In this document: piece by piece, positions 1 through 64,000 of the stretch
Layout: every line of letters begins with the position of its first letter
How positions within the stretch are numbered: position 1 is the first letter of the stretch
Source: Mariniblastus fucicola
GTDB taxonomy: Bacteria; Planctomycetota; Planctomycetia; Pirellulales; Pirellulaceae
Direction: 5' to 3'
DNA length: 64,000 bases
NCBI RefSeq assembly: GCF_008087665.1
Contig: NZ_CP042912.1
Span: 4,340,001-4,404,000 of the forward strand
The notes under the pieces: model-generated
Told to the model about the DNA's origin: nothing
Seen by the model: only the letters and a program-made list of their open reading frames with translations
Databases searched by the model: none
Program-made: the position numbers and the translations under genes

Positions 1-2886
1 CTGTATCGCGAACAGCGAGGCGAACATCCGCAACGTTCGGATTACACCCACCTGTTTCCGGAGCTGAAAGAAAAAATCAACCGCCAGTTTCAGGTCCATG
101 AAGCCCTCGACGTTCCGGCCACACCGCAAGCAGAAATTGCGACCAGCGTGGGCGGCGAAACCATTCCCAGTCGCAACATCAAATCGCACGATCGTCGCAG
201 CGTCCCGGGTTTCGAACTGCTGGAAGTCGTCGGTCGCGGCGGATCGGGAATCGCGTATCGCGCTCTCGACCAAAAGCTAAACCGAACGGTTGTCATCAAG
301 TTTCTACTCGCAGCAGACGATCAGGAGGCCACCCGTAGGCTGATCCACGAAGCCTCTGCTTCGGCGTCGTTGGTTCATCCATCGATCGTTCAGGTGTTCC
401 ACGTCGGCGTCCATAACGAAGACCCGTACATGGTGATGGAGTTCGTCGACGGAGGCTCGTTGGCGAATAAACTCCAGGACGGTCCGCTGACAACTGACGA
501 AGCGGTTTCTATCGCGAGGCAGGTCGCGGAAGCCGTTGAGTTTGCTCACACGAATTCGGTAGTCCATCGCGACCTGAAGCCCGGAAACATTTTGCTTGGC
601 TCCGACGGCAAGCCGCAAGTCGCCGATTTCGGTTTGGCGCGAAAGGTCGGAGCCGAATCGTTGCACGCAACCGGAGACGTGCTGGGGACTCCGGCTTACA
701 TGTCGCCCGAACAGGCCAAGGGCCAGCCAGCGGATGCGCGGTCCGACGTGTACTCGATCGGCGCGGTGCTGTACGAGATGCTTTCCGGTCGTTCGCCATT
801 CGATGCGGCGACTCCCTGGGACATCCTTCATCAGGTGACAACGACGGATCCGGTTTCGCTTCGACAGCTGAATGCTTCGATTCCGAAAGACATCGAGACG
901 ATATGCCAGAAGTGCCTGGAGAAGGATCCGGCCCGCCGCTACCAGTCGGCTCAAATGCTCGTCGACGATTTGGCACGTTTCAAAAATGGTGAGCCGATTC
1001 TGGCCAGCCCGGTCAATGGATTGCAGCGAACGATCAAGTGGTGCCGTCGCAAACCGGGACTGGCAACGTTGGCCGCCACTTCGTTGGGCCTGCTGTTGTT
1101 GCTCGCTGGCGGATCTACTTTTGCCGCGTTCAAGTTGAACGCGGCGAACAAGACGATCCTGAGAGAACAGAAAATCGCTGAAGAAGCTCAACTTCAGGCC
1201 GAAGCGGATCGCGAAGCGGCCATCGATTCGCTGTGGCATTTGGTTAATTCACTTTACGAAGATCTCTCGGCCAACACGGCGACGATTGAGACCCGCGACC
1301 AGGTGCTGACCGTGGCGATCTCAGGACTCGAATCGATCGGAGAGTTTCGTGGTTCGCGAAAGTTCGATCGAACTGCGATGGTGGCACAACAGCGGATTGC
1401 TCAACTTCATTCGCTCCGAGGCGACAGCAAAACGGCGGTCAGCGCGTTCGAAAAATCGATCGAAATAGCTCGGGCTAACAAAGCCAGCGCACCGGACGAC
1501 TTTGAGTTTCAGGTGGACCTTTACGTCGCCCTGGATCACCTCGTCGGTCACCACATTCGACACAGCAATCACTCTGAAATCGCGAAACTTAAAGCCGAAG
1601 CCGAGGATTTGTTAGGGCAGTTGAGAGAGCAATACCCGGACAACAAAACGCTCTTGCAAAACGCGGTCAGCGCTTACAGTCGGGACATCGACTACCTTTG
1701 GCAGCACCAACCGCCGGCTGAGTCAATTCGGGTTGGTGAAATCGCGGCTGTTGATGCGGCGCGGCTCATTGAGCTGGAACCGGAAAGCGAGCCTGCCTAT
1801 CACGCGGGCTACCATTTGCATTCGCGACTGGGGCGTGCCTATTTGGAGTCCGGCGACCTGCCGGGAGCGGTGACTCACTGGAAGCGTGCGCGGGAGCATA
1901 TCGAGCATCTGTTAAGTCTGCGACCGGATCATCCGGACTACGTTTACGGCAACGCGGTGTTGTTTCGCATGGAGTCCGCTGGGCACAATGCGGCCGCCCA
2001 GGTTGAAACGTCACTGGATTACCTTGAGACAGCTCTGGGGTTGTTCAAACAGCTTTCTGCAACGGACGAGGAGAACATTGACTGGCAGGCGAACATCGCC
2101 AGCACGTTGACCATGCGAGCTCAAACGCTGTTAACGGCCGGAAAGCTCGATGAGTCGATTGCGAACTACGACAAGGCGACCGAGATCCACATGTCATTGG
2201 CCGACAAGTTCGGCATGACCAACATGCTGCGGCGATTCCTGTCACAAATAAAACTCGAACAGTCGCTGGTGTTCCTGAGACAGCAGAATTGGCAGGCGGC
2301 TCAGACCGCGACGCGAGAAATGGCTGAGCTGATTGATGGGATCGACAAATTCGCAGAAAGTGGCGTCAGCGCTTACGCCTTATTTGAATTTGCCGCACCG
2401 TTGGTGGAGGAATCGACCAATGTGATGCTGGGAAATCCGACGACAATCAGTTCAGTCGACTCTGAAGTTTGCACTCTGTTCCTTATTGGCGTGGCGGAAG
2501 CGACGTCTAACGATACACCCCAGTTCACTGAGGCAACGCTCGATCGCATTCGTCGCGTGAATGCAGACCTGAGTTGCCATTCGTTTGAAGAGCTGATTTC
2601 GCATTTGCAAACTCGCGAGGGATGCCATCCGTTCACTCAACAGAACATTCCTGCGTACGCCGTTCGCATGTTGTCATTGCGAGGCAAACACCTGGACGAA
2701 GTCACCGAAATGGATGACTCAACCCGAAACCAAAGACAGCTCGATTTAGCTGAGCGAATCGAAGCGATCTTGCTTGAAGCAACAGAAAGCAACCCGCTCA
2801 TCGCACAGGCCATTCGCGCCGAACCCGATCTACACTGGTTCATGGACAGCGCAACCTATGCCAACAGTCCACTGAATCAGGAATGA
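1..2886 (+). CDS. Serine/threonine protein kinase with TPR-like C-terminal region (5' partial)
   Basis: Membrane-anchored Hanks-type Ser/Thr kinase. The frame is open from the first base of the window, so the true start lies outside it; the GTG at 148 is an internal candidate only. The upstream codons read like the N-terminal segment common in planctomycete kinases (RRGE..P...YTHLFPEL). Counting from the window edge, a glycine loop GRGGSG lies near codon 78, the VIK lysine follows, HRDLKPGN near codon 189, DFG near 209 and the activation/APE region GTPAYMSPEQ near 231. One hydrophobic helix lies at about codons 356-376, followed by about 580 residues with helical, TPR-like periodicity. Known for the family: phosphorylates Ser/Thr, with TPRs binding partners. 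The target here is unknown. It converges with the PQQ gene just downstream. Confidence 0.93.
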   Translation: MYREQRGEHPQRSDYTHLFPELKEKINRQFQVHEALDVPATPQAEIATSVGGETIPSRNIKSHDRRSVPGFELLEVVGRGGSGIAYRALDQKLNRTVVIKFLLAADDQEATRRLIHEASASASLVHPSIVQVFHVGVHNEDPYMVMEFVDGGSLANKLQDGPLTTDEAVSIARQVAEAVEFAHTNSVVHRDLKPGNILLGSDGKPQVADFGLARKVGAESLHATGDVLGTPAYMSPEQAKGQPADARSDVYSIGAVLYEMLSGRSPFDAATPWDILHQVTTTDPVSLRQLNASIPKDIETICQKCLEKDPARRYQSAQMLVDDLARFKNGEPILASPVNGLQRTIKWCRRKPGLATLAATSLGLLLLLAGGSTFAAFKLNAANKTILREQKIAEEAQLQAEADREAAIDSLWHLVNSLYEDLSANTATIETRDQVLTVAISGLESIGEFRGSRKFDRTAMVAQQRIAQLHSLRGDSKTAVSAFEKSIEIARANKASAPDDFEFQVDLYVALDHLVGHHIRHSNHSEIAKLKAEAEDLLGQLREQYPDNKTLLQNAVSAYSRDIDYLWQHQPPAESIRVGEIAAVDAARLIELEPESEPAYHAGYHLHSRLGRAYLESGDLPGAVTHWKRAREHIEHLLSLRPDHPDYVYGNAVLFRMESAGHNAAAQVETSLDYLETALGLFKQLSATDEENIDWQANIASTLTMRAQTLLTAGKLDESIANYDKATEIHMSLADKFGMTNMLRRFLSQIKLEQSLVFLRQQNWQAAQTATREMAELIDGIDKFAESGVSAYALFEFAAPLVEESTNVMLGNPTTISSVDSEVCTLFLIGVAEATSNDTPQFTEATLDRIRRVNADLSCHSFEELISHLQTREGCHPFTQQNIPAYAVRMLSLRGKHLDEVTEMDDSTRNQRQLDLAERIEAILLEATESNPLIAQAIRAEPDLHWFMDSATYANSPLNQE

Positions 2887-2907
2887 CCTGTCAGCATCTC
2901 AGCAGAC

Positions 2908-4206
2908 CTACTTCAAGCGATAGGCCATCAGATTGTCTTGCTCGCGAAGATACATCACGCCGTCGGCAATCACCGGCTGAGCCCAGGAGTTGTCTTCCTG
3001 GATTTTCGGCATGAAACTGTTGACGACTTCCATCTCTTCAGAGTTCACTTTCGTCAGAATGACTTCGCCGTTTTGTCGCCGCCAAACGATGTGACCGTCC
3101 GCCACGATCAGCGATGATTCCCCTTTGCCTTTCGCGCGAATCGGACCCCATTTTACTTTGCCAGTCATCATCTCGATGCAAATCGGCAGGCCGGACCCAT
3201 TTCCGTGACCGCAGTAAATATGCCCATCCACAAGCGTCATGCCGCCCAGTTTGTTCTGGAACGTCTTCGAGTTAAGCCAGTAAATTTCTTCTACTTCGAC
3301 GCCATCCTTCGCTGCTGACAACTTCAGCAACGCAGCACCGGTGTTGTACGCCGTTGAGGTGAACACATAATCGCCATCGATCACCGCGGTCGGAATGTTT
3401 GCCGTGCCGTTGGCAACTTTTTTGTAACGCCACAACAACTTGCCATCCGAGGCTCGAATTCCGATCAAGCCGCGACCAACCAGTTGAACGTATTGCTTGA
3501 CGCCGCCGCCATTGGAAACAACGACCGAAGAGTATCCGGCTCCATCCATCAGCGACTTTCCATTGAGCCCCATTTCGTCACCGTAGTCCGGCAACGTGCA
3601 AGCCCAGATGTCTTTGCCAGTCTCCGGATCCAGAGCCACAACCGTGCCGGAAGTTCCACCAGGCGAACAGATGACCTTTCCGTCGTCCACCAGCGGCGAT
3701 TCGCTGAACCCCCAGACCGACATCATCTTTCCGCCCCATTCGTCGAAGTTTCGCGTCCAGACTTTCTTGCCATCGTCGGCATTCAGGCAACAAATGCTTC
3801 CATCGCTACCGACAACGTACAGCTTGCCGTCATGAAAGGTCGGAGTCGTACGGCTTCCCTGGTATGGATGCTTGGGCGGTCGCTGGGTAATCGGCGTGGC
3901 CCACAATTTCTTGCCGTCGAGTGAGTGAGCGGTGACTTGTTGAGCCGTGTCGGTGTCGCCAGAAGTGTAGATTTTTCCATCGGCGACCGAAACGGTTGCG
4001 TAGCCTCGACCAAGCCCTGTCGCCGTCCATTCAAGCTTTGGACCGTCGACTCCCCATGACTCGAACAGCCCCGTTTCCGACGAGTGGTTTTGACGATCGG
4101 CGCCGCGCCACTGAGGCCATTCCTGGGCGACGAGGTTTGTCGATGCAAAAACGCAACAGGCGAACAACAGAATGACAAACGTACAGTTTTTTCGATCACA
4201 AAACAT
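2908..4206 (-). CDS. Exported PQQ-binding-like beta-propeller repeat protein
   Basis: 432 residues. A signal peptide is visible (FVILLFACCVFAS, cleavage near LVAQ). The rest has repeated blades typical of PQQ/YVTN quinoprotein-like propellers, such as 'DGKIYTSGDTDT', 'DGKLYVVGSDGSICCLNADDGK' in part, and 'ALDPETGKDIWAC'. WRG and W-rich blade turns recur. The protein probably sits in the periplasm. Planctomycetes carry many such paralogues; most have no proven enzyme activity, and no dehydrogenase active-site signature was recognised here. Read as a structural or binding propeller of unknown ligand. It is transcribed alone, convergent with the kinase and divergent from the CDGSH gene. Confidence 0.88.
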   Translation of the reverse strand: MFCDRKNCTFVILLFACCVFASTNLVAQEWPQWRGADRQNHSSETGLFESWGVDGPKLEWTATGLGRGYATVSVADGKIYTSGDTDTAQQVTAHSLDGKKLWATPITQRPPKHPYQGSRTTPTFHDGKLYVVGSDGSICCLNADDGKKVWTRNFDEWGGKMMSVWGFSESPLVDDGKVICSPGGTSGTVVALDPETGKDIWACTLPDYGDEMGLNGKSLMDGAGYSSVVVSNGGGVKQYVQLVGRGLIGIRASDGKLLWRYKKVANGTANIPTAVIDGDYVFTSTAYNTGAALLKLSAAKDGVEVEEIYWLNSKTFQNKLGGMTLVDGHIYCGHGNGSGLPICIEMMTGKVKWGPIRAKGKGESSLIVADGHIVWRRQNGEVILTKVNSEEMEVVNSFMPKIQEDNSWAQPVIADGVMYLREQDNLMAYRLK

Positions 4207-4388
4207 GCTTCACCGATTGGTTGACAAAACGGACGGTCCGAACCTTTCGGCATTTTATCAGAATTCGCAACTCGTTTGGTCGTAAGCAGACGACTTTCCG
4301 GATCTCGCAACAACGATTACAGTGACTGCGAAGTCGCTTACATTTCTTGAACGATGTGGTGAACGATCCCCAACAGAAAGATCCCGTC

Positions 4389-4640
4389 ATGGACAAACCA
4401 AAAGTCGCCGCGAAGGCTCCTGCGAAAGTCGAAGTCGAAGAGGGCAAGAAGTACGCATGGTGTTCTTGTGGATTGTCCGAGTCGCAGCCATTCTGCGACG
4501 GCAAACACAAAGGCACCGGTTTCGTGCCGGTTGTTTTTACAGCTGAAAAATCTGAGGCTTGCTATTTCTGCCAATGTAAACATTCGGCCAACGGCATGCT
4601 TTGCGACGGTTCCCACAACGACCTTCCAGACGACGCCTGA
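4389..4640 (+). CDS. CDGSH-type iron-sulfur domain protein
   Basis: Small cytoplasmic 2Fe-2S protein with two CDGSH motifs in tandem. The first is CSCGLSESQPFCDGKHK and the second is CQCKHSANGMLCDGSH, each with the three-Cys-one-His cluster pattern. The ATG at 4389 (MDKPKVAAKAP) was chosen over an in-frame TTG 42 bases upstream. The ATG gives a normal lysine/alanine-rich leader and has a purine-rich AGAAAG sequence upstream. Known for the family: redox or electron-transfer proteins related to mitoNEET and bacterial MMP-type proteins. The partner is unknown. It is divergent from the PQQ protein gene and followed after about 70 bases by the prepilin-peptidase-like gene. Confidence 0.88.
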   Translation: MDKPKVAAKAPAKVEVEEGKKYAWCSCGLSESQPFCDGKHKGTGFVPVVFTAEKSEACYFCQCKHSANGMLCDGSHNDLPDDA

Positions 4641-4709
4641 TTTTCGGATTCTGCGTTTTCAGATTGCCGAAATTCAAGGCGGTTCTGCGAACCCGGAATT
4701 GAACTTCAT

Positions 4710-5942
4710 ATGCTAAAAGTTGTCGGTCGAATCCTGAACCTCGCAGTATGGCTGGGATTTGCGTTCCTGGTGTTTCTGCTGTTCGTCGTTCCGCTGGCCA
4801 TGACGCTGATGCTGAACCTTGGCTATGTGCCTGGCGACAGGGTTAGTTGGTGGTTGCATCAATTGCAGCACCTGCAGATTCCTGTGTTGCGAGGCTTCTG
4901 CCTGATCTGGGTGTTCTTTGTTGGCAGTTGTTTCGCGAGCTTTCTGAATGTCGTCGCGTGGCGAGTCCCGCGCAAGAAAAGCATTCTGGGATCAAGCCAT
5001 TGTCCGCAGTGTAATGTGCAACTCAAGTTCCCCCGGAACAACGTTCCCGTGTTGGGCTGGTTGAAGAACGGAGGACGTTGTGCAAATTGCGATCTTCCTA
5101 TTCCAGTCCGCTACCTAATCGCAGAACTGGTGCTTGGGTTCACCTTCCTGATTCTGTTCGTTGTGCAGACGACTTCCGGCGGCGCGTCGATTCCATTTCG
5201 AACAATCAACGCGCAAACGGGCATCGAGAGCGTCCTGTTTGCTCCTCAAGCCGACCTTTTGTTGACGCTCACGTTTCACCTGACGCTGCTGTCGCTGATT
5301 TTTACTTTTGCGATTGCGGCGACGGAAAAGTTCAAGGCACCGGTCTCCCTGGTTGTATTTGGCATCATCGGCGCGGCAGGATTTCAGGTTTTGCCACAAG
5401 GCCCGGGAATATTGGACTTTCGGCTCGGTACCTGGCAAGACGGAGTTGCGTCGAATCACTTTTTGAGCCTGTTGGATAGCCCCGTCGACTTTCTGATTTC
5501 GATTGGACTTGGATGTGCTGCCAGCGGAGCTTGCTTTCTGCTGGTGCGATTCTCGAGAAACGAGCCGCCGTTTGGGGCCTTCGCAAGTCTACTGCTGATC
5601 GGGTTGTCGCTTGGCTGGCAGTCCGTACTGTCGATCGCTGTGATCTTTTTTTCGCTTTCCGCTTGCACGTCGCTGCTGCCAGTTTCAATGAGACGCGGAG
5701 TTGGACAAGTCGGAGTTTGCGGGCTGCTGTTCCTGGCGACGCTGTTGCATCTTTGTCTGTGGCGATTACAGAGCCATTGTCAATGGTGGCCCGGGCCGGC
5801 GAGCGGTGTTCAACAGTTGACATGTGGTGTCGGCTATCTAATTTTGCTGGCGTCGGTCCAGCGAGTTTTGTGCTCGTCAACGCCAGAATCGAATCCGGAG
5901 ACACTTATTGATTTGCCAATGACCCTGGACGACCTAGAATAG
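4710..5942 (+). CDS. Prepilin peptidase N-terminal domain membrane protein, catalytic half divergent
   Basis: 410-residue polytopic membrane protein. Residues about 55-140 match the N-terminal methylase-type domain of type IV prepilin peptidases (PilD/A24 N-domain): GSCFASFLNVVAWRVPR followed by a CPQC...CANC zinc-type cysteine quartet and RYLIAELVLG. The rest has several membrane helices. Neither aspartate motif of the A24 aspartic peptidase could be found: no 'D...P' after the helix, and no GxGD. The position of the first reads FAIAATEKFKAP instead. It may retain a methylase-like or structural role, or be an inactive paralogue. It lies 39 bases upstream of the first HtrA-like gene, in the same orientation. 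Confidence 0.8.
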   Translation: MLKVVGRILNLAVWLGFAFLVFLLFVVPLAMTLMLNLGYVPGDRVSWWLHQLQHLQIPVLRGFCLIWVFFVGSCFASFLNVVAWRVPRKKSILGSSHCPQCNVQLKFPRNNVPVLGWLKNGGRCANCDLPIPVRYLIAELVLGFTFLILFVVQTTSGGASIPFRTINAQTGIESVLFAPQADLLLTLTFHLTLLSLIFTFAIAATEKFKAPVSLVVFGIIGAAGFQVLPQGPGILDFRLGTWQDGVASNHFLSLLDSPVDFLISIGLGCAASGACFLLVRFSRNEPPFGAFASLLLIGLSLGWQSVLSIAVIFFSLSACTSLLPVSMRRGVGQVGVCGLLFLATLLHLCLWRLQSHCQWWPGPASGVQQLTCGVGYLILLASVQRVLCSSTPESNPETLIDLPMTLDDLE

Positions 5943-5981
5943 ATTGCTCGCCAGTCATTTCTCTCACTTGTTTTACTCGCC

Positions 5982-7229
5982 ATGACACCTGCCGACCTAG
6001 TGCGAGTCCTGCTTTGCGGTGCCGCAATCGTTTTCTCGACTGCGAATGCCATCGCTCAGGAAATCGATCCAACGCCATCTGTCGATGATTCGGCTTCTGA
6101 ATCTACCGATCCCAAACCCGCTGATTCTGCAAAAGAAATCGCTGAGGGAACTCCCGCTTCGCCGGATCCGAATCCCGATGAAAACTCACGCGACGACATC
6201 GGTAAGAGCAAGGTCGAAAGCCCGGATGAGGAGACCGTTCAAGATTTATCAGCGAAGAACGAAGACCAAGCTAACTCCAACGCCAACGCCAAAACCGAAT
6301 CAGACGTGGAACATGCGAAGAAGCTCGCTGAGCTAAAAAAGCTACGTCGGATCGACTCAATGCTTGAGAACGTGATCCCTCGAGTCACGCCATGCATCGT
6401 TTCGATTGGAGACACGGCAACCGGAGTCATTGTGAAACCGTCTGGCATCGTCATCACGGCTTCTCATGTGACTCGCAAAGCCAACCGGGTTTTGATCATT
6501 CGCCTGCAAGACGGGCGAACCGTCAAAGGAATCACACTCGGCTCCAACGCCGCCAACGACACATCTGCGATTCAACTGATTGGCAACGGACCTTGGCCCT
6601 ATCTGAAAACCGTGTCGCCCGACTACACGGCGCAAGCAGGACAGTGGTGCGTGGCGTTCGGCTATCCACTTTCATGGCCACGTGACAAACCTGCGAGCGC
6701 TCGAATCGGTCGGGTCACGGGTCAATACCGTGGAAAAATTGTGACCGATTGTCCGATCATGGGCGGCGACTCCGGCGGTGCGTTGGTTGACCTCAACGGC
6801 AACCTGCTAGGTATTAACAGCAGCGTTCGTCTGGACGTGACGCAGAACTTGCACGTTCCGATTGCCCGCTATCGAGAGGATTGGACCTACATGATGACTC
6901 GACAGGACGTGGACGTCGTGACCGCAATGGCTGCGAGGAAAAAATCTTTGGCCAACGGGGCGACTACAGCGAAAAAACCGTATTTGGGAATTTACGGCGA
7001 ATCATCTCACAACGGCGTTCGGATAAGGGACGTCAGAAGAGATTCGCCTGCCGAAAAGGCCGGACTACTGCCCGAAGACGTTATTTCGCATATCGACGAA
7101 ACCACAATCGGAAGCTTTGCCGAACTGTTAAAGTATCTCTCGACGCGGCAGGGTGGCGACAAGATCACCGTCGGAGTCAATCGCTTTGGGGTCAATCTTC
7201 AACACATCGTGACACTCGACCAGCGTTAA
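5982..7229 (+). CDS. HtrA/DegP-like trypsin-fold serine protease with PDZ domain
   Basis: 415 residues with an N-terminal signal-like segment (LCGAAIVFSTANAIAQ) and a long acidic, Ser/Pro/Glu-rich linker to about residue 110. The catalytic triad is visible: His in GIVITASHVTRK, Asp in AANDTSAIQL and Ser in GGDSGGALVDLNG. A PDZ domain follows (YLGIYGES...AEKAGLLPEDVIS), about residues 325-410. The expected role is periplasmic protein quality control or regulated proteolysis. It forms a tight tandem with a second, atypical HtrA-like gene 19 bases downstream and is probably co-transcribed with it. The disordered acidic linker is longer than in classical DegP. Confidence 0.9.
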   Translation: MTPADLVRVLLCGAAIVFSTANAIAQEIDPTPSVDDSASESTDPKPADSAKEIAEGTPASPDPNPDENSRDDIGKSKVESPDEETVQDLSAKNEDQANSNANAKTESDVEHAKKLAELKKLRRIDSMLENVIPRVTPCIVSIGDTATGVIVKPSGIVITASHVTRKANRVLIIRLQDGRTVKGITLGSNAANDTSAIQLIGNGPWPYLKTVSPDYTAQAGQWCVAFGYPLSWPRDKPASARIGRVTGQYRGKIVTDCPIMGGDSGGALVDLNGNLLGINSSVRLDVTQNLHVPIARYREDWTYMMTRQDVDVVTAMAARKKSLANGATTAKKPYLGIYGESSHNGVRIRDVRRDSPAEKAGLLPEDVISHIDETTIGSFAELLKYLSTRQGGDKITVGVNRFGVNLQHIVTLDQR

Positions 7230-7248
7230 CCCTCCTTTGATTTGCAAC

Positions 7249-8496
7249 ATGAAATTGTCACCCAAAAATTTATCTACAAGCGTGCGATTCGCAACCGCGT
7301 TGACGGTGTTGTTCTTCTTCGCTCCGATTCGATGCGAAGGGCAAACCGCCACGAATAAGAACGAAACCGGAAGCGAGAGTGAAACCGAAGACCTGAAAGA
7401 GTCATCGGACGAAAAAGCCTCAACGCAAACCAAGCGAACGATTTCTCCGTATCCGGTTGTCGTCCTTGAACGCGACGCCAACTTTTCTATCCCCAACGCT
7501 TCTGCAAAACCTGCTGCTCTTCGCAAAACGGTCACAGCGGAGCCTTTTCTCCCGAAAGAAATTTACCAGCGGACCGCTCAACCGATTCTCGATGCCACCG
7601 AGTTGATTGCCGAAGGGTTCCAGCAGAGCGTGGTTGAAGTGAGGTTGCAGGACGAGCGTGTGGCATTGGGCACTGTTGTCAGTTCCGCCGGCCACGTGGT
7701 TACCAAACACAGCCTGATTTCAGATACGCCTTTCGATCAAATTCACATACACGCCAACGACCAGATGTGGTCCGCGTCGATCGTTGGTGTTGACCAGGCG
7801 AATGACCTTGCGTTGCTGTCACTGCGTTCAGACGAATTGATGCCGAAGGAAACGTTACGAGCGATTGCGTTTACGGATTCGCAGCGTATGGCGACTGGAA
7901 AACTGGTCATCGGCGTTGGAACCGACAGCCAGTCGCTGGCCGTCGGCATGACGACCGCACCGCCAACGGCAAAGGCGATGGAACGAGATTGCGAGACCTG
8001 CATCGACATGGGACTGACGCTCAGCCCGTCCCTGCAGCTGACTCGAGTCTATCCACGAACCGTTGGTGAACGGCTTGGGCTGCTGGTGGGAGACCGTTTG
8101 ATTTCCATTAATCGCAAACCTGTTCTTAACCAAGCCCAGTTCGATCGTCTGGAGCAATCGATTCAGGTCGGGGACTTAATTTCAATTGCTTTCCAACGCA
8201 ACGGACAGGCGTCGGAGATCACGGCCAAGGTGCCCGAGCTGACCAAAATATCCAAACGGGATCGCTGGGGCGGCGGACCTTTTAGCAAACGTCGCAGCGG
8301 CTTTGGCGACGTGATTGTGCACGATTCGGTGGTCGATCCATTGGACTGCGGCGGGCCACTGGTCGATTTGCAAGGAAAGTTCTGCGGAATCAATATTGCC
8401 CGCTCGATGCGAGTCGCGTCATTGGCGATTCCGGCGGATTCAGTTCAGAGCTTCCTGTTGGAACATCTGGACGAATCCGAACTGATTCTGGAGTAG
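7249..8496 (+). CDS. HtrA-like trypsin-fold protein with PDZ inserted before an altered active site
   Basis: Paralogue of the gene just upstream. The ATG at 7249 (MKLSPKN) was chosen over a TTG 12 bases earlier. A signal peptide and a charged linker precede a trypsin-like fold. The histidine region reads GHVVTKHSLIS, one residue short of the usual T-x-x-H spacing. Asp is kept (QANDLALLSL). A PDZ-like segment (VYPRTVGERLGLLVGDRLIS) comes next, before the nucleophile region. That region reads DPLDCGGPLVDLQG, placing Cys where Ser is expected. The order is therefore barrel 1, PDZ-like, end of barrel 2, rather than the usual trypsin then PDZ. It is probably a non-canonical or inactive protease that may regulate its neighbour. 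Confidence 0.8.
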   Translation: MKLSPKNLSTSVRFATALTVLFFFAPIRCEGQTATNKNETGSESETEDLKESSDEKASTQTKRTISPYPVVVLERDANFSIPNASAKPAALRKTVTAEPFLPKEIYQRTAQPILDATELIAEGFQQSVVEVRLQDERVALGTVVSSAGHVVTKHSLISDTPFDQIHIHANDQMWSASIVGVDQANDLALLSLRSDELMPKETLRAIAFTDSQRMATGKLVIGVGTDSQSLAVGMTTAPPTAKAMERDCETCIDMGLTLSPSLQLTRVYPRTVGERLGLLVGDRLISINRKPVLNQAQFDRLEQSIQVGDLISIAFQRNGQASEITAKVPELTKISKRDRWGGGPFSKRRSGFGDVIVHDSVVDPLDCGGPLVDLQGKFCGINIARSMRVASLAIPADSVQSFLLEHLDESELILE

Positions 8497-8671
8497 CAGA
8501 ATTTGCAACGAGAGATTCGCATTTTGTGCGATCGCTTCTTTCACCCCGGATTAGTTCAGGCAACATAACTTCGCTTCGTTCGAAAATGAACCGAACTTGT
8601 CACGGCATTGACGGCAATCGGCTTCTCAAATCATAATTCTCGTTTACTTCTACCCCGGGAATCCTTTCCTC

Positions 8672-9718
8672 GTGAACCTGCCTGTCCTATCTCTCAAACG
8701 CCGTGGCTCGGAATTGGCTGCTGCCGCCAACCAGGTCGAGATCCTCTCCAGCGGCGATTTGGTCCGTTTCGATGAAATGCTCAAACAGCACGAATTGTCG
8801 ACGCTGATCGCCGATCAAATCGAGATCCTTCAAGTCAACGTTGGCAAGCTTTGCAACATGACGTGTCAGCACTGTCACGTTGACGCCGGACCGGATCGTA
8901 AAGTCGAAAACATGGATCGCGCGACGGTTGATGCCTGTCTGAAGGCGATCGCGGCGAGCGACATCTCGACGCTGGATCTAACCGGCGGTGCGCCGGAGAT
9001 GAACCCGCACTTCAAGTACTTCGTTTCCGAGGCCCGGAAGCTGGGCTGTCACGTGATCGACCGCTGCAACCTGACGATTCTGCTGGCGAATGGTTTTACC
9101 GACATGCCGCAGTTCCTGGCGGACAATGAAGTCGAAATCGTGGCGTCACTGCCGTGCTATCTGGAAGAGAACGCGGACTCGCAACGCGGCGACGGTTCGT
9201 TTCAAAAATCGATCAAGGCGCTTCAGATTCTCAACGAACTTGGATACGGAAAACCAGACAGCAAACTGAGCCTGACGCTGGTTTACAATCCGGTTGGGGC
9301 CAGCTTGCCGCCGTCACAGGAATCACTCGAACAGGCCTATCGCGAACAACTGCAACAGCGATACGGAATTGAGTTTACGCGACTGTTCACGATCACCAAC
9401 ATGCCGATCAGCCGCTACCTCGACCATCTGTTGGAGTCGAATCAGTATGACGATTACATGCAAAAACTGATCGAGGCCTTCAACCCTGCCGCGGCATTGG
9501 GCGTGATGTGCCGACAGACGCTAAGCGTTAGCTGGGAAGGCCGGCTGTACGATTGCGACTTCAACCAGATGCTGGAGCTAGGCGTCGAAAGTTCTTCACC
9601 GGCGACGATCGATCAGTTTGACGCAACGACGCTAAACGGTCGGAAAATCGTCACAGGAAGACATTGCTTTGGCTGCACCGCTGGCGCGGGATCTGGATGC
9701 CAGGGTGCGATCAGCTAG
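8672..9718 (+). CDS. arsS: Radical SAM protein of the ArsS type (arsenosugar biosynthesis family)
   Basis: 348 residues. The radical SAM cluster motif CNMTCQHCHVDAG lies near residue 67, followed by DLTGGAPEMNP, which is the SAM-binding GGE-like loop. The C-terminal half has the family cysteines (CDFNQML, CFGCTAGAGSGC) typical of the ArsS/DUF3641 group. Known for the family: radical SAM chemistry proposed in arsenosugar formation after ArsM methylation. Some members are selenoproteins, but this copy has no in-frame stop and uses Cys. No arsM is next to it, so the substrate is inferred only. The start is GTG; it ends two bases before the convergent RDD gene. Confidence 0.82.
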   Translation: MNLPVLSLKRRGSELAAAANQVEILSSGDLVRFDEMLKQHELSTLIADQIEILQVNVGKLCNMTCQHCHVDAGPDRKVENMDRATVDACLKAIAASDISTLDLTGGAPEMNPHFKYFVSEARKLGCHVIDRCNLTILLANGFTDMPQFLADNEVEIVASLPCYLEENADSQRGDGSFQKSIKALQILNELGYGKPDSKLSLTLVYNPVGASLPPSQESLEQAYREQLQQRYGIEFTRLFTITNMPISRYLDHLLESNQYDDYMQKLIEAFNPAAALGVMCRQTLSVSWEGRLYDCDFNQMLELGVESSSPATIDQFDATTLNGRKIVTGRHCFGCTAGAGSGCQGAIS

Positions 9719-9719
9719 A

Positions 9720-10214
9720 TCATTTGGCGCTCACGACTCTCGTACCGCTGATTCGATCGTGCCAACCAGTCGGGAAATTGGTGTCTCCACCGAAAAAGAA
9801 CGAGAGTGGCTCAAAGGGAATGAATCGACAAGCAGTTCGTCCCAGAATTTGGCCAATCGAGGCTGATCCACCGTGTTCGGAAACGACCTTTGTTCCTGTC
9901 ACCAATTTTCCCAAAGTGCGACCTGTTGTACTCTCCAAGAAAGCGTAGAACAAAAACACGATCGACCAACCAACGAGGTAAGACAGCAATGTCAACGTAG
10001 ACGCTTCCTGCTCCGTGATCGTTGCCCGACCGGCCAAATACACGCTGGCGAGAGCCAATCCAGCCACATACGAGATACCGAAGAGCGCGATGCGATCGAT
10101 CAAATAGTTAAGAAACCGTTTGCCTTGTGAAGCATTTTGGATGAGAGAGTCTGCTACTGGAACATTGGAAGCTTGAGGACCAACAGGTGGAGTTGAGAAG
10201 GGGTTTTCAGACAC
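9720..10214 (-). CDS. RDD family membrane protein
   Basis: About 164 residues. The RDD domain begins at QGKRFLNYLIDRIALFG (Arg and Asp in the first helix) and includes the conserved GRTLGKLVTGTKVV and LGRTACRFIPFEPL. Three membrane helices are predicted. The GTG at 10214 (SENPFSTPP) was chosen because AAGAGGA lies five bases upstream. It also gives the short 'SENPF' leader common in planctomycete membrane proteins. A longer ORF to 10235 has no comparable ribosome site. Family function is poorly known (putative transport or membrane homeostasis). It is convergent with arsS. Confidence 0.85.
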   Translation of the reverse strand: MSENPFSTPPVGPQASNVPVADSLIQNASQGKRFLNYLIDRIALFGISYVAGLALASVYLAGRATITEQEASTLTLLSYLVGWSIVFLFYAFLESTTGRTLGKLVTGTKVVSEHGGSASIGQILGRTACRFIPFEPLSFFFGGDTNFPTGWHDRISGTRVVSAK

Positions 10215-10309
10215 GCAAATCCTCTTGGAAAACAAATAAGTGGTTCTTTAATAGAAAAATTTTAGCAGGTCCAAAGTGCAAATGTTGCGAAGCGACACAG
10301 CGAGCGCAC

Positions 10310-10338
10310 AAAAAAAGTGACGGGCAAACACCCGTCAC
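10310..10338 (-). terminator. Rho-independent terminator after xylose isomerase
   Basis: Perfect 8-bp stem (GTGACGGG / CCCGTCAC) with a six-base loop. On the minus strand it is followed directly by seven T residues, 54 bases past the xylA stop. It fits termination of the xylA transcript before the RDD gene. Confidence 0.85.
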
Positions 10339-10391
10339 AATTCCTGTTTTGAAATGTGCCTCCCGCGAACGGCAGGCTGTCGCGGCAAGAT

Positions 10392-11702
10392 CTAGATAAA
10401 CCGGTTGATGTGGTTCTCGAGGAACTCCTGGCGACCACTGGTATTCGGATCCGATTCGCCTTTTTCAAGCATGTAGTCAGAGAGCGAACTGAAGTCGTGA
10501 TTCCCCGCTTCGATCTCGGCACCGATACCGGAATCCCAAGAACTGTAACGCTGTTTTACAAAGTCGCCCAATCCGCCTTCGGCACGAATTGCCGCTGCGA
10601 TTTTCAATCCGCGAGCAAACGCATCCATGCCGCCGATGTGCGCGTGAAAGAGATCCTCAGAGTCGATACTTTCGCGACGAACTTTGGCGTCGAAGTTGAC
10701 TCCGCCGCTGCCGAGACCACCGTACTTCAGGATGATCAGCATCGACTGAGCGGTCAGGTACAAGTCCGTTGGGAACTGATCGGTATCCCAACCAAGCAAC
10801 AGGTCGCCCGTGTTCGCATCAATCGAACCAAGGCAATCCTGGGCTCCCGCGTAGTCCAGTTCGTGCATCATCGTGTGGCCGGCGAGGGTCGCGTGATTCG
10901 TTTCGATGTTCAGCTTGAAACGATCCATCAAACCATAGGCTCGCAGGAAGTTGATGCACGCCGCAGCATCGCTGTCGTACTGATGCTTCGTCGGCTCTTT
11001 GGGTTTCGGCTCGATCAGGAACGTTCCGTCGAAACCAATTTTGTCCGCGTAGTCCACCGCCATGTTGAGGAACTGACCGAGGTGATCGATCTCCCGCTTC
11101 ATGTCTGTGTTGTACAGATTCATATAGCCTTCGCGGCCACCCCAGAAAACGTAGTTCTCGCCACCAAGACGCTTGGTGACTTCCATCGCTTTTTTGACCT
11201 GAGCTGCGGAGTACGCAAACACGTCCGCGTTGCAGCTGGTTGAGGCTCCGTGCATGAAGCGCGGATTGGTGAACATGTTCGCCGTGCCCCAAAGCAGCTT
11301 GATGCCGGTCCGCTGCTGTTCTTCTTCCAGAGCGTCGACCACGGTGTCAAGATTTGAATGCGACTCAGCCAGCGATTGGCCTTCGGGAGCGACATCGCGA
11401 TCATGGAACGCGTAGTACGGCACGTCCAGCTTTTCCATGAACTCAAACGCGACGCGAACACGATTGACCGCATTTTCGACTGACTCCGAACCGTCATCCC
11501 AGGGGCGATCCAGCGTCGGCATGCCAAATGGATCGCTGCCGTTGGCGCGGAAGGTGTGCCAATAAACGACGCTAAACCGAAGATGGTCCTTCATCGATTT
11601 ACCTTCAACCATCTCTTCCGGGTTGTACCAACGGAAGGCAAATGGATTGTCGGTATCGGGACCTTCGTACTTGATCTTTGGGATATCGGAAAAAGCGCCC
11701 AT
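10392..11702 (-). CDS. xylA: Xylose isomerase
   Basis: 436-residue class II xylose isomerase, interconverting D-xylose and D-xylulose in the cytoplasm with divalent metals. Visible signatures: [13 protein letters not shown] (catalytic His near residue 100 with its Asp), VFWGGREGY, the metal-ligand region [29 protein letters not shown] and [11 protein letters not shown]. Length is normal for the class. The ATG at 11702 (MGAFSDIPK) is preceded by GGAG six bases upstream; a TTG 12 bases further out is less likely. No xylulokinase or sugar transporter is adjacent, so it is a lone gene with its own terminator. Confidence 0.97.
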
Positions 11703-11889
11703 CAATGGCTCCAAAACGGCTGGTTATGAGATTACGGCCACTGTTTTATCGTGAAGATGGTCACATGGCCATTAGGAATTCGGCTCGACTTGAAAAAATT
11801 TAGCAACTCCGTCCAAAACGACGAGGTTCATTGGAACATTCGGCAGCTCGCTGGCGTGTCAAAATATGGACCCGTGACGGTTCAGTCCG

Positions 11890-12678
11890 CTACGAGGCGA
11901 ACTTTCGCAGCAGCCAATCTCCCAGCCGCGGACTGAGCTGCAGAATCGAGAACAGAAGGCGAGCTTTGGCCGGCACGACCAATTCGGGCTGTCGTTTTTC
12001 TATCGAAGTGACGATTCGCCGAGCCAGCCATTCCGGATCCAGCCCAGAGATCTTTACGCCGGCCCCTGGCGTGGATGCAGCGTCACCGAGACCGTTGGAT
12101 TGTGCTTTATATCGAGTCGCTGCATCGTCGCGGCGAATTGGTCCGGGACAGACGAACAGAGAGTGCACGTTGTCAGGGCTTTCGATTCTGAGCTGGTGAG
12201 CGAAACCCGAAAGCGCATGTTTGCTGGTGACGTACGGAGCGATGTTCTTCCAGCCAGTTCGCGCTGCAAGCGTTCCTATTTGGACAATCGAGCCGGAGGA
12301 TTTCTCCAAATGCGGAAGCACCGCCAGGCTGCATCGAACGGCGGTGTAGAAATTGATCTCCATGAGCTGTCGATATTGCTCCATCGTCGCGGCTTCGAAT
12401 GCGACTCGAATCGACTGCCCCACGTTGTTGATCCAGACATCGATCCGCTCATGCTGCTGAATGATTTGGCTGACGGCAGCGGCAACGGATTCGTCATCGG
12501 TAACGTCGGCTTGCACAGAAAACACATTGCCACGCTCACCATTGCCGCCGTGCTCATCGGGCGAACGCGAAATGCTGACGACCGTGGCTCCGGCCGCCGC
12601 GAACGCATCCACGATGGCCTTGCCGAAGCCGGCAGAACCGCCTGTGACGACGACGACTTTGTCTTTCCATTGTTCCAT
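11890..12678 (-). CDS. Short-chain dehydrogenase/reductase (SDR)
   Basis: 262 residues from the ATG giving MEQWKDKVVVVTGG, the usual SDR opening. The longer ORF adds 14 unlikely residues. The Rossmann motif TGGSAGFG lies near residue 11, NNVGQS marks the substrate-side loop, and the catalytic YVTSK (Tyr-x-x-x-Lys) is preceded by a Gly/Thr-rich segment where the Ser usually lies. It should be an NAD(P)-dependent oxidoreductase. The substrate cannot be read from sequence. It is transcribed alone, divergent from the lipoprotein gene at 12.8 kb. Confidence 0.9.
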   Translation of the reverse strand: MEQWKDKVVVVTGGSAGFGKAIVDAFAAAGATVVSISRSPDEHGGNGERGNVFSVQADVTDDESVAAAVSQIIQQHERIDVWINNVGQSIRVAFEAATMEQYRQLMEINFYTAVRCSLAVLPHLEKSSGSIVQIGTLAARTGWKNIAPYVTSKHALSGFAHQLRIESPDNVHSLFVCPGPIRRDDAATRYKAQSNGLGDAASTPGAGVKISGLDPEWLARRIVTSIEKRQPELVVPAKARLLFSILQLSPRLGDWLLRKFAS

Positions 12679-12836
12679 AGCGTGGAATGCTAGCTGCGAA
12701 ATCTTCGGTGTACGAGGCAATATTGGGGAATCGCTTCATTTTTAACGACGATGTTAAACTTTTCCGATCAAGTCGTCGATGAGGATTGGGAACGAAGGGG
12801 GTTTCATCGGCGCGGGCAATCCGCGCAAGGATTTTG

Positions 12837-13328
12837 ATGGGTAGCCTGATGAACCAGTCACATTCACGACGCCACATTTCCAGCACACTGTTTCTTGCGA
12901 TCGCTTCGATCTGCGCCATGTCGACAGGCTGTTCGACGATGACTTCGATAACCGGCAACGCGTTGCCAGTCGAGCCCGCAGCGGTTTCGAGTCCCAACGG
13001 CTCGTACACGGTCGAAATGCATTCGAACTTTGGTGCTCCCAAACAATACAAAGGCACGCTCGACGGATCGACCACGGTCTCCGACGCCCTCACCAATGCC
13101 GGAGCGATCAAAAAACATCGTGCGATGGACGTCGAGATTTTGCGAGTCGTCGAACACCAGGGCAAGAGCCGTGGCTTGCGAATGCCGGTCAACTACGAAA
13201 CGCGACTTGGGGGTCCAAAACCTGAACAGGACTATGCGTTGCTCGACGGTGACCGCGTGGTGGTCAAGCCCAAGGAAAGCAGCTCAATCGTCAAGATGAT
13301 TAGCACAGTAGCAGGCATGGGTCGCTAG
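12837..13328 (+). CDS. Predicted lipoprotein with SLBB/polysaccharide-export-like end
   Basis: About 163 residues. A basic N-terminus and hydrophobic stretch (STLFLAIASICAMSTGC) end in a plausible lipobox cysteine. The C-terminal part has QDYALLDGDRVVVKP, which resembles the SLBB repeat of polysaccharide export proteins. The middle region is not recognised. The ATG at 12837 has AAGGA five bases upstream; the ATG at 12849 is an alternative. Likely outer-membrane or periplasmic. A role in envelope export is only inferred from the SLBB-like motif. The IS4-like element begins about 50 bases after its stop. Confidence 0.65.
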   Translation: MGSLMNQSHSRRHISSTLFLAIASICAMSTGCSTMTSITGNALPVEPAAVSSPNGSYTVEMHSNFGAPKQYKGTLDGSTTVSDALTNAGAIKKHRAMDVEILRVVEHQGKSRGLRMPVNYETRLGGPKPEQDYALLDGDRVVVKPKESSSIVKMISTVAGMGR

Positions 13329-13376
13329 TGCCGCGAGAACGAATGGAGGTGGCTTGGAAAAAGAACAGTACGCATG

Positions 13377-14899
13377 CAATAGTGTTCGGCACGAAAGTTG
13401 AGCATCAGGCTTTGCCGGGCGATTATTGAATGTTCCGACAACTTTGGACGTTTCTCCTGTTTTTAAGGAGGCTCGGATGTCGGGTCAGCGCAGCATCGAA
13501 CAGCTCGTCAAGCAACGTGGAATCGTCACGCGAGCTCAGTTGGCTTTTTTCAAGCTTGCGATGTGGGCTTCCAGTTCGTCCAACTCTGCCCAGCCCTGAA
13601 GATAGAGACAGATCCTCTCGTAAGTCCGCTTGGTCGGGCTGCCGCCGGTGTAAATCAGAATCAGCAGACAGGCAATGATTGCCATGTAGGTTTGGATCTC
13701 GACACCGTTTTGCTTTGTGCTGAGCAAGTGGCTACAGCCAAGCAGCCCTTTGAACATCCGAAAAAACAATTCGATCATCCAACGCAAGCGGTAGAGTTTG
13801 CTGATCAGCTCGGCAGGAACGTCCAGAATGTTGGTTGCGATTCGCATCCTGCCGTCGGATGGATGCCCCGTGCTTCCGCCGCGATACTTGCCACGACTGA
13901 CGTGCGGGGTGCTGCGGACTTCGATGATCCGGATCGGATGGTCGGGGGAAACACCTGACTTGCTGGACTTGCCCATCGTCACGATCTGGTCACTCAAGAC
14001 GCCTTCTTCAAGATCCGCTTCGGTTAGCTCACGCGACTCGACAGTTTCCCATGCCGAATTGTCACGGATACGGTTGACGTAGCTGCTTCCAATAGCCGAA
14101 ATCTGATTCCACAACAGGAATTTGGCATAGCCGCGATCAATCACATAGCATCGATCCGATTCGAGAGTGCTTTCTAACACTGCACGTTCGTCGGCTTTTC
14201 CTTTCGGGTTGGCCGAAGTAACGTCAATACGCGAAGGAACGCCCCGGAGAATTTCAAACTGAGCATGCAGTCGGTAGGCATGCTTTCGTTTCCCGTCCTA
14301 TAAAGGAACCCATGCAAGTTCGGCGACACGCGAAACCGTGTCAAACACCGAACCATCGACGGCGGTGATCGTCTGACCGATTTGGGAAAACTCACCACCG
14401 TTTTGTGCAGGAACTTGCGTTGCAAGCTGGCTGGCAATTTCCTTCAGCGGATGGGGATCGAACACGGCAACTGATTCGCTCAGCGAGCCGAGAGAAACTC
14501 GCTTGAGCCCAAGTTTCTTGCGGACGTTTCGCAGGTTGCTGGCTTGTTGAATTCCACGCAGCGAGGTGATGGTGGGATTGAACAGGTAGAGGAGAACGCC
14601 AAGGCAATACTCGTCAAAGTGAAGCGAGCGATTATTGGCGCGATCGCGTTGACAACCGGTTTGGTGCAACTTTTCCAACAGCGTCCTGATCTTGCTGAAG
14701 TGCTTCAGCCCTTTGATGTCGCTGGCTTTGATTTTGGGCGAGGCGTTGGCCACGAAAATTCATTCCGTCGTGCTACCTTTTTCACCTTCTTACATGGTGT
14801 GCCGGCAGTTCTTTCAAATCGCGGCTGCAACCTTTGCAGCAAAGTCCTTTTTCGCGATACAAGAATCAATCAACGCAATCCTCGTGCCGAACACTATTG
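13377..14899 (-). mobile_element. IS4-like insertion sequence, transposase inactivated
   Basis: 1,523-bp element bounded by perfect 18-bp inverted ends (CAATAGTGTTCGGCACGA at the left, its complement ending at 14899). It contains one DDE transposase frame on the minus strand, broken by an amber codon. No convincing target-site duplication was found in the bases just outside the ends. Confidence 0.85.
13536..14753 (-). pseudogene. IS4-family DDE transposase with in-frame amber stop
   Basis: Starts at GTG 14753 (an upstream in-frame TGA bars a longer frame) and runs to 13536. A single TAG at 14298-14300 interrupts it. The frame before (…ELAWVPL) and after (DGKRKHAYRLH…) is the same, so this is a nonsense change and not a frameshift. 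A CAG-to-TAG change would explain it. The first DDE aspartate lies in ITAVDGSVF; the later part has CYVIDRGYAKF and YRLRWMIELFFRMFKG, the Y-R-E-like signature of IS4 transposases. Without suppression the element cannot make a full transposase. Confidence 0.85.
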
Positions 14900-15054
14900 A
14901 GCCTGACCCCTTAAATTTGCCCATTGCTAATAGTCAAATGACGCATGAAATCATTTTTAGTTGGGGGATGTGTTTATTTTTCAAGACTATCTTGCCAATG
15001 GACGCCTTGTCACTCTGTGCTTGACTCGTCGGTCGAAAGCAGGGCAGCACTTCA

Positions 15055-16122
15055 TTATTCTGGTGAAGACGCAGTGTTTTTATTCTCGTTCTCTTTGGAT
15101 TTGTCAGCTTCAAGCAAAGTTGTCGCTTTGGATGCTACAACGTCAACCAACTTCATCATTTTGTCAGTGTCTTCCAGATAACTTTTGTCATACGCATCAG
15201 CCTTGAATGGCTTGTTTACCGAGAACCAATGCAAAGCAGCAGTAGTGTCGACGACGGAAAAATAGGTCATGCCTTTATGTACTTTTTGACTGTTGTTTCT
15301 TTTTAAAATTTTCGACGGAAGGTAAACTCCATCTCGTTCCACCCAATCAATCTTTTCTTCAGAGATCATCGATCGTTTAGTCTTTGTCTTCAGTAATATT
15401 TCCCTTTGCAAAGGAAGCATTCTCTCCGCGTCCATTCGGAAGACCATCGCGAACGTTTGTTTCATTTCAGCTCTGGAAACTTCTAGCTCGATCGTTTGTT
15501 TGCCATTGATCAACTTGGAAAGGCCAGAGATGGAATCTCCTGAACCAAGTCGTTCAATTGCATTCTCAGCTTGGGCAAATTGCCCTGTGCCTCCAAAAGT
15601 TACCATTCCGACAGCGCGGATTTCCGGAATACCAATCATCGACAATATCTTGGCTCGGGGAGCATCTTCTTGAAGTTTGACAAGCTTGTCCGGCAAACGT
15701 CGAGTGAACATTTGATCACCGTTGAAAAGCAATCCTGCAGCACTTTGTCCTTCGTCGAAACTCAGTTCAGATTCATTGTTGAGAGGTTCGTGTAAAAGTG
15801 AATTCTTATATAGTCTGACGGCTAGGGTCTGCTGACTTATGTGGTCAAAGCGAACTCGAAAGTACTTTTCGTCTTCCACGATCAATGTGTCTGTCGGTGT
15901 CACCATTTTTGTTGAATCAAACCGTTTGGTGACTCTCAACAAGAAGTCGCCCCGCTGAATAGAAAGAGCATTGGAAAAAGTACCCTCAAACAGGCTCGCT
16001 GCGTTTAACCGATCTTCGATGGTGAATTCTGACGTAACTTGCCCTACCGACATGCTTTGCGAAAAAGGCACGGTGAAAATAACAAGCAGAGATGAAATCG
16101 AAAATTTAAGTAACCAGCTCAT
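15055..16122 (-). CDS. Exported protein of unknown function
   Basis: 355 residues with a clear signal peptide (LLKFSISSLLVIFTVPFS). No domain recognised. The body is rich in beta-type segments (EKYFRVRFDHISQQTLAVRLY, KRSMISEEKIDWVERDG) with a Lys/Glu/Asn tail. The protein starts just left of the exported 174-residue protein and shares its orientation and AT-richer composition. They may once have formed an operon with the DUF1573-like gene further right. It looks like a planctomycete lineage-specific secreted protein. Confidence 0.7.
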   Translation of the reverse strand: MSWLLKFSISSLLVIFTVPFSQSMSVGQVTSEFTIEDRLNAASLFEGTFSNALSIQRGDFLLRVTKRFDSTKMVTPTDTLIVEDEKYFRVRFDHISQQTLAVRLYKNSLLHEPLNNESELSFDEGQSAAGLLFNGDQMFTRRLPDKLVKLQEDAPRAKILSMIGIPEIRAVGMVTFGGTGQFAQAENAIERLGSGDSISGLSKLINGKQTIELEVSRAEMKQTFAMVFRMDAERMLPLQREILLKTKTKRSMISEEKIDWVERDGVYLPSKILKRNNSQKVHKGMTYFSVVDTTAALHWFSVNKPFKADAYDKSYLEDTDKMMKLVDVVASKATTLLEADKSKENENKNTASSPE

Positions 16123-16147
16123 GGGACATATCCAAATGCAATTTATT

Positions 16148-16169
16148 GGTCCATCGCGTATCTTTGTGG
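16148..16169. repeat. Solo ISL3-type terminal-repeat-like sequence
   Basis: Reads GGTCCATCGCG followed by TATCTTTGTGG. This closely resembles the outer end of the ISL3 elements nearby (GGTCCATCGCGGAATTTTGTGG). No transposase is attached. It may be a leftover end of an older copy. Confidence 0.45.
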
Positions 16170-16324
16170 AGAGCTAGATTTTCCTGGAAAATAGCGGCGT
16201 TTGTTTGATCGCTCGCAGGATTACTTTTCTCGGGAAAATTGAAGCTTGTTAAGTTTAGCCCCGAAAATCTAGGTTTGGCAAACAGCAAGAAATCGTGAAA
16301 GATTGATTTTTTAACGGAAAATCT

Positions 16325-16849
16325 TTAGGTGGTTTCAGGGCAAATTTGCGGTGCGATAGGAATTTCACCAGAGGTTCTGTTTTTCATAGCATCAGGATCG
16401 CCGTCGCCAACAACGCAGGATGCGCCCACCAGTGGATCAAATCCATCTTCACACGCGCAAGGAAAATCGTATGCGCAAACAACATTGTGCGTGTCCCAGT
16501 TTCGAAGCCCATATCTGGTGATGTTTCCCACTGCGTCAGTATCCAGAGCTGCCATCCATGGACGAAGCTCATTGTAAGACGCGAAAGTTGGAATTCGGTC
16601 GTGCGAAACCGCGCAATTCGCCGTTGGATTTGGATTCAATTCATTCCAGTTATCTTCGGTCAAAACTGAAAAAGGGTCTTGGGTTAACAGTTCGCAACTT
16701 GCATCGGTACAAAAAAATACTGCCCAGTCAGCGGGGCAATCTACAGGCTCTGTTATAAGGCACGGTTTTATTGGAAGTTGCCCGAATGCAGTCGCATTGG
16801 AAAACAAAGCAAACAATACAGTAAAAAATAGAAAGCTAGGAATACGCAT
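16325..16849 (-). CDS. Small cysteine-rich exported protein of unknown function
   Basis: 174 residues from the ATG giving MRIPSFLFFTVLFALF, with GGAGAT seven bases upstream. A longer ORF reaching into the neighbouring IS is spurious. A signal peptide is followed by a cysteine-rich body (KPCLITEPVDCPADW, CTDASCELL, VVCAYDFPCACEDG), suggesting disulfides and extracytoplasmic location. No family recognised. The ISL3 copy ends 21 bases upstream of the start codon. Its native promoter or operon link is therefore broken and it may now be read from the IS or not at all. Confidence 0.7.
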   Translation of the reverse strand: MRIPSFLFFTVLFALFSNATAFGQLPIKPCLITEPVDCPADWAVFFCTDASCELLTQDPFSVLTEDNWNELNPNPTANCAVSHDRIPTFASYNELRPWMAALDTDAVGNITRYGLRNWDTHNVVCAYDFPCACEDGFDPLVGASCVVGDGDPDAMKNRTSGEIPIAPQICPETT

Positions 16850-16870
16850 GGGCAATCTCCTGAAATTTTG

Positions 16871-18171
16871 GGTCCACCGCGGATCTCTATGGGTCGAGGT
16901 CGAGTCCACCGCAGTAAAAGAAGATCGCTGTTTTGTAGTTTTGCCTGTTTCTGTAGCCGCCAACTCGTCGCTTGATCGATTGAATCTTGCTGTTGATTCC
17001 TTCGGCAACTCCGTTTGATATTCCACTGAAGGTGCAGTAGCTGACGACGTTGTCGATGCGAGTTTTGATCGTGCGTGCGACCTTCTTCATTGGCTCCAGC
17101 CGAGTGTGAATCACCTTGCGGTACCACCACCTGAAAAACTCTTTCGCCTCCTTGGCGGTGTCGTGATGCCAAAGATCGCGAAGCATCTCTTTGTAAGTCC
17201 ATGCCTTGCCAGTTTCGAGTTTGAAAGAAAACAACGCATCAAGACGCTGCTGGCTTGATTCCTTGAGGTTGTCATAGTTCTTCAGAAACAGGTAACGAGT
17301 CCCTGTTAGCGTGTCGTCACCTTCGCTGCGGAGACGCTTGTTCTCTTGCTTGCGAACCTTGTCTACCGCTTCGTTGACCAGCTTCATCACATAAAAACGG
17401 TCGTGCACAATCTTTGTTTCTGCCAGGGGAATGTTGGACTTTGCAGCGTTCACAAAAGCAGAGCTCATGTCCATCGCGATGGCTTCGACGGTTTCGATTT
17501 GACCCGGTAAAAGTTGAGAAAAGCATTCGTTGGCGGCCTCTTTGTTGTGGCCTTCGGAGATCGCTTCAACCGTGCTGTTGTCGAGGTCGTAAATCAGAGT
17601 AATGTAGTTCTGCCCTTTCTTGAAAGACTTCTCGTCGATGCCAATGTGAGGCAGTGGACTGGATTGCTTTCGAGCTTGCCCACGCTCGACGGCTCGCTCA
17701 AGAATCGTCCAGGTCGCTTCCCAGCCAGTTCGCAGAATCGTGCGAGCGCCTTCGATCGTTTGTGTTGCCTTGAGCAAGCGGATCGCAAAGGCCTCGAACA
17801 TCAACGTGAAGCGACTGTTGGGACTGGACCAGGGAACTTGAACCTGTTTCACGCCGTGTTCGGGACAATCCACTCGGGGGATCGAAGCCTCCAGCATCGT
17901 CTTGAATTGACAGCTGTCCAAGTGACGCCAGCGACGCGATGGAGAATGGTCATAGCAACTCAATTTCCGATCGCACTGAGGGCAGCAGAACTTCGTGCAT
18001 CGTGCGTGACGCACACTAACGACGATCTCACCAAGTTCCATGTTCAGATCAACGTTCGATACTTCCCAAGGCGTCTCAATGCCAAGGATCTGTTGATAAA
18101 GTTCCGTGTCTTGCATTTGCGTTCTCCTTCTCGGAGAATTTTACAGGACCCACAAAATTCCGCGATGGACC
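16871..18171 (-). mobile_element. ISL3-family insertion sequence, copy 1
   Basis: 1,301 bp with imperfect inverted ends beginning GGTCCAYCGCGGA. It lies in the gap between the DUF1573-like gene (stop 12 bases away) and the 174-residue exported protein. The flanking octamers AAATTTTG and AATTTTTG differ by one base, consistent with a slightly decayed 8-bp target duplication typical of ISL3. Confidence 0.9.
16887..18116 (-). CDS. ISL3-family transposase (copy 1)
   Basis: 409 residues, intact. An N-terminal zinc finger (FCCPQCDRKLSCYDHS … CPEHG) is followed by a helix-turn-helix. The DDE transposase core has HIGIDEKSFKKGQNY, AIAMDMSSAF and HDRFYVMKLVNEA, with a C-terminal EGINSKIQSIKRR glutamate region. 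Nearly identical to copy 2; the visible amino-acid differences are confined to the first hundred or so residues (for example E/G in GIETPW and CDRK/CDQK). Probably functional. Confidence 0.93.
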   Translation of the reverse strand: MQDTELYQQILGIETPWEVSNVDLNMELGEIVVSVRHARCTKFCCPQCDRKLSCYDHSPSRRWRHLDSCQFKTMLEASIPRVDCPEHGVKQVQVPWSSPNSRFTLMFEAFAIRLLKATQTIEGARTILRTGWEATWTILERAVERGQARKQSSPLPHIGIDEKSFKKGQNYITLIYDLDNSTVEAISEGHNKEAANECFSQLLPGQIETVEAIAMDMSSAFVNAAKSNIPLAETKIVHDRFYVMKLVNEAVDKVRKQENKRLRSEGDDTLTGTRYLFLKNYDNLKESSQQRLDALFSFKLETGKAWTYKEMLRDLWHHDTAKEAKEFFRWWYRKVIHTRLEPMKKVARTIKTRIDNVVSYCTFSGISNGVAEGINSKIQSIKRRVGGYRNRQNYKTAIFFYCGGLDLDP

Positions 18172-18757
18172 AATTTTTGGCGCTAGTTGTTTGGTGTTGT
18201 CATACCTGAAACTACTATTTGTGATGATAGCTTGTGGAATGCTGAACTGTCAATTATCGACCAGTCGAGAACGTTAGGCAACTCGTCGTCGATTTGTTCG
18301 GGGCGAATCGAGATCTTAACTCGAAAAATTCGACTGTCTGTTCCCAGTTCTCTGGCTTCGACTTTGACTGGTTTGTCTCCGATCATTGCTGTGAAAATAA
18401 TGGTTGAAGTCGCTTTCGATTCCAGTACCGATTTGTATGGACTGTTCACATTTTCTTTGTCGTTGACGTTCACAGCTTGATCCGGTTTTTCCTTTGGTAG
18501 TCGTATAACTGCCGTTGCCGTGAAATTTTTGTTTTTTACTTCCGTTGCGTTAGGTTTAAAGACTATTTTTCGCGGACTCAGTTTAAGAGAGTTCGCAACT
18601 CTTGCAGTCAAAACGAAACCTGTTACTCGGCCCGAAACCCGATCGTGCAGAACTACTTCACCGCTGATAGATCCTTTTTCGACCGCTTTTCGATCGCCAG
18701 TCGCTACAACGTAGTGCTTTTCGTCTTTTGAATCAAATTGGAAGACCAAATCTCTAA

Positions 18758-19636
18758 GAAGGTGTTTTGAAATTGCTCTGAGTTGAAAAAATCGCTACAG
18801 CCCCGTTTGCATTTAAACCGTAAACGGAAGGAGCCGTAGCGATGAGTATTGAGTATCCCAGCAGTCTCAGTGATGATCAATGGCGATTGCTTCGTCGTCT
18901 GATTCCGCCAGCAAAACTTCGCGGCCGCAAACGAATCGATCGGCGTCAAATTGTCGATGCGATATTGTATTGGTGTCGAACGGGCTGCCAGTGGCGGTTG
19001 CTTCCGGACTGCTTTCCGAATTGGAACACGGTTTATGGAGTTTATCGAGCTTGGCGTATTGATGGGACATGGCAACGCATTCACGATCGTCTTCGCGAAA
19101 AGGTACGCCGCAAAGAAGGCAGGAAGCCAACGCCAACAGCAGCCATCATTGATTCGCAAAGCATTCGCAGTGCTGAAGGAGGAGAATTACGCGGGTATGA
19201 CGCGGCGAAACGAATTACCGGACGAAAGCGTCACATCCTGGTGGATACGTTGGGGCTTGTGATGGTCGTTGTTGTCCACTCGGCCGATCTACAAGACTAC
19301 GAAGGTGCACATCTTGTTCTTGAAAACATCAGACAGAAGTTTCGTCGGCTTCGAGTCATCTTCGCGGACTCGATTTACGGGCGGGCTGATTTGCCGGAGT
19401 TCCTGAAGCAATGGTATCGTGTCATCTTGCAAACCGTTAAGCGTCCGGTCGAAGCCGAAGGGTTCGTTGTCTTACCCAAGCGATGGATCGTTGAACGGAC
19501 TTTCGCATGGCTTGGAAAATTCAGAAGGCTCTCAAAGGACTATGAAAGACTGACTCAAAACAGCGAAACTGTCATACGAATCGCAATGATTCAATTCATG
19601 CTAAACAGGCTGGAAAAATAATTTTAAAACACCCTC
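18758..19636 (+). mobile_element. IS5-family insertion sequence
   Basis: 879-bp element with 17-bp inverted ends differing at two positions (GAAGGTGTTTTGAAATT and GAGGGTGTTTTAAAATT). It is flanked by a TAA duplication on both sides. The 3-bp duplication of the TNA type points to the IS1031/IS427-like branch of IS5. It is inserted in the DUF1573-like gene, opposite to that gene's direction. Confidence 0.9.
18842..19621 (+). CDS. IS5-family transposase
   Basis: 259 residues, single intact frame. N-terminal DUF4096-like region (LSDDQWRLLRRLIPP, CRTGCQWRLLP), then the DDE core: AIIDSQSIRSAEGGE with the first Asp, KRHILVDTLGLV, VIFADSIYGRADLP with the second Asp, and WIVERTFAWLGKFRRLSKDYE with the Glu. 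Length and layout match IS5 elements with one ORF. Probably active, since it has intact ends and a clean target duplication. Confidence 0.93.
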   Translation: MSIEYPSSLSDDQWRLLRRLIPPAKLRGRKRIDRRQIVDAILYWCRTGCQWRLLPDCFPNWNTVYGVYRAWRIDGTWQRIHDRLREKVRRKEGRKPTPTAAIIDSQSIRSAEGGELRGYDAAKRITGRKRHILVDTLGLVMVVVVHSADLQDYEGAHLVLENIRQKFRRLRVIFADSIYGRADLPEFLKQWYRVILQTVKRPVEAEGFVVLPKRWIVERTFAWLGKFRRLSKDYERLTQNSETVIRIAMIQFMLNRLEK

Positions 19637-20331
19637 TAAGCGAAGAAGGAGGTTGGATTTCGAGGTGCTTCAATTGAATGGGGTTGGAAAAAATCAACGG
19701 TATCGCGATCGAATTTAGGCCTTTGTCGATTTCGAGTAGTTGGTAATCATCTGGAACTGCAAGCAAGCCAGCCACATCATAATTTACATCCAGTTCGATG
19801 GAATTTCCAAGTCCGTTAGCAGTCCTAATTATGACCGGAAGGTTAACGCGAGGAGTACGACATGCGTTGGGTACCTTTAAGTGCAGTAAGAGCTGTTCCT
19901 TTGAATTCGCGGCAACGCTGGTGGCTGTTGTTACTAGTTCAATGCAGTCGCAATGAGATGAATTTTTGCCCAATTCTACTGGCTTGTTCGAATTGTTGAT
20001 TAATGTAATCCGTGCCAGTACGTTGTTTCCCTGCTGCAACTGACCCAACTCGATTCGGCAAGTTCGTGTGTTTGACGTGTCGGAAAACTTCAATTCAGCT
20101 TCAACAGATACAATTTCTGGTTGTTGAGCCTTAATTTCACCTGTCGCTACTCCCGCTGGTTTTTGAGCAATTGCCAAACGTGAATGAACACATGTAAGGC
20201 AGACGGTAAGAATGAACAAGCAAATGTTTCGCCACACAGCAACCTCTAATTGTTAGCTTGAATTTCTTGAGTAAGACGATTCAGAATTGCGGTCTGATGT
20301 CAATTCTATCACAATGACATATGCAGAAAAC

Positions 20332-21632
20332 GGTCCATCGCGGAATTTTGTGGGTCCTGTAAAATTCTCCGAGAAGGAGAACCACGATGCAAGACACCGA
20401 ACTTTATCAACAGATCCTTGGCATTGGGACGCCTTGGGAAGTATCGAACGTTGATCTGAACATGGAACTTGGGGAGATCGTCGTTAGTGTGCGTCACGCA
20501 CAAGGCACGAAGTTCTGCTGCCCTCAGTGCGATCAGAAATTGAGCTGCTATGACCATTCTCCATCGCGTCGCTGGCGTCACTTGGACAGCTGCCAATTCA
20601 AGACGATGCTGGAAGCTTCGATCCCCCGAGTGGATTGTCCCGAACACGGCGTGAAACTGGTTCAAGTTCCCTGGTCCAGTCCCAACAGTCGCTTCACGTT
20701 GATGTTCGAGGCCTTTGCGATCCGCTTGCTCAAGGCAACACAAACGATCGAAGGCGCTCGCACGATTCTGCGAACTGGCTGGGAAGCGACCTGGACGATT
20801 CTTGAGCGAGCCGTCGAGCGTGGGCAAGCTCGAAAGCAATCCAGTCCACTGCCTCACATTGGCATCGACGAGAAGTCTTTCAAGAAAGGGCAGAACTACA
20901 TTACTCTGATTTACGACCTCGACAACAGCACGGTTGAAGCGATCTCCGAAGGCCACAACAAAGAGGCCGCCAACGAATGCTTTTCTCAACTTTTACCGGG
21001 TCAAATCGAAACCGTCGAAGCCATCGCGATGGACATGAGCTCTGCTTTTGTGAACGCTGCAAAGTCCAACATTCCCCTGGCAGAAACAAAGATTGTGCAC
21101 GACCGTTTTTATGTGATGAAGCTGGTCAACGAAGCGGTAGACAAGGTTCGCAAGCAAGAGAACAAGCGTCTCCGCAGCGAAGGTGACGACACGCTAACAG
21201 GGACTCGTTACCTGTTTCTGAAGAACTATGACAACCTCAAGGAATCAAGCCAGCAGCGTCTTGATGCGTTGTTTTCTTTCAAACTCGAAACTGGCAAGGC
21301 ATGGACTTACAAAGAGATGCTTCGCGATCTTTGGCATCACGACACCGCCAAGGAGGCGAAAGAGTTTTTCAGGTGGTGGTACCGCAAGGTGATTCACACT
21401 CGGCTGGAGCCAATGAAGAAGGTCGCACGCACGATCAAAACTCGCATCGACAACGTCGTCAGCTACTGCACCTTCAGTGGAATATCAAACGGAGTTGCCG
21501 AAGGAATCAACAGCAAGATTCAATCGATCAAGCGACGAGTTGGCGGCTACAGAAACAGGCAAAACTACAAAACAGCGATCTTCTTTTACTGCGGTGGACT
21601 CGACCTCGACCCATAGAGATCCGCGATGGACC
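20332..21632 (+). mobile_element. ISL3-family insertion sequence, copy 2 (inverted relative to copy 1)
   Basis: 1,301 bp, the same length as copy 1, with ends GGTCCATCGCGGA. The flanking octamers (CAGAAAAC left, TTTTTATA right) do not match each other. Either a target duplication has been lost through a neighbouring deletion, or the copy arrived by a rearrangement. It lies upstream of the start of the DUF1573-like gene and about 300 bases before rnpB. Confidence 0.9.
20387..21616 (+). CDS. ISL3-family transposase (copy 2)
   Basis: 409 residues, intact and almost identical to the copy at 16.9-18.1 kb. It has the same zinc-finger N-terminus (FCCPQCDQKLSC), DDE core (HIGIDEKSFKKG, MDMSSAF) and C-terminal EGINSKIQSIKRR. 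Differences near the start (GIGTPW, QGTKFCC, VKLVQ) show the two copies have begun to diverge only in the 5' part. That pattern fits gene conversion across the rest. Confidence 0.93.
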   Translation: MQDTELYQQILGIGTPWEVSNVDLNMELGEIVVSVRHAQGTKFCCPQCDQKLSCYDHSPSRRWRHLDSCQFKTMLEASIPRVDCPEHGVKLVQVPWSSPNSRFTLMFEAFAIRLLKATQTIEGARTILRTGWEATWTILERAVERGQARKQSSPLPHIGIDEKSFKKGQNYITLIYDLDNSTVEAISEGHNKEAANECFSQLLPGQIETVEAIAMDMSSAFVNAAKSNIPLAETKIVHDRFYVMKLVNEAVDKVRKQENKRLRSEGDDTLTGTRYLFLKNYDNLKESSQQRLDALFSFKLETGKAWTYKEMLRDLWHHDTAKEAKEFFRWWYRKVIHTRLEPMKKVARTIKTRIDNVVSYCTFSGISNGVAEGINSKIQSIKRRVGGYRNRQNYKTAIFFYCGGLDLDP

Positions 21633-21938
21633 TTTTTATACAACCGCTTGGCCTATCTTCGACGCGGCGCCTAGTCGACTTTCGGCTCAAACAAAGGGGA
21701 TGTCCGGGAATCAGCACCGACTGCTGAACCGGGTTTTCTCCAGACGCCTGATTCGATCGTTTGGCATGTCCAACGATCGTCTTTCTTTGCAAGTGTCCGG
21801 AACGCGCACAATTGATCACAGTTTCGACCGCTTGATTGTAATCAATGCGCACGCCGGGGTTCGTGCCAAGACCTCCAAGCGAACCCCTGAACCAATTTCC
21901 TCCCTACCCTGGACCACCGTTGAGACCTAAACTGACTC
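21633..21938. other. Gap between ISL3 copy 2 and rnpB
   Basis: No gene seen. Short open frames here are shadows. The rnpB promoter should lie in the right part of the gap, but no convincing -35/-10 pair was identified. Confidence 0.5.
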
Positions 21939-22292
21939 CGCTGGTCAGGTGATCGCTGGCGAATTTTTTTCGCGAGAGGAAAGTCCGGGCTTCGCAGGGC
22001 AGGGTGGTCGGTAACGCCGACCGGTCGAGAGATCAGGGACAGTGCCACAGAAAGCAAACCGCCGAACGGAGCGATACGTCGCTTGCGTGGCAAGGGTGAA
22101 ACGGTGAGGTAAGAGCTCACCAGCGCCGTTGGTGACTTCGGCGGCTTGGTAAACCCCACCCGAAGCAAGGCCAAACAGAAAGCAGTGGCGGCCCGCCGCG
22201 TTATGACTTTCGGGTAGGCTGCTTGAGCGTGTCAGCAATGGCTCGCCTAGATAAATGATCATCCACGACAAAACCCGGCTTACCGACCAGCA
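21939..22292 (+). ncRNA. rnpB: RNase P RNA (bacterial type A)
   Basis: Catalytic RNA of ribonuclease P, which trims 5' leaders of tRNA precursors. The hallmark blocks appear in order: GAGGAAAGTCCGGGC (P4/J3-4 side), ACAGAAAGCAAACCGCC, GGTAAGAGCTCACC, GGTAAACCCCACC, GGCCAAACAG, AGATAAATGATCATCC and ACAAAACCCGGCTTA. The outer P1 helix pairs GCTGGTC at the 5' end with GACCAGC at the 3' end, fixing both boundaries within a few bases. Total length is about 350 nt, normal for the type. A short T run follows the 3' end. Confidence 0.95.
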
Positions 22293-22350
22293 CTTTTTAC
22301 ATTTTCCGTTTTCGAATTAATCGATTGTCAACCGGCAGTTTCAAAACCGG

Positions 22351-22487
22351 CCAGGCACTGTTTGGCAAAAGTGAGCGGCAGGGCGCTAGCCGCCGGTCCG
22401 TTGCGCTTTTTACCGGCGGCTAGAGCCTCACCGCTCATGATTGACCGCGTTGACGACATGAAAATCAATTTGTCAAACAGTGCCTGG
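22351..22487. repeat. Nested palindrome, MITE- or REP-like
   Basis: Outer arms CCAGGCACTGTTTGGCA and TGTCAAACAGTGCCTGG are inverted with one mismatch. Inside lie TGAGCGG/CCGCTCA and CTAGCCGCCGGT/ACCGGCGGCTAG arms around a short T-rich loop. It has no coding capacity. Likely a mobile non-autonomous or REP-type element between rnpB and the next gene. Confidence 0.7.
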
Positions 22488-22622
22488 CGTTTGCGGTACC
22501 ATTTTCAGGAGTTCCGTTGCTATCGGGTGAAAGCCTTGTTGATCACATGCAAGTTGAGAAAGTGAAAATCCTGCGACCCGGGACAACAGATCGCAGATCG
22601 TAGTTGCAGCAAAGGATTCGAC

Positions 22623-23450
22623 ATGGTGAGAGCAGCGAGAATCATCCTGACCGGACAGTTCTTGGTAACTCTCCTCGTTTGTATCGTTACCGCGCTCGGC
22701 GTCAAAATCGACGAGGAAGCGGCCGGATGCATCATTGGCCTGATCGCAGCACAACTTCTGTTGTCCGCAGTTTGGGTGGTCATGGGGCGCTCTTCGTTTT
22801 GGTTCCGATTTTGTTCGGGAGCCGCGGCAACCACCTTGCTCGTCGGCTGTTTCTACCGTGTCGCGTGGAGAGACGGCGGAGGGCATGGCACCGGGATCGC
22901 CATTGCCGTTCCCATGTTGATCCAGTGGGTTCTGATCCAAATCCCGCTTTGGTCAGCCCGTTTTTTTGGATGGCGAGTTGCGACTCGGAATCAGCAGGCT
23001 TCAAACAACAATCGAAGTGAACTTCAATTTGGAACGCGACAGCTTCTTGTTTGGACAACCATCGTTGCCATTTCAATTGCACTGATCAAGTTGTTTGTCA
23101 GTCGCATCGACCTGTCTACGGGAGGCGGAGCGGGCGTTGGCAACATGGAGCTCGAACTTGCGGCTCATCTGACGATCGGCAATTCCCTGATCGCATTGCC
23201 GGTCGTGTGGGGAGCGTTCACAAACCGTTGGGCAGCGATTTGGTTTATCGCGTCTGTGGGAATGTGCGCGTTGGTAACTTTTGCACAGATCTCAATGAGT
23301 TCGTTCGGCGGTGGTGGCGACTACAGTTTGTTGGTGCTCGCCAATGTGGTTCAAACGTTCGTCTCTATCGTTGTGATGATACTTGTCCGGATGCTTGGCT
23401 ATCGACTGGTGCGAGCCGCCCCCGATCGATCACCTGCCGTTCATGCTTAA
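22623..23450 (+). CDS. Multi-pass membrane protein of unknown function
   Basis: 275 residues with about seven hydrophobic segments. The middle has QFGTRQLLVWTTIVAISIAL, resembling the 'F..R.LL..T.VVA..LA' helix signature frequent in planctomycete membrane proteins of unknown role. AAGGA lies seven bases before the ATG, supporting the start. No catalytic motif is visible. It stands alone between the palindrome and the M4 protease gene. Confidence 0.75.
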   Translation: MVRAARIILTGQFLVTLLVCIVTALGVKIDEEAAGCIIGLIAAQLLLSAVWVVMGRSSFWFRFCSGAAATTLLVGCFYRVAWRDGGGHGTGIAIAVPMLIQWVLIQIPLWSARFFGWRVATRNQQASNNNRSELQFGTRQLLVWTTIVAISIALIKLFVSRIDLSTGGGAGVGNMELELAAHLTIGNSLIALPVVWGAFTNRWAAIWFIASVGMCALVTFAQISMSSFGGGGDYSLLVLANVVQTFVSIVVMILVRMLGYRLVRAAPDRSPAVHA

Positions 23451-23684
23451 TAAAAAAGCGGGGCAACTGTGGGCCTGGTTTATCTTCAAACAAAATAGCA
23501 TTCGCAGCGTCTCGCGCTCGAGGCCAACGAAACTCCCTTGATTTGGCTGGTTTTGCAAAGACCGCGATTCGTCAACCAGTTGAAGCCTTGTAAAACCGCT
23601 TCAAATTCGAAGTCACGCCCAACCTCTGCTCGAACTCCAGGGGAATCCTTTGTATGATGAAGCCGCGACGTCGGACCTTTAGGC

Positions 23685-23755
23685 CGGTGTCTCCCACCGA
23701 AATGCATCCGAAAAGGATGCCGTTTACTACCTCCCCAACCTGATAAGGATATGGA
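23685..23755 (+). promoter_or_regulatory. Two-hairpin 5' leader of the M4 protease gene
   Basis: Two adjacent perfect stems precede the start: CGGTG-TCTCC-CACCG and GCATCC-GAAAA-GGATGC. AAGGA then lies six bases before the ATG. This could be a structured leader affecting translation or mRNA stability. No known riboswitch class was recognised. The surrounding 305-base gap holds no other gene. Confidence 0.45.
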
Positions 23756-26700
23756 ATGACGAATCGTCGGCAGTCGGACTCGGTACGGAAAAATCGCACT
23801 TCTTTCAGCTTCAGCTACGAAGCACTCGAACCTCGCAAGCTGCTCGCCGCAGACCTGATCGCAAGCGAGTTTCAATTTTCAGACGACACCGGAATGATTC
23901 GCACGCTGGCTGATCCCGTTCCGATGCAAGAACGCTTCGACGTGCTGCGAAATGTGGTCGACGTGCAACAGGAAGACTATTTTCTTCGAACCAGTTTGAA
24001 TCGTGACCAGCTTGGATTTGCGCATCTGAAACACCAACAGTATCGCGACGGCGTTCCAATCGAAGGTGCGACTTATACGGTTCACATCAAAGATAAAACC
24101 GTGGTCAGCGTCAGCGGCGCGTTTCTGGATTTCGACCAAGTTGATGACACCAATTCGCTGGGAGAAGGCAAGGCGCTTTCGGCGGCTCTGGATTTCGTCG
24201 ACGCGGACATCTACATGTGGGAGTCTCTTCAACACGAGACAGATTCCAGCGAACAGTCCTGCGACGGCGACGGTGAATGCAATTGCGACGCCTGCGTTGC
24301 CAGTCGGGAAAGCGTTCATGCGTTCCACAGTGCTCACGACCATGAGATCTATTCGGACCAACCTCCTGAAGGCGAGCTGATCTATTTGCCAACCGCTGAC
24401 GGAAATCTTGAGCTGACGTGGATGTTCGACGTCTATGCGACGGCTCCTTTGTCACGGCAGCACATTTTCGTCGATGCCGGTTCGGGTGAGATTCTGGAAA
24501 CACACAACCAGATCCATCACGCTGATGTCGCGGCCGACGGAACGAGTCTCTACGACGGCACGGTGGACTTCCTCGCTGAAGAATCGGGAACCGAATATCG
24601 ACTGCGTCAGGAAACAAACGGAGTCGAAACTTACGACCTGAACAACGGGACGAGCTACACCGCCGCTTCGGACATCAACAGCTCGACCACCAGTTTTACG
24701 TCCACCGATGTTCGCACTGGAGTTCAAGCGCATTTTGGCGCCGAGAAAACGCTGCAATATTTTCAGGATGAACACGGCCGTGACTCCTACGACGGAAACG
24801 GTGCGACACTGCGATCGTATGTCAGTTACAGCACGGACTATGTCAATGCTTTCTGGGACGGATCACGGATGACCTATGGGGACGGCGATGGAGTAAATTA
24901 TGGGCCGCTGGTGTCACTGGACATCGTCGGACATGAAGTCGCTCACGGCGTAACCGGCAACTCTGCGGGGCTGATCTACCAGAACGAATCCGGTGCACTG
25001 AACGAATCGTTTTCGGACATCTTCGGCGAAGCGATTGAAAACTTTGCGCTCGGCAGTAACGACTGGTTGATGGGCGACGACATTGGCATTGGCGGCAGCG
25101 GCGCGTTGAGAAACATGGCCAACCCCAACCAGTACGGTGATCCGGATACGTATCTCGGAAATTCCTGGTACACGGGAACCGGGGACAACGGTGGTGTTCA
25201 CATCAACTCGGGCGTTCAGAACAAGTGGTTCTACATTTTGACCGTGGGTGAAAACGGTACCAATGACAACGGAGACGCTTACGACGTCACGGGAATCGGA
25301 ATTGAAGAAGCTGGCGAGATCGCCTATCGAAATCTCTCGGTCTATCTGAATCAGAATTCGACTTATGCCGAAGCTCGTGAAGGAGCCCTGCAGGCCGCGG
25401 CCGATCTGTTTGGCTTCGGCTCGACGCAGTACGTCGCGACCGCCGATGCGTGGGATGCTGTTGGAGTTTACGCTCCCGCGCCGCCGCAGTTCAGCTTCGC
25501 ATCAGCCAAATCACTTGGTTCCGGAATCTACCAGGGCTCGCTCTCTGGATCGCTCAGTGACGGGGAGTTTACCACGATTGATGTTGATCTCGATGCCGAC
25601 CAGAAAATTTCAGTCCAGGTGTTGGGCACCAGTGGACTGACTCCAACCGTTGAGCTTCGCGACCCTTCGGGCAGCCTCGTCGGCACGGACTCGGGCACTT
25701 CAGCACTGTTGCAAAACGTAATCGTCGATTCGGCGGGAACCTGGCAGGTGACGATTATCGCCAATGGTGCTGGTGACTTTGATGCTACGGCAATTCTGAA
25801 CTCCGGAGTTGAAACCGAATCGCATACCGGCGTCAGCAACAACACGCTTGCATCAGCCGAATCTTTGGATTCGAACGACGTTGCCTTCGGACCCGAATCA
25901 TCGGTCGACCGCCTGGCGGTGTCGGCGGTTCTGGAAGGGCAAACTCCGGTGTTTGCCGATGGATTCGAATCGGGTTCGCTGGGTTCCAACTGGGCTACGA
26001 ATTCGACGTCTGGTTTGGGACGAGTCCAGGTGGTGAATTCTGTTGATGCGGCCGATGGCGAGTTCACGCTGTTGATGGATGTTGACGCGAACGATCTTTA
26101 CAACCTCAATGAAGCCGTTCTGACGGTCGACCTGGATCCGGCAGTCAATTCCGTCCTCACATTCGCTCACGCTGAGTGGTCGGACGAAACGGACGCCTTG
26201 CCAGATCAGTTCTCTGGCAGCTCCGATGGCGATGGAGTTGCGATCAGCGCCGATGGTGTCAACTGGCACACGATCCTGACCAACACCGACAATGCAAACG
26301 ACGGTCAATACACGGCTGTTTCGTTCGATTTGCAGACGCTGGCCGCCGATGCGGGCATTGCATTGGGGAATGATTTCAAGATCAAGTTCCAACAGTATGA
26401 CAACTGGTCCAACCCTTCCGACGGTCGAGCCTACGACTCAATTACGATCCGGCCAGAAGGCTCTTCGGAGGACTGGTTCAAATTTGAATTGGAAGCAAAC
26501 GAGGTCGCGAACATCACGGCGAACCCGGTGCTTGGAATCGGAGACGTTTCGGTTGGCCTTTATAATGCGGCTGGAGAATTACTGCAGTCAGGAGTCACCT
26601 CGAACAACTTCCGCAGCGTCATTTCAGACTTTTCTGATGGGACCGGCGGCACGTTTTACGTCCGAGTCGATGGTTCGTCCGGCATCAATTACAACTTGCT

Positions 26701-28063
26701 GGTCACGCGAGGCACTGCCTTGGACGTTGAGCCAAACGACGTCGGAAATCCAATCTCGGTCGACAATCACAACAGCGTTCTTGGATTTGTTTCCGACATC
26801 ACGTCTCTAGCCGCAGATCCGGATTCGGCCACTATCGGTGAGCAGATTGACAACTTCTTCGCCGGCGTAACCTTGTCGAATCCGGTCACCGGCGGAGGAA
26901 TCTATTCACCGTCAGCGACCGCATTCTCGGCTCCAACGGGGCAGAGGGTGTTTGGAGCTTCCGAAACAGGAGCCAACGGATTCCGCGAGTTCGACGACGA
27001 GCTTCGAGCTGATTTCAACTACTTGCAATCGACAGTTTCGATCGATGTTGGATCGGACGATGCTTCAGACATCGCATTCCTGAGAGCATTTGATTCGTCT
27101 GGCAATCTTCTGGAAGAAGTCGTTAGCGGTGCGGTCGCGTCGGGAGATTTTGAAACGCTTACGATCTCAAGAGGGACTTCCGAGATCGCCTACGTCGTTG
27201 CTGCGGGAGTCGGAGGAGATATCACGCCTCTCGACAACCTGACATTTTCCACCGCGGCGCCGGATACCGATTACTATTCCGTTGACCTGTTGGCCGGAGA
27301 GATTCTCTCGATCGACGCTTACTTGCCCGGAGCCGGTCCGTACCTGTTTGACAATGGACTCGATCAGGCATCGAGCCAATTGCGAGTCGAGCTGATCGAT
27401 CCTAACGGCACCTCGATCACAACCGTCTCGGATCAACTTGAACATACGGCTGAGATTTCTGGAACATTCCTGATCCATGTCTTCGCCAACAGCAGCGAAG
27501 GCGAGTACCTTCTGTCCGTCGACGTCGCAAAGCAAATCTCGGTCACGGACCTGGTCATCGGAGACGGAACCGACAGCCGCTCGGTCATCGATCAGTTGAC
27601 GCTGAGCTTCGACGGCGTGGTCGACCTGCAGACAGACGCGCTGACGCTAACGCATCGCGATACTCTTCAGACGGTGGACCTGGACTGGACGATCGACAAC
27701 TCCTCTGGCGTTTCCAACGTCACGGTAACATTTTCCGGTGCCCTGGTCGAAACTGGCGGATCGCTTGTTGACGGAAACTACGAACTGACGGTCAACGGTT
27801 CGTTGCTCGGGGGCTCCGTGCCGGGCAGCGACTACACGTTTGGCGACCAGGAATCCGACAACTTTTATCGCTTTTACGGCGATGCCGATGGCAACCGCAA
27901 CGTCAACGTATTTGATCTACTTGGCTTCCGTCAAACGTATCAACTTTCAGATGGCAGCCTTGGATTCGATGAGCGATTCGACAGCAACGGCGACGGAACG
28001 GTCAACATCTTCGACTTGCTCAAGTTCCGACAGAACTACGGCGAGTCACTGTCCTGGGTGTAG
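23756..28063 (+). CDS. Secreted M4 (thermolysin-like) metalloprotease with PPC domains and dockerin
   Basis: 1,435 residues. The N-terminus carries the planctomycete export leader YEALEPRKLLAADL. A propeptide with FTP/PepSY-like segments follows. The M4 catalytic domain has GHEVAHG near residue 393, third zinc ligand E417 in GALNES, and the GGVHINSGVQNKWFY histidine region. After it come bacterial pre-peptidase C-terminal (PPC)-type beta domains (for example DLDADQKISVQV, DWFKFELEANE, TDYYSVDLLAGE) and lectin/jelly-roll-like segments. The last 60 residues form a type I dockerin with two calcium loops (DADGNRNVNVFDLL and DSNGDGTVNIFDLL). It is probably surface-attached or complexed through the dockerin, degrading external protein. 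Confidence 0.93.
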   Translation: MTNRRQSDSVRKNRTSFSFSYEALEPRKLLAADLIASEFQFSDDTGMIRTLADPVPMQERFDVLRNVVDVQQEDYFLRTSLNRDQLGFAHLKHQQYRDGVPIEGATYTVHIKDKTVVSVSGAFLDFDQVDDTNSLGEGKALSAALDFVDADIYMWESLQHETDSSEQSCDGDGECNCDACVASRESVHAFHSAHDHEIYSDQPPEGELIYLPTADGNLELTWMFDVYATAPLSRQHIFVDAGSGEILETHNQIHHADVAADGTSLYDGTVDFLAEESGTEYRLRQETNGVETYDLNNGTSYTAASDINSSTTSFTSTDVRTGVQAHFGAEKTLQYFQDEHGRDSYDGNGATLRSYVSYSTDYVNAFWDGSRMTYGDGDGVNYGPLVSLDIVGHEVAHGVTGNSAGLIYQNESGALNESFSDIFGEAIENFALGSNDWLMGDDIGIGGSGALRNMANPNQYGDPDTYLGNSWYTGTGDNGGVHINSGVQNKWFYILTVGENGTNDNGDAYDVTGIGIEEAGEIAYRNLSVYLNQNSTYAEAREGALQAAADLFGFGSTQYVATADAWDAVGVYAPAPPQFSFASAKSLGSGIYQGSLSGSLSDGEFTTIDVDLDADQKISVQVLGTSGLTPTVELRDPSGSLVGTDSGTSALLQNVIVDSAGTWQVTIIANGAGDFDATAILNSGVETESHTGVSNNTLASAESLDSNDVAFGPESSVDRLAVSAVLEGQTPVFADGFESGSLGSNWATNSTSGLGRVQVVNSVDAADGEFTLLMDVDANDLYNLNEAVLTVDLDPAVNSVLTFAHAEWSDETDALPDQFSGSSDGDGVAISADGVNWHTILTNTDNANDGQYTAVSFDLQTLAADAGIALGNDFKIKFQQYDNWSNPSDGRAYDSITIRPEGSSEDWFKFELEANEVANITANPVLGIGDVSVGLYNAAGELLQSGVTSNNFRSVISDFSDGTGGTFYVRVDGSSGINYNLLVTRGTALDVEPNDVGNPISVDNHNSVLGFVSDITSLAADPDSATIGEQIDNFFAGVTLSNPVTGGGIYSPSATAFSAPTGQRVFGASETGANGFREFDDELRADFNYLQSTVSIDVGSDDASDIAFLRAFDSSGNLLEEVVSGAVASGDFETLTISRGTSEIAYVVAAGVGGDITPLDNLTFSTAAPDTDYYSVDLLAGEILSIDAYLPGAGPYLFDNGLDQASSQLRVELIDPNGTSITTVSDQLEHTAEISGTFLIHVFANSSEGEYLLSVDVAKQISVTDLVIGDGTDSRSVIDQLTLSFDGVVDLQTDALTLTHRDTLQTVDLDWTIDNSSGVSNVTVTFSGALVETGGSLVDGNYELTVNGSLLGGSVPGSDYTFGDQESDNFYRFYGDADGNRNVNVFDLLGFRQTYQLSDGSLGFDERFDSNGDGTVNIFDLLKFRQNYGESLSWV

Positions 28064-28086
28064 GCGTCGCTGAAACTGAACGAATT

Positions 28087-28119
28087 AAAAAAAGCCCGAG
28101 CGAGATCAATCGCCGGGCT
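28087..28119 (-). terminator. Rho-independent terminator of the membrane-protein gene to its right
   Basis: AGCCCG/CGGGCT plus inner GCGA/TCGC arms with one bulge. On the minus strand it is followed by seven T residues. It lies between two convergent genes; on the plus strand no T run follows, so it serves the minus-strand gene. Confidence 0.8.
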
Positions 28120-28142
28120 AAATTGCTGGTGCGTTCTGCAGT

Positions 28143-28976
28143 CTATCGAGTCGCGGCTTCTGGAGCATCAAAGTCCTGAAAGTCGCTGACCGATTCGTCG
28201 AAAAGTTCGTCGTCGAAGTCCGCATCACCGGAATCGGCTTGCTCGGCCGCATCGAGTCGGTCTGAATCAACCGCGTAGACCTTACCCTGATAGCTAAGCA
28301 TCTCTTCGATCCGGGAAAGCTTGCTCTTGAAGAACGGGAACCATGGCGTGCGGTACAATCCGACGACACGGTGCATCTTGAAGATTGGCTTGTTCATCCG
28401 CGTCTTAAGCGACAGAGAGCCGACGCCGCAGAGAAACAGTTCCAGATAGTCGAGCGGTTCGTTCTCGGTTTTCAGTCCGATCAGTTCGAAACGTTCGCCT
28501 TTTCCGCCAAGCCGGTTCAGCGTCAGTCCGGACTCGTCGATCGTCACCTTGAGGTGCGTACGGCTCCACACGAAATTGCCGATCCAGATGACGGCGAAAA
28601 CCATCGCCATCACAAACCAGGCTCCCGTATTGACCGCTGGCGTCATGCTACCCAGCAACATTCCCAGCCAGTAGAACGGCCGGATAATTCCGGTCATCTC
28701 CAGCACCACCGGGATTCCGATAAACGTTCCCAGTAAACCGAACAACATCCAGAACTTGCTCTTGGGCATATTGAACCTGAACGCCACGTACCAGACCAGC
28801 ATGATGCTGAGTCCGATCCAGAACATCATGTGTGGATCCACTCCTGACCAGAATGAAACAACCCCAAGCACCGAAAACAGGACCGCAGGATAGCCTGCGA
28901 GAATGCCCGGCAAGTGATCGTAAAGCACGATCGGCTTGCGAGCCGAAACCGGGTTACCTTGAGCTTTTTTATTCAT
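28143..28976 (-). CDS. Multi-pass membrane protein of unknown function
   Basis: 277 residues. About six hydrophobic helices in the first half (FSVLGVVSFWSGV, MFWIGLSIMLVWYVAF, MLFGLLGTFIGIPVV and others) are followed by a soluble beta-type region. The C-terminus is strongly acidic (DSGDADFDDELFDESVSD). No enzyme motif was recognised. It is divergent from the TAXI receptor gene and ended by a clear terminator. Confidence 0.75.
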   Translation of the reverse strand: MNKKAQGNPVSARKPIVLYDHLPGILAGYPAVLFSVLGVVSFWSGVDPHMMFWIGLSIMLVWYVAFRFNMPKSKFWMLFGLLGTFIGIPVVLEMTGIIRPFYWLGMLLGSMTPAVNTGAWFVMAMVFAVIWIGNFVWSRTHLKVTIDESGLTLNRLGGKGERFELIGLKTENEPLDYLELFLCGVGSLSLKTRMNKPIFKMHRVVGLYRTPWFPFFKSKLSRIEEMLSYQGKVYAVDSDRLDAAEQADSGDADFDDELFDESVSDFQDFDAPEAATR

Positions 28977-29161
28977 CTTTCCTTCCTTCCAATGTGTTAT
29001 TTACCAGGTATTCGGCAGGGGCTGTTGCTTATTGGCAAAAATCGCCAGGCGAGAAAAAGCACGCATTTTCGTGGTATGATGTCGGACTTGAAAAAAACGG
29101 CTTCACCGAAGGCTTTTACGGCCGCGGATCATTTGCATATCGATTAACGAAGGACCTCCTG

Positions 29162-30181
29162 ATGCAAGGAAAAAACACTCCCTGGAATTTTGTAAAAGGG
29201 CTCACAGTTGCGGCATTGGTTGCCGTTTCTTTTTCCGGATGCGACAGCAACCCCAAAGCCGCTGGCGATGGTGACGAAAACAGCACCGGCGGTCGGCAAT
29301 TCATTACGCTTGGCACCGCTCCATCGGGAGGCGCCTTTGCTCCGGTCGGCAATGCCATCGCCGGAGTTGTCGATGCGAACAAGGGAGACCGCGACTGGGT
29401 GGTCACGCCGAAGAAAACGAAGGGCACTCAGGAAAACATCCGCAAACTTCAGGACGGCGACATCCAGTTTGGCATGGCCAACGCAGCGATCTCCTATTTC
29501 GCCGTCAAGGGCGAAGGAGCCTGGGAGACGCCACACGAAATCCGAACCGTCGCAACGATCGCTCCGAATGTGGGTGTGTTTGTGACTACTGAAGCCACCG
29601 GAATCAAGACGATCGCCGACCTGAAAGGGAAACGCGTTGTGCTTGGTCCTGCTGGAGCCGGATTTGACTATTTCCTCAAACCGCTTTTCGAAGCCCACGG
29701 TTTGACCTACGAAGACATGACCGTGCTCCCAGGCAACTACCTGGAAGCGGGCGACATGATCGCTGACAAGAAAGCGGATGCTGCGTTTATGGGTGGAGCC
29801 ATTCCAATTCCCGCAGTGACGCAGCTTTGCTCGACTCAGGACATCGTGTTTGTGAAACTCGATGACGACGCACCGGAAAAACTGAAGGCTTACCCCTTCT
29901 ACGCGGCGGTTCCGGTCAAAGCCGATGCCTATTCCGACCTGAACGAAGACTTTATCGGACTCAATGTTGGCAACATGCAGTTGGTCACACACGCAAACGT
30001 TGACGAAGATCTCGTGTATGACTTTACGAAACTGATGTACGAAAACCGTGCCAAGGTCGCGGAGAAGCATCCTGCTGCCAAAGCGATCAACGAAAAGAAC
30101 GCGGCACGAAATACGGGAACTCCATTCCATCCTGGTGCCATCAAGTTTTACAAAGAGATCGGCATTTGGCCTGCAGAGTAG
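29162..30181 (+). CDS. TAXI-family TRAP transporter substrate-binding lipoprotein
   Basis: 339 residues. The ATG at 29162 has AAGGA eight bases upstream and begins a lipoprotein signal (VAALVAVSFSGC). A longer in-frame ORF from 28832 runs through the divergent leader and is not believed. The mature part is a TAXI receptor: FITLGTAPSGGAFAPVGNAIA, ENIRKLQDGDIQFGMANAA and LKGKRVVLGPAGAG. It binds an organic acid-like solute outside the membrane and hands it to the fused permease encoded next. The actual ligand is unknown. Confidence 0.9.
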   Translation: MQGKNTPWNFVKGLTVAALVAVSFSGCDSNPKAAGDGDENSTGGRQFITLGTAPSGGAFAPVGNAIAGVVDANKGDRDWVVTPKKTKGTQENIRKLQDGDIQFGMANAAISYFAVKGEGAWETPHEIRTVATIAPNVGVFVTTEATGIKTIADLKGKRVVLGPAGAGFDYFLKPLFEAHGLTYEDMTVLPGNYLEAGDMIADKKADAAFMGGAIPIPAVTQLCSTQDIVFVKLDDDAPEKLKAYPFYAAVPVKADAYSDLNEDFIGLNVGNMQLVTHANVDEDLVYDFTKLMYENRAKVAEKHPAAKAINEKNAARNTGTPFHPGAIKFYKEIGIWPAE

Positions 30182-30345
30182 TCACGGAGCGTTTTGAACC
30201 TGCACCCGGTTGGCGATGGTCAAGCATTCCTGCGAAACCCTTGTATCCGGTGCGGGTTCAGACTCAGTTGAGCTCAACGTTGAACATCGACTTCGACTAG
30301 GGCGCCCGCAAACGAACCGACCGAAACCTGAAAGCCTGACCCTGG

Positions 30346-32325
30346 ATGAATGACTTATTGAAACAGCCCGGACGGGTCCTGTTCGGCGCCTGTGCAATCG
30401 CTCTGTGCATTTTCGTTCTGGTTGGCGTCAACACGACGCTATTTGAGCAACACGCCAGCCTTGCAGTGTTCGGAATGCTGGGCCTGGTGCTGGTTTTTCT
30501 GTCCCGTCCCGCCATCAAACGTTTCGACGGCACTTTGCCATTGAAGATCGTGGACGGGTTGCTGATCGTGGCGACGATCGTTGTGTTTGGCTATGTATTT
30601 TCGCAAACCAGCAAATGGTGCGAGCCGTTCTGGATCGACGGCGTTCAACTGGGTGACCGCGCGGGCAACGAGAAATCGATTGACTTTGTGTTTGCCGGCA
30701 TTGGGATGCTGTTGGTCCTCGAGGCCACTCGGCGCATCATCGGCTGGACGTTGCCAATCCTGTGCGGTGTCTTTATCACGTACGCGATTTACGGCCAAAG
30801 CATGCCGGACTGGTTGTTTCCCCATGTCGGATCCTCGTGGGCTGAAATTTCACAGGCTTCGTTCCTGCAGTCCGGCGGAGTGTTTGGAATTGCTCTGAGG
30901 GTCATGTTTTTGTACGTGTTTCTGTTCGTACTGTTTGGCACGTTGCTGGAGCAAACCGGTGCGACGGGCTATGTCATTCGATTCGCGCGCCGGCTGTTTA
31001 AGAACAGCTCCGGCAGTCCCGCCAAGGTTGCCGTTGTGAGCAGCGGATTGATGGGTTCGCTTTCTGGCAGCGCGGTAGCCAACACGGCGACGACGGGGAC
31101 GTTCACAATTCCTTTGATGAAGAGTTCCGGATTCGATTCCAATACGGCAGGTGGAATCGAAGCCGCGGCCAGTTCCGGTGGTGCTCTGATGCCGCCGATC
31201 ATGGGTGCGGGAGCTTACATGATGTTGGAAACGGTGACGCCGGCGGTCCAGTTGTTCGACATTCTGAAAGCGGCTCTGATCCCGGCGATTCTGTATTACA
31301 CGGCGTTGCTGTTGACGGTTCATTTTCACGCCAAGCGAATCAACGCGACGGCGGATCCGGAGCTGTCGGACGCCAAGGAAGGCAAATCCTCAGAGACCTA
31401 TTCGAATTATCAGGGCTTCGTGTTCTTCGGCGCGTTCATCATCCTGATCGTGATGTTGCTGTGGGGCAAAACGACAGTCTTTAAAGCCGTGAGCGTCAGC
31501 CTGGTTTCGATAATCTTTTTGAGTTTGCCACACAAGTCGACCCGCCTGGATTTTGGAAAGCTCGGCCGCGCCCTGATCGATGCGGGCAAGGGCGGTATGA
31601 CGCTGATCGTTGCGGCGTCTTGCGTCGGGATCATTCTGGGCGTCGTTGAATTGACGGGGCTTGGGGCGAGGCTGCCGGCAACGATTCAGGGTCTGGCCAA
31701 TGACAGCGAAATTCTGGCGTTACTGTTGCTGATGGTTTCCACAATCATTCTGGGCATGGGTCTACCGTCAGCGGTTTGCTATTTGCTGATGGCGTTGCTG
31801 GTGGGAGAAGTTCTGACGACGCTCAACACGCCTCCATTGGCGGCTCACCTTTTCATTTTCTACTTTGGCATGATGTCGATGGTCACGCCCCCGGTTGCGC
31901 TTGCCGCCTATGCCGCCGCGGCGATATCCAAAGGCGACGTGATGGGGACAGCGTTCGCCGCGTTTCGATTCGCTTTGGTCGGATTCGCTCTGCCGTTCGC
32001 TTTCGTGCTCAAGCCAGAACTGCTAATGCTGACGGTGGAAAACACGGCAGCGAGCCCGTTGATGGTCGCCGCGACTGTGGCAGTTACTTTGGTCGGAATT
32101 GTTGGCCTGGCCGCGTCGATCGCAGGATTTGCGATGAAGCGGATCGGATGGAGCTTTCGAGTTGTGCTGCTGGTGCTGAGCCTGGCAGTCTTCTTTACTC
32201 GCTGCGAGGGAATCCAACTGGCCATTCAACTGATTGCGGCAGCTTCAATTGTCGGGCTGATTCTGGTCAACGCAAAACTGAAGCCGCCTGTGGAAACGGC
32301 ACCCGACGCCGCGGCCCGAAGCTAA
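30346..32325 (+). CDS. TRAP transporter fused permease (4TM/12TM)
   Basis: 659 residues with roughly 16 or more membrane helices. This is the fused small (DctQ-like) and large (DctM-like) subunit form that pairs with TAXI receptors. Signatures include GLMGSLSGSAVANTATTG, GGALMPPIMGAGAYMM and TIILGMGLPSAVCYLLMALL, all typical of the DctM half. It imports the ligand of the upstream receptor with a cation gradient. The gap to the receptor gene is about 165 bases; same orientation, so probably one transcription unit. Confidence 0.93.
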   Translation: MNDLLKQPGRVLFGACAIALCIFVLVGVNTTLFEQHASLAVFGMLGLVLVFLSRPAIKRFDGTLPLKIVDGLLIVATIVVFGYVFSQTSKWCEPFWIDGVQLGDRAGNEKSIDFVFAGIGMLLVLEATRRIIGWTLPILCGVFITYAIYGQSMPDWLFPHVGSSWAEISQASFLQSGGVFGIALRVMFLYVFLFVLFGTLLEQTGATGYVIRFARRLFKNSSGSPAKVAVVSSGLMGSLSGSAVANTATTGTFTIPLMKSSGFDSNTAGGIEAAASSGGALMPPIMGAGAYMMLETVTPAVQLFDILKAALIPAILYYTALLLTVHFHAKRINATADPELSDAKEGKSSETYSNYQGFVFFGAFIILIVMLLWGKTTVFKAVSVSLVSIIFLSLPHKSTRLDFGKLGRALIDAGKGGMTLIVAASCVGIILGVVELTGLGARLPATIQGLANDSEILALLLLMVSTIILGMGLPSAVCYLLMALLVGEVLTTLNTPPLAAHLFIFYFGMMSMVTPPVALAAYAAAAISKGDVMGTAFAAFRFALVGFALPFAFVLKPELLMLTVENTAASPLMVAATVAVTLVGIVGLAASIAGFAMKRIGWSFRVVLLVLSLAVFFTRCEGIQLAIQLIAAASIVGLILVNAKLKPPVETAPDAAARS

Positions 32326-32426
32326 AACAAGTCGCCTGTGCATTGAGCCTCAGGGCCGATGACAATATGAACGGCATCGGTGAAGCAAAGTAAACTTTGG
32401 CTTGATTGGTCTGGTCCGATTCTGCA

Positions 32427-33482
32427 CTACCGGACGCCGATCCCAATTAACGGCCATACGCAGCCTTCCAGGAACGGACGGTGGAATAGAATTGGAATTG
32501 GGATCATTACCCATGCCCACGTCCACAGACTTCCGATCCACGGTCGGTTTAGAATTTCGATACCAAACCGGTCGAACATGTTTTCGGCAACCATGCCGAT
32601 ACCGTGCAACAGGAAGTACAACAGCGGCAATCCGAAACCAGCCTGAACAGGGACGCTGATTGCCAGTTCGTGCAACAGCCCAGAAAACAGGAACGCTGAC
32701 GCTGTGGCGACGTGGACCCCAATTTCTGAATTGCGCAGCCGCGCTTTGATCGGCCGAAACACCGAAACAGCCGTCATCTCTGAAAATGCCAGGTTCCAAC
32801 GCTTCCCCCAAAATTCTGTCAGACTTGTCGACAGCAACGGTGCGCGAAAAAGAGGCGTGCAGTTAATTGAAAACCTGCGCCAAAAACCAACCAACAGATT
32901 GAACAATCCAAAGTGCATCAGCAGGCTGAGCCCGGGCATCAGGAAGGCCGTGGCGACCCAAAGCCTCCAAAACGGCACCACAGAGGAATCCTTTCCGATC
33001 CATTCAAAGACCAGAAAGATCGCTATTGCGATTAAGGCCACGCCTAAGCCAATTCGATTCACCCCCCGAAGAACGTAAGTTCCCCAATCGGTTCGCGGCT
33101 GGTTTGAAAACTTCATAAACAGCTTGGGCCGCATGCCGAACCAAAGTAAAACAAAGGCCAGCCAGTTTCCCAACGGCAGCGAAGGTTTTCTATTCAGGCT
33201 TTCAACTCCGACAACTGCCTTCATCGCCCACAGCAGCGCCACGATGATTAGCACCATCCGCAGTCCAGCTGGCTCGTCGATGAGAAGTCTTTCGACGCTT
33301 GCGACCGAAGCGATCGTCAGCAGCCAGGCCAACATTCGAGCCATTCGCAAACTTCTGATCCCAACAATCGCGTAACCCACAAATGGGATCACGCCGATCA
33401 ACAACATGACGCCAACAATCAAGCCAGGATTATGAAAGTGATAGCCAGATGCGTGGCTCAGCAGTAAAGCGCACAAGTTCAC
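32427..33482 (-). CDS. MBOAT-family acyltransferase, wax-synthase-like
   Basis: 351 residues from a GTG that overlaps the stop of the upstream gene as GTGA, so the two are translationally coupled. A longer ORF start further upstream would overlap far more. Multi-pass membrane protein. SLTEFWGKRWN and FSGLLHELAI, with the membrane histidine, match the MBOAT wax-synthase-like branch (acyl-CoA to alcohol or sterol transfer). Likely makes or modifies a lipid ester. The acceptor is unknown. Confidence 0.8.
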   Translation of the reverse strand: MNLCALLLSHASGYHFHNPGLIVGVMLLIGVIPFVGYAIVGIRSLRMARMLAWLLTIASVASVERLLIDEPAGLRMVLIIVALLWAMKAVVGVESLNRKPSLPLGNWLAFVLLWFGMRPKLFMKFSNQPRTDWGTYVLRGVNRIGLGVALIAIAIFLVFEWIGKDSSVVPFWRLWVATAFLMPGLSLLMHFGLFNLLVGFWRRFSINCTPLFRAPLLSTSLTEFWGKRWNLAFSEMTAVSVFRPIKARLRNSEIGVHVATASAFLFSGLLHELAISVPVQAGFGLPLLYFLLHGIGMVAENMFDRFGIEILNRPWIGSLWTWAWVMIPIPILFHRPFLEGCVWPLIGIGVR

Positions 33483-33892
33483 GCCCCCGCTTGATTCAGC
33501 AAAAATGCCCAACCATAGATTGCTGTCAGGGCAACGAACAAAGCCACCAACGCCCACTCAGCCACATCGTACTGAATGCCTTTTGGTGCGTCACTGCGAT
33601 CAAAGTAGAAAAACTGAATCGCAACGCGTGCAGCCCAATAGAGAGTAATGTAGATCGTGACGGCCGAAGCCAAAAACGATCCGTCCATCAGGCTCGCTGG
33701 CGAAAGCATTGAGATCAATGCAAAGGAGAGATTGGTCGCCCAAATGTATCCGGCGTAAGTCCAGAACACTTGACGAGTCAGAGGCCGCAACTTCGCGGTG
33801 TCGTCAGACCAATTGAGGACGCGAGGAATCGCGAGACTGCCAATCACCAAAACCAGTTGCAACGCCCCAGCGATAAAGATAATTCGATTCAC
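33479..33892 (-). CDS. Small membrane protein coupled to the MBOAT acyltransferase
   Basis: 137 residues with four hydrophobic helices (FIAGALQLVLVIGSLAI, TYAGYIWATNLSFALI, AVTIYITLYWAAR, WALVALFVALTAIYGWAF). No family recognised. Its stop overlaps the GTG start of the acyltransferase by four bases, so it is probably made in step with that enzyme. About 295 bases upstream, to the TraB-like gene, hold no supported gene. Confidence 0.75.
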   Translation of the reverse strand: MNRIIFIAGALQLVLVIGSLAIPRVLNWSDDTAKLRPLTRQVFWTYAGYIWATNLSFALISMLSPASLMDGSFLASAVTIYITLYWAARVAIQFFYFDRSDAPKGIQYDVAEWALVALFVALTAIYGWAFLLNQAGA

Positions 33893-34188
33893 GGCTGGAA
33901 TCCTTGTCGTGCGAAGGCTGAGTTCGGTGATCTAACCGTGGAACTTTGCAACGGCTAACCTCAAGTCACTCGCAACGCGGGAACTCTTTCGCGTTTCGAT
34001 TGCAGGCCAGGCTCGCTCAACCACTTCTCCATCCATTTTCATTCGCTCGGCAGCATTCCATGTTCGAAATCCGCGCAAGGAGTTGAGAGCATTCGCCGAA
34101 GTTTTCGTGACGCGTGAAGAAAAAGGAGACAATGCCAAGCGAACCAGTATTTGCAGGCTTGCTTGACTGCCCAAACACCGTTCACGGT

Positions 34189-35163
34189 TTATCGTTCGTA
34201 CTTGCGTTTGGTAAGCGTCCAAGCGGGAATCCACTTTTGCCCGCCGACATTCATTTGAAAATCGCTGATCAAACGTTTCTCCATGTCAGCCAGATGCCCG
34301 GCGCCGTAGAAGATCGCGATCTTCTTTTTACCGCTGGCAAGCTCCTCCTTAAGGACTTCCATGCATTTCGCGTTGCGGTGGTTGATGATCGTCGAACCGT
34401 CTTTTCCTTCAAACATCGCCAAGCCAGCTTCCATGTCGATCATTTGCTGAGCCATCACGCGACGCATGCGAAGCGATTTATCACTTGAAAAAAGAGCCAT
34501 GATCATTCCAGCCGTTCCGGTGTCTTTGCCAGATGCCTGCATCGCCATGCTCTGTCCCATCGCCTTGAGAGCGTAGCCGCCGATGCTCTCCTCATTGCTT
34601 TTCATGCTCTCGCCAAACTCGGTCGGCGTCATATCCGCGTGCACGAAGTTGCCCTTGGTGTAGTCAATTTTCTCAAGCTGGAACTCAAGATCCAACAGAT
34701 TCTTCAAACCTTTCTGGATTCCGCCGACCGGATTGAGAGAAATGCTCTCATCGTCGACACGCCCTCCCTTGGGGATCACAGTTCCTTCGGGCGCCACCAA
34801 CTCATACAGCAATGATTCGTATTGCTCGAACTGATTGTTTAGCGTTTCGTAGTAAGACTTTTCGCCGACATGAACGGCGCCGATCAAGTCAACGATTACC
34901 GTTTCGCCGTCCTCGTTTTTCGTCTGATAGCGAACGACGCTGGTCTCCATGGCAACCGGACGGCCTTTGTGGTCACGTCGGATTCGCAGGAACCTCGCGT
35001 TTGGCGAATTCTCTTCCTGGACTGTTTTCTTCGAGGTCTCTTTCTTCTGCTTTGTCGTCTCTTGTTGGCCGTTGGCAATCAGACCGCTAACGAAAAAAGC
35101 TGCCATCAGCGAAGCCATAAAGCCGATGTAAGAAAAAGAGTTCTTGAACATGAATGAAACCAT
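34189..35163 (-). CDS. TraB/Tiki-like exported protein
   Basis: 324 residues. A signal or anchor segment (SYIGFMASLMAAFFVSGLIA) and a charged spacer precede a domain with two histidine landmarks, VDLIGAVHVGEKSYY and AIFYGAGHLADMEKR. Glutamates lie nearby (LLYELVAPEG). This pattern matches the TraB/PrgY/Tiki superfamily, metal-dependent membrane or secreted proteases. Substrate unknown. A match on motif spacing only, so the family call is moderately sure. Confidence 0.65.
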   Translation of the reverse strand: MVSFMFKNSFSYIGFMASLMAAFFVSGLIANGQQETTKQKKETSKKTVQEENSPNARFLRIRRDHKGRPVAMETSVVRYQTKNEDGETVIVDLIGAVHVGEKSYYETLNNQFEQYESLLYELVAPEGTVIPKGGRVDDESISLNPVGGIQKGLKNLLDLEFQLEKIDYTKGNFVHADMTPTEFGESMKSNEESIGGYALKAMGQSMAMQASGKDTGTAGMIMALFSSDKSLRMRRVMAQQMIDMEAGLAMFEGKDGSTIINHRNAKCMEVLKEELASGKKKIAIFYGAGHLADMEKRLISDFQMNVGGQKWIPAWTLTKRKYER

Positions 35164-35227
35164 GGTTTGAAGGGATTGGAATCAGCAACATTATTGCGTA
35201 CCCAAAACTATACCATTTGTTTCAAGT

Positions 35228-36064
35228 TCAGACAGGTTCAACCAACTCGGGCCTGGAAAGCGAGACTTCGTTCCCGCGGGACAGGAACACCGAAGCCGGA
35301 CGATGTGACATCGCTTTTACAAACTGGGATCCAAAAAGCCGCTCGACGTCGCAATCAAATTTTGCCTGAGCCACGTCCCAGATCACCCATTCGGGCGTTG
35401 TCAGCTCGGATCGCCAGACTCCTTTTTCATTGACAACGTAGCGGTCCGCATGCCGCAGGATAAACTCGATCTTGCTGCCGGGACGGATGTCTTTGACTCG
35501 ACTGCGGCCCCGGATACGAATATCGTTCCAGCGGTCTCGTACTTTCCATTGGTACTCAATGTCCGGCGGACGGTTGACGGGAAGCTTGCTGGTCTGCAGT
35601 TTCATCGGCATCTGCAAAACTTCGCTCTGCGTCAGGCGACTCATAATCCACGCCGCAATCGACCGCTGGACATAATGCTTCAGGAAAAAAGTCCCGTAGC
35701 GATAACTGCCCAGATGCGGTTCGCGAACATACAGCTGCAGCCCGACAGACGCAAAGTCTCGGCTGATGGGAAACCCGCAGCACTTCAGGTTACGAATCCT
35801 TTTCGCAACCAGACTGATGTGGGCAGAGCCCTGGTATAGATCAGGCTCAAGACCTTTGGGAACAATCTTCTTCAACAGCCGTTTGTCGGCTTCGAAATTG
35901 ATAAGCACCATCTCAGAAAATCGAGCCGTAAAATTGGCCCGTGCGGAATTTGGTGGAACCGCGATCGTTGAATCTGAATCAACACGATGGGAGCGTCTCG
36001 ACAGTCGCGACGCGGAAGCGGAATTGACCGCGTCGGTCTGCCCGTGGTTGGTGGACTGCATCAC
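35228..36064 (-). CDS. DUF2071-like (YqjF family) protein
   Basis: 278 residues. After a basic, possibly disordered leader, the core reads MVLINFEADKRLLKKIVPKG and GSAHISLVAKRIRN. This is the opening of the DUF2071/YqjF fold, related to acetoacetate decarboxylase-like barrels. Further matches are LQLYVREPHLGSYRYGTFFL and SRVKDIRPGSKIEFIL. No reaction is established for the family. The true start may be the internal ATG of the MVLINF block. Confidence 0.7.
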   Translation of the reverse strand: MMQSTNHGQTDAVNSASASRLSRRSHRVDSDSTIAVPPNSARANFTARFSEMVLINFEADKRLLKKIVPKGLEPDLYQGSAHISLVAKRIRNLKCCGFPISRDFASVGLQLYVREPHLGSYRYGTFFLKHYVQRSIAAWIMSRLTQSEVLQMPMKLQTSKLPVNRPPDIEYQWKVRDRWNDIRIRGRSRVKDIRPGSKIEFILRHADRYVVNEKGVWRSELTTPEWVIWDVAQAKFDCDVERLFGSQFVKAMSHRPASVFLSRGNEVSLSRPELVEPV

Positions 36065-36180
36065 TCATCCCTTCAAGTGGATAGGAAGCTACATACTCAT
36101 TTCCTTAACGTTCATACCTCGGTCCTGTTGCGCCTGTTCCAGTCAATCCTGAGAAGATCTGTTCGGAAAGATTGACTTCT

Positions 36181-37434
36181 TTATTCTACAGCCTTGGATT
36201 GCCGCAAGCGAACACGAACTAGCTGTAAAAACCTCTCGGTTTCCGTTTCGCTCTTGATGATCGAAAACCCGGCTCCAGAGAGCGGATAGATTCCAAAGAC
36301 ATTTTCAACCTGGATCTGTTCTTCAACTGGCAAGTCTTCGTTGAGCAAGCCTGCCAGAACGGCCTGAGCAAGCATCTGCACGCTGATCTCAACTTTCTCT
36401 GCCGGTCGCCGGCGCAATCGAGACGAAATCGCGACGCTCTCGTCATCAAGCGGCAGTTTCAACCAATGGGCACAGCGAGCAAACTCGACGCCGGTTTTGC
36501 CTTTCGAAGACTTGGCGACGATATCGATCAAGCCAAGCTTTTCCGATGCTTTAAGCGCGTCATAACGGTTTACTTCGTCGTCGATCAGATAGGGGTTGCA
36601 GGTCACGAAGATCAATTTGACCCGAGAGCGTCCCGAGATTCTTTCATTTGTTTCTTCGGACCGTATCCAATCGGCAATGGCTCGATCAAGCACTTCACGA
36701 AACTCGCTTCGTCGTATCGCTTGTGCGTGCTCCGAACTGGAAATGAAATTAACGGCTTCCAGAACTTCAACGTCGCTAAACAAAGAGCGCTCGCCGTTCG
36801 GTCTCAACTCCTCTGCGTGGATTCGATTCGCATGGTCGGCGAGAAACAAATATCCGATCAACAAAACCTCTGACGCAACTCCAGGATGTCTGTCCGGAAT
36901 GAGCGTAAGTCGGGCAGCCTGCTTGAGCGCCGTGCCGGATTGTTCGGATTTGAAATCATAGTCTTCGAAGGCCAGCGGCAGTTCCAGGCACATCTTCAGA
37001 AACAACTTGCGGCTGAGAATGTTCGAGCCATCACTGTCCGAGCCGTTGACGAACTTGTTGAACTTCGGCCAAGCCCTGAAATGCGCGAAAGACTCCTTTC
37101 CGGCATCCGCCTGAAGGAACGATTTCGCAAGCCGTTTGCGGCGATCGATCTCCATGCGTTCGAGCAGGTTCCGGCACCGACTGTGAATCTCGAGGTTGCT
37201 ACTTTCAAGTGCAGCTTTGACCAACGGCAGAGCCGCGTCGCCGAGCGCCAAAATTTTGGTCTCAGCTCGATCGCGGACTTCCGGGTCAGGATCAGCCAGC
37301 CTTTCGATGTACTGACTAACGGAAACATCGTCGTCGGTCTGGGCCGTCAATTGCGATGCGCCGAATGGTGACAACGACTGTGCGAACAAGATCGCAAAAG
37401 CAAAACGGATTTGGATCGTGAAGTTTCTATGCAT
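36181..37434 (-). CDS. Exported protein with N-terminal HEAT-like repeat
   Basis: 417 residues, signal peptide (IRFAFAILFAQSLSPFGA). The first 100 residues carry a HEAT-type helix pair (YIERLADPDPEVRDRAETK and LGDAALPLVKAALES), a motif common in planctomycete periplasmic proteins. The rest is mostly helical with no recognised domain. Divergent from the HAD phosphatase gene. Confidence 0.7.
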   Translation of the reverse strand: MHRNFTIQIRFAFAILFAQSLSPFGASQLTAQTDDDVSVSQYIERLADPDPEVRDRAETKILALGDAALPLVKAALESSNLEIHSRCRNLLERMEIDRRKRLAKSFLQADAGKESFAHFRAWPKFNKFVNGSDSDGSNILSRKLFLKMCLELPLAFEDYDFKSEQSGTALKQAARLTLIPDRHPGVASEVLLIGYLFLADHANRIHAEELRPNGERSLFSDVEVLEAVNFISSSEHAQAIRRSEFREVLDRAIADWIRSEETNERISGRSRVKLIFVTCNPYLIDDEVNRYDALKASEKLGLIDIVAKSSKGKTGVEFARCAHWLKLPLDDESVAISSRLRRRPAEKVEISVQMLAQAVLAGLLNEDLPVEEQIQVENVFGIYPLSGAGFSIIKSETETERFLQLVRVRLRQSKAVE

Positions 37435-37577
37435 CCGACCAGTTTACCAGATGGACGCGTTACGCCACCATAATCGAATAGCTGCAGCAGTGCCGGTTGC
37501 CAGAGTGCGACTTACGATCCAAAGCACCAAAACGCCGCTTCTGACACAAAGACTGGCCTCAATCTGGAAATCGCCAA

Positions 37578-38249
37578 ATGTGGACACTACTTTTTGATAT
37601 CGATGGAACCTTGATTCGGACCCGTGGCGTTGGCATGGGGGCGATGGGACAGGCAATCGTTGAACACTACGGCCATACCGACATTCCGGACGTCCGGGTG
37701 CATGGCTGTACCGATCGAGGCATCATCTCGGAGCTTTTTCGGCAGTTGGAGATTGACCTCGACGCAGATCATTCCGGTTTCCTGCAAACCTACTGCGAAT
37801 TGCTACACGGAAAATTGAAAGTCCATGGCGGCGATCTGCTCCCGGGAGTCGTCGATCTGCTGGAGCACCTTAATGCCCATCCGAATGTCGCGCTCGGACT
37901 GTTGACCGGAAATGCTCAACGTGCTGCCGAGATCAAGCTGGACCATTTTGGCTTGCGTGAATACTTCCTCTTCGGCGGTTACGGCGACGATCACAGCGAC
38001 CGCAACGACGTGGCGGAAGAGGCATCGAACGCTGCAGCCACGTTTCTGGGCGATCGATTTGACGACGCCAAAGTCTGGGTCATTGGAGACACGTCGAATG
38101 ATATTCGTTGCGGGCGATCGATCGGCGCCAAAGTACTTGCCGTTGAAACCGGCGGCGACTGCAAGGACACACTCGCGGCCAAGGAACCTGATCTTCAACT
38201 AAGTGACCTTTCTAACGTGTCCGCCTGGTTGAAGACGTTAGATTCCTGA
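37578..38249 (+). CDS. HAD-superfamily phosphatase, phosphoglycolate-phosphatase-like
   Basis: 223 residues, cytoplasmic. HAD motif I is LLFDIDGTLIRT, motif II GLLTGNAQ, and motif III/IV K...VIGDTSNDIRCGRS. The helical cap lies between motifs I and II, as in the Gph/beta-phosphoglucomutase subgroup. It should hydrolyse a small phosphoester with Mg2+; phosphoglycolate is a guess. Just upstream of the exopolysaccharide cluster but not clearly part of it. Confidence 0.85.
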   Translation: MWTLLFDIDGTLIRTRGVGMGAMGQAIVEHYGHTDIPDVRVHGCTDRGIISELFRQLEIDLDADHSGFLQTYCELLHGKLKVHGGDLLPGVVDLLEHLNAHPNVALGLLTGNAQRAAEIKLDHFGLREYFLFGGYGDDHSDRNDVAEEASNAAATFLGDRFDDAKVWVIGDTSNDIRCGRSIGAKVLAVETGGDCKDTLAAKEPDLQLSDLSNVSAWLKTLDS

Positions 38250-38549
38250 GTTTCTTTGGGCGACTTCGACGCCCGGAAATCCCATCAACGGTGCGCATTC
38301 CGAATCGATGTCTCGGTGTAAATTGGCTGCGTGACCGAAAAAAGCCTTTGGCGGATTCGCCTCCATAAACCCCGCGAAGTTAAGCGTTAAAGTCGTTACA
38401 TCCATCATTTTTCTCTTGAAGTCGTTTTTTTCCTCGATAGACTGGCATTCGAAATTTGACTGCAGCCACTCTCTAATTTTCATGGATGCATGGTCGAAGT
38501 CGCGCTAATCGACAAGAGATTTCGATCCGTCGTGCATCTGGAAAAAAAC

Positions 38550-40103
38550 ATGAACAACACTCAGTTAACTCTGACTCAAATTTTCGGCGCTTTAATGCGT
38601 CAGAAGGCGAAAGGGCTACTCGCCTTTCTAATCGTCTTCGGCTTGGTGATGGCACTGTTTCTGGTTTGGCCCAAGAGCTACGGTTCCGAGGGCAAACTTC
38701 ATGTGCAGATGACTCGCACAGAAACGAACCTGTCTCCCGTCGTTAGCTCGAACGGGCAAGGCATGGGTATCTCAATCCAGGACACTCGCGAGACTGAAAT
38801 CAAATCGGTTGAAGAGGTTCTGAAGAGCCGCGCTGTGCTGGAAGCCGTCGTCAAAAAGATTGGTGCCAAGAAGATTCTTGAGAACTCCTTTTCGGGATTG
38901 CTACCAAGCCTTTCGGTTCCGTCGATTCTCAAAGGCGGCGGCAGTGCTGCTGGCGACATGAGTCCTGAAGAGTACAAGGAACTCAAGAACATTGAACTGG
39001 CAACGAACCTGCTTGATGAATCGCTTTCAGTTCACAACACAAAAAAGACTTCTGTCATTTCTGTTTACATGAAGGCGAACTCGCCGCGACTGGCTCAGGA
39101 AATTGTCAACGAGATCATCAGCGAAACTCGAAAAGTTCACCAGAAGATGCACGGCGTTACGGGCTCTTCTGCGTTCTTCGCCGAAAAGGTCAAGGAAGCG
39201 GACGCAGAGCTCGAAGAGGCGTTGGCGAAACTGGAAGAGTTCCGTGAAAAGCAACAGGTGCTTTCAGTTGGCTCTGCCCGTTTCACTCTGCAGGAAATCA
39301 TTGGAACGCTCGAAAAAGGAATCATGGAATCTGGCGTCGAAGTCGAACAGTCCCAGCGACAGATCGATACGTTGATGAAAGAAATCGGCAAGACTCCTGA
39401 GAAGATTGTTCTTGAAACCAAAGGCGTCGAACGAAAATCTGGCGACGACGCGACTGTTGAAGTTTTCCGCCTGGAAAGCGAACGGCAACGTTTGCTTTCG
39501 CAATATCGGGCGACCCATCCGGAAGTCCGCAAAATCGATGCGAGACTGAAGCAGATGAAGTCCCGTTTGGGAACGATGAAGGATGATCGAACGCAGAGTC
39601 AAAGCACCATTAACGCAGTATTTTCCGACGTGAAAATGCAGCTCGTGAGAGCGGAAACACAAAACATTGGAGCAAAAGCCAGACTCAAATCGCTTGAGAA
39701 GAAGTTGGCGAAAGCTCGCAAGGATGCCGTTGAGATGAATCGCGCTGAAATTCAGGCGGATCGGCTTCAACGAGACGTTGACGACACTCGCAAGGATCGC
39801 GAAATGTATGTTGCCAAGGGTCGAGAGGCACTCGCCAGTTTGAGCCTTGATAACAGTAATCTTTCGACATTGGTGGTTGCCCAACAACCGACCTTTATTT
39901 TGAAACACGCCAGCCCTCGCGGCATGTTGTTTCTACCGATCGCTCTGATTCTGGGAACCCTCGCGGGCCTGGCGACGGCGATGTTCTGCGAACGGAATCA
40001 CTTGAGTCCCTCCCTGAATGAAGTTGAGGTTGAGCAGATCCTTGAGATGCCAGTCCTCGTCACGCTCCCTCGAGTCTACTCCAGCAGAAACATGGTGAAC
40101 TAA
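38550..40103 (+). CDS. Wzz/GNVR chain-length-determinant protein
   Basis: 517 residues from ATG 38550 (MNNTQLTLTQIF); a GGAAA tract precedes it. An upstream ATG at 38490 is possible. Two membrane helices flank a long periplasmic coiled coil (LEEALAKLEEFREKQQ, RLKSLEKKLAKARKDA), the Wzz layout: first helix LLAFLIVFGLVMALF, second LFLPIALILGTLAGLA. It sets polymer length in Wzy-dependent polysaccharide assembly. First gene of the cluster; its TAA overlaps the ATG of the next gene by one base (TAATG). Confidence 0.88.
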   Translation: MNNTQLTLTQIFGALMRQKAKGLLAFLIVFGLVMALFLVWPKSYGSEGKLHVQMTRTETNLSPVVSSNGQGMGISIQDTRETEIKSVEEVLKSRAVLEAVVKKIGAKKILENSFSGLLPSLSVPSILKGGGSAAGDMSPEEYKELKNIELATNLLDESLSVHNTKKTSVISVYMKANSPRLAQEIVNEIISETRKVHQKMHGVTGSSAFFAEKVKEADAELEEALAKLEEFREKQQVLSVGSARFTLQEIIGTLEKGIMESGVEVEQSQRQIDTLMKEIGKTPEKIVLETKGVERKSGDDATVEVFRLESERQRLLSQYRATHPEVRKIDARLKQMKSRLGTMKDDRTQSQSTINAVFSDVKMQLVRAETQNIGAKARLKSLEKKLAKARKDAVEMNRAEIQADRLQRDVDDTRKDREMYVAKGREALASLSLDNSNLSTLVVAQQPTFILKHASPRGMLFLPIALILGTLAGLATAMFCERNHLSPSLNEVEVEQILEMPVLVTLPRVYSSRNMVN

Positions 40104-40783
40104 TGTCGACAGATAACGCAATCAACAACGACCAAATAGACCGACAACGTGCCAAACGCATGGGTGTCGCACCAAGTTCCAGCCTACGTCGGCACTTTCT
40201 GTCGCTGGCTCGGCAAACTCGCCAGTGGGCACATCAGAACGATCGTGCTGCCATCCGTCCCTGCACGATTGGCGTGACTTCGATTTCACTCGGATCCGGT
40301 AACAGTACGGTTGCTTACAACCTTGCCGTAGCAATGACTTCGGTCGCGCGATCGAGAGTGCTACTGGTCGAGTGTGACTTCGGCAGAAACTTTATTACCC
40401 GACGACTGGGCAATGCCCGCAAATTGGGATTGAGCGAGTTGCTGACAGGGATGGCGGATATGGACGAAGCCGTTTCCACGACTCCGATCCGAAACCTGGA
40501 TGCAGTCGGATGCGGTCAAGTCAACGAACAGATCGCTCTGGAGTTACCTTTCGACGAATTACCATCAGTCATTAATCGTAGCTTCATTGATTACGAATAC
40601 TGTATCTTCGATTTGCCAGTGGCCAGCAATCTGACCGCTTGTCACTCGCTGGTTCCGGCACTCGATGGAGTCATCCTGAATGTCGAAGCCAATCAAATCG
40701 ACCACAAACTCATTTCCCGTTTCCGAAATTCGATGCAGGCACTCAACGTGCCGATCGTCGGAATGGTCATTAACAAGCAGTAG
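40103..40783 (+). CDS. CpsD/ParA-like P-loop protein lacking the Walker lysine
   Basis: 226 residues, cytoplasmic, overlapping the Wzz gene by one base. The fold is that of bacterial tyrosine-kinase/MinD-like ATPases: GVTSISLGSGNSTVA at the Walker A site and VLLVECDFGRN at the A' site. The Walker lysine is replaced by Asn (GSGNST), and there is no C-terminal tyrosine cluster. Probably an inactive or altered partner that regulates the Wzz protein. The pairing Wzz plus CpsD-like protein supports export control. Confidence 0.8.
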   Translation: MSTDNAINNDQIDRQRAKRMGVAPSSSLRRHFLSLARQTRQWAHQNDRAAIRPCTIGVTSISLGSGNSTVAYNLAVAMTSVARSRVLLVECDFGRNFITRRLGNARKLGLSELLTGMADMDEAVSTTPIRNLDAVGCGQVNEQIALELPFDELPSVINRSFIDYEYCIFDLPVASNLTACHSLVPALDGVILNVEANQIDHKLISRFRNSMQALNVPIVGMVINKQ

Positions 40784-40841
40784 TTGCTTGTTGCCCTCAC
40801 CTTGACTACACGACTTGCGCCTCACCAATAACGGATTGAAA

Positions 40842-42116
40842 ATGATAGTTCGAAATCGTCGAAAGCGAGAAAACCTGCTTAGCAGGTTGTCCCGTTCGCT
40901 TTCCCGAGTTAAGCCCCCAGCCGGACACAACAACCTTATGTCGACGGAAGAGTTTCAGCTCGAAATCGACAAGGAAATCCATCGCTCAAATCGAAGAACT
41001 GCGGACCCTGAGTTTGCAATGGTCTTGCTGGATTTTAGTGACCACGATGTTCCGGACGGCAAACTGGAAACGCTGATCAAAGAATTCTCGCAACGACTGC
41101 GAGTGTCTGATTCGCTCGGCTGGCATCAGCTGAAACTCGGTGCTCTTCTCCCGGAGACAGGTCGCGAGGGAGCTGTCCTTGTTTCAGAGTCCCTGCTGGA
41201 CATCGCCAAATCACACAACGTTGAAATGGAAGCAACGATTTCGATCTACCCCTGGGACGATCGTTTGCTCGGTCCCTACGAGGGATCCAATCGCTCGTTT
41301 GACAAAGGTAGCAACGGCAAAGGCAGCAACGGAACTGACCCCAACTGGTCCGAGTTCCACCGGGAAGACGACCCGTTTGGCGACGCCTATCAATTTGCAA
41401 ACGACTCGTCATCGGGCGGCGTCGCAACGTTGGCTCCACCGGTCAAACGCAAGCTTGCGAAACGCTCGTTGCTTCCAGCAGGCACTGGTGCTCGAGTTGC
41501 TTTCAGCCGATCCGAAAAGACGCCGGCTTGGAAACGCGTTATCGATGTCGTGGGTGCGGGAACAGGATTGTTGTTGCTTTCACCTGTACTGGTCGCTGCC
41601 GCGGTCGCCATCAAAGCAACTTCGGACGGCCCGGTGTTCTTTCGCCAGGACCGTGAAGGCAAGGACGGGGAGACCTTCAAGATTCTGAAGTTCCGCACGA
41701 TGTGCCAGGATGCTGAACTTAAAAAAGAAGACTTGCGTGTGCTCAGCGAACAGGATGGTCCTGCGTTCAAGCTCAAAGACGATCCGCGGATCACGCGAGT
41801 TGGTAGGTATTTACGAAAATCCTGCGTCGACGAGCTACCTCAATTGCTCAACGTTTTGACTGGCGAAATGTCGTTGGTTGGACCGCGACCATTGCCGGTT
41901 AACGAATCACAGCAGTGTCTTCCATGGCAGCGTCAACGTCTGACGGTCCTTCCTGGTTTGACTTGCACATGGCAGGCTCGCGGTGGAAGAGACATCAAGT
42001 TTGCTGAGTGGATGAGAATGGACCTCGACTACATCGAACAGCGCGGTTTTTGGAACGATCTTCGATTGATCGGAGAAACGGCCATGGTCGTGGTTATGCA
42101 CAAGGGTTCGGTCTAG
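40842..42116 (+). CDS. Initiating sugar-phosphate transferase with N-terminal GGDEF-like region
   Basis: 424 residues. The C-terminal half is a bacterial sugar transferase (PF02397 type): a membrane helix VVGAGTGLLLLSPVL, FRQDREGKDGETFKILKFRTM, the SCVDELPQLLNVL and MSLVGPRPLP blocks, and LPGLTCTWQARGG. It moves a sugar phosphate onto undecaprenyl phosphate to start the repeat unit. The N-terminal 180 residues (FQLEIDKEIHRSNRRT, FAMVLLDFSDHDVPD, LGALLPETGREGA) resemble a GGDEF fold with the signature missing. The ATG at 40842 was preferred to a TTG 27 bases upstream. Confidence 0.88.
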   Translation: MIVRNRRKRENLLSRLSRSLSRVKPPAGHNNLMSTEEFQLEIDKEIHRSNRRTADPEFAMVLLDFSDHDVPDGKLETLIKEFSQRLRVSDSLGWHQLKLGALLPETGREGAVLVSESLLDIAKSHNVEMEATISIYPWDDRLLGPYEGSNRSFDKGSNGKGSNGTDPNWSEFHREDDPFGDAYQFANDSSSGGVATLAPPVKRKLAKRSLLPAGTGARVAFSRSEKTPAWKRVIDVVGAGTGLLLLSPVLVAAAVAIKATSDGPVFFRQDREGKDGETFKILKFRTMCQDAELKKEDLRVLSEQDGPAFKLKDDPRITRVGRYLRKSCVDELPQLLNVLTGEMSLVGPRPLPVNESQQCLPWQRQRLTVLPGLTCTWQARGGRDIKFAEWMRMDLDYIEQRGFWNDLRLIGETAMVVVMHKGSV

Positions 42117-42228
42117 GCCGGATCAAAGAAGTTCAGCTCCCCGGATCTTCTTGTCAATTCGAATCTCGCACGCGTTCCCTTCGCTTGCGAGCCCTGAAAC
42201 AAGTGTTCCCAGAGAGCAGTATCGCCAG

Positions 42229-43566
42229 ATGGTAAGCGTGGCTACAAAACCTGATTTGAAAGTCCAAAAGTCTGGCAACGCGCCAGCAATTCTGGACATG
42301 CCGCTGCAGGACATCATTGGTTGGCTGCTGATTTGCGGCTGCTCGTTTCTGAACCTCGCCAACGTGTTGGTTGACAAGGACGAGGTCGGTCTGGACTTTC
42401 AGGTTCTGGCCAAACTGGGCCTGATTGGTATGGGCGGCCTCTACGGTCTGCACGGAATTCTGACGCGTCCTCGGGCACGTAGCCTGCTGCTCTCATTCCC
42501 CGTCGCGTGGCTGTTAATCATCGCCGGATTCTATTTTCTCGCCGTTCCGTTTTCCGTTTCGCCGAGGAACTCGCTCGTTTCGACCTGCTCGATCATCGCA
42601 GTGATTTTGCTGACCGTGACGGCCCTCGATCATCTTGGCGTGATGAAAACCGTCAAAGCGATGTTCGCCGGGATGGCACTGTTCATTGTCGGCTCCTGGT
42701 TTTTCTACTTCGCATTCCCTGAGATCGGGGTTCTCGCCGAGCCGATTCCTGGCGGCGAATTCGTGTACCGCATGAGTGGATTGGCCCACGCGAATACTCT
42801 GGGACAGTACTCGGCACTGACTGTAGTGCTCTGTGTGATCCTGTTCTTCAGCTACAAACAGCGATCAATGTTGATCGTCGTGATTGGAGTCCTCGCCTTC
42901 GGTGCACTGCTTGGTTCATGGTCCAGAACTTCCATCATGGCTTGCGGACTTGCGCTGATCGTTGGCTATCGCCACATCTATCTTCGCAAAGAGTTCCTGG
43001 GAATGTACATGCTGGCCGCAGCGTTGCTATTGCTGAGCGTATTGGTGATGAGCACTCAGGTTGACCTTGGCGAAAAGATTGCTTCGAAGATGGAACTGCT
43101 TTCGAAATCCGACGACGCGGAAGAGCTAACGACAGCAACGGGTCGATCTGTGATTTGGGCTCACGCGATTTACCTGCTGCAGGATCAGCCAGTGACGGGC
43201 TATGGAGCCGCGACGCAGAAGATCCATTTTGAGGACCACTCGCTCTACACTCACAACATGATTCTGAACATCGCGTTCAGCGCCGGGATTTTCGCCGGGA
43301 TCGCCGCGGTGCTGATGATCCTCGGTCGCTTGCGTTCGCTGTTTTTCAACCGACATCCGTTGGCGGACGCGATCGTCGTGTTCATCATCATCAACGGACT
43401 CTTTGAGAACGTGATATTCTCGATTCTGGCGGGACTTCCGACCATGCTATGGGTGCTCGCATTGGCGTGGCCTTTGTTGCTTGACGACCCAGCCGTTCGA
43501 GAGCTCGACCGGTCTGACCGCCAGCCAGGTGACACGCGCACCCGTTTTCTGCGACTGGAGTCCTGA
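42229..43566 (+). CDS. O-antigen ligase/Wzy-like membrane protein
   Basis: About 445 residues with some 12 membrane helices. The large periplasmic loop and flanking helices contain GSWSRTSIMACGLALIVGYR, GRSVIWAHAIYLLQDQP and the SLYTHNMILNIAFSAGI signature typical of the O-antigen ligase/polymerase (Wzy_C) family. It likely polymerises or ligates the repeat unit. The start is uncertain: ATG 42229 is given, with an upstream TTG at 42151 possible. Its TGA overlaps the next ATG by one base. Confidence 0.8.
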   Translation: MVSVATKPDLKVQKSGNAPAILDMPLQDIIGWLLICGCSFLNLANVLVDKDEVGLDFQVLAKLGLIGMGGLYGLHGILTRPRARSLLLSFPVAWLLIIAGFYFLAVPFSVSPRNSLVSTCSIIAVILLTVTALDHLGVMKTVKAMFAGMALFIVGSWFFYFAFPEIGVLAEPIPGGEFVYRMSGLAHANTLGQYSALTVVLCVILFFSYKQRSMLIVVIGVLAFGALLGSWSRTSIMACGLALIVGYRHIYLRKEFLGMYMLAAALLLLSVLVMSTQVDLGEKIASKMELLSKSDDAEELTTATGRSVIWAHAIYLLQDQPVTGYGAATQKIHFEDHSLYTHNMILNIAFSAGIFAGIAAVLMILGRLRSLFFNRHPLADAIVVFIIINGLFENVIFSILAGLPTMLWVLALAWPLLLDDPAVRELDRSDRQPGDTRTRFLRLES

Positions 43567-44828
43567 TGAGCACATCGGCTTTTGAAGACAGGTCTTCTAC
43601 TTCCGCGACAGCAATTTCGGACGGCGGATCGAAGCAGGTTCTTGATGTGCACGCGGTCGTTTTGACAAACTACCTCAGAACGCATCACGTGTTGGCGTTG
43701 CAGGAGTTCTCCAAGCGAGTTCGCAAGCTGACGGTGCTGTTATCGGTACCGATGGAACCCGATCGCGACTGGGATGCTCAATGGGGCGGACTTGATGTTC
43801 AGGTCCAGCAAAACTTTATGTGGACCGCCAACTGGAAACACTCGACCGGTTTCTCCGAACAGAACTTCATCCACTTCCCGATCGACACTCCGATAAGATT
43901 GCGGAAACTGAAGCCCGACATCGTGCTCTCCTACGAGATGGGTGCGCGAACGATCCTGTCGACGTTCTACCGACTGTTTAAACGCAACGTTCCCTTGGTG
44001 ATGGTCGGCAACATGTCAGACCATATCGAAAAAGAACGTGGATTCCTGCGTCGCATCGCCAGAAAACTGATCTGCCGCGGCGTTGACTATTTCACGTACA
44101 ACGGTCCAAGTTGCAAACGATATCTGAAATCGCTGGGAGTTTCCGAAGACAAACTGTTTCATTTTCCTTACTGCATCGATGGCTCGACCATTTTCAATGG
44201 CGACAGACTATCCATCACAGACGGCAAACAATCGCAGGATCCTATCAAGCTGCTTTATTGTGGCGCCATCAGCGAGCGCAAGGGAATCTTGCAATTTGCA
44301 GAAGCGTTGTCGCAATGGTGCGGCGACAATCCGTACAAGAGCGTCGAACTGATGATCGCCGGATCGGGCGAGCTTAAAGACAAGGTCGCTCAAACGGCCG
44401 ATGAGAATCTCGACATAAACTTTCTGGGCAACTGTGACTCCGATCAGCTTCGTGAGGCCTACGGCAGCGCGGACATCTGCGTGTTCCCGACGCTCGCCGA
44501 CGAGTGGGGACTGGTTCCAATCGAAGCGATGGCGTCCGGCGTCCCGGTCCTCGGAAGCAAATTTGCTCAATCGGTGGAATCCTGTTGTGTGGATTCAGAA
44601 AACGGATGGACTTTTGATCCCACCAACTCGGACGACATTGTCGACGCGATTGATCGGGCGTTGACGACCGACGCAGCGAGACTTCAAGAGATGCGATCGT
44701 CAGCAAAACGCTCGGTAGCCCATATTTCGCCCGAAAGATCGGGCTGCCTGCTTGCCGAAGCCGTCGCTTCGATCAAGTCTCAGCGTGTGCCTAACGATAT
44801 TTCCGCTTTGCAACGCCAGACAACCTGA
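43566..44828 (+). CDS. Glycosyltransferase family 4
   Basis: 420 residues, GT-B fold. The C-terminal nucleotide-sugar site has LLYCGAISERKGILQFAEAL, MIAGSGELKDKV and the conserved EX7E-like block DEWGLVPIEAMASGVPVLGS. A cytoplasmic or membrane-edge retaining transferase that adds one sugar of the repeat unit. Donor and linkage cannot be read from sequence. It begins within the stop of the Wzy-like gene (TGATG), so the two are coupled. Confidence 0.9.
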   Translation: MSTSAFEDRSSTSATAISDGGSKQVLDVHAVVLTNYLRTHHVLALQEFSKRVRKLTVLLSVPMEPDRDWDAQWGGLDVQVQQNFMWTANWKHSTGFSEQNFIHFPIDTPIRLRKLKPDIVLSYEMGARTILSTFYRLFKRNVPLVMVGNMSDHIEKERGFLRRIARKLICRGVDYFTYNGPSCKRYLKSLGVSEDKLFHFPYCIDGSTIFNGDRLSITDGKQSQDPIKLLYCGAISERKGILQFAEALSQWCGDNPYKSVELMIAGSGELKDKVAQTADENLDINFLGNCDSDQLREAYGSADICVFPTLADEWGLVPIEAMASGVPVLGSKFAQSVESCCVDSENGWTFDPTNSDDIVDAIDRALTTDAARLQEMRSSAKRSVAHISPERSGCLLAEAVASIKSQRVPNDISALQRQTT

Positions 44829-44898
44829 TCGCTGCTTTCCAATCCAATCGACGCAGCTAAACTGACCACTCTCTTCCCGCTCCCCTTGATCCACCACA

Positions 44899-45885
44899 AT
44901 GAAACCCCTTGCCAGCATCTCGCTCGATCTCGACAACAAATGGGCTTATTTGAAAGCTCACGGAGATCCTCAATGGGAGTCGTATCCGACTTACTTTCCC
45001 ATGATCGTTCCACGTGTTCTGGATATCCTGGAACAACGGAAACAGAAGATCACTTTCTTCGTCGTTGGTCAGGACGCTGAACACGAGATCAATCGCGCAC
45101 CATTGAAAGCGATCGCGGACGCTGGTCACGAGATCGCCAATCATTCCTACAATCACGAACCGTGGTTGCACCTGTACGGACCCAAACAACTGCAGGAAGA
45201 ATTCGACAAATCCGAAGCCGCGATTGAAAACGCGACTGGCCAGGTTCCGATCGGCTTTCGCGGACCGGGCTTCAGCCTCTCTGACGAAGTACTGCGAACT
45301 TTGATGCGGCGTGGCTATCAGTACGATGGCACTTCGTTTCCAACTTTTCTGGGCCCTGTTGCTCGAGCCTACTACTTTTGGTCGTCGGGGCTTTCGAAAG
45401 ACCAGAAGGAGGATCGCAAGGAACTGTTCGGCAGGTTCACGGACGGATTCAAGACGCTCGCTCCATATCGCTTCAGTTGGCGCGGACGGAACATCGTTGA
45501 AATGCCGGTCACGACCATGCCGATTTTCCGACTGCCAATCCACGGGAGCTATCTACTGTTCCTCGGGCAGTATTCAACGTGGCTGGCCAAATTCTACTTT
45601 CGGTTTGCGTTAAAGCTTTGCAAATTGACCTCCGTCGAACCGCACTTTCTGCTGCACCCATTGGACTTCATGGGCGTGGAAGATGACGAAGACATGGTTT
45701 TCTTTCCCACGATGGACGAACCGTCGAGCAAGAAGATCAAGCTGATTACCGAGTGTATCGACATTTTGAAACGGGAATTCAACGTCGTCACAATGCGAGA
45801 CCACGTCGCGCAAGCCAGGCGTCAGGAGTTGCCCGCAAGCACGATTTCGGTTGTGCCAGAAGGGGCTCGCGCCGACATGGCGTAG
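44899..45885 (+). CDS. Polysaccharide deacetylase (NodB homology)
   Basis: 328 residues. NodB landmarks: catalytic/metal aspartates in ASISLDLDNKWAY, the metal histidines in GHEIANHSYNH, and GFRGPGFSLSDEVLR. No signal peptide, so it may act on a cytoplasmic or lipid-linked intermediate. It is the last gene of the exopolysaccharide run. Likely removes acetyl groups from the polymer or its precursor. Carbohydrate esterase family 4 members need a divalent metal. Confidence 0.9.
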   Translation: MKPLASISLDLDNKWAYLKAHGDPQWESYPTYFPMIVPRVLDILEQRKQKITFFVVGQDAEHEINRAPLKAIADAGHEIANHSYNHEPWLHLYGPKQLQEEFDKSEAAIENATGQVPIGFRGPGFSLSDEVLRTLMRRGYQYDGTSFPTFLGPVARAYYFWSSGLSKDQKEDRKELFGRFTDGFKTLAPYRFSWRGRNIVEMPVTTMPIFRLPIHGSYLLFLGQYSTWLAKFYFRFALKLCKLTSVEPHFLLHPLDFMGVEDDEDMVFFPTMDEPSSKKIKLITECIDILKREFNVVTMRDHVAQARRQELPASTISVVPEGARADMA

Positions 45886-45973
45886 TGCGACTTTTGGTTG
45901 CAAATGGTTGACGACCGGCTGAATTTCAGGTCAATTTCTCGAACCGACTTGCTGAGAAATTTCCTCCATTCAG

Positions 45974-46591
45974 ATGAGCCAAACGATGTCTTTTGCAGCT
46001 GATTCAACTGCCGTAGTCCTGATCGAATACCAGAACGAGTTCGCGACCGACGGTGGCGTGCTGCACGGCGCTGTTGCCGCGGTGATGAAGGAAACCGGCA
46101 TGCTTGAGAACACAGCCAAGCTGGCAGGCGAAGCGCGATCCAAAGGTGCTACGATCATGCACTCTCCGATTTGTTTCGCACCGGGCTACGCAGAATTGAC
46201 GCGCCATCCGTATGGCATTTTGAAAGGCGTCGTCGATGGAAACGCGTTCGTCAAAGACAGCTGGGGAGCCGCGATTGTCGATTCGCTGACACCGCAAGAG
46301 AACGACATTGTGATCGAAGGCAAACGGGGCCTGGATGCTTTTGCGAGCACGAACCTTGGCTTCATCCTACACAGCAAAGGCATCAGAACAGTCGCGATTG
46401 GCGGATTCCTGACGAACTGCTGCGTTGAGTCGACGATGCGAACGGCGTACGAGAACGGATTCGAAGTCGTTACGCTGACTGACTGTGTTGCGGCGACGTC
46501 ACCGGAAGAGCATCACAATGCGATCAAGTACGACTTTCCGATGTTCTCCAAGCCAATGGCTTCCGCAGAGTTTCTCGCAGCACTCAACTAA
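45974..46591 (+). CDS. Isochorismatase-like cysteine hydrolase
   Basis: 205 residues, Rossmann-like. The family triad is Asp-Lys-Cys. Lys is visible in VIEGKRGLDAFASTNL and Cys in GFLTNCCVESTMRTAYENG. The Asp position reads VVLIEYQNEF, with Glu instead of Asp. Substrates in the family include isochorismate, nicotinamide and N-carbamoyl amino acids; none can be singled out here. It follows the deacetylase by about 90 bases and is probably a separate unit. Confidence 0.85.
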   Translation: MSQTMSFAADSTAVVLIEYQNEFATDGGVLHGAVAAVMKETGMLENTAKLAGEARSKGATIMHSPICFAPGYAELTRHPYGILKGVVDGNAFVKDSWGAAIVDSLTPQENDIVIEGKRGLDAFASTNLGFILHSKGIRTVAIGGFLTNCCVESTMRTAYENGFEVVTLTDCVAATSPEEHHNAIKYDFPMFSKPMASAEFLAALN

Positions 46592-46641
46592 CCGGCTGGC
46601 ATGCAAAACGAGCGAACTGGCTGCGGAGCTCCGAGAGCCAC

Positions 46642-47184
46642 CTACAGATCCTGCGGCAGTCGTCGTGCGAACGGCGGCAACTGCTGCGGCGGCAAACGCA
46701 AACCGGTTTCCTGGTGCCAGGCATCACGTTCAACATCAGTAGCGTAGAATCGAAGCCAGGACTCCTCGTCCTCGACGATGTCGATGCATTGCCAACGCAG
46801 GAACGTATCGTTCAGCTGAACTTTCTTTTCTTGAGCCGGCAAAATGTCGCGAGCGATCATGCAGTACAGCTGTCGATCCGAAAGATGCGACGTGTACTCG
46901 AGCAGAATGTTTTTCTCGTAGAGCCGCCCAATCACCTGATGCAACCGAATGCTCAACGGTTCGTCTTCGAATTCGTGGTGCGGCGCGAGAACCAGTTCCG
47001 GCTCGAACCAGTTCGCGATTGGCAAAACAGGAGCACGCTCCCACGCCAGCAGCGAATGGAGAAACTCGTTTTCACTGTCGACAGTCATTCGATCGAGATC
47101 AACCAGGTACACGGACTCGTCCATATACGGTTCGATCTCATCGCGCAATCGCGCGTTCTGCATCAATAAGTCTACGTTGCTCAT
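46642..47184 (-). CDS. Conserved-looking protein of unknown function
   Basis: 180 residues, soluble, acidic and aromatic-rich (MDESVYLVDLDRMTVDSENEF, WERAPVLPIANWF). It looks like a small planctomycete-specific protein; no motif is recognised. A non-shadow ORF with ordinary codon use. The 219-base gap to dcd holds nothing recognised. Confidence 0.65.
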   Translation of the reverse strand: MSNVDLLMQNARLRDEIEPYMDESVYLVDLDRMTVDSENEFLHSLLAWERAPVLPIANWFEPELVLAPHHEFEDEPLSIRLHQVIGRLYEKNILLEYTSHLSDRQLYCMIARDILPAQEKKVQLNDTFLRWQCIDIVEDEESWLRFYATDVERDAWHQETGLRLPPQQLPPFARRLPQDL

Positions 47185-47403
47185 GGAGGTCTGAGTCCAA
47201 TAACAAAAAGGCGCGATTCATTCTCATGGAAATTGCCACGGCGTTCGCTCGTTCGGCAATTTATCAGTGCTACGTACGGCTTCAAGTTTCAACTTGAACA
47301 AAACGCGAATTAAGCCCGGCTGTCTCGTCACAGCAACGATACGATCGACACGTGCCGCAGGGTTTGACAGAGATGCTGGCGGAACTCAGAACTACAAGCG
47401 GTT

Positions 47404-47970
47404 CTATTTCTTGAACCCAAGCGTCAACTGCGGATCCGTCGACACGCCTTCAGGATTCAATTCCTTGTACAAAAGGCTCGGCTGGATATCCGTGTTGTTC
47501 TGATACTTGTCGCTAACGTACTCCTCGATGTCGCCACAGATCTGATGGTAGAAGATCTGACAGATTGAAACGTTCGGATAAATCCGCACTGGCTGGACTG
47601 CGAACATCTCGAGTGTCCAGAATCCCTTGAAGCCCACGTCGCCAAAGCCGGCCGTGATGTGGACGAAGAGCCCAAGCCGTCCGATGGAGGAACGTCCCTC
47701 GATCATCGGAATCAGATTATGGGTCTCTGTGTGCTCGACCGTGCGAGCCAGATACAAGCGGTTTGGCGAAAGCACCATGCCAGATTCGGGAATCGTCATG
47801 CGTCGAATCCGGTTCTCCTTCCGCATGTCCAGTACGACTTCCTCGTAAGTCATAATGTCCGGATGGAGAGTCAGGTTGTAACTGTTCGGATTAAGATTCT
47901 CGGGCTTGAAGGGATCAATCTTAATATTGTCGCCCAAGTGCTGTTCAATCTCGCGTCCGGACAAAATCAT
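47404..47970 (-). CDS. dcd: dCTP deaminase
   Basis: 188 residues, the usual family length when started at the ATG giving MILSGREI. An 84-codon N-terminal extension in the open frame is not supported. It converts dCTP to dUTP (or is the dCTP deaminase/dUTPase type), feeding dTMP synthesis. Visible: PNSYNLTLH, IEGRSSIGRLGLFVHITAG and AGFGDVGFKGFWTLE, the catalytic and nucleotide loops. Divergent from the Bax-inhibitor gene. Confidence 0.95.
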   Translation of the reverse strand: MILSGREIEQHLGDNIKIDPFKPENLNPNSYNLTLHPDIMTYEEVVLDMRKENRIRRMTIPESGMVLSPNRLYLARTVEHTETHNLIPMIEGRSSIGRLGLFVHITAGFGDVGFKGFWTLEMFAVQPVRIYPNVSICQIFYHQICGDIEEYVSDKYQNNTDIQPSLLYKELNPEGVSTDPQLTLGFKK

Positions 47971-48221
47971 ATCGTTTCCCGCCGATTTTTGGCAATTCTT
48001 GTCGGTCATGCACCGAATACTCTCGCGATTCTGGGGCCAGCGATGCCAACTGTCAACCGCCGCGGAAAACGAAGATTGACCCGGACCTTCCCAGGATCTA
48101 CTTTTATTACGTAGAGGCAGGGAATCCACCTGTCGAAATGAATTCGTAGAATACAATTTCTTCGCGAAGTGAACTGATCGCCAGTTTTTCGGTTCATGCA
48201 CTCCCGAACCAAGGTTTACCA

Positions 48222-48947
48222 ATGAGTCAAAACCCGTACCAATCCCCTCAAAATGCAGCGTGGACTACCGCGGACCTTGCATCCGTTGACGAACGTTCCA
48301 AGTTCATTCGCAACACCTATTTGCATGTTGCCGGAGCTTTTCTGGCGTTCGCGGCGATCGATGCGATTGCGTTAACCCTGTTTGGACCGCAAATCGAAAA
48401 GTTCGTCGGAGCAGTCACTCAAGGCTGGATGTGGCTGGTATTCCTCGGCGGCTTTATGGCCGTTAGCTTCATCGCAGATAAGTGGGCTCACAGCCGAACG
48501 TCTCGCTCGATGCAGTACGTTGGGCTTGGCTTGTACGTGGTCGCGGAAGCAATCCTGTTTCTTCCACTGCTGTTTGTCGCCAGCCGTTTTGCTGACCCAA
48601 CTGTCATTCCATCTGCGGGAATTCTGACGCTGGTCGTCTTCGGTGGACTCTCAGCCGTCGTTTTTTTGACCAAAGCCGATTTTTCCTTTTTGCGATACGC
48701 ATTGTGGATCGCTGGATTCGCTGCGATGGGCTTGATCGTTGCGTCGTTCTTCATGCCTATTAGCCTTGGCTTCTGGTTCTCTGCTGCAATGATTATCTAC
48801 GCAGCCGGATCGATCCTGTACAGCACGTCGAACATCCTGCACCACTACAACACAAACCAGCACGTTGCCGCTTCTTTGGCGCTGTTCTCTTCAGTTGCCT
48901 TGATGCTGTGGTACGTGATCCAGTTGTTCATGAGCTTCGACGAATAG
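48222..48947 (+). CDS. Bax inhibitor-1/YccA-family membrane protein
   Basis: 241 residues, about seven membrane helices, with the short 'SQNPYQSPQ' leader common in planctomycetes. The core (YLHVAGAFLAFAAIDAI, ASFFMPISLGFW and others) matches the BI-1/TMBIM-like family, which in bacteria includes YccA, a regulator of FtsH, and pH-sensitive Ca2+ leak channels. It precedes the LON-domain gene by 23 bases, so the two may be co-transcribed. Confidence 0.82.
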   Translation: MSQNPYQSPQNAAWTTADLASVDERSKFIRNTYLHVAGAFLAFAAIDAIALTLFGPQIEKFVGAVTQGWMWLVFLGGFMAVSFIADKWAHSRTSRSMQYVGLGLYVVAEAILFLPLLFVASRFADPTVIPSAGILTLVVFGGLSAVVFLTKADFSFLRYALWIAGFAAMGLIVASFFMPISLGFWFSAAMIIYAAGSILYSTSNILHHYNTNQHVAASLALFSSVALMLWYVIQLFMSFDE

Positions 48948-48970
48948 TCTTCGGTAAATAAAAGGCGCCT

Positions 48971-49672
48971 ATGTCAAATTCGGATTTTCAGATTCCTGAT
49001 TCGTTCGATGGCTCTGTGCGCCTTTTTCCGTTGCCCAATCTTGTCCTGTTTCCTGGAGTCGTTCAGGCGCTGAACCTGTTCGAACCACGTTACCGACAGC
49101 TGATGGCAGATGTGCTCAGCGACGACAATCTGATCACGATGGCGTTGGTCAAACCTGACCCGGAAAACCTGACGATGCCGGTTCCCGAAATCTGCAACAC
49201 GGTTTGTGTCGGGAAAGTGATGACTCATGCGAAACTCGAAAACGGCACTTACAATTTGCTGCTGGCGGGAGTGTCGCGAGCCGTGATCGTTGACGAACTG
49301 GCTTCGGACACGCTTTACCGGCAGGCCCGCGTGAAGCTGATCCCCGAAAAGTCTTTGCTCAACGCGGACGACAAGTCTCTGCGAACGAAACTGATTCAGC
49401 TGTTCAAGAATTCCCGTGGAGTCGAATCAGAATTTGATGAAGAGGCGCTGGACAAACTTGTCAGCGACAAAATCGAGGTCGGCCAGTTGGCGGACCTGGT
49501 TGCGTATGCTTCTGGCATCAGCCCGATGGAACAGCAGTTGATCCTCGAAACATCGGACGTTCGCGATCGAGTCGAAACGCTGATTTCGATGTTGGAACGT
49601 TTGAACGAAAAAGTCACTATGAATGATGGCGGCGATTCACGTGAGTTTCCGCCAGGCTTCAGCCTCAATTAG
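48971..49672 (+). CDS. LON substrate-binding-domain protein
   Basis: 233 residues. It contains the stand-alone LON N-terminal domain: VRLFPLPNLVLFPGVVQALNLFEPRYRQL and a following beta sheet region. No ATPase or Lon protease parts. Such proteins bind peptide or protein ligands; an exact role is not known. 12 bases downstream begins the selenoprotein gene in the same direction. Confidence 0.88.
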   Translation: MSNSDFQIPDSFDGSVRLFPLPNLVLFPGVVQALNLFEPRYRQLMADVLSDDNLITMALVKPDPENLTMPVPEICNTVCVGKVMTHAKLENGTYNLLLAGVSRAVIVDELASDTLYRQARVKLIPEKSLLNADDKSLRTKLIQLFKNSRGVESEFDEEALDKLVSDKIEVGQLADLVAYASGISPMEQQLILETSDVRDRVETLISMLERLNEKVTMNDGGDSREFPPGFSLN

Positions 49673-49684
49673 AGACAGAGTTAT

Positions 49685-49915
49685 ATGAAAGTCACAATCG
49701 AATACTGCGGCGCCTGAAACTATCTTCCACGAGCCTCCAGTTTGGCGGCAACAATCAAGGAAACTCTCAACGTCGACGCCGAGCTGATCAAAAGCAGTGG
49801 CGGCATCTACGATATCAAAGTCGACGACCGGCTCGTTTACTCCAAACGAGCAAACGGAAACCAGTTTCCTGAAAGCGATGGTGCCGTCGTGAAGTTGATT
49901 CAGGCAACGGCCTGA
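49685..49915 (+). CDS. Selenoprotein W-like (Rdx family) protein with in-frame UGA as selenocysteine
   Basis: 76 residues: MKVTIEYCGA-U-NYLPRASSLAATIK and onwards. The opening matches eukaryotic SelW (VYCGAUGY), with the CxxU redox site at residues 8-11. Downstream segments (DAELIKSSGGIYDIKVDD, RLVYSKRANGN) align with the SelW core and its final beta strands. Codon 11 is TGA (49715-49717) and the frame continues to a TGA at 49913. A hairpin fitting a bacterial SECIS follows the Sec codon. Likely a thiol-redox, thioredoxin-like small protein. It lies 12 bases after the LON-domain gene and probably shares its transcript. Alternative: a pseudogene with a nonsense codon, which the conserved motif and hairpin make unlikely. 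Confidence 0.85.
49733..49749 (+). promoter_or_regulatory. Candidate bacterial SECIS hairpin
   Basis: GCC-U-CCA, loop GUU, UGG-C-GGC: two three-pair stems around one U-C mismatch, with G as the first loop base 23 nt after the UGA. Bacterial SECIS elements share a guanine at the start of the apical loop and this kind of distance; SelB reads it to insert selenocysteine. Confidence 0.65.
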
Positions 49916-49923
49916 CGATTGTC

Positions 49924-50547
49924 TTACCAGCGCCGACGACGCTTCACGGGTCGCGGTTTGACTCGTGGAGCAGGAACGACGACTTTGGCAATCGGGCGTG
50001 GACGCACGACGACAACACCTTGCACAGCGACTCCTGAACTCGCACCTGACGCACCTGACGCACTCGACTGACTTGCAATACTCGCACGCTGGACGGCCTC
50101 GATCACTGCGTTGGAAACACCGTTTGACTTAAGGTGAATCAAGCCGGCGGGGCTGAGGTCGAATCGACCTCCACGCTGCTGTATCGCGTTGACAATGACG
50201 CTGTCGCCGAGCCCGCTTTGTGACATATGAATCAAATCCTGGTCGACGAGAGCCGACTGGTGGGCTTGAATGGCTTGGGCTTCTGCGGCTTCCCGTTCAG
50301 CTTGTGCGTTGCCGACAATGCCGCCGGTCAAAGCTCCTGCTGCCGCGCCGATCAATGCTCCCTCTGCTGCGTGGTCAGACTGATGCCCAATGATCGCGCC
50401 CGCGGTTGTTCCTAGTGCCGTTCCAATGGCGGCCTTCTGATGGACTGGATTCGACGACTGACACCCAGCCACAAAACCAGTCAATGAAAGCGTTCCGACA
50501 ACGATGGCTCGCGAAAAGAAACAGTCTCTATGGTTGTGATTGCACAT
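49924..50547 (-). CDS. Glycine-zipper lipoprotein
   Basis: 207 residues. Lipoprotein signal with GFVAGC lipobox. A glycine-zipper membrane segment (AIGTALGTTAGAIIGHQSDHA, GALIGAAAGALTGGIVG) is followed by a short helical domain (LIHMSQSGLGDSVIVNAIQQ) and a Ser/Ala-rich then Arg/Pro-rich tail (RPVKRRRRW). AGGAAG lies eight bases before the ATG. Probably an envelope-anchored protein that oligomerises through the zipper. Confidence 0.85.
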   Translation of the reverse strand: MCNHNHRDCFFSRAIVVGTLSLTGFVAGCQSSNPVHQKAAIGTALGTTAGAIIGHQSDHAAEGALIGAAAGALTGGIVGNAQAEREAAEAQAIQAHQSALVDQDLIHMSQSGLGDSVIVNAIQQRGGRFDLSPAGLIHLKSNGVSNAVIEAVQRASIASQSSASGASGASSGVAVQGVVVVRPRPIAKVVVPAPRVKPRPVKRRRRW

Positions 50548-51014
50548 GATTCATTCTTCCTTAAATGAGGTGCACTAAGCGATCAGCCGATCGCTCTTTC
50601 GATATCTTCTAACCCCACCTTTCAGACAGCAGGTCGCCGATTCACTACTTGAATTGAAGCCGTCGCTAGCAAGCGGAGACAAACTGCGGTCATGCGTTGC
50701 CAAATCAACAAAGGCTCTGTTTCGAGTGTGTTGCAGGTTACGAAAACGCTGATTCGGCATTGGGTTCTGAAGCATTTACGAGTCCATCTCCGTTCGCTGC
50801 TTGGGTAGCTTTTGGCAGTAGCCGACATCGACACAAGCAATCAAACGGACCGCAGTGCTGCCGCCCCTTTCCAATCGTTGCCCCCAGTCGACCTTTTGTT
50901 CCACGGAGGTCAGTCATACCATCGGCGAGCCTGTTGTTGCAGTGGCCTTCAATTGGACGACAATAGAGCGATCGATAGCGTTCTTTGCACATACAGATCA
51001 TCAAGGCGAACTCC
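50548..51014. other. Intergenic gap of 467 bases
   Basis: Lies between divergent genes and must hold both promoters. Overlapping small open frames in all frames look like shadows. No repeat, hairpin or RNA gene was recognised. Confidence 0.5.
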
Positions 51015-53099
51015 ATGGTTTGGGTCATCCCGTCTCGTAAATTTTCTGCGTTCTTTGCGGCCTTCTTACTGCTGTTGCTCTCTGGCAGTCACAGCATCGT
51101 CGCTCAGAAGCAACTCTCCGAAGACACGGACCAAACGGCTAAATCGACTAACGACTCGCTGTTTCAACCCAAAGATATATTCCAGTTGGAATTCGCGTCC
51201 GATGCGCAGATTTCGCCAGATGGATCAACGATCGTCTATCGTCGGAACTGGTTCGACATCATGAACGATCGCAGCGTCGGTGACTTGTGGATGATCAACG
51301 CCGCAGGGAAACACCTGCCGATGATCGAAAGTGCAACTTCGCCACGATGGTCGCCCGATGGGACTCGACTGGCCTATGTTGGTCTTGATCGTAACGGCAA
51401 ACGCCAACTGTTCTGTCACTGGTTCGCGGAAGATCGTTCGACAGCGTTGACGCACCTGACCGAATCGCCCAGCGGAATCACTTGGTCCCCCGATGGAAAG
51501 CAAATCGCGTTCTTCATGTCCGTCGCTGCGAAAGCGAAACCATTTGCAACGTTGCCGGCAAAACCGAAAGGCGCCAAATGGGCGGATCCGCCGAAGATGA
51601 TCACGAAGCTCCGTTATCGATCCGATGGTGCAGGCTTTCTTCCGGATAAATTTTCGCATTTGTTCGTGGTCAGCGCCGATGGTGGTTCGCCACGACAGTT
51701 GACGACGGGTGACTTTAACCACAACGGCACCGTCGCGTGGACTTCCGATAGCAAAGAGATTTTGATCTCAGCCAATCGCCACGAAGACCACGAGTACCAA
51801 CCCAACAACAGCGAGATCTATCGAGTCCGCCTTGCCGACCGTTCCATCACTGCCGTCACCGATCGCGTCGGCCCGGATGGAAGCCCAGCGATTTCCGACG
51901 ACGGAAAGACAATCGCCTTCGTTGGTTACGACGACAAATTCCTGGGCAATCAGACTCAGACGCTCTACGTGATGGACTCCGACGGTGGCAACAAGCGAAA
52001 GTTGCTGGAGTTTGATCGGAGTGTTGGCTCGCCGAAATGGAGCAATTTTCACAAGGGGTTTTTGTTTACCTATGTCGATCAAGGCAACGCCAAACTTGCG
52101 GTCGTTTCGCTTGATGGCGAAATGAAAAAGCTGGCCGACAATTTAGGCAGCAACTGTATCGGCCGACCTTACGCTGGGCCCAGTTCATTCACCGTGGCCG
52201 ACAACGGTGCGATTGCCTTTTGCGTGACCACGCCGATGATGCCGGGCGAACTTGCTCGTCTCGATGAAGGTGACTTGCAAGTGTTGACTCACCTGAACAA
52301 CGATCTTCTGGAACATAAGGTTCTCGGCGAGGTTACCGAGCAACGTTTTCCTTCCAGCGCCGGCGAGCTGGAGATTCAGAGCTGGATTATGGTTCCGCCG
52401 AACTTTGACCCATCAAAAAAGTATCCTCTGATTCTTGAGATTCACGGCGGGCCATTTGCGGCTTACGGCGACGTATTCTCTGCGGAGCTACAACTGATGG
52501 CTTCTGCCGGCTACGTCGTGCTCTACGTAAATCCACGCGGCAGCACCAGTTACGGCCAGGATTTTGCCAACGAGATCCATCACAACTATCCGGGGCAGGA
52601 CTATGACGACTTGATGAGTGCCGTCGATACGGTAATCGCGAATGGGTACGTCGACAAAGATCGCTTGTACGTAACCGGCGGCAGCGGAGGCGGCGTTCTG
52701 ACCGCGTGGATCATTGGCAGCACGAATCGCTTCAAGGCCGCGGTTGTCGCGAAACCGGTGATCAACTGGTACAGCTTTGCGTTGACCTCCGACGCGTACA
52801 ACTTTTTCTACAAGTACTGGTTCCCTGGGCTGCCGTGGGATCACACCGAGCACTACATGAAGCGTTCGCCGATTTCGAAAGTTGGCAACGTGGAGACACC
52901 GACGATGCTGTTGACCGGCGAAGCGGATTATCGAACTCCGATCAGCGAGTCAGAGCAGTACTATCAAGCCTTGAAGCTACGTAAGATCGACGCCGCGATG
53001 GTCCGCATTCCCGGCGCCTCCCACGGGATCGCCGCCCGTCCGAGTCATCTTCTGGCCAAGGTTGCGTATATCTTGAAGTGGTTTGCAACCCATCCGTAA
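51015..53099 (+). CDS. S9-family prolyl-oligopeptidase-like serine peptidase
   Basis: 694 residues from ATG 51015 with AAGGCG upstream; a TTG 30 bases earlier is less likely. Signal peptide (FSAFFAAFLLLLLSGSHS). The N-terminal half is a beta propeller of PD40-type blades (QISPDGSTIVYRR, RWSPDGTRLAYVG, TWSPDGKQIAFF). The C-terminal alpha/beta hydrolase carries the triad: Ser557 in TGGSGGG, Asp in TGEADYRTP and His in PGASHGI. It cleaves oligopeptides, probably in the periplasm. Confidence 0.93.
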   Translation: MVWVIPSRKFSAFFAAFLLLLLSGSHSIVAQKQLSEDTDQTAKSTNDSLFQPKDIFQLEFASDAQISPDGSTIVYRRNWFDIMNDRSVGDLWMINAAGKHLPMIESATSPRWSPDGTRLAYVGLDRNGKRQLFCHWFAEDRSTALTHLTESPSGITWSPDGKQIAFFMSVAAKAKPFATLPAKPKGAKWADPPKMITKLRYRSDGAGFLPDKFSHLFVVSADGGSPRQLTTGDFNHNGTVAWTSDSKEILISANRHEDHEYQPNNSEIYRVRLADRSITAVTDRVGPDGSPAISDDGKTIAFVGYDDKFLGNQTQTLYVMDSDGGNKRKLLEFDRSVGSPKWSNFHKGFLFTYVDQGNAKLAVVSLDGEMKKLADNLGSNCIGRPYAGPSSFTVADNGAIAFCVTTPMMPGELARLDEGDLQVLTHLNNDLLEHKVLGEVTEQRFPSSAGELEIQSWIMVPPNFDPSKKYPLILEIHGGPFAAYGDVFSAELQLMASAGYVVLYVNPRGSTSYGQDFANEIHHNYPGQDYDDLMSAVDTVIANGYVDKDRLYVTGGSGGGVLTAWIIGSTNRFKAAVVAKPVINWYSFALTSDAYNFFYKYWFPGLPWDHTEHYMKRSPISKVGNVETPTMLLTGEADYRTPISESEQYYQALKLRKIDAAMVRIPGASHGIAARPSHLLAKVAYILKWFATHP

Positions 53100-53226
53100 C
53101 CTCCTTGGAATACAAGCCCGAAGCGCGAGCGAGTGGTTCGACCGCAGATCTTAACCACAAAGAGCATAGAGGCTCACAGAGATCGTCGTGCTGTCCTCGG
53201 TGGTAAATCTATCCGCGCATTTTTGC

Positions 53227-53303
53227 CCACGAAACACACCAAATATGCGAAAGCACTACGCGTCGACGATCATGCCTTTTCGTGTGTTTAGTGTGTTTCG
53301 TGG
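53227..53303. repeat. Palindromic repeat, diverged upstream copy
   Basis: CCACGAAACACACC…GTGTGTTTCGTGG arms, related to the array right of the GxxExxY gene but less similar in the middle. It marks the left side of that gene. Confidence 0.75.
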
Positions 53304-53378
53304 TTGATAAAGACGTCCTGTGCTTGAATTGTGGTTTAGTACAATTCCCAGTTCCCTGCTCACCTAACAAGGCCCGAA

Positions 53379-53739
53379 ATGGATCTCCTTTTCAAAGACG
53401 AAAGCTACCAGATCATGGGAGCCTGCTTTGAAGTCTACAAAAACAAAGGTTGTGGGTTCGTCGAACAGGTCTATCAGGAATGCTTGTCGCTTGAGTTTGG
53501 CTTGCAGGCGATTCCATTTGCCGAGCAAGTCGAATTGACGTTGGAGTACAAAGGGAAACAGTTGGAGCAAACGTATAAGCCAGACTTCATTTGCTTCGAT
53601 GAGATCATCGTAGAAATCAAAGCTGTCTCTAAATTGAACGATCAACATCGTGCCCAAGTCCACAACTACCTAGAAGCTTGGTTTGCTGGTGAACTTTGGT
53701 CACCATCCGAAAGTGGAGTGGGAGCGAATTGTGCGTTGA
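53379..53739 (+). pseudogene. GxxExxY-family protein gene with a frameshift near its 3' end
   Basis: Start ATG gives MDLLFKDESYQIMGACFEVY, then the name motif GFVEQVY (Gly-x-x-Glu-x-x-Tyr) and VELTLEYKGKQLEQTYKPDF, with VEIKA…AQVHNYL near the end. After NYLEA the frame shifts by one: the expected tail (GLLVNFGHHPKVEWERIVR, stop at 53737-53739) is intact in the +1 frame. In the annotated frame the protein instead runs on into the downstream repeats to 53912. About 11 bases seem to be missing at the break. Family function is unproven (possible PD-(D/E)XK nuclease-like fold). Confidence 0.82.
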
Positions 53740-53757
53740 CGACATGCGGTCTTGATC

Positions 53758-54177
53758 AACCACGAAACACACCAAATACACGAAAGTTGCGCGCGTCGAC
53801 GATCCTGTCCTTTCGTGTGTTTAGTGTATTTCGTGGTTCAAAAATTCATGCTGATGGGAGAATGTCTGATCATGTCGTTGCAACTGCCTTGCGTGGATTC
53901 GCGTTCCGATGAAATGCGGATTCAATTAACCACGAAACACACTAAATACACGAAAGTTGCGCGCGTCCACGATCCTGTCTTTTCGTGTGTTTAGTGTATT
54001 TCGTGGTTCAAAAAGTCGCGATGAACTGATCATGTCCGATGAAGTTATTGCAGTCGGCGGGTTTCATTTCGTGCAACGATGACATGCACCATTGACTAAC
54101 CACGAAACACACCAAATACATGAAAGTTGCGTGCGTCGCCGATTATGTCTTTCGTGTGTTTAGTGTATTTCGTGGTT
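53758..54177. repeat. Three 81-bp palindromic repeats at 170-bp spacing
   Basis: Units begin at 53758, 53928 and 54098. Each has AACCACGAAACACAC… and …GTGTATTTCGTGGTT arms that pair with each other around a short GC-rich centre. The two 89-bp intervals are diverged from each other. Their right ends resemble the 3' end of the GxxExxY gene, so the array looks like repeated duplication of gene tail plus palindrome. The spacing is that of a tandem repeat and not a CRISPR array. Confidence 0.85.
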
Positions 54178-54304
54178 CAAGAAAGTCATCCTGAGGTAGT
54201 TGCGGGGCGTCCTCTGTGGTGGATATCCGGAGACCGTGTAGGTTTGGCCTCTTTGATGCGCTGAGTTAAACTGGATAGCTCAACTCATCAACGCACCAAC
54301 TCAC

Positions 54305-56875
54305 ATGCTAACCAACACAATGAGACAAATTTCGATCCTCGCATCCATTTTGGCTTTCGCCGTTGTGCTGCAAAGTGCCTCTGACTTGAGGGCTCAGGAA
54401 AAAGAAACGAAGGAAGATTCGAAAAAAGAAGCAGCCATACCGACGATTGCAGAAAAAGTCGAAGGCATGCAATCTTTCGACGGCTACTTCCCGTTTTACT
54501 GGGACGCCAAAACCGGCGCCATTCTGATGGAGATCAGCCAATGGGATCGCGAGTTTCTGTATGTGCATTCGTTGGCGACCGGTTTGGGATCGAATCCAGT
54601 CGGGCTCGATCGCGGCCAGTTGGGTGACGAAAAAGTTGTTCACTTTCGCCGTATCGGACCCAAAGTCCTGTTGATACACAGAAACCTTCGCTTCCGGGCA
54701 ATTACTGACAACAAACTCGAACGCAGGGCTGTCCAGCAATCGTTTGCCATGTCTGTCATTTGGGGCGGCGAAGTCGTCGCGGAAACCGATCAAACCGTTT
54801 TGGTTGACGTGACCGATCTGCTGGTAAGCGACATGCATGGTGTCGTTGAAACGTTGAAGCGAAATGAGCAGGGCGATTACTCTTTGGATGACAAACGGAG
54901 TGCCGTCTACCTTGCTAACTGCAAAGGCTTTCCTGAAAACACGGAACTGGAATCGACATTGACTTTCTCGGGCAGCAAACCCGGGAATTACGTCCAGCAA
55001 ACCACTCCGACGCCCAACGCAATCACGTTGAGGCAGCACCATTCGTTTATCAAGCTGCCCGATGACAAATACAAGCCACGAAAATACGACGTCCGAAGTC
55101 CCAGTATCTTTATCACGTTCGCTGACTACGCATCGCCTCTTAACGCAGAACTGCAGCAGCGATGGATCACCAGACATCGGTTGATCAAAAAGAATCCGGA
55201 CGCTGAATTATCCGAAGCCGAAGAGCCAATCGTCTACTACGTCGACGCCGGCGCACCAAAACAAATCCAGCAAGCATTGGTTGAAGGAGCCAGTTGGTGG
55301 AACGAGGCCTTTGAGGCTGCCGGATTCAAAGATGCCTTCGAGGTCAAGCTTCTTCCTCCTGACGCCGACCCGCTGGATGTTCGTTACAACGTGATCCAAT
55401 GGGTACATCGCAGCACGCGAGGGTGGAGCTATGGTGGCAGCGTCATCGATCCGCGAACGGGAGAAATCATTAAAGGCCACGTGACGCTCGGCTCGTTGCG
55501 GGTTCGCCAGGATCAGCTGTTGGTTCAAGGATTGCAATCAGGACCGACGAGCGCGGCGGATCGTTCGCGCTGTGCCTGCTGTGGCATCGGCGGGATCGTT
55601 GAAGACACGACACTCGCAGCAATGGATGCGGAATCAAAGCCCCTCGATGTGGCGCTGGCCCGGATCCGTCAGCTTTCGGCGCATGAGGTGGGACACACGC
55701 TCGGCTTCGTGCATAACTTTGCGGCCAGCACTTACGGCGATCGCGAATCGGTGATGGATTACCCCGCACCGCGCGTGAAAATCACCGACGAAGGAGAACT
55801 GGATTTGTCGGACGCTTATGGAGTTGGAATCGGTGAGTGGGACAAAGTTTCTGTGCAGTTCGCCTATTCGCAATTTGATAAAGACGAATCCGAACAGCTA
55901 AACAAAATCCTGGAAGGTGCGAAAAAGCAGGGGATGCTGTTCATCAGTGACGCCGATGCCAGGCCAGCAGGAGCCGCACATCCGATGGGCAATCTTTGGG
56001 ACAACGGCAGCGATCCGATTGAGCAATTGAAGCATGTGATGAAAGTCCGCCGCATCGCCCTTGATCGCTTTGACCCCAAAAAGCTTCCAGCGGGAACGAC
56101 ACAAGCCGATGTCGCACAGTACTTCACGCCTTTGTTTTTGCATCACCGATATCAATTGAACGCCGCCGGGAAAGTCCTGGGTGGTTCGAACTATCACTAT
56201 GGATATGTGGATCACGATAACCAGCCACATTCGATGGTTGATTCAGCAAAGCAAAAGGCTGCGATGGCAGAACTGATTGCCGCCATCGAGCCGGCTCAGC
56301 TGGCGATTTCGTCGGAAGTGTTGTCAGCGATCAATCCACGGCCATACTCGACGATACGCGATCAGGAGATTTTGCCAACACAAACAGGTCGTGTCTTCGA
56401 TCCACTTGCCGCCGCACGAGTGGCAACAGATCTGACTTTGAACGAATTGTTTCAGCACCAGAGGCTGGCGAGATTGACGGTTCAATCACGATTCGACAAA
56501 GAGTTGGAAGTTAATACGATGGTCAGCAGTATGGTGAACACGATTTGGGCGAATTCACTACCGAGTCAGTTCGAAGGTAGGCCGGAGCCGGTTCAAATTG
56601 GTCGCGTCGTTCGCGAAGCCCTCGTTGAGAAACTGGTCCAGCTAGTGGACAACCCGGACGCTTCTCTCGATGTCCGCAGCGCTGCCACTGCTTGTCTAAC
56701 CGATGTTGCAACCCAAAAGAATCAGAACGCCAAAAGTTCTTCCAGCGAGTTGGCTTTTTGCAATATGCTTAGCCGTCGCGCGAAGCAGGTTCTCGAACGT
56801 CCGTTTTCGATTTCGCCTGAGAACAAAATCTTGCGTCAGCCACCGGGAAGTCCTATCGGCTCAGGCGGTGAGTAG
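54305..56875 (+). CDS. DUF5117-type zinc metalloprotease
   Basis: 856 residues, signal peptide (ISILASILAFAVVLQSASDL). The metzincin-like zinc site HEVGHTLGFVHNF lies near residue 460. The N-terminal half (YFPFYWDAKTGAILMEI, FLYVHSLATGLGSNPVGLDRG) and the C-terminal half match the DUF5117/DUF4953 arrangement found in Bacteroidetes and planctomycete exported proteins. Probably a periplasmic peptidase; no substrate known. An alternative start is the ATG at 54320. Confidence 0.9.
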   Translation: MLTNTMRQISILASILAFAVVLQSASDLRAQEKETKEDSKKEAAIPTIAEKVEGMQSFDGYFPFYWDAKTGAILMEISQWDREFLYVHSLATGLGSNPVGLDRGQLGDEKVVHFRRIGPKVLLIHRNLRFRAITDNKLERRAVQQSFAMSVIWGGEVVAETDQTVLVDVTDLLVSDMHGVVETLKRNEQGDYSLDDKRSAVYLANCKGFPENTELESTLTFSGSKPGNYVQQTTPTPNAITLRQHHSFIKLPDDKYKPRKYDVRSPSIFITFADYASPLNAELQQRWITRHRLIKKNPDAELSEAEEPIVYYVDAGAPKQIQQALVEGASWWNEAFEAAGFKDAFEVKLLPPDADPLDVRYNVIQWVHRSTRGWSYGGSVIDPRTGEIIKGHVTLGSLRVRQDQLLVQGLQSGPTSAADRSRCACCGIGGIVEDTTLAAMDAESKPLDVALARIRQLSAHEVGHTLGFVHNFAASTYGDRESVMDYPAPRVKITDEGELDLSDAYGVGIGEWDKVSVQFAYSQFDKDESEQLNKILEGAKKQGMLFISDADARPAGAAHPMGNLWDNGSDPIEQLKHVMKVRRIALDRFDPKKLPAGTTQADVAQYFTPLFLHHRYQLNAAGKVLGGSNYHYGYVDHDNQPHSMVDSAKQKAAMAELIAAIEPAQLAISSEVLSAINPRPYSTIRDQEILPTQTGRVFDPLAAARVATDLTLNELFQHQRLARLTVQSRFDKELEVNTMVSSMVNTIWANSLPSQFEGRPEPVQIGRVVREALVEKLVQLVDNPDASLDVRSAATACLTDVATQKNQNAKSSSSELAFCNMLSRRAKQVLERPFSISPENKILRQPPGSPIGSGGE

Positions 56876-56902
56876 GCAGTCTGTGAGCCAGAATACGTTT
56901 CT

Positions 56903-57067
56903 CTATAGCGAAGCGATCAGGTCAACTGGATACGGAACAAGGCCTCGCTGGACGACACGTTCAAACGCCTCGTCGCCACCTGCGGTGAAGATGTTGTTGC
57001 GGGCATTGCCACGATTAAGCGCATGATAGACCTGCCTGGAAAAATCGGAGCGAAGAGCACGAGGCAT
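56903..57067 (-). pseudogene. Truncated REP-associated (Y1) transposase, N-terminal fragment
   Basis: 54 codons reading MPRALRSDFSRQVYHALNRG and onwards, closely similar to the start of the transposase at 59.6 kb (MPRALRSDFAGEIYHALNRG), then a stop. The HUH site and the rest are missing. It lies just past the DUF5117 gene and has its own 5' flank repeat at 57126-57170. A decayed mobile-element trace. Confidence 0.85.
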
Positions 57068-57125
57068 GGGTTTTATCCCAAAAGCAGGGGCTTAAGGTGA
57101 TCGCCCAAACAACTCAACCCATTAT

Positions 57126-57170
57126 GCCAATTAGGCTCCTCATATCTTTTCCTTGTTTGTGACACCTTTT
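57126..57170 (-). repeat. Transposase-associated flank repeat
   Basis: GCCAATTAGGCTCCT … GACACCTTTT, the reverse complement of the AAAGGTGTCAGGAGCC motif seen beside the 59.6-kb transposase. Lies upstream of the truncated copy, in the 5'-flank position. Confidence 0.7.
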
Positions 57171-57290
57171 CTTTGTTTGGAATTGCTTATCCCGCGTATC
57201 GAATCTTGGTGCTTGCGGCATTCGTAATCATCTTCGAAACTATTTAATCGAAGACTCAAGTGATTCGACAGAACCGAAAGACGGACTCTC

Positions 57291-59423
57291 ATGGATTTAG
57301 TTAAATTCAACAAAATGACTGACTCGTTGCGCCAGTATCGGCGCGCCGAGTTGAAGGATTTTTCATCTGAACTAGGTGAAAGCCCGGCTTCACAACTGTA
57401 TGTAGATCCTTTGCAAGGTGACGCAGTTCTGGCAACGGTAATGTCGAGCAACACGACGTTCTTGCTGGGTCGCAAGGGAACAGGGAAGAGTACTGTATTC
57501 GCAAAGGCGCAGTCTGAAATTCGCGAAAAAGGTGATTTAATTTCAGTGTATGTCGACGTGAAAAGTCTTTACGACTTGGCAAGTGCCGCCGATATAGCAA
57601 TCAAAATTGATGAGAGTCTTGAAATTGATCCTGCTGTCTACCAAGCACATTTGATTCGAAAGCACTTCTTGGGAAGAGTTATTGAAGAACTGATCAGTGA
57701 GCTGCAAAAATCGTGTGACAAACGCTCTCTGATTGAAAGGTGGATTGGAAAAAAGAGGGGGTATCAAGAGCTACAAAGATCTTTGTCGGAAATTGGAAAA
57801 AGCGTTGCCAAGGCGGAATTAAGACAATCCGAGGTTCCGATTTTGCAGACCATAAATGCAAGTATCAAGAGTCGCAATGAAAAACAAGTTGGCGGTGAAA
57901 GTGCTTGCGAAGGCAGTGGTGGAGTAGAAGCAACCGCGTCGTTGATTGACACTTCGGCGAAAATTTCAGGTGGAGTTCGAGTTTCAGAGCAAGACTTTTC
58001 CAAAACTCTCGAAGATCAAGAGACCTATAACACCTATTCAAATGCAGTTGTTAAGAGTTTTCCATTCTCGGAACTGCTGACTGAAATCACAGACCTGCTG
58101 GAAGGCGCGGGATTGACGAGAGTCGTTGTTTTCTTTGACGATTTTTCCGAACTTCAATGGTCCGATCAACGATTGTTTGTTGATGTTGTTCTTTCACCGT
58201 TGAACAATTCGAGCAACGAGAAGGTCAAGCTCAAGATCGCAGGATACCCGGGGCGAGTCTATTTTGGGAAGATCGATCCGAGCAAAGTCGATACCTTGCA
58301 TTTGGATTTTTCGAGGCTCAATAAATCAAATGAGATTCAAAGTGCCGAGTCGGCAGCGATTGAGTACACCGCTAGATTGCTGCGAAAGAGATTCGAAGCG
58401 TTTGGATTGCAGATCGAGGAATATTTTGAGGTCAGCTCGCAAACATCTATTGATGATTATTTTCGTTTGATATTCCAGGTTACATCTAATGTCCCTCGGA
58501 CGATCGGACAGATTCTTCATCGATGCTACTTGGATTCGGTGTCTAGAGGAAAGAAGATTACGGGAGCTCAATTAAGGTTGGCTGCCGAAAAGTACTACAA
58601 CGATGTCACAAAGCAATACTTCGAAATATCCAACCGGTTTGCCTTGGAGCCATTTGAACAAAAGCTTGATCGACACAATCAACGACTCTTACTTTCAAGA
58701 ATAATTGAACACGCACGAGACGTTCGAAGGAGAATCAGGGCTGGCGAACTTGGTGGTTCATATTTCACTGACATTTCCAATCCACCTACGAGTCACTTTG
58801 CGGTGAGCCCCCAACTTGAAAAGATGCTTGGTTCGTTGGAGCTGAACTTCTTTTTGACAAAGTATGCCGACATGAGGGACAAAAATGGCAATGATGTTTC
58901 GATTTATTCTTTGTCATTGGGCCTCTGCGAAGCGGAAAAAATGCAATGGGGCTATCCGCCTGGAAGAGAATATCGAAATTACTTTACGCAACGCTGCTTT
59001 GACTACAACCGCAAGATAAAGGAGTTCTTGGCCGCAACTCAAACGATACGATGCGATGAGTGCGGTGCTTGCCATTCGATAGAAATGCAGGAGCATTTCG
59101 AGTTCTTCAATTGGCGGTGCAAGGACTGCAACATTGGTAATTGCGCGATAGTCCAGCTCTCTGATGACTTCGAAGCCGAAGTTCTAGCACTTGATCAAGC
59201 TCTTATGCTAGAACCAGTTGAATTGAAAATACTCTCAACACTTTTCGACGAAGACCTTGCGATGCGTGCTGGTGAAATTTCAGTTCTCATTGACTCGACG
59301 TATCAGTTGATTGGCAAAAGAACGAGTAAGTTGCACGACATGGGATTAGTTGAAAAGAAAGAGATTGACGGACATAGACGAAGCCAGATAACGGACAAGG
59401 CCAAGGAAGTCTACTTCAGTTAA
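57291..59423 (+). CDS. P-loop ATPase with zinc ribbon and winged-helix end, function unknown
   Basis: 710 residues. Walker A is LLGRKGTGKSTVF, residues 58-70. Walker B is near 275 (VVVFFDDFSELQW), then a sensor-like KIAGYPGRVYFG. Residues about 585-620 form a zinc ribbon (CDECGAC … CKDCNIGNC). The last 80 residues look like a winged helix (LSTLFDEDLAMRAGEISVL…RTSKLHDMGLVEKKE). The layout resembles the Sll1717-type STAND/P-loop ATPases; a defence or regulatory role is inferred only from type. The gene is AT-richer than its neighbours and lies between two transposase remnants, suggesting transfer. No partner gene is evident. Confidence 0.75.
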   Translation: MDLVKFNKMTDSLRQYRRAELKDFSSELGESPASQLYVDPLQGDAVLATVMSSNTTFLLGRKGTGKSTVFAKAQSEIREKGDLISVYVDVKSLYDLASAADIAIKIDESLEIDPAVYQAHLIRKHFLGRVIEELISELQKSCDKRSLIERWIGKKRGYQELQRSLSEIGKSVAKAELRQSEVPILQTINASIKSRNEKQVGGESACEGSGGVEATASLIDTSAKISGGVRVSEQDFSKTLEDQETYNTYSNAVVKSFPFSELLTEITDLLEGAGLTRVVVFFDDFSELQWSDQRLFVDVVLSPLNNSSNEKVKLKIAGYPGRVYFGKIDPSKVDTLHLDFSRLNKSNEIQSAESAAIEYTARLLRKRFEAFGLQIEEYFEVSSQTSIDDYFRLIFQVTSNVPRTIGQILHRCYLDSVSRGKKITGAQLRLAAEKYYNDVTKQYFEISNRFALEPFEQKLDRHNQRLLLSRIIEHARDVRRRIRAGELGGSYFTDISNPPTSHFAVSPQLEKMLGSLELNFFLTKYADMRDKNGNDVSIYSLSLGLCEAEKMQWGYPPGREYRNYFTQRCFDYNRKIKEFLAATQTIRCDECGACHSIEMQEHFEFFNWRCKDCNIGNCAIVQLSDDFEAEVLALDQALMLEPVELKILSTLFDEDLAMRAGEISVLIDSTYQLIGKRTSKLHDMGLVEKKEIDGHRRSQITDKAKEVYFS

Positions 59424-59451
59424 TACTCGTAGAACCAAGCAAATTACAAAC

Positions 59452-59600
59452 GAACAAATAAAAGGTGTCAAACAAATAAAAGGTGTCAGGAGCCTATTTG
59501 GCAATTTGGGCACCATTTGCTAACCTGAACAAATAAAAGGTGTGAACAAATAAAAGGTGTCAGGAGCCTATTTGGCAATTTGGGCACCATTTGCTAACCT
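59452..59600. repeat. Tandem 75/74-bp duplication beside the REP transposase
   Basis: Each copy has AAATAAAAGGTGT twice, then CAGGAGCCTATTTGGCAATTTGGGCACC. The copies differ by a single-base gap and one base. They form the 5' flank of the transposase gene. Confidence 0.85.
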
Positions 59601-59635
59601 GATGCTTTGCGTTTCTCGGTTTCAGGATCGTTTTC

Positions 59636-60304
59636 ATGCCCCGTGCTCTTCGTTCGGACTTTGCTGGGGAGATCTACCACGCTTTGAATCGTGGCAATGC
59701 ACGAAACAATATCTTCTTCAAAGAGGGTGACTTCGAGGCCTTCGAACGAGTCATCAGGGAAGGGCTCGAAAAGTATCCAGTCGACCTGATTGCTTACCAG
59801 TGGATGAGTAACCACTGGCACATGGTGCTCTCCCCGCAGGAAGACAAAGCCATGTCTGCTTTTCTGGGTTGGGTCACGATGACCCATACTCAGCGCTATC
59901 ATGCCCACAACAAGACGACTGGCTACGGCCACGTTTACCAGGGCAGGTAAAAGAGCTTTCCGGTTCAGGACGACGAACACTTTCACACCGTATGCCGCTA
60001 CGTTGAGCGAAACGCGCTAACGGCGAAAGTCGTCACTCGTGCTGAAGACTATCGCTGGGGTAGTCTCTGGAACTGGCGCGGTGGTGATTCGGTGATCAAG
60101 CTATCGCCATGGCCAGTGAAACGGCTTCCCCGCTGGATTGAACGTGTCAATGAACCGATAACCAAGAAGGAAAAAGAAGCCCTGCAAAACTGCATCAAGC
60201 GCGGCAGACCATACGGAACTGAAAAGTGGGTTAGCAAAACGGCAAAGAAGCAGGGCTTGGAGATCACGCTAAGACCAAGAGGGCGGCCAAAGAAGCTTGC
60301 CTAG
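59636..60304 (+). pseudogene. REP-associated Y1/HUH transposase with ochre stop
   Basis: 222 codons, ATG MPRALRSDFAGEIYHALNRG. HUH site in WMSNHWHMVLSP; the catalytic Tyr region is TQRYHAHNKTTG. A TAA at 59948-59950 interrupts the frame between VYQGR and KSFPVQDDEH; a Tyr codon turned to stop would explain it. The remaining frame (HTVCRYVERNALTAKVVTRAEDY, KRGRPYGTEKWVSKTAKKQGL) is intact to the final TAG. Such RAYT proteins move or copy REP-type hairpins. Confidence 0.88.
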
Positions 60305-60307
60305 TCA

Positions 60308-60333
60308 GCCAATTTGGCTCCTGACACCTTTTT
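60308..60333 (-). repeat. Inverted flank repeat at the transposase 3' end
   Basis: GCCAATTTGGCTCCTGACACCTTTTT, the inverted form of the 5'-side GGTGTCAGGAGCC…TTGGC motif. Together they bracket the pseudogene as an element. Confidence 0.8.
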
Positions 60334-60401
60334 GTCCCTGTCTGTCGCATTTCGTCTTCCCCCTTCGCCAAGCTTCTTGGCGCAATCCCCTTTAGTCTTC
60401 C

Positions 60402-62147
60402 TCAACGCCGTCGGGAAGGTCTCTTGAGTCTTTGCATCACGTACTTCGCCTTCTGGCTTATCTTTTCGTTTGGTGAATCAACAAATTTTTTGAAGCTCGA
60501 CGATAGCTCGGCATTCGCCCACTTCATGGCGGCATTCGACAAGTTCTTCATTTGGAGCTCATTAACCGTAGCGGGGTCGATGGAATTTATTGTGTTGATC
60601 AACGCAGTGACTACATTTTGCTGTACGTCGGAATCGAATTTGCATTTTACAAGAAATTTCATTCCAAGCTCCACTTTTTCATCGTCACCAGATTCAAGAT
60701 AACTGACAAATCGGTCGGTCAAGAGTGATACTCCCTGTTCCATTTGCTCGATCAACTGCACTGCTTCGAAACGTTCTGCCATTTGTGCATCATCAAATTG
60801 GTCCAACATATTCTTTGCTGTGATTTCGGTGCCATTGTTTCGCAGGTAGTCCATGCATTCGTCCCGGCTACCTCGACGCTTATAGAACGCGTAGATGATT
60901 CCTTCCTCGGCAGCCTCGTCTTCCTGACTTGCAAGAATCCTGACAACTCGAACATCAACGTGACTCTTTCTGGAGTTTCTGAGATACTCACACAGAGTCG
61001 TTGATGTACTGGAAGTCGTAAACTTTTCGAGGATAATGGCAGCCTGATTTGCACGGGTTGGATCAAAACTTGAAATCGCCAGTTCCATTTTCTTGCCGAT
61101 TTCGTTTCTGATTTCCTCATTTACATTGCCAGAAAAGTTGGTCAGGAATCTCCTCGCATGCTTGGACGCTTCTGTAGAGTCAGTGTCTGCAAGACTTTGG
61201 GTCAGAAGTTTGTTTTCATCAGTGTTCCATTCATCGAGCAGGTCTCTGGCGCATTCACGATAGTTTTCGTAAGCAGAGTTCATATGAGGGAGCACCATCC
61301 GCTCAGCGTCAGGTCCAATCTTCTCGAGAAGTGATTTGATGCTCGGGGAAAACTTGCCTTCCAGGCTGGCGACTAACCTGGCGTTCGCTTCTTCGCCAAC
61401 CAGCTCCCGATAAACAGCCAGAAACGGCTCGCACCGCACGTATCCACCTGGTTTCTCGAATTCCTGCTCCAGAAAATGAAGCACGCTGGGGTCAGCCCAC
61501 TGGCTGAGCGTGGATGCCGTGTGTTGTGACTGTTGCGGAAGCTGTATCAACGCTTTGCAAACGTCCGTTCGCCTGTCTGGAGCAAAGTTTTCCTGATTGG
61601 AAAGAAACTCAAGTGCCAATTCACGTTTGTCTTCGAATCCGGCTTCAAGATTCTGGATCGCTTCGTCGATTGACTCTGGCGATTTCAGTTGCTGATGGTC
61701 TTCGCCCAAGCGCACCGTCACGATCTTTTTCTTTTCTTGACGCGGGTTCTCTTTGGTAATTTCGGGAACGATGCCAACGAAAATAAACGCCACCATGAGT
61801 ATCGACGCGATGCAGGAACCAACAACCCAGAATGGATTGAATCGCGTATTGGCGTAACTGCCATCGACCCCTTCGTTGCTTTCGCGGTTGAGTCGCAACA
61901 GGAATACACCTGCAATTGAAAGAAACCCGCCTCCCAGCAGCAGCGAAACGAACAGGATATCCGCCGAGCTGTTCTGATTAAGTTTCCCCCAGGAATAGGG
62001 AATGTTCGTCAACATCATCACGATTCCGAAGACAATCAATCCAACAGCGGCACTTCTTCGCTGGTTCCCAGGTAGAACTTTGAAAAGGAAAACCGAAAAG
62101 CAGAAGATGAGTCCAACAATCAGACTGCCGATAGCGCCTTTGAGCAT
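60402..62147 (-). CDS. Membrane protein with HEAT-like helical repeats
   Basis: 581 residues. Four hydrophobic segments come first (GSLIVGLIFCFSVFLFKVL, AVGLIVFGIVMMLTNIP, DILFVSLLLGGGFLSIAGV, FWVVGSCIASILMVAFIFVG), then a long soluble helical domain. Its repeat-like helix pairs (LEAGFEDKRELALEFLSNQ, LEKFTTSSTSTTLCEYL) resemble HEAT/armadillo folds. No enzyme motif. AT-richer like the ATPase gene. Function unknown; probably a membrane scaffold. Confidence 0.72.
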   Translation of the reverse strand: MLKGAIGSLIVGLIFCFSVFLFKVLPGNQRRSAAVGLIVFGIVMMLTNIPYSWGKLNQNSSADILFVSLLLGGGFLSIAGVFLLRLNRESNEGVDGSYANTRFNPFWVVGSCIASILMVAFIFVGIVPEITKENPRQEKKKIVTVRLGEDHQQLKSPESIDEAIQNLEAGFEDKRELALEFLSNQENFAPDRRTDVCKALIQLPQQSQHTASTLSQWADPSVLHFLEQEFEKPGGYVRCEPFLAVYRELVGEEANARLVASLEGKFSPSIKSLLEKIGPDAERMVLPHMNSAYENYRECARDLLDEWNTDENKLLTQSLADTDSTEASKHARRFLTNFSGNVNEEIRNEIGKKMELAISSFDPTRANQAAIILEKFTTSSTSTTLCEYLRNSRKSHVDVRVVRILASQEDEAAEEGIIYAFYKRRGSRDECMDYLRNNGTEITAKNMLDQFDDAQMAERFEAVQLIEQMEQGVSLLTDRFVSYLESGDDEKVELGMKFLVKCKFDSDVQQNVVTALINTINSIDPATVNELQMKNLSNAAMKWANAELSSSFKKFVDSPNEKISQKAKYVMQRLKRPSRRR

Positions 62148-62381
62148 CTAAATTAACTCGCCAAATCAGAAAAAAAGACAACTCCAATCGAATGTCTTAT
62201 TCTAACCGAAAGTGATTCAGCTCGCAGAGCAACGATTCTGGTGAAAGCCGGGACTAAGTAGTGCTGTCAGGGCAATCTTGTTTTACGTGGCCAAATTCCA
62301 AGTCGTCGGGACTCACCTTCCTGTTTAGAGTCAATTTTGCGTCAATACTCGCCCAAGCAGCAAATAAAAGGTGTCAGGTGA

Positions 62382-62465
62382 GAAAGACGTTCTAAGGTCC
62401 GAAAGACGTTCTAAGGTCCGCGGTAACTTTGCCCGTCGCCGCGCGGTACCTTTGCCCGTCGCTGT
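62382..62465. repeat. Two short tandem duplications
   Basis: GAAAGACGTTCTAAGGTCC occurs twice back to back, followed by two 23-base units of GCGGTAMCTTTGCCCGTCGCYGY. They lie at the broken 5' edge of a transposase remnant, just after an AAATAAAAGGTGTCAGG flank motif. Confidence 0.7.
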
Positions 62466-62466
62466 C

Positions 62467-62787
62467 TCATCCGACGAAGACGAACACTTGCTGGCTGTGC
62501 TGCGTCATGTTGAACGCAATCCACGTCTGGCGAACCTCGTTGAGAAAGCTGAAGACTGGAAGTACGGCAGCTTGTGGCGAGCACTGAACCTCGACGACGC
62601 CGCACTAATATCCACATGGCCCATCCAGCGGCTTCGAACATGGAGAGCGATGGTCAATTACCCCCAGCATAGAAGTGAACTCAAGGCCATTCGAAAGTGC
62701 GCGAAGAAAAGATGCCCCTACGGATCAGTTCGATTCGTGACTCGGTTTCGTCGCGGTTGCAACTCAAGCACACGCTTCCAGCGCTGA
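62467..62787 (+). pseudogene. REP-associated transposase, C-terminal fragment
   Basis: SSDEDEHLLAVLRHVERNPR, AEDWKYGSLWRAL and WPIQRLRTWRAMVNYP match the C-terminal part of RAYT transposases (compare CRYVERNALTAKVVTRAEDY at 60.0 kb). The N-terminus with the HUH site is missing. Near the end the match jumps frame (YGSVRF in one frame, then SRLQLKHTLPA in another). Decayed copy; eight bases from the stop of dinB. Confidence 0.82.
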
Positions 62788-62794
62788 TGAACCA

Positions 62795-63985
62795 CTATTC
62801 TTCGTTCACTCTCGGGTCGGGTCGTCGACTAATGTTGTGCTCGACGCTGGTGCCGCGGCGGATGGCGTCGTGGCCGAAACGATCCTTGAGCTGATCTTTC
62901 ATCTCGTCCAATCGGTCGTGGCGAGAACGCTCTTCGTTGTCGAACAACATCTGCTGCTTGACGACGCTCGATGTCAAATTACTGACGCCCATCCCGACAA
63001 GTCGCACTCCATCGACAAGCTCGACGCGATCAAACAACTCGTTAACCGCCGATTCAAGTTCGTCCGACGATGAGGAAGGTTCACCGAGCGACAGCGAACG
63101 GGTGATCGTGCGAAAGTCGGCAAAGCGGACTTTGATCTGCACCGTTTTGCCGCGGATCTCGTGACGTCGCAATCGGCGACCGACTTGCTGCGTCAGTTCC
63201 ATCAACCAGGCTCGCAGCGATTCACGGTCCGTCAAGTCGCGCGAAAAAGTCGTCTCGTGAGAAACCGATTTGGCGATTCGATCGGGCACGACCGGACGAG
63301 TATCGAGGCCGCGGGAAAGTCGCCAAAAATGTTCGCTGTTGATGCCAAAAAACTGCGACATCGTTGTTCGGTCCAACCCACGAAGCTGTTCGATTGTTTT
63401 CACGTTCAGGCGGTGAAACTTCTTCAACGTCTGTTTGCCGACACCCCAAACACGCTCGATCGGCAACGGATCAAGAAAGCCCTGAATGTCGTCAGGCGGA
63501 ACAATGACCAGACCGTCGGGCTTGTCCAGATCGCTGGCAAGCTTGGCCAAAAACTTGTTCGGAGCAACGCCAGCGGAAGCGGTCAGGCCCAACTCGCTGA
63601 GGATCGCGTTTCTGATTTCTGTGGCGATTGTGGGCCCATCGCCAAAAAGTTTCTCGCAACCGGAAACATCGAGAAACGCTTCGTCCAGCGACAATGGCTC
63701 GACCAGGGAAGTGAAACGAAAGAAGATCTCGCGGATCTGTTTTGAGATTCTCGCGTAGTGCTCCATTCGCGTTTTCACGAACAGGACGTTGGGGCACAGT
63801 CGCAAGGCTTGCGACGACGGCATCGCGCTGAAGATCCCGTGCTTGCGAGCCTCGTAGCTGGCCGCCGAGATGACTCCACGGCCTTTTGGAGAACCGCCCA
63901 CGACGACAGGGAGTCCGCGAAGTTTCGGGTTGTCGCGAATTTCAACCGACGCGTAAAAGGCGTCCATGTCGATGTGCAAAATCAT
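62795..63985 (-). CDS. dinB: DNA polymerase IV (Y-family)
   Basis: 396 residues, translesion DNA polymerase. Catalytic acidic residues appear in MILHIDMDAFYASVE and SLDEAFLDVSG; the fingers have YEARKHGIFSAMPS. Also a helix-hairpin-helix region (IERVWGVGKQTLKKF, GINSEHFWRLSRG) and the little-finger domain (KSVSHETTFSRDL). Length is near that of longer DinB proteins. It bypasses damaged bases in the cytoplasm. No LexA-type operator was recognised; the upstream edge is cut by the window. Confidence 0.95.
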   Translation of the reverse strand: MILHIDMDAFYASVEIRDNPKLRGLPVVVGGSPKGRGVISAASYEARKHGIFSAMPSSQALRLCPNVLFVKTRMEHYARISKQIREIFFRFTSLVEPLSLDEAFLDVSGCEKLFGDGPTIATEIRNAILSELGLTASAGVAPNKFLAKLASDLDKPDGLVIVPPDDIQGFLDPLPIERVWGVGKQTLKKFHRLNVKTIEQLRGLDRTTMSQFFGINSEHFWRLSRGLDTRPVVPDRIAKSVSHETTFSRDLTDRESLRAWLMELTQQVGRRLRRHEIRGKTVQIKVRFADFRTITRSLSLGEPSSSSDELESAVNELFDRVELVDGVRLVGMGVSNLTSSVVKQQMLFDNEERSRHDRLDEMKDQLKDRFGHDAIRRGTSVEHNISRRPDPRVNEE

Positions 63986-64000
63986 GCGTTCACTTTTGCT

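Follow-up and report, generated by a model that had tools for sequence, protein, structure and literature searches.

The question raised by this locus is whether a short frame of Mariniblastus fucicola, interrupted by a UGA codon close to its start, is read through into a complete selenoprotein. The locus lies in a window of 64,000 nucleotides (the whole stretch of DNA analysed, to whose positions coordinates refer unless stated otherwise), within a genome assembled as a single contig of 6.57 Mb. Consistent with the original prediction of a 76-codon frame with two TGA codons and a Y-C-G-A-U motif at the first of them, the gene at 49685-49915 on the plus strand starts with ATG at 49685, continues for 10 codons to an in-frame TGA at 49715-49717 (codon 11), and proceeds through 65 sense codons to a terminal TGA at 49913-49915 (codon 77). 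Read through, it specifies a product of 76 residues, MKVTIEYCGAUNYLPRASSLAATIKETLNVDAELIKSSGGIYDIKVDDRLVYSKRANGNQFPESDGAVVKLIQATA, in which codon 11 occupies the putative selenocysteine (Sec) position of a C-G-A-U redox motif.

The predicted Rdx/SelW-like domain was confirmed by profile searches, as the read-through product scores above the cut-offs of both Pfam Rdx (PF10262; 57.9 bits, E 1.2e-15, cut-off 22.6) and NCBIfam TIGR02174 CXXU_selWTH (47.2 bits, cut-off 34.2). The second NCBIfam match, to the equivalog NF041051 (SelTWH_Campy), has the better E-value of the two (72 bits, E 3.7e-20) but falls below its curated cut-off of 88, and the gene is therefore not filed under that equivalog. 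As a control for chance, both strands of the window were searched for frames with a start, at least 8 codons, a TGA and at least 45 further codons, with C or T at -3 or C at +3. This anatomy is shared by 21 frames including the SelW gene, and none of the 20 other read-through frames matches a Pfam family at E≤0.001. Anatomy alone is thus no evidence for a selenoprotein gene and the case is carried by homology, according to which the SelW-type UGA gene in the window is real.

The genome encodes the functions needed for Sec insertion. Genes for selA (555.4 bits), selB (355.7 bits) and selD (265.1 bits) all score over their curated cut-offs, and a tRNA-Sec gene (selC) is located at C1:3476450-3476545 of the genome contig (70.1 bits, over the gathering score), where ARAGORN also reports a tRNA-SeC with anticodon tca. 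All of these sel genes are more than 100 kb away from the SelW gene. Since the four are present, the main objection foreseen by the original prediction, a genome lacking Sec genes, is excluded. An open frame of 730 aa (C1:4274854-4277046; L105:355-2547, plus strand) has SelD as its C-terminal part; we take its N-terminal part to resemble an NADH dehydrogenase, and the SelD active site presumably carries Cys rather than Sec.

Relatives of the gene are widespread and most retain the UGA. Of the 99 genomes searched, our own among them, 55 have matches at E≤0.001, in every case including one with an in-frame TGA, and the UGA form is present in 23 of the 27 other genomes of the genus. A scan of genome contigs added at least 23 loci, whose record titles include Planctomycetota, Desulfobulbaceae, Myxococcota, Gemmatimonadales, Rhodospirillales and others. 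No relative is encoded by the 100 stretches of viral contigs that fitted a pattern, and the plasmid collection yielded only two weak records with 34-37% identity. Codon 11 in 82 parsed genes is TGA in 74, TGC in four and TGT in three, with one mis-anchored sequence (L100, a copy of the second SelW-like gene described below); two Cys-type second copies (L098, L099) were left out of the parsing. Of the TGA genes, 73 belong to the window gene's type and the remaining one to the second type, and two loci outside the script's set (L070, L079), checked separately, both carry UGA, giving 75 UGA genes of the window type including our own. Among the seven Cys genes, L049, L055 and L056 are close homologues, which read MKVTIEYCGGC with TGC and all derive from records titled Planctomycetota, while the other four form a more distant Cys group. 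Tyr7, Cys8 and position 11, at which U and C were both entered as C, are invariant in an alignment of 35 sequences chosen as part of the set, mostly those easily cited by coordinate.

This distribution bears on the possibility that the gene is a decayed copy or an assembly error, in which an ancestral Cys codon has turned into a stop and the remainder is a relic. A single point change separates UGA from TGC or TGT, and TGC is what the three close Cys homologues carry, but the identical UGA codon recurs in the 75 parsed genes of the window type with the frame otherwise open. The homologue comparison proposed with the original prediction thus returned both U and C at codon 11, without frames that are broken elsewhere too. 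Furthermore, purifying selection acts on the codons past the UGA in all 14 of the pairs compared, which were chosen by hand, with pN/pS (Nei-Gojobori) of 0.07-0.37 over 61-69 codons. This is a strong argument against a relic, and with the UGA and its following codons conserved across independent assemblies we consider decay or misassembly next to impossible.

A comparison of Sec genes across the 99 genomes revealed an association with the UGA form. selB was found over its cut-off in 51 of the 55 UGA-form genomes versus 12 of the 44 others (four with UGA only, 32 with neither), and tRNA-Sec of at least 60 bits in 50 of 55 versus 10 of 44 (five with UGA only, 34 with neither). Taking either gene as evidence, the counts are 54 of 55 and 12 of 44 (one with UGA only, 32 with neither; Fisher p 6e-15, for genomes that are non-independent through relatedness). 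The 60-bit cut was set after the scores were seen, because the Rfam gathering score of 47 is also passed by a second group of matches at 47-54 bits; the one match just under the cut (58.9 bits) comes from G054, where another match scores 69.8 bits. Among the UGA-form genomes, selB over the cut-off is missing in G002, G004, G029 (99% complete) and G051, and tRNA-Sec of 60 bits in G004, G022, G032, G041 and G087, leaving G004, which is 80% complete, as the only one without both. The named records derive from 23 genomes, 21 of which also have selB, the exceptions being two of 20 UGA-form genomes (G106, G115). The expectation that Cys-form genomes lack selB was rejected, as all three encode it. 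The Cys form is thus not simply a consequence of machinery loss, and it seems that a Cys form can be retained alongside a Sec system.

An alternative explanation is that the UGA is decoded as an ordinary amino acid, by Trp or Cys insertion or near-cognate read-through, with no selenocysteine involved. In its favour, UGA is read through at low level in bacteria. Against this, the window gene itself ends in UGA, and its relatives end in TAG (33), TGA (31) or TAA (17) among 81 genes counted without L100, indicating that UGA is still a working stop in these organisms. The association of the UGA form with selB and tRNA-Sec also argues against ordinary decoding, as does a SECIS-like hairpin downstream of the UGA, and we regard this alternative as extremely improbable. 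Sec insertion at codon 11 is, on these sequence comparisons, almost certain, and the original reading of the UGA as selenocysteine is supported by the profile match, the four Sec genes and the U/C pattern in homologues.

The hairpin is located at 49733-49749 on the plus strand and comprises a seven-pair stem, with one mismatch in the window copy, and a 3-nt loop (GUU). It starts 15 nt after the UGA, with 22 nt separating the loop G from the UGA, and this G is invariant in the 73 sequences compared (two of the 75 UGA genes of the window type, L070 and L079, are left out of the hairpin analyses because they were missed by the script's tblastn). Compared with synonymous resampling the hairpin region is more stable than expected, with a mean z of -1.67 over 73 genes (27 with p<0.05), versus -0.01 (two genes with p<0.05) and -0.17 (five genes) in two control regions of the same genes. 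The structure was first named from single folds and then tested by counting the seven stem pairs over 72 distinct rows against 500 shuffles. Stem cells are paired in 85.3% of cases versus 76.5% when shuffled, double-changed cells number 49 versus 15.1, and the covariation score is 0.347 versus 0.177, values reached by none of the 500 shuffles, while shifting the stem partners by 1-3 columns leaves 22-49% of cells paired. One of five measures, the number of pairs changed on both sides, is not above the shuffles (4 versus 3.2; 110 of 500). We conclude that the SECIS-like hairpin covaries across relatives.

Other observations count against the hairpin. Three of the seven stem pairs are unpaired in 16-26 of the 72 rows, the window copy taken alone is not significant (z -1.0, p 0.14), and RNAalifold returned no consensus pairs on the 48-nt alignment. 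At the hairpin place the close Cys homologues L049, L055 and L056 have z of -1.52, -1.24 and -0.18, respectively, and the four distant Cys genes show no negative z; as L049 and L055 are also negative, regional stability is not strictly tied to UGA. At Rfam gathering scores, the only hit in the window was RNase P, a bacterial class A RNA at 21937-22298 (291.5 bits).

An AlphaFold2 model built from the 35 aligned sequences (pLDDT 94.5) has the order strand-helix-strand-strand-strand-helix and a thioredoxin-like fold, with the C8-G-A-U11 motif close to the N-terminus, where strand 1 (residues 3-8 in the model) ends. A Foldseek search of the PDB placed 2fa8, 3dex, 2obk, 2ojl, 2oka and 2p0g at the top (E 6e-7 to 2e-5), the nearest chains being 2fa8 and 3dex at 6e-7. 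All 23 matches at E≤0.001 are SelW-type, SelW or MIEN1 chains, with thioredoxins next at 1.5e-2, and a profile search of PDB sequences likewise recovered SelW-type proteins and MIEN1 (2ljk), in total eight distinct sequences. Combining homology, UGA conservation, purifying selection, the Sec machinery, the covarying hairpin and the predicted fold, we hold with very high confidence that the gene encodes a small thioredoxin-fold SelW (Rdx) selenoprotein with Sec at codon 11, inserted via SelB and the hairpin, and a putative Cys8-Sec11 redox centre. By this mechanism SelB would bring Sec-tRNA(UCA) to the UGA at codon 11, guided by the downstream hairpin, the ribosome would insert selenocysteine there, and the UGA at codon 77 would terminate translation. 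By analogy with the family, Cys8 and Sec11, paired where strand 1 ends, may then serve as a selenenylsulfide/thiol redox centre.

Beyond the fold, the sole functional lead, and a testable one, is the neighbouring gene. A stand-alone LON substrate-binding-domain gene (PF02190, 116.7 bits) is located at 48971-49672 on the plus strand, 12 nt upstream of SelW. At all 24 of the SelW loci in the genus, the window's own among them, a LON-domain homologue precedes SelW on the same strand at a distance of about 200 nt or less. Outside the genus such a neighbour occurs at one SelW locus only (L013, from another genus), and none was observed at the other SelW loci within the flanks covered, mostly 1.5 kb. 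The homologues outside the window's own locus show identities of 39 to 76%. The gene further upstream at 48222-48947 on the plus strand, which we take to encode a Bax-inhibitor-like membrane protein, has homologues in 22 loci (own included), and the order upstream gene, LON-domain gene, SelW is conserved in the genus (48222-49915 in the window). Judging by gene order in one genus and one neighbour, the LON-domain gene is a probable operon partner of SelW.

This arrangement also raises the possibility that the early UGA additionally acts as a selenium-dependent switch, with only a 10-residue peptide made when selenium is lacking and possible effects on the mRNA of the upstream partner. Sec codons are generally known to compete with termination, and both the very early position of the UGA and the LON-domain gene 12 nt upstream would suit such a role; yet the switch would add to Sec insertion rather than replace it, and we consider it very unlikely. 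Under Sec insertion as the preferred reading, a larger though still doubtful proposal is that SelW in this genus acts together with the LON protein, as a Sec redox protein with a protein-quality-control adaptor, in a lineage that would also have made a second, divergent SelW-like selenoprotein. If true, this would provide a concrete partner for a bacterial SelW.

A different neighbourhood was observed in five relatives (L106, L107, L108, L109, L110), where selB is no more than about 3.5 kb away from SelW. In G032, G071, G081 and G034 it is located some 2.8-3.2 kb before selB-selA, with selA right after selB, and in G049 it is about 1.4 kb from selB and divergent. SelW as part of a Sec operon was rejected, since other ORFs intervene in the two genomes inspected (G032, G081), and the proximity is thus only a neighbourhood.

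A second SelW-like UGA gene, divergent from the first, is located elsewhere in the genome, beyond the limits of the window, at C1:1130591-1130839 (L102:1998-2246, plus strand). Its predicted product of 82 residues (MQIKIIHCPTUQSYVPK...) carries a CPTU (CPxU) motif and an extra C-terminal segment, and scores above the cut-off for Pfam Rdx (26.7 bits, cut-off 22.6) and below the cut-offs of both NCBIfam models. Searching with this gene gave matches in 18 of 60 genomes, 10 of them of the second type at E≤1e-25 (our own and nine others, all of the same genus, with UGA in 10 of 10), the rest being weak matches to the first SelW type. Folding of three copies gave a hairpin with loop AGUUA downstream of the UGA in each. 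G005, where the search for first-type SelW found no match, has the second type.

Comparison with known structures places the window gene within an established family. The SelT/SelW/SelH-type structures (2fa8, 3dex, 2obk, 2oka, 2ojl, 2p0g) share its fold and profile match and differ in length, with chains of 103-108 residues versus 76, and 2fa8 has CxxC where the window gene has CxxU (one alignment compared). Mouse SelW (2npb) belongs to the same family with a weaker match (profile E 2.1e-7, Foldseek E 2e-4) and presumably carries the CxxU motif, as does the window gene.

Bacterial Sec-containing SelW-like proteins have been described since 2005 as an abundant family (PMC1088965, PMC1794560, PMC2398784), and the window gene thus enlarges a known family. 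In these surveys, SelW-like proteins were the most abundant family of the Sargasso Sea set (48 Sec, 7 Cys) and, with CxxU, led the GOS table (427 Sec versus 56 Cys) (PMC1088965, PMC1794560, PMC2398784). The Sec form thus prevails over the Cys form in both ocean sets, while the reverse held for the genomes sequenced by 2005 (4 Sec, 20 Cys); the function was termed unclear in the survey of that year (PMC1088965). The survey passages on the family mention neither this lineage nor a LON-domain neighbour (PMC1088965, PMC1794560, PMC2398784). Sec-insertion genes and selenoproteins have been reported in two planctomycete genomes, in a paper whose main text does not contain the term SelW (PMC4807772). 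Among the matches listed from the open-access literature on SelW or selenoproteins in planctomycetes or Pirellulaceae, no paper concerns this gene, going by titles and the starts of abstracts. What is less usual here is the LON-domain gene order kept throughout the genus and the second divergent SelW-like UGA gene. The locus is also a clean example of a gene that would be misread by stop-to-stop gene calling, for which the Sec case can be built from one genome and its relatives. A further difference from mammalian SelW is that SECIS elements of eukaryotes are located in the 3' UTR (PMC1088965). As far as the survey passages describe them, bacterial SelW-like selenoproteins have in common with the window gene the CxxU motif, a short SelW-type domain and a post-UGA hairpin with a conserved G in its apical loop (PMC1088965, PMC1794560, PMC2398784), and no essential difference between them and the window gene was found.
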